Under the pieces are notes generated by a model, which was not told the DNA's origin, did no database searches, and saw only the letters and a list, made by a program, of their open reading frames with translations. Source: Diphasiastrum complanatum (taxonomy: Eukaryota; Streptophyta; Lycopodiopsida; Lycopodiales; Lycopodiaceae). Taken from it: a stretch of 64,000 nt of DNA. Positions 1 through 64,000 of this stretch are shown in pieces. Every line of letters begins with the position of its first letter. Position 1 is the stretch's first letter. The DNA is taken from contig CM055108.1 in the NCBI GenBank assembly GCA_029204225.1, forward strand, positions 11,625,782 through 11,689,781, given 5' to 3'. A program made the translations under genes and the position numbers.

Positions 1-810
1 ACTTGTCCAGCTGGATCGAGAGTTAAAGATTGTCAAACAATACGAAGACAAGGTTGAAGCCGAAAAGAAGTTGGCCCAGCAACAAGTTGATCGCTTGGAA
101 GAGTACATCAGCTTCCTACAAAATGCCCTGACAATCGCACAAGATCAGGTGGATAAGGTCGTGCAGGATGCAAAGCAACAGGTGCAACTGCTGAAGGGCA
201 ATTACAGATGGCTGAACAAGATCGCATGTGGCTTCAAGGTGAATTGGATGTGACCACCCTTGAGTGTGATACATATCTTCAAACGCAAATACGAGACCAT
301 CCGGTTACACCGACGGAGATTGCGTATTTGTTCAAAAAAGTGGAGACATACAAAGTGGCCCTTCAGAGATTTCAAGGCCACTTTGATAGGTTCAAAGGAG
401 CAACTTCAACCAAGTTGGCAAAGGCTAAAGAGACCATTACCTCCTATGAAAAAGCAGCCGCTCGAGTGTTGGAAGCTGGACCACAAATCCCCGTACCGGT
501 CATGCCGCAATTCTCCCCTCTGCGCCAAGAAGTCGTACCAATGGATACAGGGGTTGATTCGAGCATGGACCAATGGGGAGCTCCAGATATAGTAGACCAA
601 CCGCCAACCATACCGGCAGTACAAGCGGGTCCATCTTCATCAAGGACAACACCTCTATTCAAAAGGCCCATCAGCGTCGAGGATCAGATCCAGACCTTCT
701 TAAAGCAACATCCGCATGAGTCCTCGCGTGGTGGATGGATTCTGAAGTCTAAGACCTCCGAGATCAAGGCTGGCAAAGAGTTGGACAAAATACCTGCATT
801 GGGAGAGTAG
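1..810 (+). pseudogene. Coiled-coil accessory ORF next to a Gypsy 3' LTR, 5' end outside the window
   Basis: Two overlapping frames make up this stretch: one enters from before base 1 and stops at 253, the other runs 208-810 (200 aa), so there is probably one frameshift near 210-250. The first frame is rich in Q, K, E and heptad leucines ('LAQQQVDRLEEYISFLQ'), as in a coiled coil. The second has a helical block ('EIAYLFKKVETYKVALQ'), then a proline-rich linker, and ends '...DKIPALGE'. No catalytic motif is visible. A polypurine tract and LTR lie about 650 bp downstream, so the ORF occupies the space between pol and the 3' LTR where Tat-type Gypsy elements may carry extra ORFs. Similar coiled-coil ORFs lie near 25.0-25.9 kb and 61.2-62.3 kb. 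I do not recognise a function. Confidence 0.5.
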
Positions 811-1462
811 TCGGCATGGAGAATCACGATTTTTGAGAAAACTTTGGAATCAATTAGGAGTTGCGTCGCCAGCCCTCGCCAATTGCGGGTAGATCCATAT
901 TACGTGCCAATCCCGCGAAGAAATAAATGAAAAGATTTGGAATTGGCTATGGACAAAATCACCATCCATACGCCCAATTGGCCAATCATCCATCAGACTT
1001 ACAGCTGGAACATCTCAGTGGATTTCCATCGCGTCTTACTAGCCTATCAATGAGAGTTTGTCCACTCTCCAGATCCAACGGTGCGACAATCAGCAATGTT
1101 TGCTAAAGATCTAACTCTATTGGCATCAGTGGTAACCAGATGGGACGATTGCCTCCCTCCTCTGGCATTCGATCCAAATAAGCCAATGGCCTCAGAGCAA
1201 ATCAAAGATTAGTTGTCGGTTGCTCGTTTATATTTTCGTGCGGCAATGATGGGAGGCTCTTGGGAATCACGCTTCACATCGTGGACAACCTCCAAGTGGA
1301 TTGCCGGAGCCCACCGTTGTTTCCTGCCACACAATTTGGATTTTAATACTGCACGCCTCGATTTTATGGAGAAGATGCAGCATCATTTAATCAAGATTCG
1401 ACGCGAAGCCAATAAAAGTCCCCAATAACTGCATATTGTAGGTGTCGTGAGACCGCCACCAG
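811..1462 (+). other. Decayed tail between the coiled-coil ORF and the LTR
   Basis: No long frame exists here. The best open stretch is 71 codons (1213-1428), and several short in-phase pieces are separated by TAG and TGA stops. It is most simply the ruined C-terminal part of the preceding ORF plus the 3' untranslated region of the element. I see no independent gene. Confidence 0.35.
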
Positions 1463-1478
1463 TTTTGGTGGGGGATAC
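1463..1478 (+). promoter_or_regulatory. Polypurine tract of a plus-strand Gypsy element
   Basis: The G-rich run 'tggtgggggata' lies directly before the LTR start TGTTGGAGGG at 1479. This is the expected position for the plus-strand DNA primer and fixes the element orientation as plus. Confidence 0.55.
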
Positions 1479-2240
1479 TGTTGGAGGGTTTGTGGATCTC
1501 AAGGCAACCCTAACCCTAGTTAATAAGTGAGAGGGATTTGGCACCCTGCATGTGTAAGTCCAACCCGGTGATCACACAGTTATTTGATTGATTAGTTAAA
1601 AGGTAATAAAAGGACTTTAGGCCTTTTTGCGGAACTCTTAATGTCGCAAGGCCTAAATGTCAAGTTAGTGAATAAAGTTGGGTTTCCCTCCAATTTTGAT
1701 GGTTCCCACACTTTTTTAAATTTGAATAAAAAGAGAGGCAAGACTGGACCAATAGAATTTAGAGGCCAGGGTCCTCCTCTCTACTATAAGAAGGGACCAA
1801 CTCGAGTTGCTCCTCATGTTCATTTCCTCATTTTAATAAAGCAATTGGTTCTCTTCAGAAATAGATTGATGAATGTACTTGCTCTCTATCACTTTTCCTC
1901 CATCTCTCATGCTTATTTGGATTTTGCTAATTGTTGGATCTAAGTGTTTTTGGGATTGTATGTTATTATACTTTTTATGAGAGAGAAAGGGGGAGACAGA
2001 AAGAGTAAGCTATTTCTGTTGTGGATGTGTAGTGTTAAGGGATTGTAAGTGTTAAGGAATGTGTAGTGTTAAAGAGTAGGGTTAATGGATGTAGAGATAG
2101 ATGTGAATCCTCCATTCATATCGAAATCTAAACTAAACTATCGCTCTCATGGGAATGAACCTACGCGTGACAACTAACTCCATCTCTTTGATGCTAGATT
2201 GACGAGATCTTGGATTCAGGTTAGGCAAGGAAAGAATTCC
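1479..2240 (+). mobile_element. 3' LTR of the Gypsy element whose body lies left of the window
   Basis: It starts TGTTGGAGGG right after the polypurine tract. Within its first 90 bases is 'ggcaccctgcatgtgtaag' (1540-1558), a variant of the block shared with LTRs A, B and G1. Further in there is 'ctataagaag', a possible TATA box. The 3' boundary is not clear: by about 2255 the sequence has become the inverted leader of element A'. The LTR is therefore probably truncated, and no target duplication can be read. The 100-codon frame at 1641-1943 inside it is not treated as a gene. Confidence 0.5.
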
Positions 2241-2254
2241 ACTACATTGATTCA

Positions 2255-3676
2255 GTCCAGAGATGTTGGATCTTAATGGATGTTGTGACTACAACCTAGA
2301 TTTGACAAGATCTGATCAGTTCAGTCGGCTAATAGTGTGATTTTAGCCATTTTCATTGGTTTTTTTCAGATATCTATCTGATCCTAGCTTTGATTGGTCT
2401 AAAATTTTCACAATAGACAAATTTGAGGTCGATCTTGCTATTGATCATATCTGTGAAAGTTACTCAATGTGAGGGTTGGTCATGCAAGAGTTCTTTGTAC
2501 TGTTTTGTAGCTAAAAAACTAGATTTCTTGCAATCTACTGGGAACTAACTCTCAACCTTTTAACAATAGCTAGACCTAGTTCAAATCTAACTTATATCAA
2601 TCCTGCAAAGGTTCTTTCCTAGTGGTGCGAGATTTTTTTATGTTTGCGGCAAGTTCTTTAGGTTGTTTTTAAGTAAAAACTCTGATTTTTTTAGATCTAT
2701 TGGGAAGTAACTTTTGTAGACTTCACAAGAGCTGGATCTGATGTGGATCTAACTATGGAAAAGCTTACTAGAGTTAGCTCTTGTAGATAATAAAAATTTC
2801 ACTGTCTGCGAGGGTTCTGGAACACTTTTTTGGCTCAGATTTTTACCAATATCTCAAACTAACTCTCGCAGACTTTACCACTTATGGAAAATGATATTTT
2901 AAAAACAATGGGATGATCTGCGAAGGTTACTTCTCAGTGGTGCGAGAGTTATTGATGTCTATGAGGGTTCGCTCAAAATCACTTTTTGGCTCACAGATTA
3001 ATCAATAATTTAAACTAACTTTCGAAGGCTCTTCTGTGTCCTTGTCTCAGTGAGATGGAACTTCAGAAGATTTTGCGAAGGCTAGTTCCCACAAAAATTT
3101 GAAATTTTGATGTTTGTGAGGGTTTTGTCTTAGATTTTGCTATTCTGGATCTTGGGAACCTTCATAGATGGTCTCTACAAAGGTTACTTAGTAGTATTTT
3201 TTTAAATTTTTATGGTTTTTTCCAAATTTTTGGTTGTTTTTTTGGCTATTTTGGCAAAATGACTGGGAACTAACTCTCGTAGGAAGTACAATAGTTTCTG
3301 CTGATGTACAAGAAGGTACTGCCAGATTTGCAAAGGTTAGTTTGGACAGATCTGACAATTATGGCCTCTAGCCTATTTTCTCGCCTATTTTTTCCGCCAA
3401 AAATAGATTTTAAATATTTTTGAATTTTTTGGATTTTTGGAATGGATTGGGTGTTTGGAACTAATCCTCCCACCACACAATCTCTTCCTATAGTACATAC
3501 AAACAAAAAATCACAAAAAAATGACAAAAACTAACACTAATCCATGCTAAACTACCCCAAAATTCTGACTTTTAGGTGAAAATGACGCATATGAGAGAAA
3601 AGAGAGAGAGAGAGAAGAAGAAGAAGAGAGTGTGAGAAGAAAAAGAAGGTTATGCGGCGAGGCGAGTGTGTGGCGC
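2255..3676 (-). mobile_element. Leader (5' untranslated region) of minus-strand gag-only element A'
   Basis: Bases about 2255-2370 are the near-exact reverse complement of about 5640-5790 in the leader of element A, including 'gatttgacaagatctgatc'. Reading on the minus strand from the primer site at 3694 down to 2255, the order of blocks matches A. The stretch between is full of short copies of ctcgcag/ctgcgag motifs, like the other leaders in the window. No credible gene is present. The gag that should follow is missing, because the sequence runs into the LTR at 1479-2240. Confidence 0.6.
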
Positions 3677-3694
3677 TCCCCGGCAATGACACCA
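3677..3694 (-). promoter_or_regulatory. Primer-binding site of element A' (tRNA-Asp-like)
   Basis: On the minus strand this reads TGGTGTCATTGCCGGGGA. It differs from a typical plant Gypsy tRNA-Asp site (TGGCGCCGTTGCCGGGGA) at three positions, all transitions consistent with methylated-CpG decay. It follows the LTR end within two bases, which fixes the 3' end of LTR family A. Confidence 0.7.
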
Positions 3695-3695
3695 C

Positions 3696-4109
<414 letters not shown>

Positions 4110-4566
4110 TGTTGTGGGTATTTCATGTATACAAATAAATAGTGGGTTCCACCACTTAAAATACTGTTGGCCAAGCCTTGCCTAGTGGGCCCCGCCACAG
4201 TACAGTAGAATAATAAGTGCAAGGCACTGGCATCCTGTGTGTATAAGCCCAGCCACCAATGAGCACAAGTAGCAAGTTGTAATTCCTAGGAATAAGAGAC
4301 TAGGGGCTTAAAACTCTAAAATGACATTAGAGGCCCTAAGGCAAGTTGCAAATAAAAAAGCTAAAAGGGCCCAGCTTAAAACTCACATGAATCATGTGAG
4401 TGCCCTTGTGCTTTCTTAGCATCATTAGATTTAAGTTGTGTTTCTTTGAAAGGCTTTGATTAGAATCCTTGTCCCAATGAAGTGGCCAATGAGAGTAAAG
4501 GAGGCTCACCTCTAAAATCTATAAGAGGGAGTCATTTCCTTTGTATTGTATCATCTTCCATACTCA
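4110..4566 (+). mobile_element. 5' LTR of element A, shortened
   Basis: It is nearly collinear with 20453-20910: both contain 'ggcatcctgtgtgtataagccc' and 'gccaatgagagtaaagga'. It then breaks at about 4566 into the leader and lacks the CT tract and the distal half present in the 3' LTR. Bases 4381-4400 hold the palindrome 'cacatgaatcatgtg'. The missing part, with the primer site, was presumably deleted after insertion. Confidence 0.8.
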
Positions 4567-4570
4567 TCCC

Positions 4571-5450
4571 CTGCAAAGATTAGTTCCCAGAAAATCTCAA
4601 ATTTTGGCCAAAAACCACAAAAAAATGCAGTTTTTTAAAGATTTTTTGAGTTTCCTTGGGAAGTAACTCTTGTAGCTTGGTGAGCAAGTGAATCTAACTG
4701 AGATACAAGTGCATTCCAGTCTGCAAGGGTTTGTTCCCAGAAAATCCTAAAATTTTGCAAAAAAACCCCAAACAAATGCACTTTTTTCAAGATTTTTTGA
4801 GTTTCCTAGGGAAGTAACTCTCGCAGCTTGGTGAGCAGGTAAATCTCACTGAGATACAAGTGCATGCTAGTTTGCAAGGGTTTGTTCCCAGAAAATCTTA
4901 AATTTTTGAATAAAAACCCCAAAAAATGCACTTTTTTCAAAATTTTTTGAGTTTCCTAGGGAAGTAACTCTCGCAGCTAGGTGACCAGCTGAATCTGACT
5001 GAGATACAAGTGCATACTAGTTTGCAAGGGTTTGTTTCCAGAAAATCTTAAAATTTTGCAAAAAAACCCCACAAAAAAATGCACTTTTTTCAAGATTTTT
5101 TGAGTTTCCTTGGGAAGTAACTCTTGCAGCTGAATCTGACTGAGATACAAGTGCATACCACTCTGCGAGGGCTTGTTCCCAAAAAATCTTAAAATTTTGC
5201 AAGAAAATCAGAAAAAAAATGCACTTTTTTCAAGATTTTTTGAGTTTCCTTGAGAAGTAACTCTCGCAGCTTGGTGAGCAGTTGAATCTGACAAGTGCAT
5301 ACCAGTCTGCGAGGGTTTTTTCTCAGAAAATGTTAAAATTTTGCAAAAAGACCCCATAAAAATGCACTTTCTCCATGATTTTTTGAGATTTGCTGGTAAG
5401 TAACCTTTGCAAAGAGTTTGTTAGATAGATCTAACCAAGATCTGGCTACT
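4571..5450 (+). repeat. Six tandem ~145-150 bp repeats in the leader of element A
   Basis: Units start at about 4571, 4721, 4872, 5022, 5163 and 5307, each at 'ctgcaagg/ctgcgagg...ttgttcccagaaaatc'. They run through 'ttttgcaaaaa', an A/C-rich block, 'atgcacttttttcaagattt', 'gggaagtaactctcgcagc' and 'gagatacaagtgcat'. Each unit holds one ctgcgag-type and one ctcgcag-type heptamer, so the motif occurs in both orientations at regular spacing. There is no coding potential. Confidence 0.85.
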
Positions 5451-6115
5451 GTAAAATTTTTGTAAAGATGCAATGGTTAGATTTAAAAATATCTAAGAAA
5501 AAGTGCCAAAAATTTGAGTTTTTTCAAGATCCTGACAAATATGCCCATCAAGAACTCTCGCAGAACTCACATTGTCTAGAAATGGTCCATATACAGCTAC
5601 TGTAGGAAGGTTGAAGGTTAGATTCATTCAGATTTGAAGAAATCTCAACCAAAAAAAAAAAAAACCACAAAGAACCAAGAAAATGGGCTAAAATCACACT
5701 ATTAGCCAATTGAAACTGATCAGATCTTGTCAAATCTAGGTTGCAGTCACAATATCCATCAAGATCCAACATCTCTGTATTGAACCAAGTGAATGAACCT
5801 CAGATCAAGTTGATCAGTACCAAGAAAAATCAATTTCCACCACCATCCATATCAACCATCCAGCACTCTTCTGTCCACACTCTTCTGTCCATCTCCATAT
5901 TCTCTTGACAGTATAATTTTCATTGCGGTTATCTGTTAAATCCATTTCTGTTTCTGTTCACATCCATACGGATCTCTCTTTTCTTGATTCCTTTATCCTC
6001 TTCTTTTTCTTCTTCCACTTCAAAAAAAAAAAAAAAAGTTGGAACACCAGAGTCATTGAGCAAATTTTGAAGCAATTCACCAACCAGCTACTTTGCGACA
6101 TTCTAGTGCTGAACT
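5451..6115 (+). other. Rest of the leader of element A
   Basis: This is leader sequence with no gene. Bases 5640-5790 are the inverted homologue of 2255-2370. A short frame around 6035-6150 ('EQILKQFTNQLLCDILVLNY') overlaps the start of the gag frame in another phase and may be the true gag N-terminus displaced by a frameshift near 6110. Confidence 0.5.
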
Positions 6116-6566
6116 ATGGAGACCGCCCTTGTAGGATTATCGAAATTTAAAAATTTTTCTGCTGAAACAATCCGAGACTACACCTATCGGATCTATCATC
6201 TAGTGAAGGATTGTAATCCACCGATTCCTGAACAGATCGTCATGGCAAAATACCATGCTGGACTGCCCAAAAGGATCATATCTGGTATGGCAGAATTAGC
6301 ATCCTATGCGTCACCTGTACAACTCTGTAAGGATGTTACCAAGATGGAAATCTCACTCGGGAAGAAGGATTTTCCCTATCTAGATGGGGAATCAGAGAAA
6401 CAAAGGTCGACAACGAGCAATGATCCAACAAGAATGGAACCCCATGCAAGACAACAAAGTGCAGCAAGGTCAAGCAGAACAAGTGCAGCGGAAGATCCAG
6501 AACCTTGCACTTTAAGCTGTCAGCAAGCTTATGCTCGGTCTATTAAGTTTCTTGAAAAGGACGAAT
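6116..6566 (+). pseudogene. Gag of element A, N-terminal part, cut by Copia C
   Basis: The frame opens with ATG at 6116 and codes for a Gypsy-type capsid region. 'RDYTYRIYHLVKDCNPPIPE' and 'MAKYHAGLPKRII' match the helical core of Retrotrans_gag proteins, followed by an acidic, Ser/Thr-rich linker. A related capsid lies in element B (36970-37562, minus: 'CAYLHRIYHIAKDCHPPIP'). The frame is broken at 6566 by Copia C. It resumes in phase at 18881, after the duplicated CGAAT, directly in a zinc knuckle. Gag would package the element RNA into virus-like particles in the cytoplasm. Confidence 0.75.
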
Positions 6567-6860
6567 TGTAAAAGATTTCAGATCCTTAAGATCCAATCTA
6601 CTTGAATGATCTTTGGTTAGAAAGAGAAATACACTACCAATTTCACCAATGTAGAAAAATCAGCATCTACACACAATTTGAGATGCAAACACTAATAGAA
6701 CTTGATCAAACTTGAATGAAATGATTATGTATTGTTGCTGTCCGTACAAAACCAGCAAGCTACTGTATTTCACATGTGTGGATTCAAAAATAGCAAATAT
6801 AGATCATTCTACACATAGAATTGCAAGCAATCACCAAGATAGTGCACCAATGGATAGTAG

Positions 6861-7724
6861 TGTTGAAAATTGTCACTTCTCACTTGACATTGGTTCATGT
6901 AAATCTTGATCAAACATTAGAATATGTTGATGATATCATTTCACACGTGTGGAGCCTGTTCTCACGTGTGAAAGGATGTACTTTTCATGTTTGTATATAT
7001 CCAAAATTGATTTTGTATTATTCTAGTTAGTGTGAACATGAAATGACTAGTTTTTAGTCAAGTTGACTAGTCACCTACAAATTAGCTTTTCCTTGCATGT
7101 GCATGAGTAAATGCTCCCACATGGCAAGTGGATGTTCACACGTGTGTATAGAGTACTAGAAGATAAGAGTTGACCATTTTCCTTAGAATCCTATTTTGTA
7201 GGGAATATTCCTATATTCTAGGAGACTAGCTTTTTGGATTTTAGTCATATTCTAGAAGGTCAACTATTGGATAAGGATCAAGGATGGATAAAATGGATAG
7301 ATCTGAGTGATGTGGCACTCTTCACACGTGTGAAGGCCTGCTGGACTGTACCAGACTCATGGATGTACTTGATCCATAAAAGGATCATCATTTTGCTAAG
7401 TAAATTGATGAGATTTTTGCACTCTACACTTTTGTGAGATTTCTAGTCATTTGTCTTGTGATTTTTATGCATGATTGCTATCTAGTATCATTGTACTTGT
7501 TGTTTTAGGTGCAGGCCGTACAGTGGACAGTACTCCACACGTGTGAAGCCGCTCTCACTAAAAAATGATGTGTTGATCCATTGCTCTTGCTTAATTCCAA
7601 GTGTAGTGAATCTAGATCAAGATTTAATGTGTAGAACTTGGTAGATTCATTGATTAAGCAACCAATAACTCTCTATGATTGTAAAGTACAATCATTATTG
7701 TCCTAAAAACTGTAAAATTTGTCA
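6861..7724 (+). mobile_element. 5' LTR of Copia D
   Basis: It starts TGTTGAAAATTGTCAC and ends ...AAAATTTGTCA, followed immediately by the primer site. Five CACACGTGTG or CACGTGTG palindromes occur (about 6942, 6962, 7137, 7322 and 7537), a probable G-box-type promoter module. A solo copy of the same LTR lies at 34913-35775 on the minus strand. Confidence 0.95.
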
Positions 7725-7736
7725 TGGTATCAGAGC
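7725..7736 (+). promoter_or_regulatory. Primer-binding site of Copia D (tRNA-iMet)
   Basis: TGGTATCAGAGC directly follows the LTR end. It is the canonical plant Copia primer site, complementary to the 3' end of initiator methionine tRNA. Confidence 0.95.
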
Positions 7737-8319
7737 TAAGTAAGAGAGTGATCATTGAATCATAAATCTTGTAAAGATCATTGGCAAAATTTGTTTTTTG
7801 GCCAATACTAGTGAGGGCGAGTTCTTCTAGAGTGATAACTTGTAATCATTTGGATAAAAACGACTTGGAGGCTGTGTATGTACTTTTCACACGTGTGAAA
7901 CCGTACAGCAACTTTCAATTCAAGTTACTTTGTGTTTGTTGGTCCCAAAATCACAATACTAGTTCATTTTTGGTGCTTTTTGAAGCATAGTATTGATCTA
8001 GATTCATTCTAACTAATGCCTATGACCAAATAGTGTTTTGGATCATTGAAGCATTTCTTTTAAGAGTCTAAGATAAGATTTTAAGAGGCTGATTTGTTCA
8101 GATCCTTAGTTGAAGTGAAATCTCTAAGAAAAGTGTAAAGCAATTTTTTTGTGAGAGTGAAAGCTAGAAATTTTTGGTAAGACCTTTGAGTATCATTTAA
8201 GCTTGTGTGCTAGTTTGATAGAGACAAGCCTATAGGCATTCTAGAAAGCTTTAGGCCTTTTCATAGATCTTTTAAAATTCAAAAATCTTTGTGATTTTTA
8301 AAAGAGCATTCATTCTAAA
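7737..8319 (+). other. Leader of Copia D
   Basis: This is untranslated sequence between the primer site and the gag start. It contains a further 'ttcacacgtgtgaaa' palindrome near 7887. There is no gene. Confidence 0.7.
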
Positions 8320-9108
8320 ATGTCATCCATGGGTGGATATTTGATGGAATCAAGTGAGAAACTCACTTCCACAAATTATTCCATTTGGAAAGTGAGAATG
8401 GAATCACTCCTAGTGATCCATGATCTATATGACATAGTTCAAGGAGTAGAGGAAGAGCCTCAAACTCCCCAAGAACAAGCCAAATACAAGAAGAGAGCAA
8501 GATTAGCTCTACATTGCATAAAGTTAAATGTATGCAATGACCTCTTGAAAGAGGTGTCTTCTTATACCTCATCCAAAGAGGCTTTGGATTCATTAAAGAG
8601 CATTTATGAATCCAACAATACTTCAAGAATCCTCATGCTAAGAAATCAAGTTTTCCAAATCATGAAAGGAAGTGGAGAGAGTGGACAAGAGTATGTTCTT
8701 AGGATCAAATCTCTTAACAAGGAGTTAAGTGCAATAGGAGAGAAGATCCAAGATCAAGAACTAGTACAAATCATTTTGAATGGTCTAAGTGATGAGTTTA
8801 CCAACTTAGTCCAATCATTTGCCATTCAAGACTCTCTTCCATCCATTGAAAAGTTGCACAATGTTCTTGTGGCCGAGGAGAGTAGGCTTCTACACCTCAA
8901 GACAAGAATGGATAGCATGTCACTTAATGGAGGAGAGGAGAAAGCTAACTTTACATCTAAAGGCAAGAAAAAACAAAATCCATTCAAGAAAAATCAAGGC
9001 AAGGAGGCCGAGATGAAGAATGAAGGATCTACCTCCAAAGGCAAAGTGAAGAACAAGGCAAAACTAAAGTGTTTCTTTTGTGGAAAGAAAGGACACTTTG
9101 CCTCATAA
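8320..9108 (+). pseudogene. Copia D gag
   Basis: It starts with ATG at 8320 and codes for a Copia-type gag (UBN2-like). An N-terminal block 'STNYSIWKVRMESLL' precedes helical sequence 'ESRLLHLKTRMDSM', a lysine-rich stretch and a CCHC zinc knuckle 'CFFCGKKGHFAS'. The frame stops with TAA (9106-9108) just before the last knuckle cysteine, where homologues C and F have a glutamate. Reading past it leads straight into pol. Gag forms the particle shell and binds RNA. In an intact element, gag and pol would be one polyprotein. Confidence 0.9.
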
Positions 9109-11145
9109 TGCTACTTGAAGAAGAATCAACAAGCCAAAGGAGATCAAGGGGACATTGCTCAAGAGGAAGAATATGAGGATGGAATCAACACATCCTTAAT
9201 GGTTGCATCTACACCAACTTCAAGTCAAGACACATGGTGGATAGATAGTGGGGCTAGTTCCCACATGTCCTTTAATAAGCATTATTTTTCTACTCTTCTA
9301 TCTTGTAATGACTCTAAGAGGTCAATATACACTGCTAGTGATCAAGCATGCAAGATAGATGGCATAGGATCTATACCTCTTTGTTTAGGCACATCTAAAA
9401 GGATAGATCTAGATAATGTTTTGTATGTTCCTACCATTTCAAGAAACTTGCTTAGTGTAGGACAATTAATGGACAATGGACTAGATGTACATTTCAAGAA
9501 TGGAGTTTGTTCCATCTTGAAAAATGATAAGTGCATAGCTAGTGGCATTAAGCAAGGTAGACTTTTCAAGTTGGATGCTAATGTTGCAAGTGAAAGTGTG
9601 AACTTGGCTAGGGAGGAGCTAACTCAAGTGGAGCTTTGGCATAAGAGATTAGGCCATCCTAATCTTCAATCTATGGAGTCAATGGCAAGAAAGGAACTAG
9701 CTCTCAGCCTACCAAGAACTTTCAAGAAGTGTGGAAAAATGTGTGAGTCATGCGGCCTTGCAAAGTCACACAAATCTTCTTACAAGAAATCTTCATCAAG
9801 ATCCCTCTCTCCCTTGGATCTCATACATTCTGATGTACATAGTTTTTCACATGCAAGTAATGGAGGTGCCTTGATGTATGTAACTTTTATAGATGATTGT
9901 ACTAGATTCACATGGATTGAGTTACTATCAAAGAAAAGTCTTGTTTATGAAGCTTTCATTAAGTTCAAGTCTCTAATAGAGAAACAACTTAGTACTTCTA
10001 TCAAAGCACTAAGATGTGATAATGGAGGAGAGTACACCTCCAATAAAATGAAAGACTTTTGTGAGATCAATGGTATTAAGTTACAATACACTTGTTCCTA
10101 CACCCCTCAACAAAATGGGGTGGCCGAGAGGAAAAATAGGAGTCTATGTGAGTGTGCAAAGTCCTTGAGGCTTGATGCATCACTTCCCATCTCATTTTGG
10201 GGAGAAGCCATAAGATGTGCTAATTATTTGTGTAATAAACTTCCTAGTAGTGCTATAGATGGGATCTCATCTTATCAAGCCTTGTTTGATAAGAAACCCA
10301 ATGTAAAAGATTTTAAGATCTTTGGATGTACTTGTTATGTACACATTCCTTTGGAGACTAGAAGAAAAGAAGATGCTACCTCCTTCAAAGGAATCTTTGT
10401 TGGCTCTGGAGAAAATAGCAAGGGATATAGGATATACGATCCTACATCCAAGAAAGTAAAGGTAAGCAAGGATGTACTTTTTGATGAGTCACAATTTTCT
10501 AAGAGCTTGTCAAATGGATCTAACCCATTGTGCATTGAAGATCTTGACAAATCCGAGGAGGATCTTGACAAACCCGAGGAGGATCATGACAAACCCGAGG
10601 ATGGAGATTTGGATCCGAGTCAAAAGGGGCCAAGAAGATCATCAAGGAGCAAGGCCGAGCCCTCAAGGCTTACCTATGTGGACAAGGGAAAGCAAAAGGA
10701 AGGCTCTACATCTTCTACCTCTTACTCTTTTTTAGCTACATTGATTGAAGAACCATCATCTTTTGAAGAAGCATGTAAATCTAAAGTTTGGAGAGATGCA
10801 ATGCAAGTAGAGTATGATGCATTAGAAGAGAATCATACTTGGAATCTTGTAAATCTTCCAAGAGGAAAGAAACCACTTGCATGTAAGTGGATTTATAGAA
10901 TTAAGTACAATCAAGATGGATCTATTAGTAAATACAAAGCTAGGCTTGTTGCTAAGGGATTTCTTCAAATAAAAGGATTGGATTATGAAGAAACATTTGC
11001 ACCTATAGCTAAGCTTGTAACTATTAGATTAATCATTTGCATTGCTACTTTGTTCAAATGGGATCTCTACCAAATGGATGTGACAAATGCCTTCTTGAAT
11101 GGCTTCTTAGAAGAGGAAATCTACATGATGCATCAAGGTTGGTGA
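9109..11145 (+). pseudogene. Copia D pol part 1: protease, integrase, start of reverse transcriptase
   Basis: In order: an aspartic protease with 'WWIDSGASSHMSF' (catalytic D in DSGA), a GAG-pre-integrase domain 'LWHKRLGHPN' with a Cys pair 'CESCGLAKSH', and the integrase core. The core's acidic residues are visible in 'HSDVHS/FIDDCTR', 'RCDNGGEY' and 'NGVAERKNR'. The Copia-specific 'FGCTCYVHIP' region and the RT N-terminal half through 'QMDVTNAFLNG' follow. An imperfect triplet of 'D(K/E)PEED' repeats sits in the linker (10545-10610). The frame ends at TGA 11143-11145, where about a dozen codons normally leading to the next RT block are missing. Confidence 0.92.
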
Positions 11146-11155
11146 GGAGCAAAAG

Positions 11156-12286
11156 GTGTGCTACTTAAGGAAGAGCCTATATGGCTTGAAGCAAGCACCT
11201 AGAGCTTGGTACTCTAGGTTGCATGATTTTCTCTTTTCCCTTGGCTTTGTACTAAGTGCTTATGAACCTTCTTTATATTTCAAATGTAATGAAGGAAAGA
11301 TCATCATTTTGGTTCTTTATGTTGATGACATCATTATGACAGGAAATGATGATGATGGCATAGGCAAAGTAAAAGTTGACTTATCTAGTGAGTTCAAGAT
11401 GGTAGATCTACGCTTCCTAAAGTTTATACTTGGGATAGAAGTGTCTAGAAGTAGCAATTGTACTTTGATAAGTCAATCTAAGTATGCTACTTCCATTCTT
11501 GAAAGATTTGGTATGAAAGATTGTAAGGGGATTGACACCCCTATGGAGCATGTTGTGAAAGCAACTAATGAAGGTGATGAAGCATCCTTTGAGGACATCA
11601 CTCTCTTTAGGAAGCTTATAGGCTCTCTAATCTATTTAACTATCACTAGACCTAACTTAAGTTTTTGTGTAAGCAAGTTGAGTCAAAGTATGCAAGCTCC
11701 TTTAGTTCATCATTGGAAAAGTGCCAAGAGAGTACTTAGATATGATTCTAGTAATAGATTTTTTGGCATACTTTATGAAGGATCTAACTTGCACTTGAGA
11801 GCCTACTCGGATTCAGATTTTGCAGGAGACAAGATGGATAGGAAGTCCATTAGTGCATTTGCAACATTTCTTTGTGGAGGAGTGATATCTTGGCTTTCCA
11901 AAAAGCAAGATACAATCTCACTATCTTCTTGTGAAGCCGAGTACAAGGCATTGACTTCAACAACCAAAGAGCTCCTATGGCTAAGAAGACTCTTGATGGA
12001 ACTACATGTGCTAGAGGCCGAGGAGATCCCTTACATATTTTGTGACAATCAAGCTTCTCAACAAATTGCTTCAAATCCTATCTTCCATGCTAGAACAAAG
12101 CATATTGAGATAGCTCACCACTTTGTGAGGGAGAAGGTACAATCCAAGGAAGTGCAACTACATCATGTACCATCATCCGAATGTATAGCTGATATCTTAA
12201 CCACACCATTGTCCAAAGATCCATTTTTTAAGTTAAGATATGCTCTTGGAATTGTAGATAGATGTACACTAGATTTGCCAAGTTAG
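11156..12286 (+). pseudogene. Copia D pol part 2: reverse transcriptase catalytic half and RNase H
   Basis: It resumes in another frame at 'CYLRKSLYGLKQAPRAWY'. It contains the catalytic 'LYVDDII' aspartates and then the RNase H domain: 'SDSDFAGD', 'SLSSCEAEYKAL', 'FCDNQASQQIA' and 'HARTKHIEIAHHFVREK'. It ends just before the polypurine tract. The join with part 1 is a small deletion plus frameshift, so full-length RT is not made. Otherwise this half is well preserved. Confidence 0.92.
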
Positions 12287-12299
12287 AAGTGAGGAGGAG
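12286..12299 (+). promoter_or_regulatory. Polypurine tract of Copia D
   Basis: 'gaagtgaggaggag' lies immediately upstream of the 3' LTR start TGTTGAAAATT at 12300. Confidence 0.85.
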
Positions 12300-13159
12300 T
12301 GTTGAAAATTGTCACTTCTCACTTGACATTGGTTCATGTAAATATTGATCAAACATTAGAATATGTTGATGATATGATTTCACACGTGTGGAGACTGTTC
12401 CCACGTGTGAAAGGATGTACTTTTCATGTTTGTATATATCCAAATTGATTTTGTATCATTCTAGTTAGTGTGAACATGAAATGACTAGTTTTTAGTCAAG
12501 TTGACTAGTCACCTACAAATTAGCTTTTCCTTGCATGTGCATGAGTAAATGCTCCCACATGGCAAGTGGATGTTCACACGTGTGTATAGAGTACTAGAAG
12601 ATAAGATTTGACCATTTTCCTTAGATCCTATTTTGTAGGGAATATTCCTATATTCTAGGAGACTAGCTTTTTGGATTTTAGTCATATTCTAGAAGGTCAA
12701 CTATTGGATAAGGATCAAGGATGGATAAAATGGATAGATCTGAGTGATGTGGCACTCTTCACACGTGTGAAGGCCTGCTGGACTGTACCAGACTCATGGA
12801 TGTACTTGATCCATAAAAGGATCATCATTTTGCTAAGTAAATTGATGAGATTTTTGCACTCTACACTTTTGTGAGATTTCTAGTCATTTGTCTTGTGATT
12901 TTTATGCATGATTGCTATCTAGTATCATTGTACTTGTTGTTTCAGGTGCAGGCCGTACAGTGGACAGTACTCCACACGTGTGAAGCCGCTCTCACTAAAA
13001 AATGATGTGTTGATCCATTGCTCTTGCTTAAATCCAAGTGTAGTGAATCTAGATCAAGATCTAATGTGTAGAACTTGATAGATTCATTGATTAAGCAACC
13101 AATAACTCTCTATGATTGTAGTACAATCATTATTGTCCTAAAAACTGTAAAATTTATCA
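12300..13159 (+). mobile_element. 3' LTR of Copia D
   Basis: It is collinear with 6861-7724, with about 16 scattered differences and small indels. It ends ...AAAATTTATCA, followed by the target duplication AGTAG. Confidence 0.95.
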
Positions 13160-13499
13160 AGTAGAGCCCAATAGAACCATGTATAAGCATGAAATGAGAT
13201 AGAGAAGAGAGAAGATGACTCTCTCCACGAGTTACATCCTATTTGGCCACTTGGCTTTCCCACCAAAATGCTAACCCTACCAATTTGGGGTCTAGATTCA
13301 ATGTACCCAACTTATTCAAATTGAATTTACTCAAACTCACATGCTATCTTTCCCACACTTTCAAAAAGTGTTTATTCAAATGAAATTTAGACTAATGAAC
13401 TTTGAAAAGTCAACCTCTAAGTCTAAAACAAGTTTTGGCCTCAATATGCCAAATATGGAAATATTGCAAAATGTGATGAAACTAGTTGAATCTTTCACA
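13160..13499 (-). mobile_element. 3' LTR of Copia C, second piece
   Basis: Together with 6567-6860 it makes the full left-hand LTR, matching 18226-18875 apart from a small deletion near 13228 (text equivalent to 18594-18612 is missing). It ends '...gaatctttcaca' at 13499. The minus-strand polypurine run 'gaagagggag' is at 13500-13509. Confidence 0.9.
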
Positions 13500-14058
13500 C
13501 TCCCTCTTCAACTAGTTTTAGCATAGAATTTGATAATACTCCAAGTGAAGTCCTATGCTTCATGAACAAGTCTTTTCCCAATGCTTTGGTGAAGATATCA
13601 GCTACACATTCCCTTGAAGACACATGTTGAAGCTCCACCACCTTTGCAATGACTCGCTCCATCACAAAATGATATTGTATCTCAATATGCTTGCTCCTAG
13701 CATGAAAGATAGGATTGGATGACATTCTTTGGGCTGATTGATTGTCACAAAAGATCATTGGGCTCTCTAAAAAATCCAGCAAGTGAAGATCCTTGATCAT
13801 CCTTTTGATCCATACCATCTCCTTTGTGCAATGTGTAAGAGCTTTGTACTCGGCCTCACTAGATGACAATGAGATAGTGGCTTGTTTCTTTGACATCCAT
13901 GATATAGCTCCATCACCTAGGAAAATACAATAAGAACTAATGGATTTCCTATCCATTATATCTCCAGCATAGTCTGAATCTGAAAATCCAAAAATATTAG
14001 GTGATGATCCTTCATACAATATGCCAAAATCTCGAGTTCCAATGATGTACTCGCTTTC
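13495..14058 (-). pseudogene. Copia C RNase H fragment
   Basis: The minus-strand frame reads 'RDFGILYEGSSPNIFGFSDS', 'YAGDIMDRKSISS', 'SLSSSEAEYKALTHCTKEMV', 'FCDNQSAQRMSSNPIF' and 'HARSKHIEIQYHFV'. It ends '...VEEGV' overlapping the LTR edge, exactly as Copia F does. It starts abruptly at about 14058, where the foreign block ends; the preceding RT is absent. Confidence 0.9.
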
Positions 14059-15150
14059 CTAGCTTCCAATGCTCCTAGCATAGTTTTTGCCAATAGAACT
14101 TTGATCCATCATAAGAATGATCTTCTTCCTAAGGATAGATCTTCTTTCAATGATCATGTAATGCTCAAAATAGAAACAACCATTATTGATATAGAGAATA
14201 GTGTCCACTTGGGATGCTTCACTATTTCTTACATCAATTTTACATGTAAAAATGTGACTAGAACATGAAGAATCAAATAGAATGTAAGTGAAATGATTCC
14301 ACCATGCTTCCAACTCTGAACTCTCTAGAAAAATACAGCAAACAAACAATAAATGTGAGTGATCAACTTTTGCTTGCACGTCTCCTCCTTCTTTGTCCTT
14401 TGTTGCCTTGTATCCACCATGATACTCCATGAATGAGCCTCCATCTTCATCTTGCCACAAGAAACCATCAAACCTTGGAAATCCATGAGCAGGTGAGTAC
14501 ATTAATGATGCAAATCCAGCACCACATGACTCCATAAACCAAGTAGTTTGCACTAGTCCATCTTCAAGATCTACTTGACACAAGAAAATGACCATGAATT
14601 CACCAAAAAATTGACAATCTCCAAGTATTGGCACCAAGTAGCTCAACACTTGAGAACTTAGCCATGGATGAGTGACATAATGAACCTCCAATAGCTTCAT
14701 TTCCATCAGCAAAATCAGCCAAGAATTCTAGTACAAATCCAACATCAAAACAATGCTCACCAATGTAGCTAGTTTTGCCATATCTTGACAATTTGCACAC
14801 ATCCACATGAAATTGCTAATCATGAGATAGAACAAGTAAAGTAAACTTGAACAACACTTCCTTGCTGCTCCTTTGACCTTACTTGAGTCTTAAATATGCT
14901 GCAAAAATAGATCCATAACACCCTTGCCAATTACCTCTCCTTTGATGCTCTTGACTAGCTCCAAATTGCCAACTTCCCTTTTGACTAGTTGAAGCGCTTT
15001 GAGATCAACCTCTTGATCTTCAGCTTGATCATCAAAGTCATTGAACAAAATTTGTTTTCCAGATCCATTACTTGATTTTACATCAAGATAACATCCATCC
15101 ACTTGCATAGCTCCATGTACACAAGAAGATCTTCCAAAAGATGTTCCACT
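14059..15150 (-). other. Non-retroviral block replacing the reverse transcriptase of Copia C
   Basis: After 'DLEHQSLMKS' (near 15150), where homologues continue into RT, the minus strand carries about 1.1 kb with no RT motif. One frame continues as 'QVDGCYLDVKSSNGSGKQIL' to a stop at 14890, and a second open frame of 217 codons covers 14059-14712 ('GFPRFDGFLWQDEDGGSF'). I do not recognise either product. Part of it ('DVRNSEASQVDT', near 14205-14240) is related to 'LMRISEASKVDT' in Copia E at about 34140-34175. The filler may therefore be shared by a family of RT-less Copia elements rather than captured once. Confidence 0.6.
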
Positions 15151-17625
15151 CTTCATAAGAGATTGATGCTCAAGATCCATTGCTTGGATCCACTCCTCTT
15201 CTTTCCTTGCTTGATCTACACTTGTAGGCTCATCAAAAGAGGTTAGGAAAGCAACATAATCTCCAGAAACTACTTGCTTACCCTTTTGATCATATGTGAG
15301 CCTTGAAGGTACTTGTCTTTCTCTTGATGTTCTCCTTGGCTTTTGACTTGATGAAGGTCCATCATCACCACCATCCAAAGTAGGATCCTTCTCATCAACA
15401 TCAAGAATGTTAGATCCATCTACTTTACCATCAATCATGCTTGAAGACACCTTTGGAATGTTTCCCTCATCAAAAATGACATCTCTACCAACAATCACTT
15501 TGTTAGTAGAAGGAATGTAAACCTTGTAGGCTTTACTCACCTCACTATATCCAACAAAAATACCTCTTCTTGAAGATGGATCCTCCTTGGTCCTATCATC
15601 AAGAGTAATGTTGACATAGCATGTGCATCCAAAGGTTCTTAGAAATTTGACACTCGGCCTCCTCTTGAATAGCATCTCAAAAGGTGTCCTTCCATCCAAA
15701 ATAGCACTCAGCCACCTATTGCACAAGAAATTGGCACACAACAAAGCTTGATCCCAAAATAGTTTGTCAAGATTAGCACTTAACCTCATAGCCTTAGCAC
15801 TTTCCCATAAAGTTCTATTCTTCCTTTCAGCCACTCCATTTTGTTGTGGGGTCTTTGATGTTGTATACTCCCTCTTGGTCCCATGCTCATCACAAAAGGC
15901 CTTGAACTTGTTAGATATGTACTCACCACCATTGTCACCTCTCAAGCACTTGATCTTTGTGGAAAATTGGTTCTCCCTTGCATTCTTGAACTTGACAAAG
16001 ACATCATACACTTCATCCTTGCTCTTTAGTAGATAGATCCAACAAAATCTACTAAAATCATCAATGAATGTTACATACATCTTAGCTCCACTATTGCTAA
16101 TTGTAGTAAATCCATGAATATCCGAATGTACAAGTTGAAAAGGCTTTGTAGATCTAGAAATAGATCTAGTATAAGGTAGTCTATGTGACTTAGACAAAGC
16201 ACAAGACTCACAAACATGCTTGTTATTACTTAAGGAACTTGGAAGACCAATCACAACCTTCTTCCTTGCCATTACCTCCAATGACTTGAAGTTGAGGTGT
16301 CCCATCCTTTTGTGCCAAACCTCTTGAATAGAAATTTGCTCCCTTGCAACACATCCAACTTGGTTAGCAATAACACAAGCATCAATTTTGAACAACTTCC
16401 CTTGCTTTTTACCTTTTCCAATCAAGACATCCTTCCTTTTGATCAAACAAGCATCTCCATCAAACTCCACCTTGAGGCCCTTACTTAGCATTTGACTCAC
16501 ACGAAGCAAATTCTTGGTAATAGATGGAATAAACAAGACATCCTCCAAATGAACATTCCTATTTGTAGAGAGAGAAATAGGAATTGTGCCAATCCCTTTG
16601 ATTGCACACTCACCATCATTGGCCGTGTAGATCACCCTCTTGTCATCTCCATATGCCAACAAAGAAGTGAAGTACTCTTTGTGAAAGGTCATGTGTGAAC
16701 TTGCTCCACTATCAATCCACCAAGGATCTAGATCTCCATCATTAGCAGGCATACATGAAGACATCACAAAAGCATCATCATTTGCATCTTGCACATCCAA
16801 ACCATCCTCATCAAGAGTAAGATTACCTTTCTTGTCTCCTTGATCTCTCTTCTTCTTGTAGCACTCACTTGCAAAGTGTCCTTTGATGCCACAATAGAAG
16901 CACTTGAGCTTTGATCTATCCTTCTTTTTGCCACTTGAAGAAGCATCCACTTGATCTTGCCCTTTGGACCACTTGCTTTTGGTTTTGCCCTTGAATTTGC
17001 CCTTTGTGAACATAGCATCCTCTTGAAGTGTCGATGTAGATCCACCTCTTGCTTGAAGCCTATATTCCTCATTGATCAAGGTCTCTTGAAGATCCATCAA
17101 ACTTGGCAAAGTATTTTGAATAGCAATACTTTGAACAATGTTAGCATGAGCATCCAACAAGCCATTAAGAATCACTTGAATAAGCTCTCCTTTCTTAATG
17201 CTTTCATCTATGCAAGCTAACTCATCATTCAATGCTTTCATTCTCAAAACAAAAGTACTTGGACTTTCTTCATTCTTTTGCAAACAAGAAAAGATTTGCC
17301 TTCTTAGAGTCAACACTCTAGAAGTAGACTTGGATTCATAAAGCTTCTTCAATGAATTCCAAGCTTCCAAAGATGATGTGCACTTACCAACTTTCTTGAG
17401 AAGTTCATTGGTAACATTCATCTTTATCATGTGTAGAGCCTTCTTGGCCCTCTTGTCATACCTCAATTGATCTTGTTGTGTTGCTGGTCTCTCCTCCAGA
17501 CCTACAACAATATCCAAAACATCATTCATCTCAAGAAGTGACTCCATCCTCACTTTCCATAATGAATAGTTACTTGAGGTAAGCCTATCATTGGCTTCCA
17601 ACATGACTCCAATTGAGGTTGCCAT
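14890..17625 (-). pseudogene. Copia C gag-protease-integrase polyprotein
   Basis: This is a single 911-codon open frame starting ATG at 17625. Gag is 'TSSNYSLWKVRMESLLEMND' and the zinc knuckle 'CFYCGIKGHFASEC' is complete. Protease ('WWIDSGASSHMTF'), GAG-pre-integrase ('VWHKRMGHLN') and integrase core ('FIDDFSRFCWIYLL', 'RGDNGGEYISN', 'NGVAERKNRTL') follow, then the 'FGCTCYVNITLDDRTKEDP' segment. All integrase catalytic acids appear present. The last roughly 90 residues are the foreign block, so no RT is encoded. The frame has no stop over 2.7 kb, so this truncated polyprotein could still be translated. Function is inferred from family motifs. Confidence 0.9.
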
Positions 17626-18213
17626 GTAGCAATGACCTGATCTTCTCTTTCAACCTGTTTCAATGCACAAAGCACTCCTTTGAACAACAACAAATGCTTT
17701 CAAAAGAAATCACCAAGATTTGAAACTATCTCACAAATTCTCTTCTAGCACTTATCCAAGCAAATCAGCACATAGAATCATGGAATCTTGATCAACCTAT
17801 GATCTATCCTCAATCTAATGACTTTTGCCACTTCCTAAGATTGAAATACACTCAAATAAAGTCCAACAACCTCACTATCTAGAGATCCAATCAAAATTAG
17901 GGTTTTGACAAAATCACAATAAATTGACTATTCCAAATCTACATGCAAATGCTGAAAATTTGATATGCAATCTATAAGCCACCACTTAGGCTGAACCAAT
18001 GATCCAAAAATCGACCAAATCCAACATGTGAATTCAAAAAATGGAAGTGAACAATTATATTGACCCATTTAGTGTTTTGATCTACAAAAGATCCAATCTA
18101 CAAAAGCAAAAAATCCGATTTTGGTGTAGAATCCTCTCTAGCATGCTCTAGACTTGATATCTTCACCAAATCATTGATAGATCTGATTTCCTCCTTCATA
18201 ACCTGAAACACAA
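17626..18213 (-). other. Leader of Copia C
   Basis: Untranslated sequence between the primer site (right) and the gag start (left). I see no gene or strong repeat in it. Confidence 0.6.
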
Positions 18214-18225
18214 GCTCTGATACCA
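18214..18225 (-). promoter_or_regulatory. Primer-binding site of Copia C
   Basis: On the minus strand TGGTATCAGAGC directly follows the LTR end ...CTTTCACA. This is the canonical tRNA-iMet site and proves minus orientation. Confidence 0.95.
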
Positions 18226-18875
18226 TGTGAAAGATCTCAAATCCTTAAGATCCAATCTACTTGAATGATCTTTGGTTAGAAAGAGAAATACACTACCAAT
18301 TTCACCAATGTAGAAAAATCAGCATCTACACACAATTTGAGATGCAAACACTAATAGAACTTGATCAAACTTGAATGAAATGATTATGTACTGTTGCTGT
18401 CCATACAAAATCAGCAATCTACTGTATTTCACACGTGTGGATCCAAAAATAACAAATATAGATCATTCTGCACATAGAATTGCAAGCAATCACCAAGATA
18501 GTGCACCAATGGATAGTAGAACCCAAGAGAACCATGTATAAGCATGAAATGAGATAGAGAAGAGAGAAGATGACTCTCTCCATGAGTTACATCCTTTTAT
18601 AGCAGGTCCAAACCCTATTTGGCCACTTGGCTTTCCCACCAAAATGCTAGCCCTACCAATTTTGGGCCTAGATTCAATGTACCCAACTTATTCAAATTGA
18701 ATCTACTCAAACTCGCATTCTATCTTTCCCACACTTTCAAAAAGTGTTTATTCAAATGAAATTTAGACTAATGAACTTTGAAAAGTCAACCTCTAAGTCT
18801 AAAACAAGTTTTGGCCTCAATATGCTAAATATGGAAATATTGCAAAATGTGATGAAACTAGTTGAATCTTTCACA
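18226..18875 (-). mobile_element. 5' LTR of Copia C, intact copy
   Basis: 650 bp between the primer site and the target duplication CGAAT (18876-18880). It holds one CACACGTGTGG palindrome near 18432. It shows the undisturbed target sequence ('ggatagtagaaccc') into which Copia D jumped in the other LTR. Confidence 0.92.
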
Positions 18876-18880
18876 CGAAT

Positions 18881-20163
18881 GTACCTTCTGCTTTGGAGAT
18901 CATCCAAGTACGAGGTGTCCAATCAAGAATCCACGCTTGTTAAAAGGACAAAATATAGAGCAACAGGCTTGTCGACAGCAAGATCCAGTAGTTCAACGGT
19001 CAGAAGCAGAATCAAGCCAACAAGGAGCTCACCAGAAGGGTGGATGTCAGATTGATCCATCTAAATCATGAATTTCTTCAACAAACAGTGGCAAGGTAGA
19101 AGTTTTGGTTATATCTTCTTGCATGTCACCAAATTCAATGGAGGACCATAATAGCCTACTAGTCTATTTTGTGGAAGATCCTAAGGGGAATTTGTTACCG
19201 GTGTATGCCTATCAACTTAGAGGTAATGGCATACTGCACTCGGTTAGGTGCTATGGATGCGGAGGAAAACACCGATGTGTTGAATGTCCACACCGAGGGG
19301 ATCCGTCAACATTTGATCCCTCGTGTTCACAATGCGGAGTTAATCATCCATGCCAAGATTGCCCGATGAGAAATTCACAAATAGCCAGGAGGCATTTGGC
19401 CTATGTAGACTGACATGCACCTGTGGTAACCCTTCCACCTTGAACGTATTACAAAAGAAAAATCTTAGTGCCACTGGGTTATGAAGCGAGTGAAGAAGAA
19501 GAAAATCTGACAAAAGTCCCAAGGTATGCAAACATACCCTCAGGCAAACACGTAGAACCATCACAGAAGACAAAGATGGTAGAATTCATCAAGCCAACGA
19601 CTGTCGAGGAAATCAAGACACGGGCAACCGAGGAACTCCAGCAGATTCTGTCAGGGATTTTTTTGCACTCAATGCGAAGAATTCTTAGTGATGAATTACA
19701 AAGGGGACTAGTGTCAATAGGGCAACTTGAAGGCAATTCAGCACAAGATCCAAGAAAAAGTGCCATCATGCAGCCTTCAATGGAAAAGTGCAATGACCAA
19801 GAGAAGACTAAAGTTGATGATTGCCCCTCAACAAGCAAGATTCAACCAAAGTCTAATTGTTCCACAATTCAACAGACCCCCAAATCAACGCCAATTCGGG
19901 GTATATCCATTCTTCAAAGGCCAAATCCAGGGAATCCAGGCCCAAAATGGCCAATTGTACAGCAAGAACCAGAACCTACAATGATAAAGCCTTGTCTTAA
20001 ATCTATGATATTGACTGCTGAGGAAAGTCATCAGGCTGATGCATACTTCGAATACCTGGACAGACAAGAGCATCAAGCAAACACGTCATATCCACATTAT
20101 GATTTGGGGGAGTCTATGACATTGGGACCAGTTGCGCCGATCCATGAAGATCCATTATATTAG
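18881..20163 (+). pseudogene. Gag of element A, C-terminal part with zinc knuckles and conserved tail
   Basis: This continues the frame of 6116-6566 across the Copia C insertion. First comes a knuckle 'CTFCFGDHPSTRC' (C-x2-C-x3-H-x4-C), then a Gln-rich stretch. A block of paired cysteines follows ('CYGCGGKHRCVECP', 'CSQCGVNHPCQDCP'). The rest is an acidic and Pro/Ser-rich region ending in a conserved domain 'MILTAEESHQADAYFEYLD' plus 'YDLGESMTLGPVAPIHE'. Stops in phase are TGA at 19069, 19411 and 19441; each could arise from one transition. The tail domain recurs in element B (33129-33428) and at 59020-59215. I know of no function for it, and no pol follows. Confidence 0.7.
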
Positions 20164-20452
20164 CAAGATTTATCTTGGGATCCTCCGATAGAATGCCTCG
20201 ACTACCCAATTGTCAATGAACAAGGTTATCTGATATGGCCACCAAACCCTTATGTGTATTATTGAAAATCTGGCAAGTCTAGGTTCTTGCTGATCAATAA
20301 TCAATAAAGCCTCTGGTTTTATATAAGCGAATCCTATCCATGCTTTTTCTGAAGCACCCATGTCCCAGCAATAAACGAACCGACAACAGCACCCCTTCAC
20401 GATAGTTGCAGCCTAGTGTCGAGGGACCAGCACTACTTTGGGCCGTGGACCC
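20164..20452 (+). other. 3' untranslated region of element A
   Basis: The sequence after the gag stop still resembles the coding end of the 59 kb copy ('TAG' at 20161 precedes 'caagatttatcttgggatcc'), so the original frame probably ran to about 20250. The rest up to the LTR has no ORF. No clear polypurine tract is seen before 20453 ('gggccgtggaccc'). Confidence 0.5.
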
Positions 20453-21489
<1,037 letters not shown>

Positions 21490-21505
<16 letters not shown>

Positions 21506-22435
21506 AGACTCCTTATTTTTCGCTTCTGACTCAGATCAGACGATACTTGTGCATAACAGAAACATTCAAAAATACTTACGTGTTTCAAACTTGGTTTGTA
21601 GCCGTAGTAGGCTTCAAACGGTGTCTTGGAATTAACTACGTTAGTGCTAGAGTAATTTTGCATATAGCACACAGTAGAGATCGCTTCTGTCCAAAAGGTT
21701 TGAGGCAAATGCACGTTGACTGTCATCATTTGTGCAGCTTCCAACAATGTGCGATTCTTCCATTCAGCTACTCCGTTCTGTTGTGGAGTATAGCTCGTAG
21801 TAACTGATGGTGCACGCCACTTGAAGATAAGTAGTCCTTCATTTCATTTGATAAGTACTCTCTTCCTGAATCAGGCCGTAAGGCCTTGATCCTCTGACCA
21901 GTTTGATTCTCAACGTATTGCTTGAAATCTTTGAAGCAACTAAATGCTTATGATTTGTTTTTTATGAACATAATTCTGATAAATCGGGAGTAGTCATCAA
22001 CGAATGTAATAAAATACAGAGCTTAACCTTATGAAGGTACGCTCATAGGACCACATAAGTCATTGTGTATCAATGACAAAATGGACTTCGTCCTTTTGGC
22101 TTGTCCTCTTGGAAATCTAGTTCTAGGTTGTTTCCCAAGTAAGCAATTTTTTCAGACAGACTGATTAGTTGTAGTAACAGTTTTTATATTATGTCCTTGA
22201 CCATTTTGTTATGATGCATATACAATATTGAACGCATGTTTAGATGACCTAATCTTTGATGCCATAAATTAGCATCTAAACCGCTCACAGAAAGTGCAAA
22301 ATTGTGACTCAGTATATACAAATTTATTCCTCTGTAAGCAGAGAGGATTTCTTTTGAATTTTCATCTAAAATAATACATTGGCTGGTAGTGAACAAAGCT
22401 CTATAGCCCTGATCTGTGATCTTGCTAATAGACAA
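21490..22435 (-). pseudogene. Copia H pol fragment: GAG-pre-integrase and part of integrase
   Basis: Minus-strand pieces in several frames. 'LWHQRLGHLNMRSILYMHH' (22184-22435) is the GAG-pre-integrase motif. 'TFWTEAISTVCYMQNYSS' and 'KTPFEAYYGYKPSLKHVSIF' (21490-21747) belong to the C-terminal half of a Copia integrase. Between them the plus-strand complement still shows remnants of the core. RT and RNase H are absent because the element is cut at about 21505. The lineage differs from Copia C, D and F. Confidence 0.8.
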
Positions 22436-23588
22436 TATAGGTTCTTTGTTAACTTGGGTACATAAAGTATACCATTAAGTTGCCTAGTGATGCCATCAGA
22501 GAATTGTAGTCGAATAGAGCCTTGGACTTCGACTTGATGTGAACTGGAGACAACAAAAATGATATACTTTGATTTTGTAGCTGTGAGTGTAGAAAAGAGG
22601 TCTTTTCATGGTGTCATGAGCTGAGAAGCACCTAAATTGAGATACCATTGATGGGCATCTCTGCTAGATTGATCTTGTACCATCTGTGCTTTATCATCAT
22701 TTTGCAAACCTTTGACTGTGTCAGAATTGTCTTCTTGCTACTGCTACAAATTCTTCCTTGCTTCATTGTGCTTGAGGATGCGACAGTCATTGATGTCGTG
22801 GTTGGTTCTTTTGCAATATCTACAAATAGCTTGGTCCTGGACGATGATTGACTGTGCTGCTGCTGTTGTAGTTGCGATGCTACTGGCTGTTCTGCCAAAG
22901 TCTTCTTATCCTTGAAGCCTTTCTTCTTCTTGGACTGCTGCTTGTTTGAGTAGAGTGCCATGGATTTGGTACTCATTGTCGTAGACAAGCTTTTCCTCCT
23001 AACTTTTTCTTGCAACAGCCTTGCTGTCAATTTTTGGAGAGACAGCGTTGGAGTATTGCTAAAAAGCAAGACTAAATTATCGTAGGGTGATGGAAGACTG
23101 ACAAGAAGAGACATGGTAGAGTCTTCTTCTTAGATAGGTGAACCTATTGCAGCCAGTTGGTTTAGCAGCTGTTTGAACTCATTCAGATGGTCGCTGACTG
23201 AGGTGCCTTCACTCATTTTGAATGTTAGTACTTTCTTCCTCAAGAAGAGACGAGTGAAAACATCTGAGGTCTTGTAGATGCTTGCAAAGATGTCCCACGC
23301 TTCTTTGGAGGTGGTGCTATTTGATACATGAGCAATCTGAGTGTCCTTCAGGTTCATGGATACAATGGCAAGTGCTTTGCCATATTTTGCTTTCCATGCT
23401 GGAAGCAGTTCAGGTTCTGTCGGTTTGGCTATTGAATCGGTTACGTATCCCCAAAGCTCCTTCTCGAACAAGATCATCCTCATCTTAAACTTCCACATGT
23501 GGAAGTCATCTCCATTGAATTTGTTGATCAAGAGGATCTCTGAGGTTGAACCTTCCATTGTAATTGAGTAGCAGAGATAAAAACACAA
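22436..23588 (-). pseudogene. Copia H gag and protease start
   Basis: The minus-strand frame 23588-23130 gives a Copia gag: 'LINKFNGDDFHMWKFKMRMI', 'WDIFASIYKTSD' and 'LNEFKQLLNQLAAIGSP'. A TAA at 23130 interrupts it. The same frame continues at 22632-23114 ('SLPSPYDNLVLLF', 'LTARLLQEKVRR'), and traces of a knuckle and of a degenerate protease (near 22620) can still be read. It is decayed and non-functional. Confidence 0.82.
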
Positions 23589-23670
23589 ACTAAATGAACC
23601 GGCTCTATAGAACTAGAACGTATTAAGTTCTTTTATAAGTCCTAGACTCTAGTAATCCAATAAACCTGTG

Positions 23671-23744
23671 GCTTTGATACCACTTGTGAGCTATGATACC
23701 ACTTTGTGGGATGCGAGGAATGTAAATTATCAGTTTTGATACCA
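23671..23744 (-). promoter_or_regulatory. Primer-binding site region of Copia H, three copies of the site core
   Basis: Minus-strand TGGTATCAAAGC (23671-23682), TGGTATCATAGC (23690-23701) and TGGTATCAAAAC (23733-23744) all resemble the tRNA-iMet site TGGTATCAGAGC. One should be the real primer site at the inner LTR end. The triplication is unusual. Confidence 0.6.
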
Positions 23745-24909
23745 CATCAGTTGACATTTTGGATTGATGTCAATTGATGAAACAAAAATTCTTAATAACA
23801 GGATCGTGGATTACTTAGAGAATGGAGTTTACAAGCAGTTCTTTTGTGTTGAATCAGATTATCAGTGTAGGAGACTTAGACTACCGTGAAAGAGAATTGC
23901 AGAAATGATTAGGCATCTGAGATAGCCATGCAATCCTCTAATATTGATAATCTGATTTGAAGAGAATGTTAAATTAATTTAGACATCAGAGACAGCCATA
24001 CATTTCTTTGATAATAATGTTTGTATAAGAGGAGTGAGAGTTATTATCATTCACCAAGAATGTGATAGTTAGAACAATAGCGAATCTGTATAATAATGTT
24101 GTAAATACAACAATCAGGTCACAATACAATTGCGCTGATAAGCACGTGATCCTACTTACAGATTCAAAACAATTGCTAACATTCTGAATATCTCTATCTC
24201 TCTCTATAATCACTAACTTTGAGGAGTCAGCTACCGAAAGACTCGTTCTGGTTGTTGTATCTATGTCAGATAACTTATGACTTCTAACTTATGATATCTT
24301 CAATCGCTCATTTACATTTATAGCAACTGGAAGATCTTCTATTATTCTAGTTTTACATTTACAAGATTGCTTAATAGCTGATCAACTGACTAATTAGAAC
24401 AGTTGTTATTGGAGCATGAAGATATAGACAATTTGTACTTAAAATACTATGTATTTCTGTAGAGTGTCGCCTGTGTAGTATCTCGTGTAAAACTGTAGTG
24501 TCGAGTTTTTCGCCACTTGAAATACTGTGTATTTCTGCAGAGTATCGCTTGTGTAATATCCCGTGTAAAACAGTAGTGTCAAGTTTTTCGCCTTTTTGTC
24601 GCCTGTCAGAAACTGCATGTAAAAATGCAGTGCCGCTTTTTTTCCTTAATTGTCGCCTGTCAAAAACTGCATGTAAAAATGCAGTGTCGCATTTTTCGCA
24701 AAAAGTGTCGCTATTCTGAAAGTGCCTAAATGGCCCAAAAACAACTTACATAATTGTCGCTAAACACTTAGTTGCTTAGGAAGGTAAAAATTAGCGACAG
24801 TGTCGCGTGTCGGGTTTTTGGCCTGTGGGAAAACTTGAGTGAAAATGCAGACTGTAGCGACAATTAGTTCATATATGTAGACTATTGAAAAACAGTTAAT
24901 TTTCTACAG
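23745..24909 (-). mobile_element. Probable 5' LTR of Copia H
   Basis: This region lies upstream (minus sense) of the primer site and gag and holds no gene. The outer boundary could be '...ttttctaca' at 24909 (TG on the minus strand), but no second LTR exists for comparison, so the limits are guesses. It includes the tandem repeats at 24437-24704. Confidence 0.4.
24437..24704. repeat. Two tandem repeat pairs (78 bp x2, then about 54 bp x2)
   Basis: The 78-bp unit 'acttgaaatactgtgtattt...gttttttcgcc' type occurs at 24437-24514 and 24515-24592. The unit 'tgtcgcctgtcaaaaactgc...atgcagtg' occurs at 24597-24650 and 24651-24704. Both carry 'tgtcgc' at their edges, and more scattered tgtcgc copies follow to 24860. 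Confidence 0.85.
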
Positions 24910-25034
24910 GTTTCGTTTGAGAGAGTAAAGATTAGAAAAAGAAGAAGGATTGTTGGGATGAGTAGGATTTAGATTAAATTCCAACAGATTTTGCCTTACA
25001 GCTATTAACACAAACCACATCCACCACCACCACA

Positions 25035-25885
25035 ATGAATCCACTGCACACATCTCCGACACGCATTCAATCACCACCCCTCCTACCACAATCACCTCCT
25101 ATCATCCCACAATTACCCCCCCCCCCCCGGCATTTGCTTACACTCCAAGATCTCCCTCCATTCCAGATTTTATTCCATTCAATCCCATGCCATATCCTAA
25201 CTATACACGTAGACTCTCTGACATTGGCCCTTGGGAGCAATTATCCCTCACGACGCAAAAAGCGGTTTGGTTGGTGAATGATATCTAATACAACCTGTTC
25301 GGCACCTTAGGCAAATAGTATACCATGAGGCAGTTTGATGATGGCCCCATGGCAGATCTTCAAAAAGAAAAGAAAAAGCTAGAGGCGGAATGCAAGCAAC
25401 AACAATAGCAGATTCAAGATCTCACTGCCTATTATCAACAACAACAACAAATTCTTAGCCATTTGCGGGACCAACTCCAGCTGAAGGTCTCTAACCTGCA
25501 AACTGCCATTGACAATCTTACAGCAGAACGGGACGAGGCCTTAGTAGATGTGCAACCAGCACGTTCCGCTATGAAGGAACAACTGGATTTGATAGATTTC
25601 AATAATTTCGCACCACCAGCTATTCTTGAGGGAACTCCGATTCCATTGGTGACATATCAAGTGTTGGCACAAAAGTTAAAAGCCACGACAGAGCAGCACT
25701 CCAAACTGCAACAAGCCTATACTGCATCCGTTGAGGCCCTCAACCAACATATTGCCACCCTGGAAGAAAGGTTAAAGGTAGTTGTTCAGTCACCGCCTTA
25801 TGTCCATGTAGAGCACGCCAAGTTTCACCAACCAGGGCCTTCCTATAATAGATCCAATGGTGGCGACGGAGCAGGATTTCAATAG
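25035..25885 (+). pseudogene. Proline-rich then coiled-coil ORF remnant
   Basis: A proline/threonine-rich N-terminal part (25020-25260) contains a run of about 14 C at 25117-25130, a likely frameshift. It is followed by a Gln-rich coiled coil, open from 25463 to 25885. There 'KVSNLQTAIDNLTAERDEAL' and 'LNQHIATLEERLKVVVQ' show heptad leucines. Stops at about 25287, 25318 and 25407 break the upstream part. It has the same general design as 1-810 and 61.2-62.3 kb. No catalytic motif is visible; I do not recognise the function. Confidence 0.45.
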
Positions 25886-26239
25886 CCTCCACCTTCTAAT
25901 AGCAGCCTACGATTGTTGCCCGCCTGCAACAACTCTAGAGAGCTATTGTACGGACGCCGCACACGCAGGCATAGGTGCATGTAATTTTTTTGTTTTTTGA
26001 ATTTGCAAAAAAATTTCAGCTTTCGAGTCTTAAAACCAAGGCCAAAAAATAGTATCAGTTTTTGAAATTTTAGAAATCGTAAAAAGTCAAAAAATCGACA
26101 AACTTTTACCATAGCTAGCAAAGGTGCTTGTTTTCTATCGAAACGACCTTGAATTGAGACGAACCAAAAAGCAAAGTTGTTCAGTACAATCCAACGAATT
26201 CAACTCAGCCTTCAAAAAACATCAGCCAAAAGCTTAAAC
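25886..26239. other. Intergenic stretch
   Basis: Tail of the coiled-coil remnant and low-complexity T/A-rich DNA. No gene or repeat is recognised. Confidence 0.5.
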
Positions 26240-27140
26240 CAACCAAAAATATAAGTAGTCAAGATCTACTTCACCCTTCGATCTTATTCATTCAGATGTA
26301 CATGCTTTTTCTCATGAAAGTAATTGAGGTTCTTTAATGTATGTGACTTTCATAGATGATTGTACTAGATTCACTTGCATAGAATTATTGTCTAAGAAAA
26401 GGCTTGTATACGAAGCTTTTGTGAAGTTTAAGTCTCTAGTGGAACAACAACTTAGTTCTTGCATTAAAGTTCTAAGATGTGAAAATGGAGGAGAATATAT
26501 CTGCAATAAGATGAGAGACTTTTGTGAGAGCAATGGCATTAAGAGAGCTTACTTGTTCCTACACCCGCCAACAAAATGGGATGGCCGAGAGGAAACATAG
26601 GAGCCTATGTGAATGTGCAAAGTCCTTGAGGCTTGATGCATCTCTACCCATCTCATTTTGGGGAAAAGCCATAACTTGTGCTAACTTTTTATGTAATAGG
26701 ATTCCTAGTAGTGCTATTGGTGGGATTTCACCATATCAAGCTTTGTTTGGGAATAAGCCCAATGTAAATGACTTTAAAGTATTTGATGTATATGCTATGT
26801 CCACATTCCTTTGGAAACTAGAAGGAAAGAAAATGCAACTTCCTTCAAAGGAATATTTGTAGGCTATAGTGAAAATAGAAAGGATATTTCATATTTGATC
26901 CTATTTCAAGTAAGTTAGCAAGGATGTCTTATTTGACAAATCTCAAATTTCTAAGATGTTTCTGAATGCATCTAATCCTCAATGTGTTGAAGATCTTGCA
27001 AAACCTGAGGAGGAGCTGCTTGAAAATGTTTTTTTGGAAGATCAAGCTCAAGAACCAAAGGGGCCGAGGAGATCCACAAGGGACAAGCTAAGCCTTCAAG
27101 AATCACATACCTGGAGAAAGGAAATACACACCATGGATTA
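26240..27140 (+). pseudogene. Copia I remnant: integrase
   Basis: The plus strand reads 'MYVTFIDDCTRFTCIELLSK', 'LRCENGGEYICNKMRDFCES', then (after a one-base shift near 26545) 'QNGMAERKHRSLCECAKSLR' and 'PISFWGKAITCANFLCN'. This is very close to Copia D (9880-10330). The second acidic position is 'CENGGEY' where family members have CDNGGEY. Later pieces to about 27110 ('AQEPKGPRRSTRDK') match the linker before RT. No LTR, gag or RT is present. Confidence 0.85.
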
Positions 27141-27452
27141 TTATTCCTTCTTTTCAAACTTTTTCCGATATTTTTTTTTTCGCATTTCTAGTGCAATTAC
27201 ATTTTTGTCATTTGGTGGATATACTCAACTTATGTAGTTGAGAGAGACATCTTCTATTTCTTAGTAACCAATGAGAAATAACCATTTCTAATGTTAAAGG
27301 CATAACCTATGGTTGATCTCCTATTTTTATGTGCCAAACTTCTCAATCAAAGCTAGACAAGAATGAGATAAAGGCATTCTTTATATCTATCTTGAAAAGA
27401 ACAAAAGATAACAAATAGACCATACATTTCTGACATTCAGATCCTCAACTAC
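27141..27452. other. Intergenic stretch
   Basis: T-rich, then mixed sequence. It contains only short frames and nothing I recognise. Confidence 0.5.
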
Positions 27453-28370
27453 ATGGAGACCCTTCCACTCAAGGCCTTTCCGCAGCAGTCATCCAAAGTG
27501 GAACCAGTTGCCAAAGTTACGGTTGAAAAACATGGTACCAAGCTATACCGAGTCAAACGACCAAACTATCCATGGGACCTCTGTGGGGAGGAAACAATTT
27601 TTCAAATCGATGATGAAATCCTCCATGATGTGCCACCACTTTCTGATCTGCACACCTCATGTCCACCGATAGGGGTACACATTTTCTTAACTCTATCATA
27701 ACAAATCTACTTTTCAAATTTTTTGAGGTACATCGCAAAAGTTCCCTGTATTATCCACGATGCAATGGACAGGTGAAATCCACAAACAAAATCTTATGTA
27801 GTGTTCTCACCAAAACTGTCGAGTCCAACCGATCTGATTGGAAACTAAAGCTCCATGCCGCTCTATAGGCCTACCGCACTATGCCGCTCTATGGGCCTAC
27901 CGCACTACCCCGAAGCGAGCCACAGGCTTAACCCCTTTCTAGCTAATATATGGCCAAGAAGACGTTATGCCTGTAGAATTCCATATTCCATCCCTTCGAG
28001 TAGCCTATAATCTTGAGCTAGATAATCGATAGATCCTAGCAAACAGATTATTTCATCTGGAACAACTGTGTGAAACATGTCGGATCAGCATCCATGCTCA
28101 ACAAGTCCGCAAACATCGACAAAAAACATGGCATGATCGATCATTAAAACTCAAAGAGTTTCAGGTTGGAGATAAGGTCCTGCTATACCAAGCCAAGGCC
28201 TTTAAAGGAAAACTCAATTTTTTTGGCCAAGGACCTTATGTCATTCAAAAGATATTTGTCTTTGGAAATGTACAACTCCAAACCCTACAAGGCGATCTTT
28301 TGGACACTGTAGTCAATGGGAGTAGACTTAGAAAGTACAATGAGTCTTGTTTTTATCTTGATATATATTA
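27453..28370 (+). pseudogene. Gypsy integrase remnant (C-terminal half)
   Basis: 'MSTDRGTHFLNSIITNLLFK', 'RKSSLYYPRCNGQVKSTNKI' and 'VESNRSDWKLKLHAAL' (27659-27868) correspond to the second half of a Gypsy integrase core; the E of the catalytic triad (normally GQVE) is K here. Downstream, across stops, are an 'AYRT'-like piece and a terminal 'VVNGSRLRKYNE' near 28310-28345, a typical end of Tat/Athila-type integrases without chromodomain. The upstream 27453-27658 frame is not recognised. It is a fragment of a G1-related element. Confidence 0.7.
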
Positions 28371-28790
28371 GTTGTTTTATTTTGTAAATTTTGTTCTTTA
28401 ATTATGTTTAGTACCTGCTTGCCATTTCAACAATTTTTTTAGTATGTTTTCTTGTTTCAGAACATCTGGATATCATCATATCAGGCATACAATCAATCTT
28501 TTTCTCAACAACCACAAGAATCATTCCTTTTCCAAAATTTTGTCTCACAACCACATCAGATAGAATTCGCTCACCCCCTTTTTTAGTATGCACGATTCAT
28601 TTATCACCTCCGCGAATTCTATCTCAGAGACAAACTTTTTTAGAAATAACAAAAAATTAATTTTTTACATCAGATCCTCACTGACAGAATTTGTAGACAA
28701 TTCGCTGAGCCTTAAAATCACCTCCACGATTTCTTTGTCATATCCGCGAATTTTGATCAGACCCATTTTTAAACTATCAGCCATTTTCAT
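28371..28790. other. Spacer before the G1 LTR
   Basis: T-rich sequence with no gene. 'cctccgcgaattctatctcag' and two similar 'ccgcgaatt' copies occur at about 28608-28755. There is no polypurine tract before 28791, so the next LTR is not the 3' LTR of the preceding fragment. Confidence 0.45.
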
Positions 28791-29605
28791 TGTTGGGGGT
28801 ATTTCTGACGAACTGTAAAAAAATAAAATCAACCAATAAAATGTGTTGCGAGGGCATGGCATCCTGCGCATATAAGCCCTTGGCCCAATGAGCATGCAAG
28901 CTTAAGTTGTAAATAAAATAATAGGCTTGGGACCTTTGTAAGTAAAATAAAACTTGAGGCCCAAAGTCAATTTTAAACTTAGAGACTACTTTTTTAGTTG
29001 GGTCCAATTTGGGACTCACATGAATCTTGTGAATTTCAATGTGCTTTTGTTGGACCCTTGGATCAAGTTGGGTCCAAGATGAATGGATAGGATCAATGTA
29101 AATATTAGCCAATAGGACTTTGGGGCAAGGGCATTTCCCATTTTATAAAAAGGCACCATTTGTACTCTATTTCTATGCTTAATGAGAAGGAGGAAACTCT
29201 ACCAATTTGGAGAGCCAAGCATTCTCATTTGCTAAGCACTCATGCAATTGCTTTTTGTTGTGTGTTTCTAATTGTTTCCATTTCTATGTTCTTGTTTTAA
29301 TAGTTATGGTTTCTCCATTAGCATGCATCTTGAGCTTTTGAGCTAACCTCCCCCTCAACTCTATCTCTCTCTTTCTCTCTTTTCCTTCTTTCTCTTCTAT
29401 TCTACCCTTCCCTTTCACCAACAATCATGATGAAGTTAGTTTAGGGAAGTAGAGTTAGTGTGAGTAGTGTTAGTGGAGGTAGAGTTAGATCAAAAGTAGG
29501 GAACTAACTAAAAGTAGCATCCATGCATAGTTAGGTGCCTATCCAATGAACTAACCCTTGTTGACAGGCGGGAGGGCTATACAACGCAAGATCTTCGACC
29601 CTACA
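28791..29605 (+). mobile_element. 5' LTR of Gypsy/Tat-like element G1
   Basis: It begins TGTTGGGGGTATTTC, one mismatch from the start of LTR A (TGTTGTGGGTATTTC), and ends ...GACCCTACA before a primer site. The shared block 'ggcatcctgcgcatataag' is at 28858-28876, and 'actcacatgaatcttgtgaa' lies near 29014. It has no long CT microsatellite, only a CT-rich stretch at about 29357-29410. No matching 3' LTR was found downstream of 49.3 kb. Confidence 0.82.
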
Positions 29606-29606
29606 G

Positions 29607-29624
29607 TGGTGCCGATGCCGGGGA
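29607..29624 (+). promoter_or_regulatory. Primer-binding site of G1 (tRNA-Asp-like)
   Basis: TGGTGCCGATGCCGGGGA lies one base after the LTR end. It fits the tRNA-Asp site used by plant Tat/Athila Gypsy elements, with a few transitions. Confidence 0.8.
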
Positions 29625-30880
29625 TAAGTTTCCACTAACTAGTGTAGTTGCATTTTAGGTATTTCTTGCTTTTTAGAGTAGTTTTTGGGAGTTTAGAGTT
29701 AGTTTTCTGTAATTTTTTGTGTTTGGATTGTTCACAACTAGCGGAGGAGGTGTGAGAGGGTAGAGGAGGTCCTGAACAGCCTCTAAGGGCTAGAAATTCA
29801 AACCAACTAGCCAAAAAAGTCCAAAAAAACACACCAATTTGTATTTTGGAGGGAAGAAGAGCCTAAAATCTCATCAGATTTTAATATCTCCAAAACCAAT
29901 GAGAGTTAACCCTTGCATGACTGGAAACAGCCCTAGGGTACTGTCCCAAACCTGCATAGAAGCTTGCGAGAGTTAGTTCCTAGCAGATTGCAAAAATCAG
30001 AGAAAAAGCATAAAAAATTCAAAAAACCTTTGAAAAAATTCAAAAAAAGGCAAATCTTTACCAGAACTCTCGTAGAGCCCTCTAAAGTTGCATCTCAGTG
30101 AGACCAGGACACAGAGAGGCTTGTGAGAGTTAGTTTGATGTTTAAGTGCATGTGCAAGAGTTTCGAGTGAGAAAAAGATGGGAAAGTACCAGAGAACCCT
30201 TGCAGACACCAAAATTTTTAGTTCCAGTGGGCAAGAACTCTCGCAGAGGATTTTGGAGTTCCATCTCAGTGAGACCAGGACACTAAAGAGTCTGCGAGAG
30301 TTCGTTTGATTCTAGTGAGCTGAAAAAGAGGTTTAAGTGTTAAAAAATCACTAAAAATTAAAAACCCGGCAGATCCTTTCAGTAAGAACTCTTGCAGACC
30401 CTCTCAATCAATTCAAAATGTCAATTTTCATCAGTGATCAAGCCTGCGAGAGTTAATATAGAGATTTGGTGAAGTTCAAGCCAAAATAGTGGTTCTGAAC
30501 CCTCGCATACAATGAAATTTTCACTTAGTGCGAGAGTCTTGTAGAGATTTCCATAGGAAGATCTAACCCAGATTCAGCTACTGTGATCCTTGCAAGAGCT
30601 ACTTCCTAAGGATATGAGAGATATCAAGTTTTTTATCTACAAAAATGGCTAAAAACATCTCGCACAAGAGAACCCTCGCAGACTAGATCAGTGCAAAAAT
30701 CTGCATCAGTGCAAGGAATAAAAAGCTATAAAAAAAAAACCACCATAAAAGGCCTAGAATTCACTTTCGACCGATCAGATTGATTAGATCCTTAAGATCC
30801 AGACTGCATCCCACTATACAAACAAGATCCAACTACTTTGGAACCCACCATCGAATGAATCTGAGATCTGGACGATTGGT
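29625..30880 (+). other. Leader of G1 with ctcgcag/ctgcgag motifs
   Basis: No gene. At least ten copies of 'ctcgcag', 'ctgcgag' or one-base variants such as 'cttgcag' occur between 29890 and 30700. This is the same motif as in the leaders of A and A' and in the 3' region at 49.7-50.13 kb. Confidence 0.7.
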
Positions 30881-30889
30881 AGCAAGAAG

Positions 30890-32191
30890 GATAACAAATT
30901 AAGCACCACACCTTCCCAGATTAGCAGCCGAACAACAAGAGATAGAAGCGGAACCAGTGCCAATGGAACCAATGGGCCAACCCGTACCTGTCGATGCCTT
31001 GCCAGTAGTCCGAAGAGCACCATGGATGAAAATACCAAAATACTACAGATCATCAGATCCCATCCGATTCCTCTAGATCTACGAGCAAGCTTGTGAAATC
31101 TACGGCGAACGGACACTTGTGGAAAAGCTGATGTTGTTTCTCATGTCCTTATTGGCAGTGGCTTAGGATTGGTTTTTCAACCTGTTAGAGGAAGAAAAAT
31201 CTATCTGGAAAGCGGTTAAAGCGGTTGTCATTACGTGCTTTAAACCAAGGAAGTTCCTGGAAGACCCATTTCTCTTACTGAGCAAAGTCAAGATGGGAAA
31301 ACGAGAAAGGGTCAGGGGCTATATTGAATGGGTCAAATATCTACGATCCGAGTGCAATGCAGACCTAACTCCCGATCATGTGGTGATCATGTGGTTCCTA
31401 GCCAAACTACCACAAAGCATCAAAATAGAACTGAAACGACGGGAGCAATATGCTACTCTGCAAGAAGCTATGGAAGATGCCATCAGGAAAGAGGATGAGG
31501 GATCTGACGACGAATATCCGTCCACCCATGCTCCTACTCCCACGATCACATCATCATCATCAAATGCATCCGCTCTATCCACATAACTGTTGTTGGATCA
31601 AATGACAAAATCACACAAACAAGAGATGGAGAAACTTACGACGCAGTTCGATCAAAAACTGAAGGCCTTACAAGGAGTTGTAACAGCAACGCCACATCAA
31701 CCGAAACCAAACCAGCTACGTCAATATCCACGACGAGAGAATGTATGGTGTTTAGTGTGCACACAAAACCATACAACGAACGATTGTCCAATCCTAAAGC
31801 AAAATTTGAGACTAATACATAGATTTTGCCATCTGTGCAATGCAACATCGCACGATACAGCATTTTGCCCGTTTAACCCCCGGATTGTTCAACAGAAGAA
31901 AAGTCTTTATCAGACTTCTTATTCTTATCATCAAGGGGCACCAAATGCAGCACCGAGGTAAGCCGCACCTAATCAACAACAATATATGGCTTTTCATGCA
32001 CCATCAGGGCCGACCAATTAACAGTGGCCCATGTAAATCTGATAGCAACGGAACCAGAGATGCAAGTACCACCTCAACCTGAGCAACAACAATGGTATGG
32101 ACCGGACAAACCATTTATGGATCCTGCCATAAATGAATATTTTGCAGCCTATGTATCTCAAACTCAGCGTCAAGGTGCTAGGAACTACAAC
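30890..32191 (+). pseudogene. Gag of G1, N-terminal part
   Basis: A Gypsy gag in several pieces. A capsid-like region spans about 30990-31586 ('RVRGYIEWVKYLRSECNADL', 'MWFLAKLPQSIKIELKRREQ') with TAG stops near 31074 and 31165. A lysine/glutamine helix (31590 on) leads into two Cys-rich knuckles, 'CLVCTQNHTTNDC' and 'CHLCNATSHDTAFC', then a Gln/Pro-rich segment. The frame runs to '...QGARNYN' at 32191, where element B is inserted (duplication ACAAC 32187-32191). It resumes at 45016. The protein would form the RNA-packaging particle; this copy is dead. Confidence 0.78.
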
Positions 32192-32943
<752 letters not shown>

Positions 32944-33128
32944 ACATTCTCCCACGACCAAATAGGTACCAGTCCCATGGCACTGCCTATGATAGATCTT
33001 TGGGATGGTAGCGTTTTGCTGTTGATGAGTCCATGGCATTGTCACAATTGTAGAGAGCATAGATATATATTTTTGTTTTGCCTCAGAAAAAGCGTAGATA
33101 AGTGTTCACTTATGTAAAACCTGATGCT

Positions 33129-33428
33129 TTATTGATGGATGGTGTCGCAAGAACCCGGACTTGCCCGATTTTCAATAAAATTCTGGTGGCCATTCTTGAT
33201 AACCTTGTTCCTCGACAATTGGATAGCTGTCGTCATTGAAAACCAGGTCCCAAATAACACTTGTTGGCATGGATCCTCATAGAATGGTGCAATTGTTATC
33301 GGTGGTATTGTCGAAAGTTCGTTCAATTGGTACGACAGATAGGATAGGGTTGATTGACTGCTTAATCGATCCACGTGTTCATGATATGCCTGAACTTGAA
33401 GACTTTCTTCGGCAGTCAAGAGTACCAC
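33129..33428 (-). pseudogene. Gag of element B, conserved C-terminal domain
   Basis: The minus-strand frame reads 'LLTAEESLQVQAYHEHVDRL', 'STLSYLSYQLNELSTIPPIT' and 'PFYEDPCQQVLFGTW'. This aligns with the gag tail of element A ('LTAEESHQADAYFEYLDRQ') and with 59020-59215. Upstream the frame is lost where Copia E is inserted, and the zinc-knuckle region expected between this and 36970 is deleted. Role unknown; it sits at the gag C-terminus just before the 3' LTR. Confidence 0.75.
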
Positions 33429-33877
33429 TTGAGTACAAGGTGAAGGATATTTTTTCTCAAGATGCTACAAAAAGAAGACCAATCCTTCCAAGAAGAACCA
33501 AATCAAGGGGGCCGAGGAGAACGATGGAGCTTCAAGTTTGAAATGCAAATACAAGAACAAGTCCAAGGAAAGGTGTTTCCTTTATGGAAAGGTGAATGAG
33601 ACTTGGAGTCTCAAAAGGACTTGCAAGATTTGTCTTCAAGAGTCCATTACAACACATGTCAAATCTTTTGAAATTTTTCATTTGGAAGTGCATTGTTTGG
33701 TTCAAGATGCAAAGATAGATGTCACTTTCATGAAAGTAACTTGGATTCATTTTATGTCCTTGGAAAGTATTTGCTTGGAACTTTAGATAAGTTCAAACTT
33801 ATTGTTATGATCCAAGAGAAATCAATCAAGAATAAGGAGCAGCAATCACAAATGAAAATAGTGTCATTTATGCTATC

Positions 33878-34747
33878 ATGTCAACTTATGAGGAACCATT
33901 TTGCTTTGAAGAGATTTTTGTATCTCAAAGGTGGATTAAGGCAATACTAGTTGAGTGTGATGCCTCAAAAGATAGAAAAATATGTTTTCCTTGTAATTTC
34001 ACATTAGTTTTTAAGTCAAGAAAATGGAAATATCTTCATAATGTAGGATCTTTTGGTTTCAATAAGATCATGAATGATGTGTTCATTCATAAAGATGAAA
34101 ATTGTAAGTTTTCAATCTTAAAGGCAAGTTGTAAACTTCTTATGAGAATAAGTGAAGCATCCAAAGTGGACACTTATATCCATAAGCAAGTAGTTAGCAT
34201 TATTGAGATGGAAATACCTTTTGATCTCAATATTGGAAAAATCATGCCAAGTTGTGGTGATTTTTGGACTTATGGTTCTAGCATAAGTAATCTTGATAAT
34301 CATAGGAAGTGCATATTGAATGGTCATACTTGTTGTGATCATTATGAGACATGGAGGTCTCGGATTTCCATAAAAAAGGAGCACCATGAAGAGGATCTTA
34401 AGGAGTCATCTCAAGGTTTAAATGTGCCAAGGATTGAGGAGGAGAATCAAGGTTCAAGTGTGCCAAGAATTGAGGAGGAGAGACCTTCTCAAATTGTGAT
34501 TCCAAAAAGAAACTCAAGAAATATGGTTGAGTCCATGTGGCTCACATTTCAAGGGAAAGAGAAGCATATCTCATGTGGTATACATCACATACTTACTTCT
34601 CTTATGTCATTTGATAAATCAGTTTGCTTTAGTGAGACCATTGCATCTCAAAATTGGAATAAAGCCATACTAGTTGAGTATGAAGTCTCTCTTGAGAACA
34701 TAGATGATGTTCTTAAAAGGTTGAAATTGATTTTAAATCAATTATAA
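33878..34747 (+). pseudogene. Copia E chimeric frame in place of pol
   Basis: A 289-codon open frame. It starts 'EEPFCFEEIFVSQRWIKAIL', which resembles the Copia segment just before RT ('EPSSFEEACKSKVWRDAMQV' in D). A second degenerate copy of this segment recurs near the end ('SVCFSETIASQNWNKAILVE'). Between them is sequence without RT motifs, partly related to the filler of Copia C ('ISEASKVDT'), and two copies of 'VPRIEEE'. No known enzyme is encoded. I read it as rearranged, duplicated remnants that stayed open by chance or weak constraint. Confidence 0.5.
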
Positions 34748-34912
34748 AACAAATGGTTATTTCATCAAATGTATGCTCTTAAGTCATGTAAGAGCAAAGC
34801 AAAAGTGATTTGTCACTCATAGTTTGAAAATTTGTATTGAGACAAATTGTAAACTCTTTATGAGAGTAAGTGAATCATCTTCTAAAGACACTTATCTCCA
34901 TAATGAAGTATT

Positions 34913-35775
34913 TGATAAATTTTACAGTTTTTAGGACAATAATGATTGTACTTTACAATCATAGAGAGTTATTGGTTGCTTAATCAATGAATCTATCAAG
35001 TTCTACACATTAGATCTTGATCTAGATTCACTACACTTGGATTTAAGCAAGAGCAATGGATCAACACATCATTTTTTAGTGAGAGCGGCTTCACACGTGT
35101 GGAGTACTGTCCACTGTACGGACTGCACCTGAAACAACAAGTACAATGATACTAGATAGCAATCATGCATAAAAATCACAAGACAAATGACTAGAAATCT
35201 CACAAAAGTGTAGAGTGCAAAAGTCTCATCAATTTTCTTAGCAAAATGATGATCCTTTTATGGATCAAGTACATCCATGAGTCTGGTACAGTCCAGCAGG
35301 CCTTCACACGTGTGAAGAGTGCCACATCACTCATATCTATCCATTTGATCCATCCTTGATCCTTATCCAATAGTTGACCTTCTAGAATATGACTAAAATC
35401 CAAAAACCTAGTCTCCTAGAATATAGGAATATTCCCTACAAAATAGGATCTAAGGAAAAATGGTCAACTCTTATCTTCTAGTACTCTATACACACATGTG
35501 AACATCCACTTGCCATGTGGGAGCATTTACTCATGCACATGCAAGGAAAAGCTAATTTGTAGGTGACTAGTCAACTTGACTAAAAACTAGTCATTTCATG
35601 TTCACACTAACTAGAATGATACAAAATCAATTTGGATATATACAAACATGAAAAGTACATCCTTTCACACATGGGAACATGCTCCACACGTGTGAAATCA
35701 TATCATCAACATATTCTAATGTTTGATCAATATTTACATGAACCAATGTCAAGTGAGAAGTGACAATTTTCAACA
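34913..35775 (-). mobile_element. Solo LTR of Copia family D
   Basis: Minus-sense TGTTGAAAATTGTCAC...AAAATTTATCA, 863 bp, very close to 12300-13159. It is flanked by GTATT at 34908-34912 and 35776-35780. A single LTR with matching 5-bp duplications is the signature of LTR-LTR recombination that removed the rest of the element. Confidence 0.95.
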
Positions 35776-35805
35776 GTATTTAGCCTCATTGGATCTGAGA
35801 TTAGC

Positions 35806-36156
35806 ATGGTAAACAAGCATGAAGATATCATGCAAACACTTTGTTATTATAGCATGCATAGTCTTGCCAATATGGATGAGTCTAATTCTCTAGATCGTGG
35901 TAACATGATGTTAGATCTTTGTGATCCTAATAAATCAAGAAGAAATCTTTATTTTCTCATGAAGGAGCATGCACATGAAGAAGGAGCAAGCCTCAAGGTC
36001 AAGCATCTACATGAAAATTGCAAGGAATCAATTTTGGAGGTGCTAGGTGCAAAGCTCTCAAGCTCATCAAAGATGTCAACATCAAAGAAACACTATCATG
36101 GATATGGTGATTTCAGATCAACATCAAGCTCATTGGCTGATCTTCACACTTTTTGA
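35806..36156 (+). pseudogene. Copia E frame before the 3' LTR, function unknown
   Basis: A 116-codon frame ('SRRNLYFLMKEHAHEEGASL', 'STSKKHYHGYGDFRST'). It lies where RNase H would be but has none of its motifs. It continues the degenerate sequence interrupted by the solo LTR. Probably filler rather than a functional gene. Confidence 0.35.
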
Positions 36157-36236
36157 ACCAACAAAGACCAATTCAGCCCATGGAGTCAAGTTCAAGATCA
36201 TCATGTTTTCCATCAAGCTAGATCTACCAAGCTAGA

Positions 36237-36967
36237 TTTTTGAGGAGTGTGAAAAATGCAAAAATAAGCCTGTTCCCACATGTTAAAATAGTGTACTTGT
36301 CATGTACCATAATCATATAGGTTGTACATATGATTTAATTCAAGTTCTAGTGGCTAAAAAGGCCAAAAACTAGTTTTCTAGACATATGACACATGGCATC
36401 AATCTATTGATTGCATGAGCCACATCCTTTGGTTAGGTGTCATATCACATGTGTAGAGGACAGCTCACATGTGTGGAAAAAGCTGAAGTAGGCGAATTTT
36501 GACTTCTAGAACATTTCCAAGTAGATCTCCATATGGAAGGAAAATGGACTAAAAGTGCTCAAAATAGAAGGTTTTGTCCAAGTGTCAGTTTTGCATGATG
36601 AATCATCATATGACAAAGCACCTTCACACATGTGGGATCAGAGGAAAGATCAGTACCACGAGCTCTCACTTATTGTATATATAGAGCCATATTTGGCCAT
36701 AATCATGGTGAGACACCAATCTTGGTTTTGGAAGCAATTTTGAGTGATTCTCTCCATTTGTCTATATTTGTTTTGATTGTTTTGAGGTTCTATCAATGTG
36801 TACTTGATTTTCAGGTTGGAGTCCGTACTTAGAAAATGTTTTACATGTGTGAAACCAGAAAGTACACCTACCTTCAATTAATGATTGTTCTTGTTAGGAT
36901 TTTGTGTCTAGAATTGATCTAGATTGATCTTAATCTCAAGTAGATTGATAGATCAAGTAATCTGACA
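36237..36967 (+). mobile_element. Polypurine tract and 3' LTR of Copia E
   Basis: 'ttttgaggag' (36238-36247) precedes TGTGAAAAATGC at 36248. Inside are several CACATGTGTG-type palindromes (near 36450 and 36468). The end is placed at '...aatctgaca' (36967) by the CA rule; it could be a few bases further, and no duplication can be tested. Confidence 0.65.
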
Positions 36968-36969
36968 AC

Positions 36970-37562
36970 CAATCCCTCTTGAGGATCAGATTAGGATCCA
37001 CTCTTGGTCCTTTTTGTACTTTTTGCACAAACATTACATTACAAGCAGCGACACATGCCTTTGGATCACGTTCCACATCTTGGTCTTGAGCCGTTAAATC
37101 ATTTTGGTCATCATCCTTTCTTGGTGAAGCTTGTTCTTCTATTGTCTCTCCGTTATTTTGCATTAGCGTTGTCAAAATTATTGAACCTCTTATTGATGGT
37201 AATCCAGATATTTCTTCCAACTCAGATTCTGAGTCAGTATCTCGAAAGGCCCACAATGTCGATTCAATCTTCATGGCATCAACAAGAACTTGTTTCAATG
37301 TAGTGTAAGAGGTGAAGTTCTTCATTTGATAGTGAATGTCGCTCCTTAGACCTTGGATAAAGTTCTTGATAATCAGCGATGTTGGGATTGGTGGATGACA
37401 GTCCTTTGCTATGTGATAGATCCGATGCAGATATGCACAAACTATCTCCTGACGTTGCATGCTAATGCTTGATAGCTGAGTAGTCGACATGTTGTTTGTG
37501 GATGGATGGATAAATGAATTTCTATGTAAAGATTCCTCTTCAAGAGATGACTGATGATGCAC
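36970..37562 (-). pseudogene. Gag of element B, N-terminal capsid part
   Basis: The minus-strand frame 'RQEIVCAYLHRIYHIAKDCH', 'FIQGLRSDIHYQMKNFTSYT' and 'LVDAMKIESTLW' is a Gypsy-type capsid related to that of element A (6116-6566). An acidic linker follows, then 'ACVAACNVMF...RDWLSDYLI', where Copia E begins. The start is likely the ATG near 37562 or the one at 37490. Pol is absent. Confidence 0.72.
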
Positions 37563-37614
37563 AATGTTTCAAATAGTAATTTTGTTTGGTTTTGCTTCTC
37601 TGTTTTTTTTTTAA

Positions 37615-37900
37615 GATTCGAAAAATTGGGGAATCACAAAAAGTCTAGGGGTTTTGGAGATTCAAAAAACTGGGGATTTTGGGGATTCAAGAAAACTGGG
37701 GGTTTTGGGGAGTCAAGAAAATATGAAAATTTGGGGAGTCAGAAAATTTGAAAATTTTGGGATTCAAGAAAACTAGGAGTAAAAAAAACTAGGGGTGTTG
37801 GGAAGTCAGAAAACGTGGGGGTTTGGGATTCAAGAAAATATGGAAATTTGGGGAGTCAGATAATGTAGGAATTTGGGGAGTCAGATAATGTGGGAATTTA
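37615..37900. repeat. Degenerate minisatellite of ~25 bp units
   Basis: About ten variants of 'gaaaactgggggttttgggg' followed by 'agtcaa' or 'attcaa' run head to tail. The last units are nearly identical ('tttggggagtcagataatgt' twice, about 37850-37890). The array abuts a Copia RNase H scrap. G-rich on the plus strand. Confidence 0.85.
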
Positions 37901-38196
37901 ATGCAACCAAAGAGGCGATCTGGCTAAGGCAACTGCTTGTAGACCTCAACCTTGCACAAACACTTCCTACAACAATCTATTGTGACAATCAAAACACAAT
38001 AGCGCTATCTCTCAATCCGAAATTTCACTCTCGAAGCAAACACATCGAAATCAGGTATCACTACCTTAGAGAAAAAGTGCATAGCAAGGAAGTAGCATTG
38101 GTTTTTTACAGGACAATATACATGGTAGCAGATTACTTCATGAAGGCTCTATCAAAGCAGCAACATCTCAGCTCCATTGTGAAGAGCATATTGTAA
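37901..38196 (+). pseudogene. Copia RNase H C-terminal scrap of another lineage
   Basis: 'TKEAIWLRQLLVDLNLAQTL', 'IYCDNQNTIALSLNPKFHSR', 'SKHIEIRYHYLREKVHSKEV' and 'VADYFMKALSKQQHLSSI' are the end of a Copia RNase H. The sequence type differs from C, D and F. It has no upstream RT and no clear LTR afterwards. Confidence 0.85.
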
Positions 38197-38215
38197 AGAT
38201 TGTCATCAATTTTGG

Positions 38216-38899
38216 CATAAATTTTGGTGTACTTTGTTGAGCATGTAAGTAACTCTCCTTATGTAATTTGATTGGAGCATTTGCTGGAAGGTGTTAACCA
38301 TTATGCAAGTGTGTTTTCAGGTTCTTAACAGGTTGAGGAACATTCTCATGTGAAGTGATCTTAGATCTACATCTAAACACCAAGATTTGACAAGATAGTG
38401 AAGCTAGTCTTGTGATTCACTAAGTGTGCTCATTCATTCACCTCTAAATCTTGTATTTATCACTTGCTGGAGTTTATAAACTTTTAGAAGTGTGGTTTAC
38501 ATGTGGTTTTACAGGTTGAATCAATATCTTAGTGTGTTGATCATATGTTGATCAAGTTTGTTCATTACTAGGTAATCTTGGCATCCTAGTTTTGGGTATT
38601 TTCTAAGAATGCAAGTAACTCTTCACACCATAACTTGATTTGGTCACTTGCTGGAAAGTTTGAGAGCTTAAGCAAGAGTGTGTTCAGGTTGGTTTGATTT
38701 TGTAATCCATTCTTAGTGTGTGCAAAGTGTTGCATGTGTTTCAATCTTCCTTTCTATGCTTGGAAACCATCTAGGTTCAAGATAGAAGTGTTTTAGGGTC
38801 CTAAATCTTCATAGATCTCTTTATCTATCATTTGTTGAGAGAAAAGTGAGTGCTAAGTGCTTTAGGACAGAACCTAAAAGTTGAAGAAACATTAGAATC
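38216..38899 (+). other. Leader region upstream of Copia F, with three related repeats
   Basis: No gene. Blocks near 38240-38330, 38440-38535 and 38610-38700 share 'aagtaactct', 'cacttgctgga' and 'gtgtg...ttcaggtt' in the same order, spaced roughly 190 bp apart. No tRNA-iMet primer site and no copy of the F LTR is seen, so the 5' LTR of Copia F is missing. Confidence 0.6.
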
Positions 38900-41800
38900 A
38901 TGGCTTCCAATGGTGGGATCATGCTAGAGTCTAGTGAAAGGTTGAGTTCATCAAACTACTCTACTTGGAAAGTGAGGATGGAGTCCTTACTTGAGTTGAA
39001 TGAACTCATGGACATAGTTGCAAAAATTGAAGAGAGACCTCTCACACTTCAAGAGCAACAAAGGTTTGATAAGAAGGCCAAAAGGGCTCTTCATATCATT
39101 AAAATGAATGTTACAAATGAACTTCTCAAGGAAGTTGGAAAGTGTCAAAGTGCAAGTGAGGCATGGAATGCCTTAAAGAAGCTCTTTGAATCAAAGTCCA
39201 CATCTAGGGTATTGACCCTAAGGAGACAAATATTTTCTAGTAGGCAAAGAGAGGGTGAAAGTGCTCATGCATTTATCTTGAGAGTTAAGTCCCTAAGTGA
39301 TGATTTAGCATGCATTGATGAGAACATAAAAGATGGTGAAATAGTCCAAGTTATGTTGAATGGTTTGCTAAATGAACATGCTAACCTTGTGCAAAGTTTT
39401 GCCATTCAAAGAGTCTTGCCAAGTGTGGTTGACTTGCAAGAAATCTTATTGGCTGAAGAACATAGGTTGCAATCAAAGCTTGATGGTGCATCCTTGCAAG
39501 GTGGAGGTGAAGAGGCTTTCTTCACAAAAGGCAAATTCAAGGGCAAAGGTAAAGGCAAAGGGAAATGGTCCAAAGGTGGTAACTTTGATCATGATGATCA
39601 CTCTTCCTCTTCCTCTTCTACTAAGAACAATAAGTCAAAGTTCAAGTGCTTTTATTGTGGGATAAAAGGTCATTTTGCAAATGAATGTTATAAGAAGAAA
39701 AGAGAGCAAGGAGAGAGGCAAGGAAATCTTACAATAGATGAGGAAGAACATAACACATGTGAATCACTTGTTATGACTTCAAGTTTGTTAGCCAACATAG
39801 ATGATAATGATCCTTGGTGGATTGATAGTGGAGCCTCATCTCACATGACAAGACATAAGGAATACTTTACATCCTTATTGTCTTATGAGGGAGAAGGTAA
39901 CATCATCTACACTGCAAATGATGGTCAATGTGACATCAAAGGCATAGGCACTATTCCTATTTCCCTTTCAACAAATAGGAAAGCAAATCTTGAAAATGTT
40001 TTGTACATTCCTTCAATCACTAAGAATTTGCTTAGTGTAAGTCAAATGATTGACAAAGGACTTGATGTGGAGTTCATTGGAGATGCATGTTTGATAAGTA
40101 AATGTGGATCCTTGATTGCTCAAGGTAGGAGGCATGGTAAACTTTTCAAGCTTGATGCATGTGTGATCTCTAATCATGAAGGATGTATGGCTAGGGAGCA
40201 ATTGACAAACCAAGAAGTTTGGCACAAGAGGTTGGGCCATCCCAACTTCAAATCTTTGGAGGTAATGGCAAAGAAAGAGCTTGTTCTTGGTCTCCCTAAA
40301 AGTCTTGTTGCAAACAATAGTGTTTGTGAACATTGTGCCTTGTCCAAATCTCATAGACTTGCTTATTCTAGATCTACTTCTAGATCTAAAGAAGCTTTTC
40401 AACTTGTGCATTCTGATATTCATTCTTCTAGTACAACTAGCAATGGTGGGGCAAAGATGTATGCAACTTTCATTGATGACTTTAGTAGGTATACTTGGAT
40501 CTATCTTCTTAAAAGTAAGGATGAAGTGTTTGCTGCATTTGTCAAGTTCAAGAATGAAATGGAAAACCAATTCAATACAAAGATCAAATGCTTAAGATCT
40601 GATAATGGAGGGGAATACACCTCAAATAGGTTCAAAGAATTTTGTATAGCACATGGGATTAAGAGGGAGATGTCTAGTCCTAGGACTCCACAATAGAATG
40701 GAGTGGCCGAGAGGAAGAATAGAACCCTTTGTGAATGTGCCAAGGCAATGAGACTACATGCTAATCTTGCTAAGTCTTTTTGGGGGGGAGCTTTAGCATG
40801 TGCTAACTATCTATGTAATAGATGGACAAGTGCTTCCTTGGATGGTAAAACTCCTCATGAGGTTCTTTATGGTAGAAGGCCGAGTGTCAAGCATTGTAGG
40901 ATCTTTGGATGTACATGTTTTGTCAATATCACACTTGATGATAGAACTAAAGAAGATCCTTCATCAAAGAAGGGTGTGTTTGTTGGCTATAGTGAAGTAA
41001 GCAAGGCTTACAAAGTGTACATTCCTTCTACAAAGAAAGTTGTCATAAGTAGGGATGTCATCTTTCATGAAGAGAATGTTTCCAATGTTGTTGATGTTGA
41101 TGTTGATGTGCCTACTAATCATCATGATGTGCAAGATGTCTTGGATGAAGATGGAGATGTCACTCCAAAGCAAACTTCAAGGAAGACTCAAAGGCAAAGG
41201 GCTAAGCCATCAAGGCTAACCTATGATGAAAAAGGAAAGCAAGTGGTGGACAACTCTAACTTTGCTTTTCTTACCTCTTTTGATGAACCAACTTGTGTAG
41301 GTGAAGCAATTCAAAAGAAGGAATGGATCCAAGCCATGGATCATGAGCATCAAGCACTCATCAAAAGCAACACATGGAGGTTGGTAAAGCTTCCAAAGGA
41401 CAAGAAGGCAATTGGTTGTAAGTGGATCTTCAAGATCAAGACAAATCAAGATGGATCAATCAACAAGTACAAGGCAAGGTTGGTGGCAAAGGGGTATGCT
41501 CAAGAATATGGTATTGACTATGATGAGACCTTTGCACCCGTGGCAAAGATGGTAACTATTCGAATCCTAATCTCTCTTGCAACTCTTTATGATTGGGATA
41601 TGTGGCAAATGGATGTTACTAATGCCTTCTTGAATGGTGATCTTGAAGAAGATATTTACATGGAGCAACCCGAGGGCTATGTTTCACATGATGAGCCTAA
41701 TCATGTGTGCTATCTCCAAAAGAGTTTGTATGGGCTAAAGCAAGCACCAAGGAGTTGGTATGCTAAGCTCAATTCCTTCTTACTTTCTCAAAACTTTGTT

Positions 41801-42853
41801 ATGAGTGAGTATGATCATTCTCTCTACTTTAGATTGAATGAAAATGATATCACTTTACTTTTGATCTATGTTGATGACATTATCTTAAGTGGTGGTAACA
41901 ATCTAGATATAGATGAAATCAAGATGGCACTCAAAAGAGAGTTTGAAATTCAAGATCTTGGTAAACTTCATTATATCTTAGGAATAGAGATTATTAGAAC
42001 TTCTAAATCTACATTCATATGTCAAGAAAAGTATGTTAACTCTATTCTAAAAAGGTTTCATATGGAAGATTGTAAAGTTGTTTCTACTCCTATGGAATCA
42101 AATGTAAAGCTAACTACAAGAAGTAATGAAAGATCCTTCAAGGACATTACTCTCTATAGAAAGCTAATAGGATCTCTTATATGGTTAACCATCACAAGAC
42201 CTGATCTAAGCTTTGTGGTTGGTAAACTAAGTCAATTTATGCAAGATCCTAGTGAGGCTCATTGGAAGCTAGGAAAGAGAGTACTTAGATACATCTCGGG
42301 ATCTAGAGATTTTGGCATCTTGTATGGAGGTACTACACCTAACCTTTGTGGATTTTCAGATTCAGATTTTGCAGGTGATCAAATGGATAGGAAGTCAACA
42401 AGTGCCTTTGCAATCTATCTTGGAGATGGAGTGGTCTCATGGCTATCAAAGAAGCAACCAACTATCTCTCTATCTTCCACCGAAGCCGAGTACAAGGCAT
42501 TAACAACATGCACCAAGGAGATTCTTTGGATCAAGAGGATGTTATTGGATCTTCACTTGCTGGAACCAGAGAAGACTCCAATCATACTTTGTGATAACCT
42601 TTCAGCCCAAAGCTTGGCAAGCAATCCTGTTTTTCATGCAAGGAGCAAGCACATTGAGATTGCTCACCATTTTGTGAGAGATCAAGTCATTGCCAAAGAG
42701 GTGGAGCTTCAACATGTCTCTTCAAAGGAGTGTGTGGCTGATATCTTCACCAAACCATTGGGAAAGGACCTATATTTAATGTATAGATCTAATCTTGGAA
42801 TGTGCTCAAAGACTATGTTGAAACTAGCATCCAATGTTGAAGAGGGAGTGTGA
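38900..42853 (+). pseudogene. Copia F gag-pol polyprotein, one premature stop
   Basis: The frame opens with ATG at 38900. Gag ('SSSNYSTWKVRMESLLELNE') and the complete knuckle 'CFYCGIKGHFANEC' come first, then protease 'WWIDSGASSHMTR' and GAG-pre-integrase 'VWHKRLGHPN'. The integrase acids lie in 'FIDDFSRYTW', 'RSDNGGEYTS' and 'NGVAERKNR'. RT has 'QMDVTNAFLNGDLEEDIYME' and catalytic 'LIYVDDIILSG', and RNase H has 'SDSDFAGDQMDRKS' and 'SLSSTEAEYKALTTC'. The only break is TAG at 40694-40696, exactly between the integrase D and E motifs where relatives have CAG. The frame is the same on both sides, about 1,317 codons in all. It is the best-preserved element of the window. Confidence 0.95.
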
Positions 42854-43503
42854 AAATTGTCAACATTTCCTAGCTAGTTTGAGGCCTAAATTGGCTAAAA
42901 TTGTAAATAGTTTTGGTTCTGGAGTTTCACATGTGTGAACCAGGCCACAATGTTTTTATTTACTGTATTTTTTCAGTATGATGAAGTGTCAAACTTCATA
43001 CCCTTCAAAATGAGACCATTTTGATGTATTTTGGTCATATAAGACATTTTTAGCTATATTTCCTATATAGGGAATATCTAGGGTCAAGTACCTTCTAGAG
43101 AGAGGAGAGAGAGTCATCTTCCTCATCCATAAATAGTAGGGAAGTCGTGGAGAACAGGTTGGAGAAACCTTTTGTATGCTTCATTGAGATCAATAGATCA
43201 TTGTCATTGTTTCTTCCTCCATTGAGAGCATTGTTGTGTGTATTGTCTTCAAGCTATTGTGTATGATCTTAGGTGCTTTCCAAAAGTGATAGGCTGATGT
43301 ATTATGGACTGTATAATGCTATTTTGGGCCGCACTTGATGTTTATGGAAGTTTCCATTTGTGATAAATGCTTTTTGATCAAGTTCTTTGCATTCTAGGTA
43401 GCATAGAATGTGTTGCCAATTCCTAGCTTATGTAGTTTGGAGTGCAAGCATTCAAGCCAATGATCTTGGAGTTTAGATCCACTTAGGATCTGTATTTTTC
43501 ACA
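42849..43503 (+). mobile_element. 3' LTR of Copia F
   Basis: It starts TGTGAAAATTGTC right after the polypurine run 'gaagagggag' (42839-42848), overlapping the pol stop codon, and ends '...gtatttttcaca'. A CACATGTGTG palindrome is near 42929. There is no partner LTR in the window. Confidence 0.85.
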
Positions 43504-44223
43504 AGAGGTAGGCAAGGCAACAAGAGGAGAGCAAAGATAGAGGTGAGGGGATTGGAAGCGGAGGGCAGCGAGGGTGCCGAGAAGATGAGAAGGCCAAGGC
43601 GAACAATAGGGGAGCGAGGGGTAGGCAGACAGAAGGAGCAGGGCAATGAGAGCAGGACAGGAAGCATAGGCAGGTGAGGGAGTAGGCCAACAAGCGCAGG
43701 CAGGCAGGTAAGCGAGGGGTAGGCAGCCAGGGGGAGCAGGGTAAGGAGCGAGGGGAAGGAAGCATAGGCAGGTGAGGGAGCGGACAGGGAGTAGGCAGGG
43801 AGAGGTGAAGACAGGGAGGGATCGTAGATAGGTGAGGGAGGAAGCGAAGGTAGAGTAGCAGGACGGAAGGTGCAGCAGGTGAGGAGAGGGGAGTGTTGGA
43901 GCAAAGATGGAACAAAGGGCAGGGAGCACTTGTAGGAAAGCTGTGATGGAGGTGGAATGTGATGGATCAAGGAGCAGCAATGGAGGTGGAGTGGAGTGGT
44001 GTGGAGCAGAGAGAAGTGATGGATGGAGAAGAAGATCAGTGTTGGAGGAGAAGAACTTTTTTATTTTCTTCTTTCTTTTTCTTTTCTTTTCTTAATTCAG
44101 GGAATAAAACCAAAAAACCAACATAAATCATGCAATAAACAAAACATTTGAAAAACAGACTGAATGCAGATCAACAAAAACACAACCAAAACATACTATG
44201 CTGATGAAAGGTTAACATTTGGC
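43504..44223 (-). repeat. Purine-rich leader of element B with imperfect short repeats
   Basis: The plus strand of 43504-43990 is almost all G and A with variants of 'gagggagtaggcagggag' and 'gcaggtgagggag' repeated many times. Long leucine/proline/serine frames on the minus strand are products of this composition. From 44040 to 44223 it is T-rich and then A-rich with no gene. In element-sense it lies directly after the primer site. Confidence 0.75.
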
Positions 44224-44241
44224 TCCCCGACGACGGCGCCA
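44224..44241 (-). promoter_or_regulatory. Primer-binding site of element B (tRNA-Asp)
   Basis: The minus strand reads TGGCGCCGTCGTCGGGGA, one base from the LTR end. It differs from the usual plant Gypsy site by only one or two bases. It fixes the minus orientation and the inner end of the 5' LTR. Confidence 0.9.
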
Positions 44242-44242
44242 A

Positions 44243-45015
<773 letters not shown>

Positions 45016-45420
45016 ACAACGGTTGCTACGGATGTGGCGAAGGAACAAAATTGCAGAATGTCCTTACAAAGGACAATATACATCCTTCGGCCGAGAATGT
45101 GGTTCTGGACACTGCTTCAAAAATTGTCCATTGAGACTTTGGACCAGTGCACCGCTAAACTTCATTGCAATACAACAACCAGCAGTCCAGTGGGGATGCC
45201 ATCGGAAGGGCAACAACTCCATGCTCATGTGTTAGCTGTTATGCGAGCACAGAAGAGGAAGGAAGTGGCTCCCTCACCAGCACCATCGATCACTGATGAC
45301 CAACCCTCAACTTCAGTGCCATATCCGAATGTGAGGGAAGAAAGAAGATAGTACTAGAAAATACGACATTGGGTATAGAGAGCACAAGTAGAGGAAAAAG
45401 AATAAGAAAGGGATAGTCCT
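45016..45420 (+). pseudogene. Gag of G1, continuation after element B
   Basis: It resumes with the duplicated ACAAC and a knuckle start 'GCYGCGE'. After a shift of frame it reads 'IAECPYKGQYTSFGRECG' and 'GHCFKNCP', a second Cys-rich knuckle. The same pairing of knuckles occurs in element A at 19240-19380. It ends in a Ser/Pro-rich stretch ('APSITDDQPSTSVPYPN') with TAG stops around 45349-45400. Confidence 0.75.
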
Positions 45421-47084
45421 ATGGAACCTCCAGCTGATGGCGAACGGGAACCGCAAGCGGGCTTGCCATTGTGCACTGATCAGAATGATCGGTTGCATCG
45501 TCATGAACCACCTTGTCACATGGTGGAGCCCAAGGAACCATGCACTGAAAGGCTCACAATTTTACTGGCAAGCCGTGTTAGTTTACCACTCGGGGAACTA
45601 CTACGGATTGCACCACAAGCGAAAAGCCTTTTAGCTGAATGGGCCAAAGCGGCTGAGGAGCTAGTAGCACCTGAGCCCATATATTGTATGGGCTATGAAG
45701 AAACAAGTAACGTTCTCCACATTGGGGCAGCATGGGAAAGTGAGGAACACAACATCACTTTGCCAATCAAATACAAGAGATACGAGGACGAGGTAGTAGT
45801 AGTAGATGGAAGATCAAGTGTCAATCTGATCTCCACTACTTTATATGAAAAATGGGGTCTACAAGGGTTGAAGCTAGCAAGATTCGCCATCAAGCTAGCA
45901 GATCAATCCTATGTAAAACCAAAGGGTGTAGTTGCCGATATCCCTGTAAAAATAACAGGCATGCAGTTTGTGATCATGGATATACCTGAATCCGCTACTG
46001 CATATCGTGTTTTACTGGGAAGACCATGGGTGAGGATTGCGCAAGTAGTACACAACTGGGGTATAGGTAAACTCACCTTTGAGAACATAGAGCAGGCTGT
46101 AAAGGTTGATCCAACCACATGGGCGATGAAACCTATTGCACCCAAAGCTGATGATGGATCATCCACGACAGATCACACGATTGATCGCCCAAGGCCAGCC
46201 AAGGGTGGTCACTATGATTCAGAAACAGATGTCGTGAGATGGACGGATGCATTAGCAACTATTGACTGTCAAATATGTCAATATGAATCAGATCCTAAAC
46301 CCAACACATCTTCACCCAAATGTTACACTATGGACACACCAATCACATTTGGGGTGAATATGATAAACGTAACATGGTTGTCAACAAAACTCATCAATCA
46401 GCAACCCTTTGCGGTGGTTGAGCTGATTGATGAGTAGGTCCTACACCACATGGACCTTGATCATCAACCACCGCAAAAGTTTGCTATGGCGAAGGTCTCG
46501 AGGATCGATCCACCAAAGATACCTGTGAGTAAGAAGAATCAGTTGAAAAAATGCTACAACTAGGTAATCTGATGGAGTGATCTACCCAAGGAGGCTATAG
46601 CTACAGTGGATGTTGATATTTGCAACCATGAGACGAATTTTGTCAGTTTCAATGAAGACAACAAGGACAAGTCTACCAAAATGACAAAAAAGGACAAAAA
46701 GAAGGTGTTGGATTCCTTGAAGTCAATCAAGATGGACTCAGATATAGCGTCATCCTCTACTCAGATGACAAAAAATCAAAGATGACCAGTCAGGCTAAGA
46801 TCAATGTGCTGAAAGAGAAATCTCAACGAGCTCCAGTTCACGAGATGCCTGAGACTTTCAAGAATTATACCTTGGACGACGTGGTAATTATGATGCCGCA
46901 AGCCCAGCGAGAACCTGATCAAAGTCAGGCACCAGCGGAACAAGTCTTTGAGGGACCTGCGCAAACACAGCCGATGAACCTTACCGAGCCAAATGAAGAA
47001 GAAAAGATAGTGCATGTGGGAGAGCAGTTAACGCCCACACAGTTCAAGAGACTACGCTTATTGTTGGTGGAGTATAAAGACTGA
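45421..47084 (+). pseudogene. G1 aspartic protease and linker to reverse transcriptase
   Basis: 45421-46437 is a 338-codon frame. Its centre is a retropepsin: 'VVVDGRSSVNLISTTLYEKW' carries the catalytic D, but the normal DGGS/DGSS glycine is R. 'LADQSYVKPKGVV' and 'YRVLLGRPWVRIAQVVHNWG' follow as in Tat/Athila proteases. After TAG stops the linker continues at 46782-47084 ('HVGEQLTPTQFKRLRLLLVE'). The protease would cut the gag-pol precursor; here it is probably inactive. Confidence 0.8.
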
Positions 47085-48488
47085 TTTTCCTGGAGTTATA
47101 GTGATCTGAAGGGCATTCCACCAACTGTAGTCCAACACACCATACCCTTGGTGGATGGGGCAGTCCCCAAGGTGAGTCGTTACTACCGCTGCAACCTGAA
47201 CTACATAGAGCTAATCAAGCAAAAGTTGTAGAAGCTATTAGATGCAGATTTCATTTATGAAATTGAGCACACAGAATGGGTATTGCCGATAGTTATAGTA
47301 CCCAAGAAGAACGACAAAATGCGAATCTATGTGAATCTGAAGACGCTCAATGCAGTCACCAAAAAGGATCATTTTTTCTTACCATTTATTGAAAGTGTCC
47401 TCGAAAGAGTAGCTAGTGTCGAAGCCTACAGTTTTTTAGACAGCTTCAGTGGCTACAACTAGGTGAAGATAGCCCCCTAAGAACAGCACAAGATAGCATT
47501 CACCACAGAATGGGAAACCTATGTCTATAAAGTGATGCCATTCGGATTTTGCAATGCCCCAAGCACTTTCCAGCGTGTCATGCAGGCGGCATTCAAAGAA
47601 TCTTTGCAAAAATTTCTGGAAATTTTCTTGGACGATCTGTGCGTGCATGGACCAATCTCAAAACACTTATCCAATTTAGAGAAAGTGCTACAAAAATGTC
47701 GCAATTTTCAAATCTCCTTGAATCCAGAAAAATGTCAATTTTGGGTTACACATGGCTTGATTCTCGGCCATATAGTGTCAAGACACGGGATCGCCACAGA
47801 CCTATCAAAGATCAGGATCATTGTTGATCTACCACCACCGGGGACGATCCGCGCAGTCTACATCTTCATGGTTCATGATAACTATTATAGGATCTTCATT
47901 CTAGATTTTGCGGAGTTAGCCCGACCAATCTACAAACTCAAAACGGATCCACATTGGAACGAGGAAGCCTTAAAGGCTTTCCAAAAGCTTAAGGACGCAT
48001 TGGATTCAACACCAATCTTACGCCCACCCAACTGGTCAATTGCGTTTCATGTGCGTACGGACGCATCGAAGTATGCAGTTGGAGCAGTCTTAACCCAGCC
48101 AGGTGAACACAAAAATGATTTTCCAATCCGATTTGCAAGTCGATAGCTCAATGATACAGAAATGAATCATTCAACCACAGAGCGGGAATCACTGGCGATG
48201 ATCTATGCGGTTAAGAAATTTTGGCACTACCTGATGGCCACACATTTTGTTTTTTATATGGACCATCAACCCTTGCTCTATCTCGTTAACAAAACTTGCA
48301 ACACCGGGAGAATCACTAGATGGTTGCTTCTGTTGTTGGAGTTTGATTTTTGGATAGTAGTCTATAAGAATAAACAACACTACATGGCAGATCATGTGTC
48401 ACGAATCAAGGGGAAGGAGGTTGCAACCCAACCCAACGATGAGCTGGCCAAGGCTGTCTTATTTTATGTGGACACGGTACCAGAATGA
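47085..48488 (+). pseudogene. G1 reverse transcriptase and RNase H
   Basis: RT blocks in order: 'VDGAVPKVSRYYRCNLNYIE', 'WVLPIVIVPKKNDKMRIYVN', 'FLDSFSGYN', 'YKVMPFGFCNAPSTFQRVMQ' and the catalytic 'LEIFLDDLCVHG' (FLDD instead of YLDD). RNase H: 'HVRTDASKYAVGAVLTQPGE', then 'TTERESLAMIYAVKKFWHYL', 'FYMDHQPLLYLVNKTC' and 'MADHVSRI'. In-frame stops are at 47229 (TAG), 47459 (TAG), 47477 (TAA) and 48144 (TAG). At 47459 relatives have glutamine. Dead copy, but still clearly Tat/Athila-like. Confidence 0.88.
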
Positions 48489-48512
48489 GCTGCCGATATT
48501 GTTGAATATCTA

Positions 48513-49310
48513 ATGCGGGGCCAACCAGACAAATCACTACCAAAGGCAGATCAGCAAAAATTGATCTTGAAAGCTAGACCTTATCAGCTGATTGTCGGCC
48601 AATTGTATCGAAGAGGACCAAATGGGATTCTTTGGCGGTGTATTCTTCCACACGAGGCCACCCAAATCATTTCGCTCTCACATGAAGGCATGGGTGGAGG
48701 CCATTTTGCATTCGACATTACAGTTCGCAAGACTTTGCAATCAGAATGTTGGTGGCCAACGATTCATAAGGATATGGAGGAATACCTGAGAAAGTGCGAT
48801 GTGTGCTAGCAGATCAAATTAGAAACATAAGTTGCATGCTGCTATGTGGGCATTCACCAGGATAGCATATAAGGGAGGCACTGATCAAAAACCTTTTCAA
48901 TTGGTATATGGTCAGGATGCTATAATGCCAGCAAAGTTTTTAGTCCCTTCATTAAGGATCGCCACAACACAATGACTTAATGAATCCAAATCTCTACAAC
49001 TACGCCATGAAGCTCTGCGTAAACTCTATGAAACACACTTACTAGTTGTGCATGCACTGGCAGCTAAAAGAAAAGATGCAAAGTATGGCATGATCGCAAG
49101 TTACAAAAGAAGGATCTTTGTTCTGGAGATCTAGTCCTGATGTATAAAACCAAGGCGATCAAGGAAAAATTAAAATTCACAGGCAAAGGTCCTTATCGGA
49201 TCAAAAAAATTCTTAATCATGGAGCTGTGAATCTAGAGAAGCTAGATGGGACATCATTCGACACACCCATCAATGGTAGCCGGTTGCACAAGTACTGGCC
49301 ACCGCAGTGA
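48513..49310 (+). pseudogene. G1 integrase with the catalytic core deleted
   Basis: The N-terminal HHCC zinc domain is present ('HEGMGGGHF', 'CWWPTIHKDMEEYLRKCDVC'). After TAG at 48807 the sequence jumps to 'AAMWAFTRIAYKGGTDQKPF', 'LVYGQDAIMPAKFLVPSLRI' and a C-terminal 'FTGKGPYRIKKILNHGAVNL', ending 'INGSRLHKYWPPQ' with TGA near 49310. The D-D-E core between is gone, so integration is impossible. There is no chromodomain, consistent with Tat/Athila. Confidence 0.82.
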
Positions 49311-50500
49311 GATAGATCCAGATTGGTGGTGGCATGTTCCGCTAGGGCATCACAACTAGATCTAGGAAGATCAACCCAAATCAAGCTAGATCCATCAAGA
49401 TTCGGCTAGATCTGGCAAGATCGGGGGAATCCATCAGGATCCAAGAGGGATCCAGATTCAGATGGGATCAAGAAGGAAGCAGGTCATCAGATTATGCCAA
49501 TAAGTCCCCTAAATTTGCAGATTAGAGACCTCGATCTCAGTAACTATGGCAAATTAAGGGCAAAATTCACCCAAAACTGATGCATTTGTTACTAGATGTC
49601 CATCAGAACTTTCAGAGAACTACCAACAGTCAGATCAAGTATGGATGAAGCTGATTACCAATTTGCAAAAGTTAAAAATCAGAAAATCTCAAGATCTCGT
49701 AAAAAAAACACTCTAAAAAGAGCATTTTTTTCATGAGTTTTGGAGATTTCCTGGGAGATAGCTCTTGAAACTTGGACAGTCACTAGATCTGATCCGGATG
49801 GATCGATAAAAATCTTTGCGAGAGTTCCTGATGGAAAAATCATCATTTTTTAGTGTGTGTGAGGATACCCAGAGGCTGAATCTTTAGAACCTTCGCAGAG
49901 CATCAAGATCATCCTACCAACATTTGCAAGGGGCATAAATGAAATCAGAGCAGTGAAATTAGCCTGCCTACATGGTCTGAACTTGAAAATCCAATCACAG
50001 GAACATGTTGTGTGAGAGATCACCTCCTGCGAGAGTTGAACCCTCGCAGAAAGTCTGAACGCTCGTAGAACCCTCGTAGGGCAGTCAAGTCACCTTTTGA
50101 ACTCTCGCAGACTTCTCTGAGGTCTTAGAATTTTGTGAAGAAGGTCCCTGCCAAAATTTGGGTGGAATTGAGCAAGGGAAAGTGGATTTCACCTATTATA
50201 CACTCTAAATTTTGCTATATAAGTGCTGAATTCAAGTCATTTGTCACCTTTGATGGCGAAGCTCTGCTCAAATTTTCACTAGAATTTCCAAGTTCTCTGT
50301 TTGCAACCAAACTTCATTTGCACATCCTAAGTCAAGATCTGTGCTCTAAACTTTACTTTGTACCATTCGACACTCGTTATTCACAGTTTTTTGTCATTTC
50401 CACCTCTTTTTATCTTTTCCACCTTTTTTCTTACTTTTTCGCACTTTAACTTTCACTACTAACATGGCCTCCTCATCTTATGAAGACTCTAGCACCAAGT
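49311..50500 (+). other. 3' region of G1: repeat motifs and a possible second promoter
   Basis: 49680-50130 again has many ctcgcag/ctgcgag heptamers, as in the leaders. At about 50213 'tttgctatataagtgctg' resembles a TATA box. It is followed by a pyrimidine-rich stretch and an ATG at 50464 ('MASSSYEDSSTK', stop). This may be the start of the accessory ORF seen in other copies, cut short at about 50500. No 3' LTR follows. Confidence 0.5.
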
Positions 50501-52013
50501 AGGTGATCCAGCGTGAACATTAGAGGAGTTACAAACATCAAAAGGGCCATCTAAGAAATGCCACGTAGGACAAAAAAAAACGCCGGATTTTAAGACTCCG
50601 ACGGACTTTCAGGTCCAGTTTAGCTTAACCTTACTAGTGATGTGTAGTTAACATGACACGATTATGACGTATGCAACTGTGACTTCAAGAACCTATGACG
50701 CTCATTAACTAGCTTTTTCAAATTTGAAAATGAGATTGTGTCCCTCGTTTTAACTAGCGAGAGAATAAACATAGAATCTCATGGATGAATAATAGTGTCT
50801 ATTTTCTTTTTGGTCTGTCATCTGATGTTTGCGGAGATATATCAGTTTCATCTAAACATTGTTCTCCTTGTCGATGATGCTCTGATAGCTAAAAGAGGAG
50901 TAGTGAAAGAATCCACAATTTCTCCACTTGATATGATCGCTCACAGAATCAATGTCTACAGATCCCCTGCTCCAGAGGACCTGTTGTTTACTTTTTTGCT
51001 TCTTGCTTACAGAACCGTTTCTTGATTTATTTTACGATGCCAACCCAGGCAGAAGAAAATAAAGTTTTGTTGTAGTATTTTCTTTATGTCCTGCCTGTAA
51101 GAGGACAACTCAGAGATGTCACTCTTGAACGCACTTACATTCTACATGGATGCAAGCCAAGAACGCTCATTCACAGATCAACATACAAACCAATGAACGT
51201 TCTACGAAGTCTACAGCTACCTACACTTAAAACGAACTGAAATCAGAGCCTACACTACATTAACAATGAACTACCTTGCATAAATTGACAAAACAAGAAA
51301 CAAGAAACTAATCTACAACATGTTAGAAGTCCAAGAATCAAGAAACCAACCAACCTTTTGATTCTTGGACATCCCAAGAACATCAAGAACTGGATTGTAC
51401 AGAGATATGCAAGAATCACACCACAGATCCAGCCTATTTAGTTTACTTGAATGCTGGCTCCTACATTAATCCACAAGGAAACAAGAAATCTAATCCACAA
51501 CTAGGAAAGCAAGAAAACTAATCCACTCTAAATCCACAACCACACACAATATGAATGGAAGGGCATGATCATAGGGGCATCACTCAAGAAAACCATTATG
51601 ATCAAGGAGCTTAGTGTAGCATCAAACTCATGGAAAATCTTCTTATTAGGCATGGAGTAGATACAATGCAAAAAGCTCCTCTTCACAAAGAGGGAGTCTC
51701 TTAAATAAGCAAGAGAGCTCCTTAGGTGGCATCCTAGTGGAATATCCACATTTCACAAATTACAAGTGGAATATTGCTCTCCACTAGAGGTCACCATCAA
51801 AAGGTAGCTCACTCTACTTTCTTTAAGAGTCTACTTGCATTTATTACATTTGCTTAGAAATACTAGTTCCTACATGGTCATTCCACCTTTTGGGATTCAC
51901 CATGTGGCTTACACAGTTCTTGCATGTCTTTTCCTAGCTAGTATTTCTCGGCTCTCATACTCGGCTCTCAGTCTTCATTAGTCTCATCTTCTCAGAGACC
52001 TCCTCGGTCTAAG
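50501..52013. other. Region without recognised gene
   Basis: No retroelement motif. One frame at 50795-51025 (76 codons) is not convincing. A perfect 13-bp hairpin is at 51329-51370. 51430-51780 looks like promoter or LTR-type sequence (minus-strand TATA-like 'tatttaagagactccc' near 51706) but has no partner copy here. Confidence 0.4.
51329..51370. repeat. Hairpin with perfect 13-bp stem
   Basis: 'gtccaagaatcaa' at 51329-51341 and its exact reverse complement 'ttgattcttggac' at 51358-51370 are separated by 16 bases. It could be a transcript hairpin or a remnant of a small foldback. Confidence 0.8.
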
Positions 52014-52592
52014 GTGAGAGGTGCTCTTGAGTTGCTCTGTCCGAGTATCTTGGGGATTCGTAAGAATCAGTCAACAATCAACCAAAGAAAGAATTACGAT
52101 TTGTGGATTGACGGAAGTTTGTATCCATTGGATCGGATCTCGATGCAAGCTCCACAATTCCAATCCATTACACAATTAATAAAGTTTTTGTGTGACGAAG
52201 ATGATGGTTTATTGGGTTATTGTGAAAGATTGACGACTTATGGTGTTGAAAACTCGGTTCAGAAAATACAGAGTTTAGAATGTATGTTAATTGGTTTGCT
52301 TGCTGACTATAGAGAAAAAGAGACCGCATTATTACAAACAAAAGAAGATAATGCACGTTTACATAATATTATGTTAAATTTGAATGCAAGTAATGATCAA
52401 TTCCGACAAGTTGTTCAGACATTACGTATATCAAATGACTAGTTAAAAGAAGAAACTCGCATACTAGATAAGAAATTAAAAAGAAACAAGCGAAAAAGAA
52501 TTCTGAAGGACATTGATGAGCTTTCGCAAAATGGAGGCCAACGGAGAAAAAAGATTCAAGCATTCAAGTAAGGATTTGATTTGAATTAGTTT
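52014..52592 (+). pseudogene. Helical N-terminal part of an unknown, possibly transposase-like protein
   Basis: The open frame 52014-52442 reads 'YDLWIDGSLYPLDRISMQAP' and 'GLLADYREKETALLQTKEDN', then a coiled coil. After one TAG (52440) it continues in phase as a Lys/Arg-rich tail ('KKLKRNKRKRILKDIDELSQ'), which looks like a nuclear-localisation basic patch. It sits 40 bp upstream of the next frame on the same strand and could be its first exon or domain. I do not recognise the family. Confidence 0.4.
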
Positions 52593-52628
52593 CAGTTTAG
52601 TTTTGTGAAGTAGCCTGACATTTATTAT

Positions 52629-54222
52629 GTGTCCTATTTGGGTTTTTTGATTTTCATAATCATTTGCAAATCAGCATTGGTTGCAAATGAGTATCTGAAG
52701 GACAATGACCTGATCGGAAAATCACTGAGTTCGGTATTGACAACCAAGTCCACAAAGTCTTTACTGGACAATAATCGGTATTCTCGAATCAAGTCCAAGG
52801 TCACCGAGAATTTGATGAACGACGTTAGTAAGGTAATCGATCGAACGTTAATTCAGGGAGCATGTGATTTCTTAGGTATTAGAAGGGAGGCATATGCCAA
52901 TATATTTAAAATTATTAAAGAGGCTTTTGGACAATTGCATGTAAGAAAATTTTCCATTCCTTGCCCTTTTCAGATAAGATTGGAGAGAGATGTATTGAAT
53001 AAGGGTATGCAAAATGTCATTGGAATCCCTTTTCACATCAATGAGATTCACAATTCAAAGTTTGGCAATTTGTCATATAATTCTACCAACAACTTATTTG
53101 TGGATTTGAATCATTTATTGAGATTTATAGTGAAATTCTATAATATTACAAGTGTTAGTATGAGCAAACTTATTCTGGTGGTCAAGCTAGATGAATCGGA
53201 AGTTATAAAAGGACAAAAGTTGGAAAGAGTAAGTATTACTCTCATGAATGAAGCATTGAGCAATGCAACAAACTCAAGGGATCTCAACTTCAGTGTGCAA
53301 TCAGAAAACAACATATGGTGGCTAGCATGTTTTCAGGTAAAAAATGGCTGTTATTCATGTGCAATTTCTTTTGGTAATTGTTTTGAATACATAAAAACTT
53401 GTGATCCATATGTTGAACAGGATCACGATGTTCTTTCCTGGATTTTTAGCAGAACAAGTTATCCAGATATCATAAAGGATGATATGAATGGCAAAGTACT
53501 TAGTGTTCCTGAAAAGTGTGAATTTTTGGTGGAATGACATTTAGCTGAAGTCATTGAAATGTATGTTCAATGTATCTCATGGAGCAAATTCGAAACATCC
53601 ATGTCTATATTGTATGAAATCATCAAATGACATTTCAAGGAACACAAGAGTTTTAAGAGATATTGAAGATCCCAACTGGAAACCAGTACTACCAATCCCT
53701 TTACAAAATGTGCATATTTGCACACTTCATGGAGAGGTGAGGATCATAGAAAAATTAATATATCTTCATATCTTGTTTGCATGGAATACTAAGCCAGAGT
53801 TAGCATCAAAACAAGCAATTGCTCAATTAGAGGACGTGTTGTCAAAAGCAGGCCTCCATAAAGGCCATGTTAAAATACAAAAAGATGAAAAGCTTTTGGG
53901 AAAAACAGGAAACATACGCAATAAACCTAGCATAGGAGGAGTCAAAATCATGGCCATCAAGGCCCTATCTTATTTTGCCCAAGGGCATAAATACCCAAAA
54001 AATACATATAGAATCATTTTTGTCAAAAGAGATGTTGCTCTTAAAGTGTTTAATTACGTGCCAAAAAATGTTCCTATGAGATCCTTTGCTCTGGCAATTC
54101 TATCAGGATATATAGATTTGAGCAAAAGGCAATCCACTCGATTTTTGACTCCGTATGATAAGAAAAAATTCCTTCATGACCACACAACAAAAATTGTCCT
54201 TAGAGACAATGAAAAAAAATGA
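52629..54222 (+). pseudogene. Transposase-like protein, unknown family, frameshifted
   Basis: Frame 1 (52629-53537, 302 codons) has 'LILVVKLDESEVIKGQKLER' (an acidic residue on a predicted strand) and 'EQDHDVLSWIFSRTSYPDII'. It ends 'EFLVE' at a TGA. Frame 2 (53554-54222) continues the protein: 'KCMFNVSHGANSKHPCLYCM' (a CxxC after HP), 'VHICTLHGEVRIIEKLIYLH' and 'GLHKGHVKIQKD'. Acidic motif, CxxC pair, HxE and a long helical region resemble uncharacterised transposase-like proteins of eukaryotes, but I cannot name the superfamily. At least one stop and one frameshift (53535-53552) break it. It is free of retroviral motifs. Confidence 0.5.
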
Positions 54223-54590
54223 TTGTACTCTTTTTCATTTAATGTATGTGAAATTTGAGAGTTTTTTATCACACGTGTTTGATCTTTATTGAATGCCATC
54301 AATCTAATTTTGGCAATAAATTTACATGCTTTTTTGAATCTTTGATATTCAGTTGATCTTGTTGTGTATCGAACTTGAGCTCGTCTATAAAACCATTGGA
54401 ATAGCTGAATGATGTAACTATTTTTTGAGGATGTTCCACCATGTTGCGTATTTCGATGAAATGCTGCTCTTGCCTGCCAATGTGATTTCTCCATTCCTTG
54501 TGAAGACCATATACTCAAACTGCCATACTTTTTTGCAAAAAATGATGCATGATGCCTTAGTATGTGCTGCAATATCAAAGATTTATGCAT
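54174..54590 (-). pseudogene. C-terminal piece of a transposase-like protein, opposite strand
   Basis: The minus-strand frame (138 codons) contains 'AKKYGSLSIWSSQGMEKSHW' followed by 'QARAAFHRNTQHGG' and 'QLFQWFYRRAQVRY'. This looks like the conserved C-terminal helix block of large transposase-like proteins. It is tail to tail with 52629-54222 and overlaps its last 49 bases. It could be the inverted end of the same gene or the last exon of a second gene running from about 55.4 kb. Function by resemblance only. Confidence 0.5.
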
Positions 54591-55370
54591 TGGTTAGAAT
54601 CTATCAAGCAAGTTATACTAAAATTATAAAATTTTAAGACACTGTTCAAATGTATCTTACCATATAGTGGGTGATGTGATCTGAGCCCCAAGCCACCCGA
54701 ACTGCATCTACAAACTCTATTGTTGTGCACTTCAATCATATTATCGAACTTTTTTCAAACTTCAACCTTCTTTACCCTTGTTGTTCCTTTATCTTCAAAG
54801 TCTTCTGTCATAGAAATAACATCTTTCCAAACCGAATATTGGATCTTAGATGACTCTTTAGAATGATTTGATAAAAATCGACGATAAAGTTTCTACATTT
54901 ACAAAAAACCTTTCATGAAGAACACAAATTTTGTTATTTAAAAAATGTCTCAAATAATGAGCCAATGAGGCATCCTTCTGTCTCCCGCCTTGTCTCTCTC
55001 TCAATCCTCCATGCCTGCTAGCAAAGGCATCAACTTCAACGATATCCTACAACACATAATCAAGTGTTAGTCAAACTAGCAGATCAATCATCAATTACAC
55101 GTTAAATAATGAATGATTTTCGTGAGAAGGTGTACTTACCAAATCCTCCTCGTCAGCTTGGATCATACCAGCAGCATCTAGATTGTGACCAGCAATAATG
55201 GTGGATTGCTGGTTAGCTGGAATAGTATATGTGGGAGGTGGCGGATACTTTTTCTGAAAAGCCAAAAACTCCTCCTCACTAGGCATATTAGCCTCACGCT
55301 TACCTCGTTTATGTCCCCTTGCTAACCGGCGCGTCATATTGATATGGCCTCCTCGTCTGCTAGTTTGATC
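54591..55370 (-). pseudogene. Upstream exons of the minus-strand transposase-like gene
   Basis: The minus-strand frame from 55337 reads 'TRRLARGHKRGKREANMPSE' (a basic block) and 'FLAFQKKYPPPPTYTIPANQ'. It reaches a good donor: G|GTAAGT at about 55140-55146. After a 90-base intron with acceptor ...TTGTGTTGTAG (near 55048), 'DIVEVDAFASRHGGLRERQG' and 'DASLAHYLRHFLNNKICVLH' follow before stops. These may lead to the 54174-54590 exon. Family not recognised; gene model tentative. Confidence 0.4.
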
Positions 55371-55588
55371 TATGATAAACTCTTAGTTCTTTCCCAGTTG
55401 ATGCTGAGGTTAGCGACAGACAAGCCCATTTTTTGTCCTATTTCGATTTTCAGTTTGACATAGAGAGATTTGTTATTGAGCACAAGAAATTTTTTTCTAA
55501 ACTGTAAAAGGATTTTTATGAGTGCTTGCAACAAGGTACCCTTCTGATGGACGGCTTGAGATTTGTGCATTTCACAGATTTGGCTCAC
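55371..55588. other. Divergent intergenic stretch
   Basis: A plus-strand ATG at 55344 ('MASSSASLIYDKLLVLSQLM') lies within a few bases of the minus-strand start at 55337. Its frame stops at 55461. It could be the start of another decayed gene. Its first residues recall the 'MASSS' start at 50464. Confidence 0.3.
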
Positions 55589-56040
55589 GTGCCAGGGAAT
55601 CAGTGCAACTATGGATGTCTTTGCTGGGCACGTGGTACCGATATTGTACAAACAGATTTGGAGCGGGCCGGTTAATTGGACTCAATATGCGAAACTGAAT
55701 TACAGAAATGACACTCATATATATAGTCTAATACAGGGCATCTGAACCGTACATGTGTCTCAGAATGTGCGGTCAAAATTGCCACACGTGTGGAAACGAC
55801 GGCAAAATCATTCTGAATGACACGTGTACACTTCGGATCCTGACACGCGTCCTCGCACATGCATGACAACTGTACTATCGTACGCCCCAGTCGTCTTCTG
55901 ACGCGTGTGTAGTCCAAATGTCGCCACGTGTCCTCGCACGTGCATGCCAGCCGTCTGATCATACAAACCGCTGATATCCTGACACGCGAGGGATGCATGT
56001 GACCACACGTGCGGGGAGTGGAGCTGTCACATCACACGTG
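55589..56040. promoter_or_regulatory. Cluster of ACGTG/ACGCG (G-box type) motifs
   Basis: Within about 450 bp are 'tcacgtgcc', 'gcacgtggt', 'ccacacgtgtgg', 'gacacgtgtac', 'gacacgcgtcc', 'gacgcgtgtg', 'gccacgtgtcc', 'gcacgtgcatgc', 'gacacgcgag', 'ccacacgtgcg' and 'tcacacgtgtgaa'. Two longer segments also repeat: 'acacgcgtcctcgcacatgcatg' type near 55842-55864 and a variant at 55924-55946. The density far exceeds chance. The position is 270-720 bp upstream of the histone-like frame, so an upstream regulatory region is plausible. Confidence 0.6.
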
Positions 56041-56313
56041 TGAATATGATGGGATGTTCTATAGGACATTTTTGGGTCTTATTTCAGTTTCTTAATTCTT
56101 CGTTCTCTGGCTCTCCTTAGTTTCCTTCGTCCACTTCCGCTCCCCGTTAGACGCATATCGCTACCACGCGTCAAAGGACCCACATACCAGTACAGCTGGC
56201 CTACCCATGCGTCGTGGCGATACACCATCACTCATATCGCCATCACTCACCTCCCCTGTCGAATACTTGCTTTCCTTGCTCGTTGGTGCGTCATATTGAT
56301 ACCCTACCTTGCA

Positions 56314-56694
56314 ATGGCCCGTACCAAGCAGACAGCTTGCCTTACCACATTTGCCCCGCCTCCTCACCCTCCTCTACAAAGGGCAGTGGGAACTGGTAGG
56401 AGAGTAGGTCGGCCCAGAAGACCATGGTTAAGGGATATCAGGAGACTTCAGAGGACCACAAATCTTCTGATTCCCCGTGCTCCTTTCTACAGGTCTGTGA
56501 GACTGGTAACAAGGTCCTTCTCACATGATGTTCGCTGGAACATAACAGTCCTGGAAGCCCTCCATACTACCTATGAGGACTTCCAAGTCAAATTCTTTGA
56601 GGACTCCATGCTTTGTACAGTGCACGCTAAGAGGGTAACCCTCATGCCTCAGGACATGCATCTTGTCATGAGGCTGAGGAGTACATACGATTAA
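56314..56694 (+). CDS. Divergent histone H3-like protein
   Basis: A 126-residue frame from ATG 56314 to TAA 56692-56694. Residues 1-8 'MARTKQTA' equal the H3 N-terminus including the R2 and K4 positions; then the tail is Pro-rich and lacks the K9/K27 contexts. From about residue 39 the histone fold is clear: αN/α1 'LRDIRRLQRTTNLLIPRAPF', loop 1 'FSHDVRW', α2 'VLEALHTTYEDFQVKFFEDS' and 'MLCTVHAKRVTLMPQD', end 'LVMRLRSTYD'. By eye about 40% of the fold matches canonical H3, with no gaps and a stop at the H3 C-terminus. 'TTNLLIP', the loop-1 W and 'SMLC' recall plant CENH3, but loop 1 has H3 length. It would be a nucleosome component if expressed. Past the TAA the frame continues open towards a Ulp1-like protease. 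It may be an independent gene or the N-terminal part of a fusion. Confidence 0.75.
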   Translation: MARTKQTACLTTFAPPPHPPLQRAVGTGRRVGRPRRPWLRDIRRLQRTTNLLIPRAPFYRSVRLVTRSFSHDVRWNITVLEALHTTYEDFQVKFFEDSMLCTVHAKRVTLMPQDMHLVMRLRSTYD

Positions 56695-58138
56695 GTCTTT
56701 AAGAGTGGCTTCACTTCTAGGTCACCACCTATAGAGAGAGGTCTTGTTCCTCAACGAAGAAGGAAGTAGACCAAGCCCACTAGGCCTGCCAAGCAAAGGG
56801 TGGTACTCAGCGAGTCACCATCCCCCCCTCACATCTCTCGTCCTTTGGTTGGACCATCACACCAGTCTGCAGTGCTTTCTTCTCCTCCCACCACCCCTAA
56901 CTATTCAAGTAGTTCCTCTTCCATTCCCTCCATTCCATCTCACAATAATGAGGATATGAACTCAACTGTAGATAACATAATATCAGATCTAGATTTAAGT
57001 TTAATAGGCGATTTTTATAAGGATCTTTGTGTAAGATTTCCTGTTGATCCCAAAGATTCATTTTTGGATTTTTAGAGGTATATAATTTTTGATGAGTATG
57101 TTGCCAAAGAAATTGACAAGCTAGGTGGTCAATTTTCTTTTTTTCTAAGTTCAATTAATTATATAAATCACATAAATAAAGACTTTTGTGATGCCCTGAA
57201 GGAGAAGACCTCAGATATATCAGATCCAGTTGTGGAGGCTGGTTTGATGTATTTTGTAAATAGATGTCATGCGATGATACTAAGGACATTGGAGTTGTGC
57301 TGTCCTTTTTCTCACACAGCCTTCATAGTCCAACTAAGGCGATGAAGTATCTTCTCCATACAACCTTGGAGACCAAAGTCTTTATTATTCCATACTGCCA
57401 AAAGTAAGTGATTACATAGAATATATTCTAGTAATATTTTTAATAGGTATTGTAATTCCTTTAGTTTAACTAATTATCTCTTGTTTGCAGTAAGCATTGG
57501 AGTATGCATATAATCTCCCTTAGGGAAGATTCATATGGGATCATTAATCCCATCTGTTTAAAGATGAACTCCTTAAAGTCTACCCATGCCGAAATGGACG
57601 TGATGTACAGCAGAATGTTGCCATTTTTGCCAAGGCCGGATGGGGCCACTTTAAATAGACACCTGGAGATTGTTGATGTAGAAGTAAGTATTTCTCATCA
57701 AGTATTTGATAGGTAATATGATCTGTTTTTTTCAGAGTGCATAACTAACCTATTATACGTTTTGTGATTGAAGTCAACTCAACAAGAGGATGGACATAGT
57801 TGTAGATGGTTCTCCATCCGCAATGTATAGGACTTTTTAGAGTGGTACATCATGCAATCCAGGGCTCCAGATATACGAAAGGTAAATAGACTAGTGAATG
57901 GCCTAACTAAGTTGTTTTCGATTTGGTTTTTGATAAGTCAATTGACTCGGTTCTTTTGGATTTGCAGTATAAATGTTGAGCATTTTCAATGAATGAGATA
58001 TATGAGTTTCGTCAACAGATGTTGGTGAACTTATTATCTCATGCAACACCCAGTCCAGCTGCAGAAACGGGAGGCCAATCAAGTCAACAACTGACACTAG
58101 TGCAGGGTGGAAATTATCCATACTACTTTGAGCTATAA
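56695..58138 (+). pseudogene. Ulp1/SENP-type (C48) cysteine protease gene, four exons, in phase with the H3-like frame
   Basis: Exon 1 continues the H3 frame to 57403: a basic, Ser/Pro-rich linker, then a helical region 'LIGDFYKDLCVRFPVDPKDS'. There is a probable one-base shift near 57270, before 'DDTKDIGVVLSFFSHSLHSP' and 'ETKVFIIPYCQ'. Introns with GT-AG ends are 57404-57490, 57684-57773 and 57882-57967, and the exons join in frame. Exon 2 (57491-57683) starts 'KHWSMHIISLRED' with the catalytic His. Exon 3 (57774-57881) has 'QQEDGHSCRWFSI', matching the Q-x5-C active-site block with the usual following G replaced by R. Exon 4 (57968-58138) ends 'GGNYPYYFEL'. In-phase stops: TAG 56767, TAG 57073, TAG 57828 and TGA 57977. 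Such proteases remove SUMO-like tags and are often carried by plant DNA transposons. The copy is probably dead. Confidence 0.6.
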
Positions 58139-58299
58139 ATAATAGATTAAATAGAGATATACATTTTTTATGTAATGCCCTGTGAATAATTATGGGCATA
58201 TGAAAGATAGAGACAATGAGAAAAAAGCATCCATTGTTAAATACACAACACACATGTACATTCTCAGAAAATGAGAAATATATTGATATTTATGAGAGC
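58139..58299. other. Spacer between convergent genes
   Basis: AT-rich, about 160 bp, presumably the 3' ends of both neighbouring genes. 'aataatagattaaata' and similar stretches could serve as plant polyadenylation signals. Nothing else is seen. Confidence 0.4.
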
Positions 58300-58960
58300 T
58301 TTTACAAATCTTGTATCATGATTGCTCTATTATCTGAACAATTCTGTCCAAATCTTTGCATTTGATTTTCTCTTCATGTCTTTTACGTATATGCACAAAC
58401 ATACATTAATCAGATTACAGTTAGTGATCCAAATAATGACAAAAAGGATAATGAATATAAATTAATATACAAATTCATGGATTTTACATACCAATTTTCC
58501 ATCTAATATAAAGTTGAAATATTCGGGGATAACTTGCTGTAAAAGTGTCAGTTCCGTTCTAATGTAGAATAAGGTCCAGTCTTGCTCAACCTCAATAGTA
58601 GTAAGTAAATCCCCATTTGCCGTGATATCAATGCCTATACGATCAGTGTGTCCAATGTTGTCTAGATCTTGATCTAATGGGGCCCAAGTACCATTGTGTT
58701 CTTTCCATCTCTGATAATGAAACACCATACTAAGCATTTGCTTTTCTATATTGTATCTAAATGATATGGATGAAAGTTTGATTCTACAAGAAATATCTGC
58801 AGTGGATCTTATATCCCAACCTTTGTCCATGAATTTGAATAAAAAATCATCTGAAAGATTTTTGCAAACAAACAATGTGGGAGTTCGATGCACTTCCGTG
58901 TTTGAAAAAGAGCTGACAAACAATGACATTGGAACAAACCAGCTTAAGTGCACATTTTTG
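58300..58960 (-). pseudogene. Unknown gene convergent with the H3/Ulp1 gene, possibly two exons
   Basis: The minus-strand frame about 59019-58462 is open. It has 'HRTPTLFVCKNLSDDFLFKF', 'RWKEHNGTWAPLDQDLDNIG' and a C-terminal block 'DWTLFYIRTELTLLQQVIPE' followed by 'YFNFILDGKL', then a donor GTATGT (near 58490). A second exon near 58375-58312 may add 'HEEKIKCKDLDRIVQIIEQS' and a stop. The block around 'IR..L....P..F.F.LDGK' looks ubiquitin-like in pattern, but I do not recognise the family. The frame begins directly at the broken end of a gag-only fragment (59020), so the true start is lost. Confidence 0.4.
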
Positions 58961-59019
58961 GATCCTGTACTAGTTTTGAGTGACTTTTGTACATCATTAT
59001 ATAGCTTGGAACAAAAGCA

Positions 59020-59760
59020 TTAAGATTCTGGTGGCCATTCCGGATAACCTTGTTCATTGACAATTGGGTAGTCGAGGCATTCCATTAGAGTATCCCAAGA
59101 TAAAACTTGCTGATATTGCTCTTCATAGATTGGCGCAACTATTCCCAATGTCCTAGACTCTCCCAATTTGTAATGTGGATACGATGTGCTCATTTGACTA
59201 CTTTGTCTATCCAAGGTATTCGCGGTATGCTTGAACCTGACGACTTTCCTCCGCAGTCAATCTTACAAATTGAGGACAAGATTTTGTCATTTTGAGCACT
59301 GGTGCTTGCTGTGGACTGGAGGCCTATTCGGGCTTGGATTCCCTGGATTTGGCCTTTTGAAAATGGATATACCCGTGTTTGGCGTTGGTTTGGACTGCTG
59401 CATTGTGGAACAATGAGACTTTGGTTGAATCTTGGTCGTTGAGGTGCAATCATCAACTTTAGACTTCCATTGGTCATTACAATTCCCATTTGAAGGCTGC
59501 GTGACTGCACTTTCCCTTGGATCTTGTGCTGAATTGCCTTCAATTTTTTCTTTTGACACTGGTCCCCTTTGTAATTCATCATGAAGAAATCCTTGCAATG
59601 ATTTCACTAAGAGCCCTGATAGAATCTGTCGAAATTCCTTGGCTGCCAATTTCTTGACTTCCTCAGCTATCACTGGCTTGATGGATTCTACTAGCTCTTG
59701 CTTCTGTGATGTTGTTGTCGGTTTGCTTGTGGGTGTGTCTGCAACTCCATCCTAACCTTC
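59020..59760 (-). pseudogene. Third copy of the gag-only protein, C-terminal part
   Basis: The minus-strand frames 59673-59287 and 59214-59020 match element A 19540-20250. Shared pieces include 'ILSGLLVKSLQGFLHDELQR', 'GISIFKRPNPGNPSP' and the tail 'STSYPHYKLGESRTLGIVAP'. This copy shows the full C-terminus: 'WDTLMECLDYPIVNEQGYPE' followed by 'WPPES' and TAA at 59020. Stops and a frameshift lie between 59215 and 59290. There is no LTR beside it: on the left it ends within a few bases of the stop, on the right it meets Copia G leader. Confidence 0.75.
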
Positions 59761-60339
59761 CAAATAGCACAATTTGTAGAATTCAATCTCTCGTGTTTCA
59801 ATCAAATTAGATTTCTAATCCAACAAATGGACTTATAATCTCAGTTCTAGCACTCCCTCACAAATTTGGAATGAAGATAAGATGTTGTGAAATCTACTTA
59901 CAATCAAATCTTGCCAATTTTGGCTATTTTTGGACAATAACATGACTAAATCTCTTTCACACTTTTTGATGTACATTCAAGACTTGTAAAACAAGTTTAT
60001 AGGACCTTACTTCAGCCTAGATTAATTAGATCTCATGACCCTAAGTCAAATCTAATCAATGGCACTCAATCTTGGTAGCTTATCCTAAGATCTCCACCAA
60101 AAATTACATCAAAAGCTCACAAATTGAATTTATTTGGATCAAATGAATACCATGCATTAAATGCAGGTCTAGAGGTGCCCACACATGTGGACAGTACAGA
60201 TTTGGACCCCTACCAAGTTTGGGATCAAATCTCCTCACCAAAATCAAGAATCTAGCTTGCCCTCTCAATAGTAGTTTTTAGAACCAAAACTTGCTAAAAA
60301 TGGATTTTCATTAGATCAATGGCTTATGCTCTCGTACTT
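59761..60339 (-). other. Leader of Copia G
   Basis: AT-rich sequence upstream of a degenerate primer site, with no gene. It holds one 'cacacatgtggacag' motif near 60180. It probably is Copia leader truncated at about 59760. Confidence 0.45.
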
Positions 60340-60352
60340 GGCTCCGATGCCA
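60340..60352 (-). promoter_or_regulatory. Primer-binding site of Copia G, degenerate
   Basis: The minus strand reads TGGCATCGGAGCC where the canonical site is TGGTATCAGAGC. It directly adjoins the LTR. Confidence 0.65.
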
Positions 60353-60987
60353 TGTGAAAGTACTGTACTTTAGGACCATAAATTGATCTACAAAAGATCC
60401 ACAAGAGTGATTGGATGCTTGCTTAACAATCTATCAAAAAACTAGTCATCAAAAAGTTGATCTAGATTGGCAATTTGACAAACAACAAGCATTAACAATC
60501 AAAATCATTGATCAACATTGAAATCGGAGGCCACATGTGTGTACTATAGGCTGTAGTAAGGCCTTCAACCTGAGAAACACGTAGAAATTGATTTGGTTTC
60601 ATTTGGATCACAAAAACTCAATGTACATAGTGAACTAGCTTGAGATTGCCAATGAGCTCCAAAAAATATTCTATCTTCTCACTATGGGAGTTGGAATACA
60701 TAGCAAATTCGACTTCCTTCTTGAAGTTAGGTGGATTTCCAACATGTAATAAGGAAGTTAACTCACTCTTCTTGCCCTAAAATGAAACCCTAGCCTAGAT
60801 CCTTGAGTTATGCTTGGTAGGTAGCTAGTTGGTCAAATTTTCATCTTAAACCTAGGTGTAGGTCCTATAAAGTAGGGATGACCACCAAATAGACATGACC
60901 AACTCTCTTGACTTGACCTAACCTACATTAGGAGTGGGTTGCCATGTGGCATATTGGCCTTCCATGTGTGGAACCCAATTATTCACA
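60353..60987 (-). mobile_element. LTR of Copia G (5' LTR, minus strand)
   Basis: Minus-sense TGTGAATAATTGGG...GTACTTTCACA, 635 bp, with CACATGTGTG and CCATGTGTGG motifs as in other Copia LTRs here. No gag-pol or second LTR is found. The right flank is ATATT, but no partner duplication can be seen. Confidence 0.65.
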
Positions 60988-61225
60988 ATATTTACAAAGT
61001 TCTACATGGTTTTTGATCAAGCTAGATTTGCCAATTTCTGGCAATTCTTCACAATCCTGATGGGAATGACTTGGAGAAAAAGACAATCTTTCAATATAAA
61101 GTCGTACCTTATACCATTATTAACAATGTTCTGTATAATCTTGGTGTAGATCATCAGTTAAGAAGGTGTCTTGAAGCTAAAAAAACACCTCTGTTTCACA
61201 AGTCCAACCAGCATTCACTGCAGCC
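60988..61225 (+). other. Region upstream of the acidic coiled-coil ORF
   Basis: Short open stretches only ('TIFQYKVVPYTIINNVLYNL' in one frame near 61075-61140), possibly an earlier exon of the following ORF. Otherwise nothing recognised. Confidence 0.3.
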
Positions 61226-62330
61226 ATGGAGGTCGACACAACAGAAGTCCCGAAGGAAACAGAGTCGAATGTTGCTGCACAAAATATACCTGAGCCCTCT
61301 ACTGCAGCCGATACTTTGGCCATCGTCCTAGCTACAAACGGGTCTTCTGAGAAGCCAAAGAGCTCTGCATCCACGGATGGCGAAGACACCATCTCCGACA
61401 CGCAGATGCAAGACAAAGACAAAGGGGTTGATGAGGAGGCAACGAACGTGGATGAGGACGACAAAGAGAATTTGTACAGATGGTATCATCAATTTTTCTT
61501 GGGTGCCAAGGATATTGTTGGTAAAATCCATGTCTATGATCTGCACATCCAAGATAGCATGATGCAATTATTCCAACATACGGATGAGATGACCAGCAAC
61601 ATTAAAATGTTGCCTGAGAAGATTACATTTCTAGAGGCAGACAACAAGTTGTTGACTGAGCAAAATCGCTCTTTGGGCCGAATGCTCCAACAATTAATTG
61701 ACAAAGCCCAATCATACAAGGACAACAATAAGACACTAACGACCAAGTCTGCAGAATTGCAGACAAATTTTGATTCTTTGACAACTGAGCTTAATAAGGT
61801 CAACACACAAAAGACCACTCTACAAACCACTCTTCAAGACTACTAGGAGAATAAAGATAGAAACTGCCTTACAATTATGCAACAACTTTGGATCAATTCA
61901 GATTGATCTCTTGAAGCTGCAGTCTCTTCAGGACCAGATGCTCAAAAAATTTTGAGTTGAGTTTCTTTTTCCGCTCGAAAACAACAAAGTGTTAGTCGAA
62001 GAAGAACTCGCCGAGCTGAATGAACTATCCACCGAGACAACAATTTGTTCTGGGCTAGATGCACACGAGGAATATTTGTAAGCCCTAGAAAAGATTGAAG
62101 AATTGGCGAAGCAATTTCAAGCTACTCACAAATGTTCGGGAGTTGCTGATCACTTAGAGTATGTTGAAGCCTGCATCAAAATCTTTGACCTTCAAAAGGA
62201 AGTAGCAGATCTAAAACAATATCTCAAAGACTAGAAGCTCGCTGTAGACATCCACAGCCAGGACGTTGCAGAAGCATAGCCTAAGGCAAAACGACCGAGG
62301 AGAAATCAGACGAAGGTACATATGTGCAGA
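61226..62330 (+). pseudogene. Acidic and coiled-coil ORF remnant
   Basis: The frame 61226-61846 (206 codons) has an acidic Ser/Thr-rich N-terminus ('STDGEDTISDTQMQDKDKGV') and a long coiled coil ('ITFLEADNKLLTEQNRSLGR', 'ELQTNFDSLTTELNKVNTQK'). It stops at TAG 61844. Further helical pieces follow in shifted frames to about 62260 ('CIKIFDLQKEVADLKQYLKD') with TAG stops, ending in a basic 'KAKRPRRNQ'. The design matches 25.0-25.9 kb and 1-810: accessory coiled-coil proteins probably linked to Tat-type Gypsy elements. Function unknown. Confidence 0.45.
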
Positions 62331-62980
62331 ACGTTTTCAAGTTTTTTCTGAATGATTTTGGAAGTGGAGTCCTTGCCATCTTAACATCGAATTGCAATGG
62401 CATGTCGATTATTTGATGCTACCAAGCTCAATAGGCATGGCATTCGAGAACTGGCAGTCAATGTGGGAAAAAGAAGGTTTTCTCTGGTTATGGGACCAAC
62501 TTAGCATAGAGCAAAAGAGATGTCTATGTTGGCCCATAATCCAAGGAAAATTTAAAGTTTTGCCATTCAAGTCAGTTGAACTGTACATAGGCTCAACCTT
62601 CATGTATGCGCGCTAGAGTACATCCAGATAAAGGAGTACCAAGTTTTGAAGCATAGCGATTCGAAACGAAAATTTTGGAGGCGTTCAAGTTATGCTTACC
62701 AGATTCCAATAACTAGTTATGGAATGCCCCCTAGCCATGTTTCTCATTCCTAGCTTAAGGATTTGAAAGGCCTACTTCACCTCCGACACCTCCATATTCC
62801 CTCTATCCAACACCATACCTCTTCATTATGCTCCCCTTATGCTCCTTTCTCCTCCACCACTTACCCCAATCTCAACATAAATGCTACTAGTGCACTAAGT
62901 GTGGTTGATTCTAAGACAATGCTAAGTTTGGACATAGGCCAAATTGTAAACATCAAAAATAATTTGTAAACCATATGTAT
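62331..62980 (+). pseudogene. Decayed globular and Pro-rich tail after the coiled-coil ORF
   Basis: Frame 62392-62616 reads 'GMAFENWQSMWEKEGFLWLW' and 'KFKVLPFKSVELYIGSTFMY'. After stops, a Pro/Ser-rich stretch spans 62763-62969. It may be the C-terminal part of the preceding protein. Not recognised. Confidence 0.35.
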
Positions 62981-64000
62981 AGATAAATAGGAGTATGCCC
63001 AAGATTATCTTTTCTTTTAATATAAGTCTAGCTTGACAGTAATGTAGCTGATCAGCATAGAAGCACAAGCAATCTTTAATTAAATGGCCATTTTATAGCT
63101 TAGTACTAAAGAAATTGTAAAGTTGAGTTTAAAATCTTAAAAATAGTTAATCCAAGTAGTTAAACTTGATTGGACTTTCAGTTCAAATGTTGTGGTCCAA
63201 TCACAAATCATCTCCTTCCTTTCCCAATAAGGGAAGATCGACAAATTGTGAATAGATGTCTATAAGTATTGTGAGTTTTTTATTCTTGTTTTTTTACAGT
63301 CTTAAGATAAAATGGAACTCAATATATGTGAACTCAATGTACAAATATCAAACTCCAAAATCATAATATTTATTAATAAAGACAACCAAACCTCTAGGTC
63401 TTTATATAGCAAAGGGTTGTTTATAGAATTGTAAATGACCAAAAAAAAAAAAAGAGTCACCAACTCTACTTGAGTAGAGTTTATTTGATTTGAATTTTAC
63501 TTTTTGAAAAACAATATAGAATTTTGATTTTCTTTTCAAAAAATTGAAAAATTCATTGTAAAATAATTTAATTGAACTATTTCTTTTGCCTTACTAACTC
63601 TCACTAGTGAACAAAGATAGTACGTCAAAAGAATTTTTCTTTTCATTTTTGGCTCTACTAGATCTACTTGTTAATGAATAGAACTCCTAAGTGACAAAGA
63701 AATCAATCTAACATTAAAAAATATGTAAATTTTAAATTATAAAACAATTTCAATTTTTTCTTTTGTGTACCAGCTTTATTCGCCAACAAGTAGAACTAGG
63801 AGCAAAATAAACTTGACATTCACAGCCACGTTCATATTAGCTATAAATGACCAAAAAAGTTATGAATGTCATGTTGTGATCTCATGTCAAAATCTTATGT
63901 ATCATCTTGACTTGCATTACATGTGATTTTCATGCTTGGCAGGTTGAGTTGGGCCAATGTTTTGAAATTTGAATTTGACATTGACCACAGTTGATAGTTT
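62981..64000. other. AT-rich stretch without recognised features
   Basis: No ORF, repeat or retroelement motif was recognised on either strand. A poly-A run lies at about 63441-63453. Confidence 0.6.

Follow-up and report, generated by a model that had tools for sequence, protein, structure and literature searches.

A transposon of Diphasiastrum complanatum encodes a single protein in which an H3 histone fold is followed by a basic linker and an Ulp1/C48-like domain, with the gene divided into four exons. We are nearly certain that this fusion is a real transposon gene. The copy at 56314-58138 of the window (the whole 64,000-nucleotide stretch of DNA that was analyzed, part of contig C17 of a 1.74-Gb genome) is an old, decayed one that cannot itself make the fusion protein, and copies of it were sought in the same genome. 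An earlier note, made from the letters of the window, had weighed a fusion protein of a mobile element against an H3-like gene that merely lies in phase with a protease gene. Our results support the fusion: one relative encodes an intact protein of 470 amino acids with both domains above their Pfam cut-offs, and 122 places in the genome align across the join between them.

The window copy has the histone fold and splice structure of the fusion gene and is interrupted by stops and a frame change. Exon 1 (56314..57403, plus strand; its end placed from homology and a GT splice site) begins with MARTKQTA at 56314, and an H3 histone fold lies within the first 126 codons, as the earlier note had read it. 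The open frame holding MARTKQTA matched the Pfam Histone model (PF00125) with 81.9 bits (E 5.9e-23), and the best stretch of this match spans 56380..56679 on the plus strand. The first in-frame stop, at 56692, had been counted against a fusion since it seemed to fall exactly at the normal H3 C-terminus. It does fall near that point, but the coding sequence of the family continues: the frames of two relatives, L017 and L024, are open at the positions aligned to this stop and to the next one at 56767. In the window itself the linker continues in the same frame past both stops, and a third stop lies at 57073. Exon 1 of the window copy also changes frame, at about 57280-57340. Further stops are present in exons 3 and 4.

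The spliced His and Q-x5-C motifs of the earlier note could be read in the window. Three introns (57404-57490, 57684-57773, and 57882-57967) have GT-AG ends as read by eye, and the spliced exons carry KHW in exon 2 and QQEDGHSC, a Q-x5-C motif, in exon 3. Exon 2 (57491..57683, plus strand) is defined by alignment to exon 2 of L017 and by its AG/GT ends, and exon 3 (57774..57881, plus strand, with a stop at 57828) by alignment to exon 3 of L017. Exon 4 (57968..58138, plus strand), which holds the gene end and has a stop near its start, was placed by position and by analogy with exon 4 of L017, with no scored match. The profile search agreed with the proposed Ulp1/C48 identity in L017, but no scanned open piece of the window matched Peptidase_C48 in Pfam. 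We assign the window gene to C48 because the intact relative L017 matches C48 and exons 2-3 of the window align to L017 (28% identity). A predicted histone model of the window piece had a pLDDT of 56.6 and aligned loosely, and was left out of the case.

Relatives of the window gene are open across the join between the two domains. At least 153 places in the genome matched PF00125, the 13 best with 163.7 to 165 bits. Eight of these 13 (L001-L008) all had the tail MARTKQTARK, and the five printed in full were ordinary H3. From the lower-scoring H3-like places we fetched 27 with their flanks, 20 of which had been picked mainly because their open frames were long. Judged by sequence, 10 of the 27 were copies of the fusion (family A), one belonged to family B, and 16 belonged to family D, which has no C48. 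In the family A copy L017, four exons (3485-4467, 4575-4761, 4873-4977, and 5077-5214) with GT-AG ends and the exon structure of the window gene encode the 470 amino acids without a stop. In Pfam, residues 27-123 matched Histone (97.3 bits) and residues 316-442 matched Peptidase_C48 (42.2 bits, E 1.1e-10, with a curated cut-off of 20.7 bits). Two of the ten family A copies, L017 and L023, have neither a stop nor a gap over the 470 codons of L017.

We searched the genome with the 327-residue exon 1 protein, reading through stops and counting them, and scored 122 places among 9916 first-look candidates. The scored places were 84-100% identical to the query, and matches were found on every contig from C1 to C24. 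All 122 aligned from residues 1-10 to residues 311-327, across the histone-linker-C48 join, in one frame. Exon 1 was free of stops in 24 of them and had at least one stop in 98; as these places are the best-scoring candidates, the open share does not come from random sampling, and the count is a minimum. Copies lacking the stops at 56692 and 56767, for which the earlier note had suggested looking, do exist. Its other reading, two separate genes brought into phase by chance, draws on the position of the first stop of the window near the H3 C-terminus, but is contradicted by the single frame that all 122 places share over the join. Relatives are open through the join in that frame, and we give chance neighbors practically no credence.

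Two fusion-type copies lie in a 4.3-kb stretch of L024 (3323-7617). The first of them, the family B copy, has a frame that takes in the histone fold and the linker and is uninterrupted to its end; Pfam found Histone and no C48 in this frame, which past the fold is 29% identical to L017 over 87 codons. After this copy come a terminal repeat (4588-4619), pieces of the transposase, and then the second fusion copy, which is the more divergent. The latter is 57-58% identical where aligned in exon 1 and has the fold, the start of C48, and exon 2 in the expected order, together with stops and a frame change.

The fusion gene is carried by an element with terminal inverted repeats. The L037-L017 element is 8681 bp long, has perfect 35-bp inverted ends that begin CATTAG, and contains a transposase-like gene and two minus-strand genes in addition to the fusion gene. 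The flanks of the L017 copy, the sole copy with both ends read, lack a target-site duplication, and the left ends of five more family A copies were not found in the 700-base stretches fetched. The order in the window is that of family A: left end, transposase pieces at 52.6-54.9 kb, an ORF2 remnant, the fusion gene, and ORF4. The left terminal inverted repeat (50518..50580, plus strand) begins CATTAGAGGAGTT and over 63 bases shares 79% identity with the left end of the family A element; the 13-base end pattern is weak alone, with 2.5 chance matches expected in the window at up to 2 mismatches. The degraded 5' part of the transposase gene (52614..53946, plus strand) matched the family A transposase at the protein level, with relatives found by profile search, and the later part (54300..54877, minus strand), inverted in the window copy, matched positions 1839-2452 of the family A element. 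The ORF2 remnant, a minus-strand gene (55095..55382), is 34% identical over 50 amino acids to ORF2 of family A (E 3e-6), and ORF4 (58462..59019, minus strand) is 54% identical over 176 amino acids to its family A counterpart (E 1.7e-66). The right terminal repeat was not found within the window. Past ORF4, the stretch 59780-61900 has no match to the family A element, and another repeat there possibly removed the right end. A coiled-coil-like frame at 61181-61843 is below the Pfam cut-off.

The transposase has a predicted RAG1/Transib-like fold. The prediction was made for a relative, P0124, which is 10-15% identical to RAG1/Transib, and not for the broken gene of the window itself. A relative of the transposase was also found in Ceratopteris by profile search. 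Pfam transposase models, MULE included, had no match in the pieces scanned, an absence that does not exclude a family, and an IMG/VR scan with the transposase confirmed no relative.

The histone part of the window protein is H3-like and is not canonical H3. Its fold matched 179 PDB sequences at E <= 0.001, and the 60 best matches listed were all H3 (E 4e-23 to 8.8e-21, with H3.3 at 4.5e-23). Identity of the fold to host H3 was 53% for family A, 47% for family B, 43% for the window, and 52% for family D, and the folds of A, B, and the window were 51-60% identical to each other. In a tree of 51 rows, these last three formed one group of 14 rows with support of 99/95, in which the exact place of the window fold is unsure because its end branch is long; the family D folds formed a separate group. 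A further H3-like frame, MEEIKKYQKSTRLLLLRAPF, at L044:150-398 (C13:7458000-7458500), differs widely from host H3 as well as from the fusion type.

The tail diverges from that of H3 from position 9 onward, and a canonical tail with K9, K14, and K27 was not found. Tails matching our search pattern read MDRRKQTRRD at six loci, MDKRKQTRRD at one, MARTKQTARD at seven, MARTKQTARG at one, MARTESTARA at one, and MARTKQTACL in the window. Lysine 9 was present in none of these 17 transposon tails versus 8 of 8 host H3 loci, and lysine 4 was present in all of them except MARTESTARA. Family A tails outside the search pattern (L013, L018, L026, and L036) had D or G at position 9. The transposon tail thus keeps H3-like first eight residues without lysine 9, and so cannot carry the K9 methylation of silent chromatin.

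Some features of the fold may resemble those of centromeric H3. Hallmarks of CENH3 are a longer loop 1 and no Gln68. Gln68 is absent from the representatives of A, B, D, and the window, all four of which have LIPRAPF, and these two features may recall plant CENH3. Together with the longer loop 1 of lineage A and the RAG1/Transib-like transposase in the same element, they could fit a targeting role in which the histone fold directs either the element or its transposase to specific chromatin (centromeric, for example, if the fold is derived from CENH3) and the C48 part acts on the transposase. We think such a role quite unlikely: loop 1 exceeds that of host H3, by one residue, in A only and is as long as in H3 in the representatives of B, D, and the window, and matches are present on all contigs from C1 to C24.

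The histone part can exist without the C48 part, since the D lineage has kept an H3-like protein that lacks C48. Family D elements have open frames of up to 417 amino acids with a proline-rich middle and the H3 fold at the end. No C48 was seen by eye in the L020 frames after H3 or by Pfam in the L011 frame. Compared with family A, their transposase is 25-42% identical in the TP1 piece and 43-46% identical in the TP2 piece, and their ORF4 is 31% identical. Because D, with its related transposase, carries an H3-like protein too, such a protein may be a standing gene of this group of transposons. Family D loci include L010:3829-5079 (minus strand), L011:2949-4130 (plus strand), and 14 more, with the tail MARTKQTARD where readable and a long proline run. 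Separately, the metagenomic H3 proteins P0004, P0021, P0001, and P0043 (about 388-425 amino acids) have a long insert that separates the fold from an H3-like tail, and proteins of this type fall into many separate 90% clusters, as if multi-copy. A scan of viral_contigs (IMG/VR) with P0021 found no relative.

An excess of silent change indicates that both the histone fold and the C48 domain are kept by selection. Summed over pairs of the ten family A copies, pN/pS was 0.24 for the fold and 0.41 for C48, with values of 0.44 for the tail and 0.68 for the linker. A comparison of two sub-families gave silent:replacement counts of 18:4 for the fold (p 5.5e-8), 16:15 for C48 (p 0.002), 13:12 for the linker (p 0.009), and 7:2 for the tail, where replacements would be expected to make up 0.72-0.74 of the changes; under stricter counting, done first, the figures were 15:3, 13:15, 13:11, and 7:3, respectively. 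The copies used here had come from the search by H3 score and most had been picked for an open frame, which biases the H3 figures in favor of selection. The second L024 copy, chosen neither by H3 score nor for an open frame, had pN/pS of 0.39 in H3 and of 0.41 and 0.47 on the C48 side, with silent differences of 0.59-0.74 that are near saturation. The window copy compared with L017 gave 0.57-0.59, as expected after decay.

These results bear on whether the fusion is a captured passenger sequence that the transposon carries without function. Passages of a review (PMC13317346) describe captured gene pieces as common in transposons, and most of the scored copies are broken (98 of 122 with at least one stop in exon 1). 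However, silent changes are in excess in both domains, and the same order is found in family A, the window, and the second L024 copy. We consider a functionless passenger very improbable.

The C48 part appears from its sequence to be an Ulp1-like domain and a putative protease. Against solved structures, the C48 part of L017 matched an Ulp1-like SUMO protease (6dg4, E 0.00099) and yeast Ulp1 (1euv, E 0.0014). Both L017 and the window have the His (in HW) and the Gln and Cys (in Q-x5-C). Opposite the catalytic Asp of Ulp1 (1euv), L017 has Lys and the window, by way of the family alignment, has Asn; this Asp is not conserved, and enzyme activity is therefore in doubt. The Lys and Asn, along with the constraint still acting on the domain, would fit a SUMO- or protein-binding module that is no protease, the fusion then being a scaffold by which the transposase, or some other partner, is held on chromatin. 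We judge this rather unlikely. The His and Q-x5-C in L017 and the window fit an enzyme, and Asn, which is the third catalytic residue in papain, could fill that role here.

The most likely function of the fusion, we infer, is that H3 mimicry brings a SUMO-protease-like module to chromatin and weakens silencing. The H3 fold would let the product join, or compete for, the partners of H3 (H4, histone chaperones, and nucleosomes), and the C48-like domain would thereby be brought to chromatin, where it would strip or bind SUMO on silencing factors; silencing of the element would be lowered and its spread aided. Entry into nucleosomes, cleavage of SUMO, and loss of silencing are all steps predicted for the fusion. 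A parallel comes from Vandal transposons whose VANC gene includes an Ulp1 domain: according to passages of the review cited above (PMC13317346), these transposons reduce the methylation of related elements. The logic of the fusion resembles that of the Ulp1-bearing VANC, which would favor an anti-silencing factor acting at nucleosomes. Our confidence in this anti-silencing mechanism is somewhat short of even; for the statement as a whole, that the fusion is a transposon gene and acts against silencing through mimicry of H3, we regard the case as evenly balanced.

A related reading starts from the H3-like protein as a standing gene: a histone variant of the transposon's own, without K9 and in or near the nucleosomes of the element, might tether the SUMO-protease-like domain so that the chromatin of the element resists silencing. 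We regard this as possible but doubtful. If anti-silencing through H3 mimicry is correct, then a genomic parasite would meet silencing by supplying a histone unable to carry the silencing mark. The fusion would also allow a direct test of whether SUMO on chromatin maintains the silencing of plant transposons, and would offer a natural means of directing a SUMO protease to nucleosomes.

The fusion came up in this genome and in none of the protein database matches listed. The search with the exon 1 protein gave 357 H3 hits; among the 120 listed, none covered more than 41% of the query and none had C48. With the C48 region as query there were 724 candidates, of which none reached E <= 0.01, and an NCBIfam scan had nothing above cut-off. 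The earlier note knew of no described H3-Ulp1 fusion, and our searches of open-licence PMC papers, one of them for the exact phrase, likewise listed no histone-Ulp1 fusion. Transposons with chromatin genes are already known, but none known to us carries a core-histone fold that selection has maintained, or such a fold joined to a SUMO-protease-like domain.

The carrier element resembles known groups in part. Transib elements have ends of CACWATG and a 5-bp target duplication, and EnSpm/CACTA elements have ends of CACTA/G; the ends here are CATTAG, with no duplication at the L017 copy. Compared with RAG1/Transib, identity is 10-15%, the ends are CATTAG rather than CAC, and there is no Pfam transposase match. 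Plant transposons gain a group with a predicted RAG1/Transib-like transposase fold. The H3 histone fold, H3-like N-terminus, and divergent tail are shared with plant CENH3 and other H3 variants, whereas here the fold is fused to C48, borne by a transposon, and has a loop 1 of H3 length in three of four lineage representatives. The KIU-type Vandal, a non-TIR MULE, is likewise a plant DNA transposon with a chromatin-acting factor joined to an Ulp1 domain and a presumed anti-silencing role, as described in passages of the review cited above (PMC13317346), the main text of which does not contain the words histone and fusion. In our element, by contrast, there are terminal inverted repeats, a transposase with a predicted RAG1/Transib-like fold and no MULE match in Pfam in the pieces scanned, and an H3 histone fold as the partner of the Ulp1-like domain. 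Finally, DNA transposons that carry TET/JBP or SET enzymes, described in passages of another paper (PMC12730594), also bring an epigenetic gene with them; there, the gene encodes a modifying enzyme, and here it encodes a histone fold.
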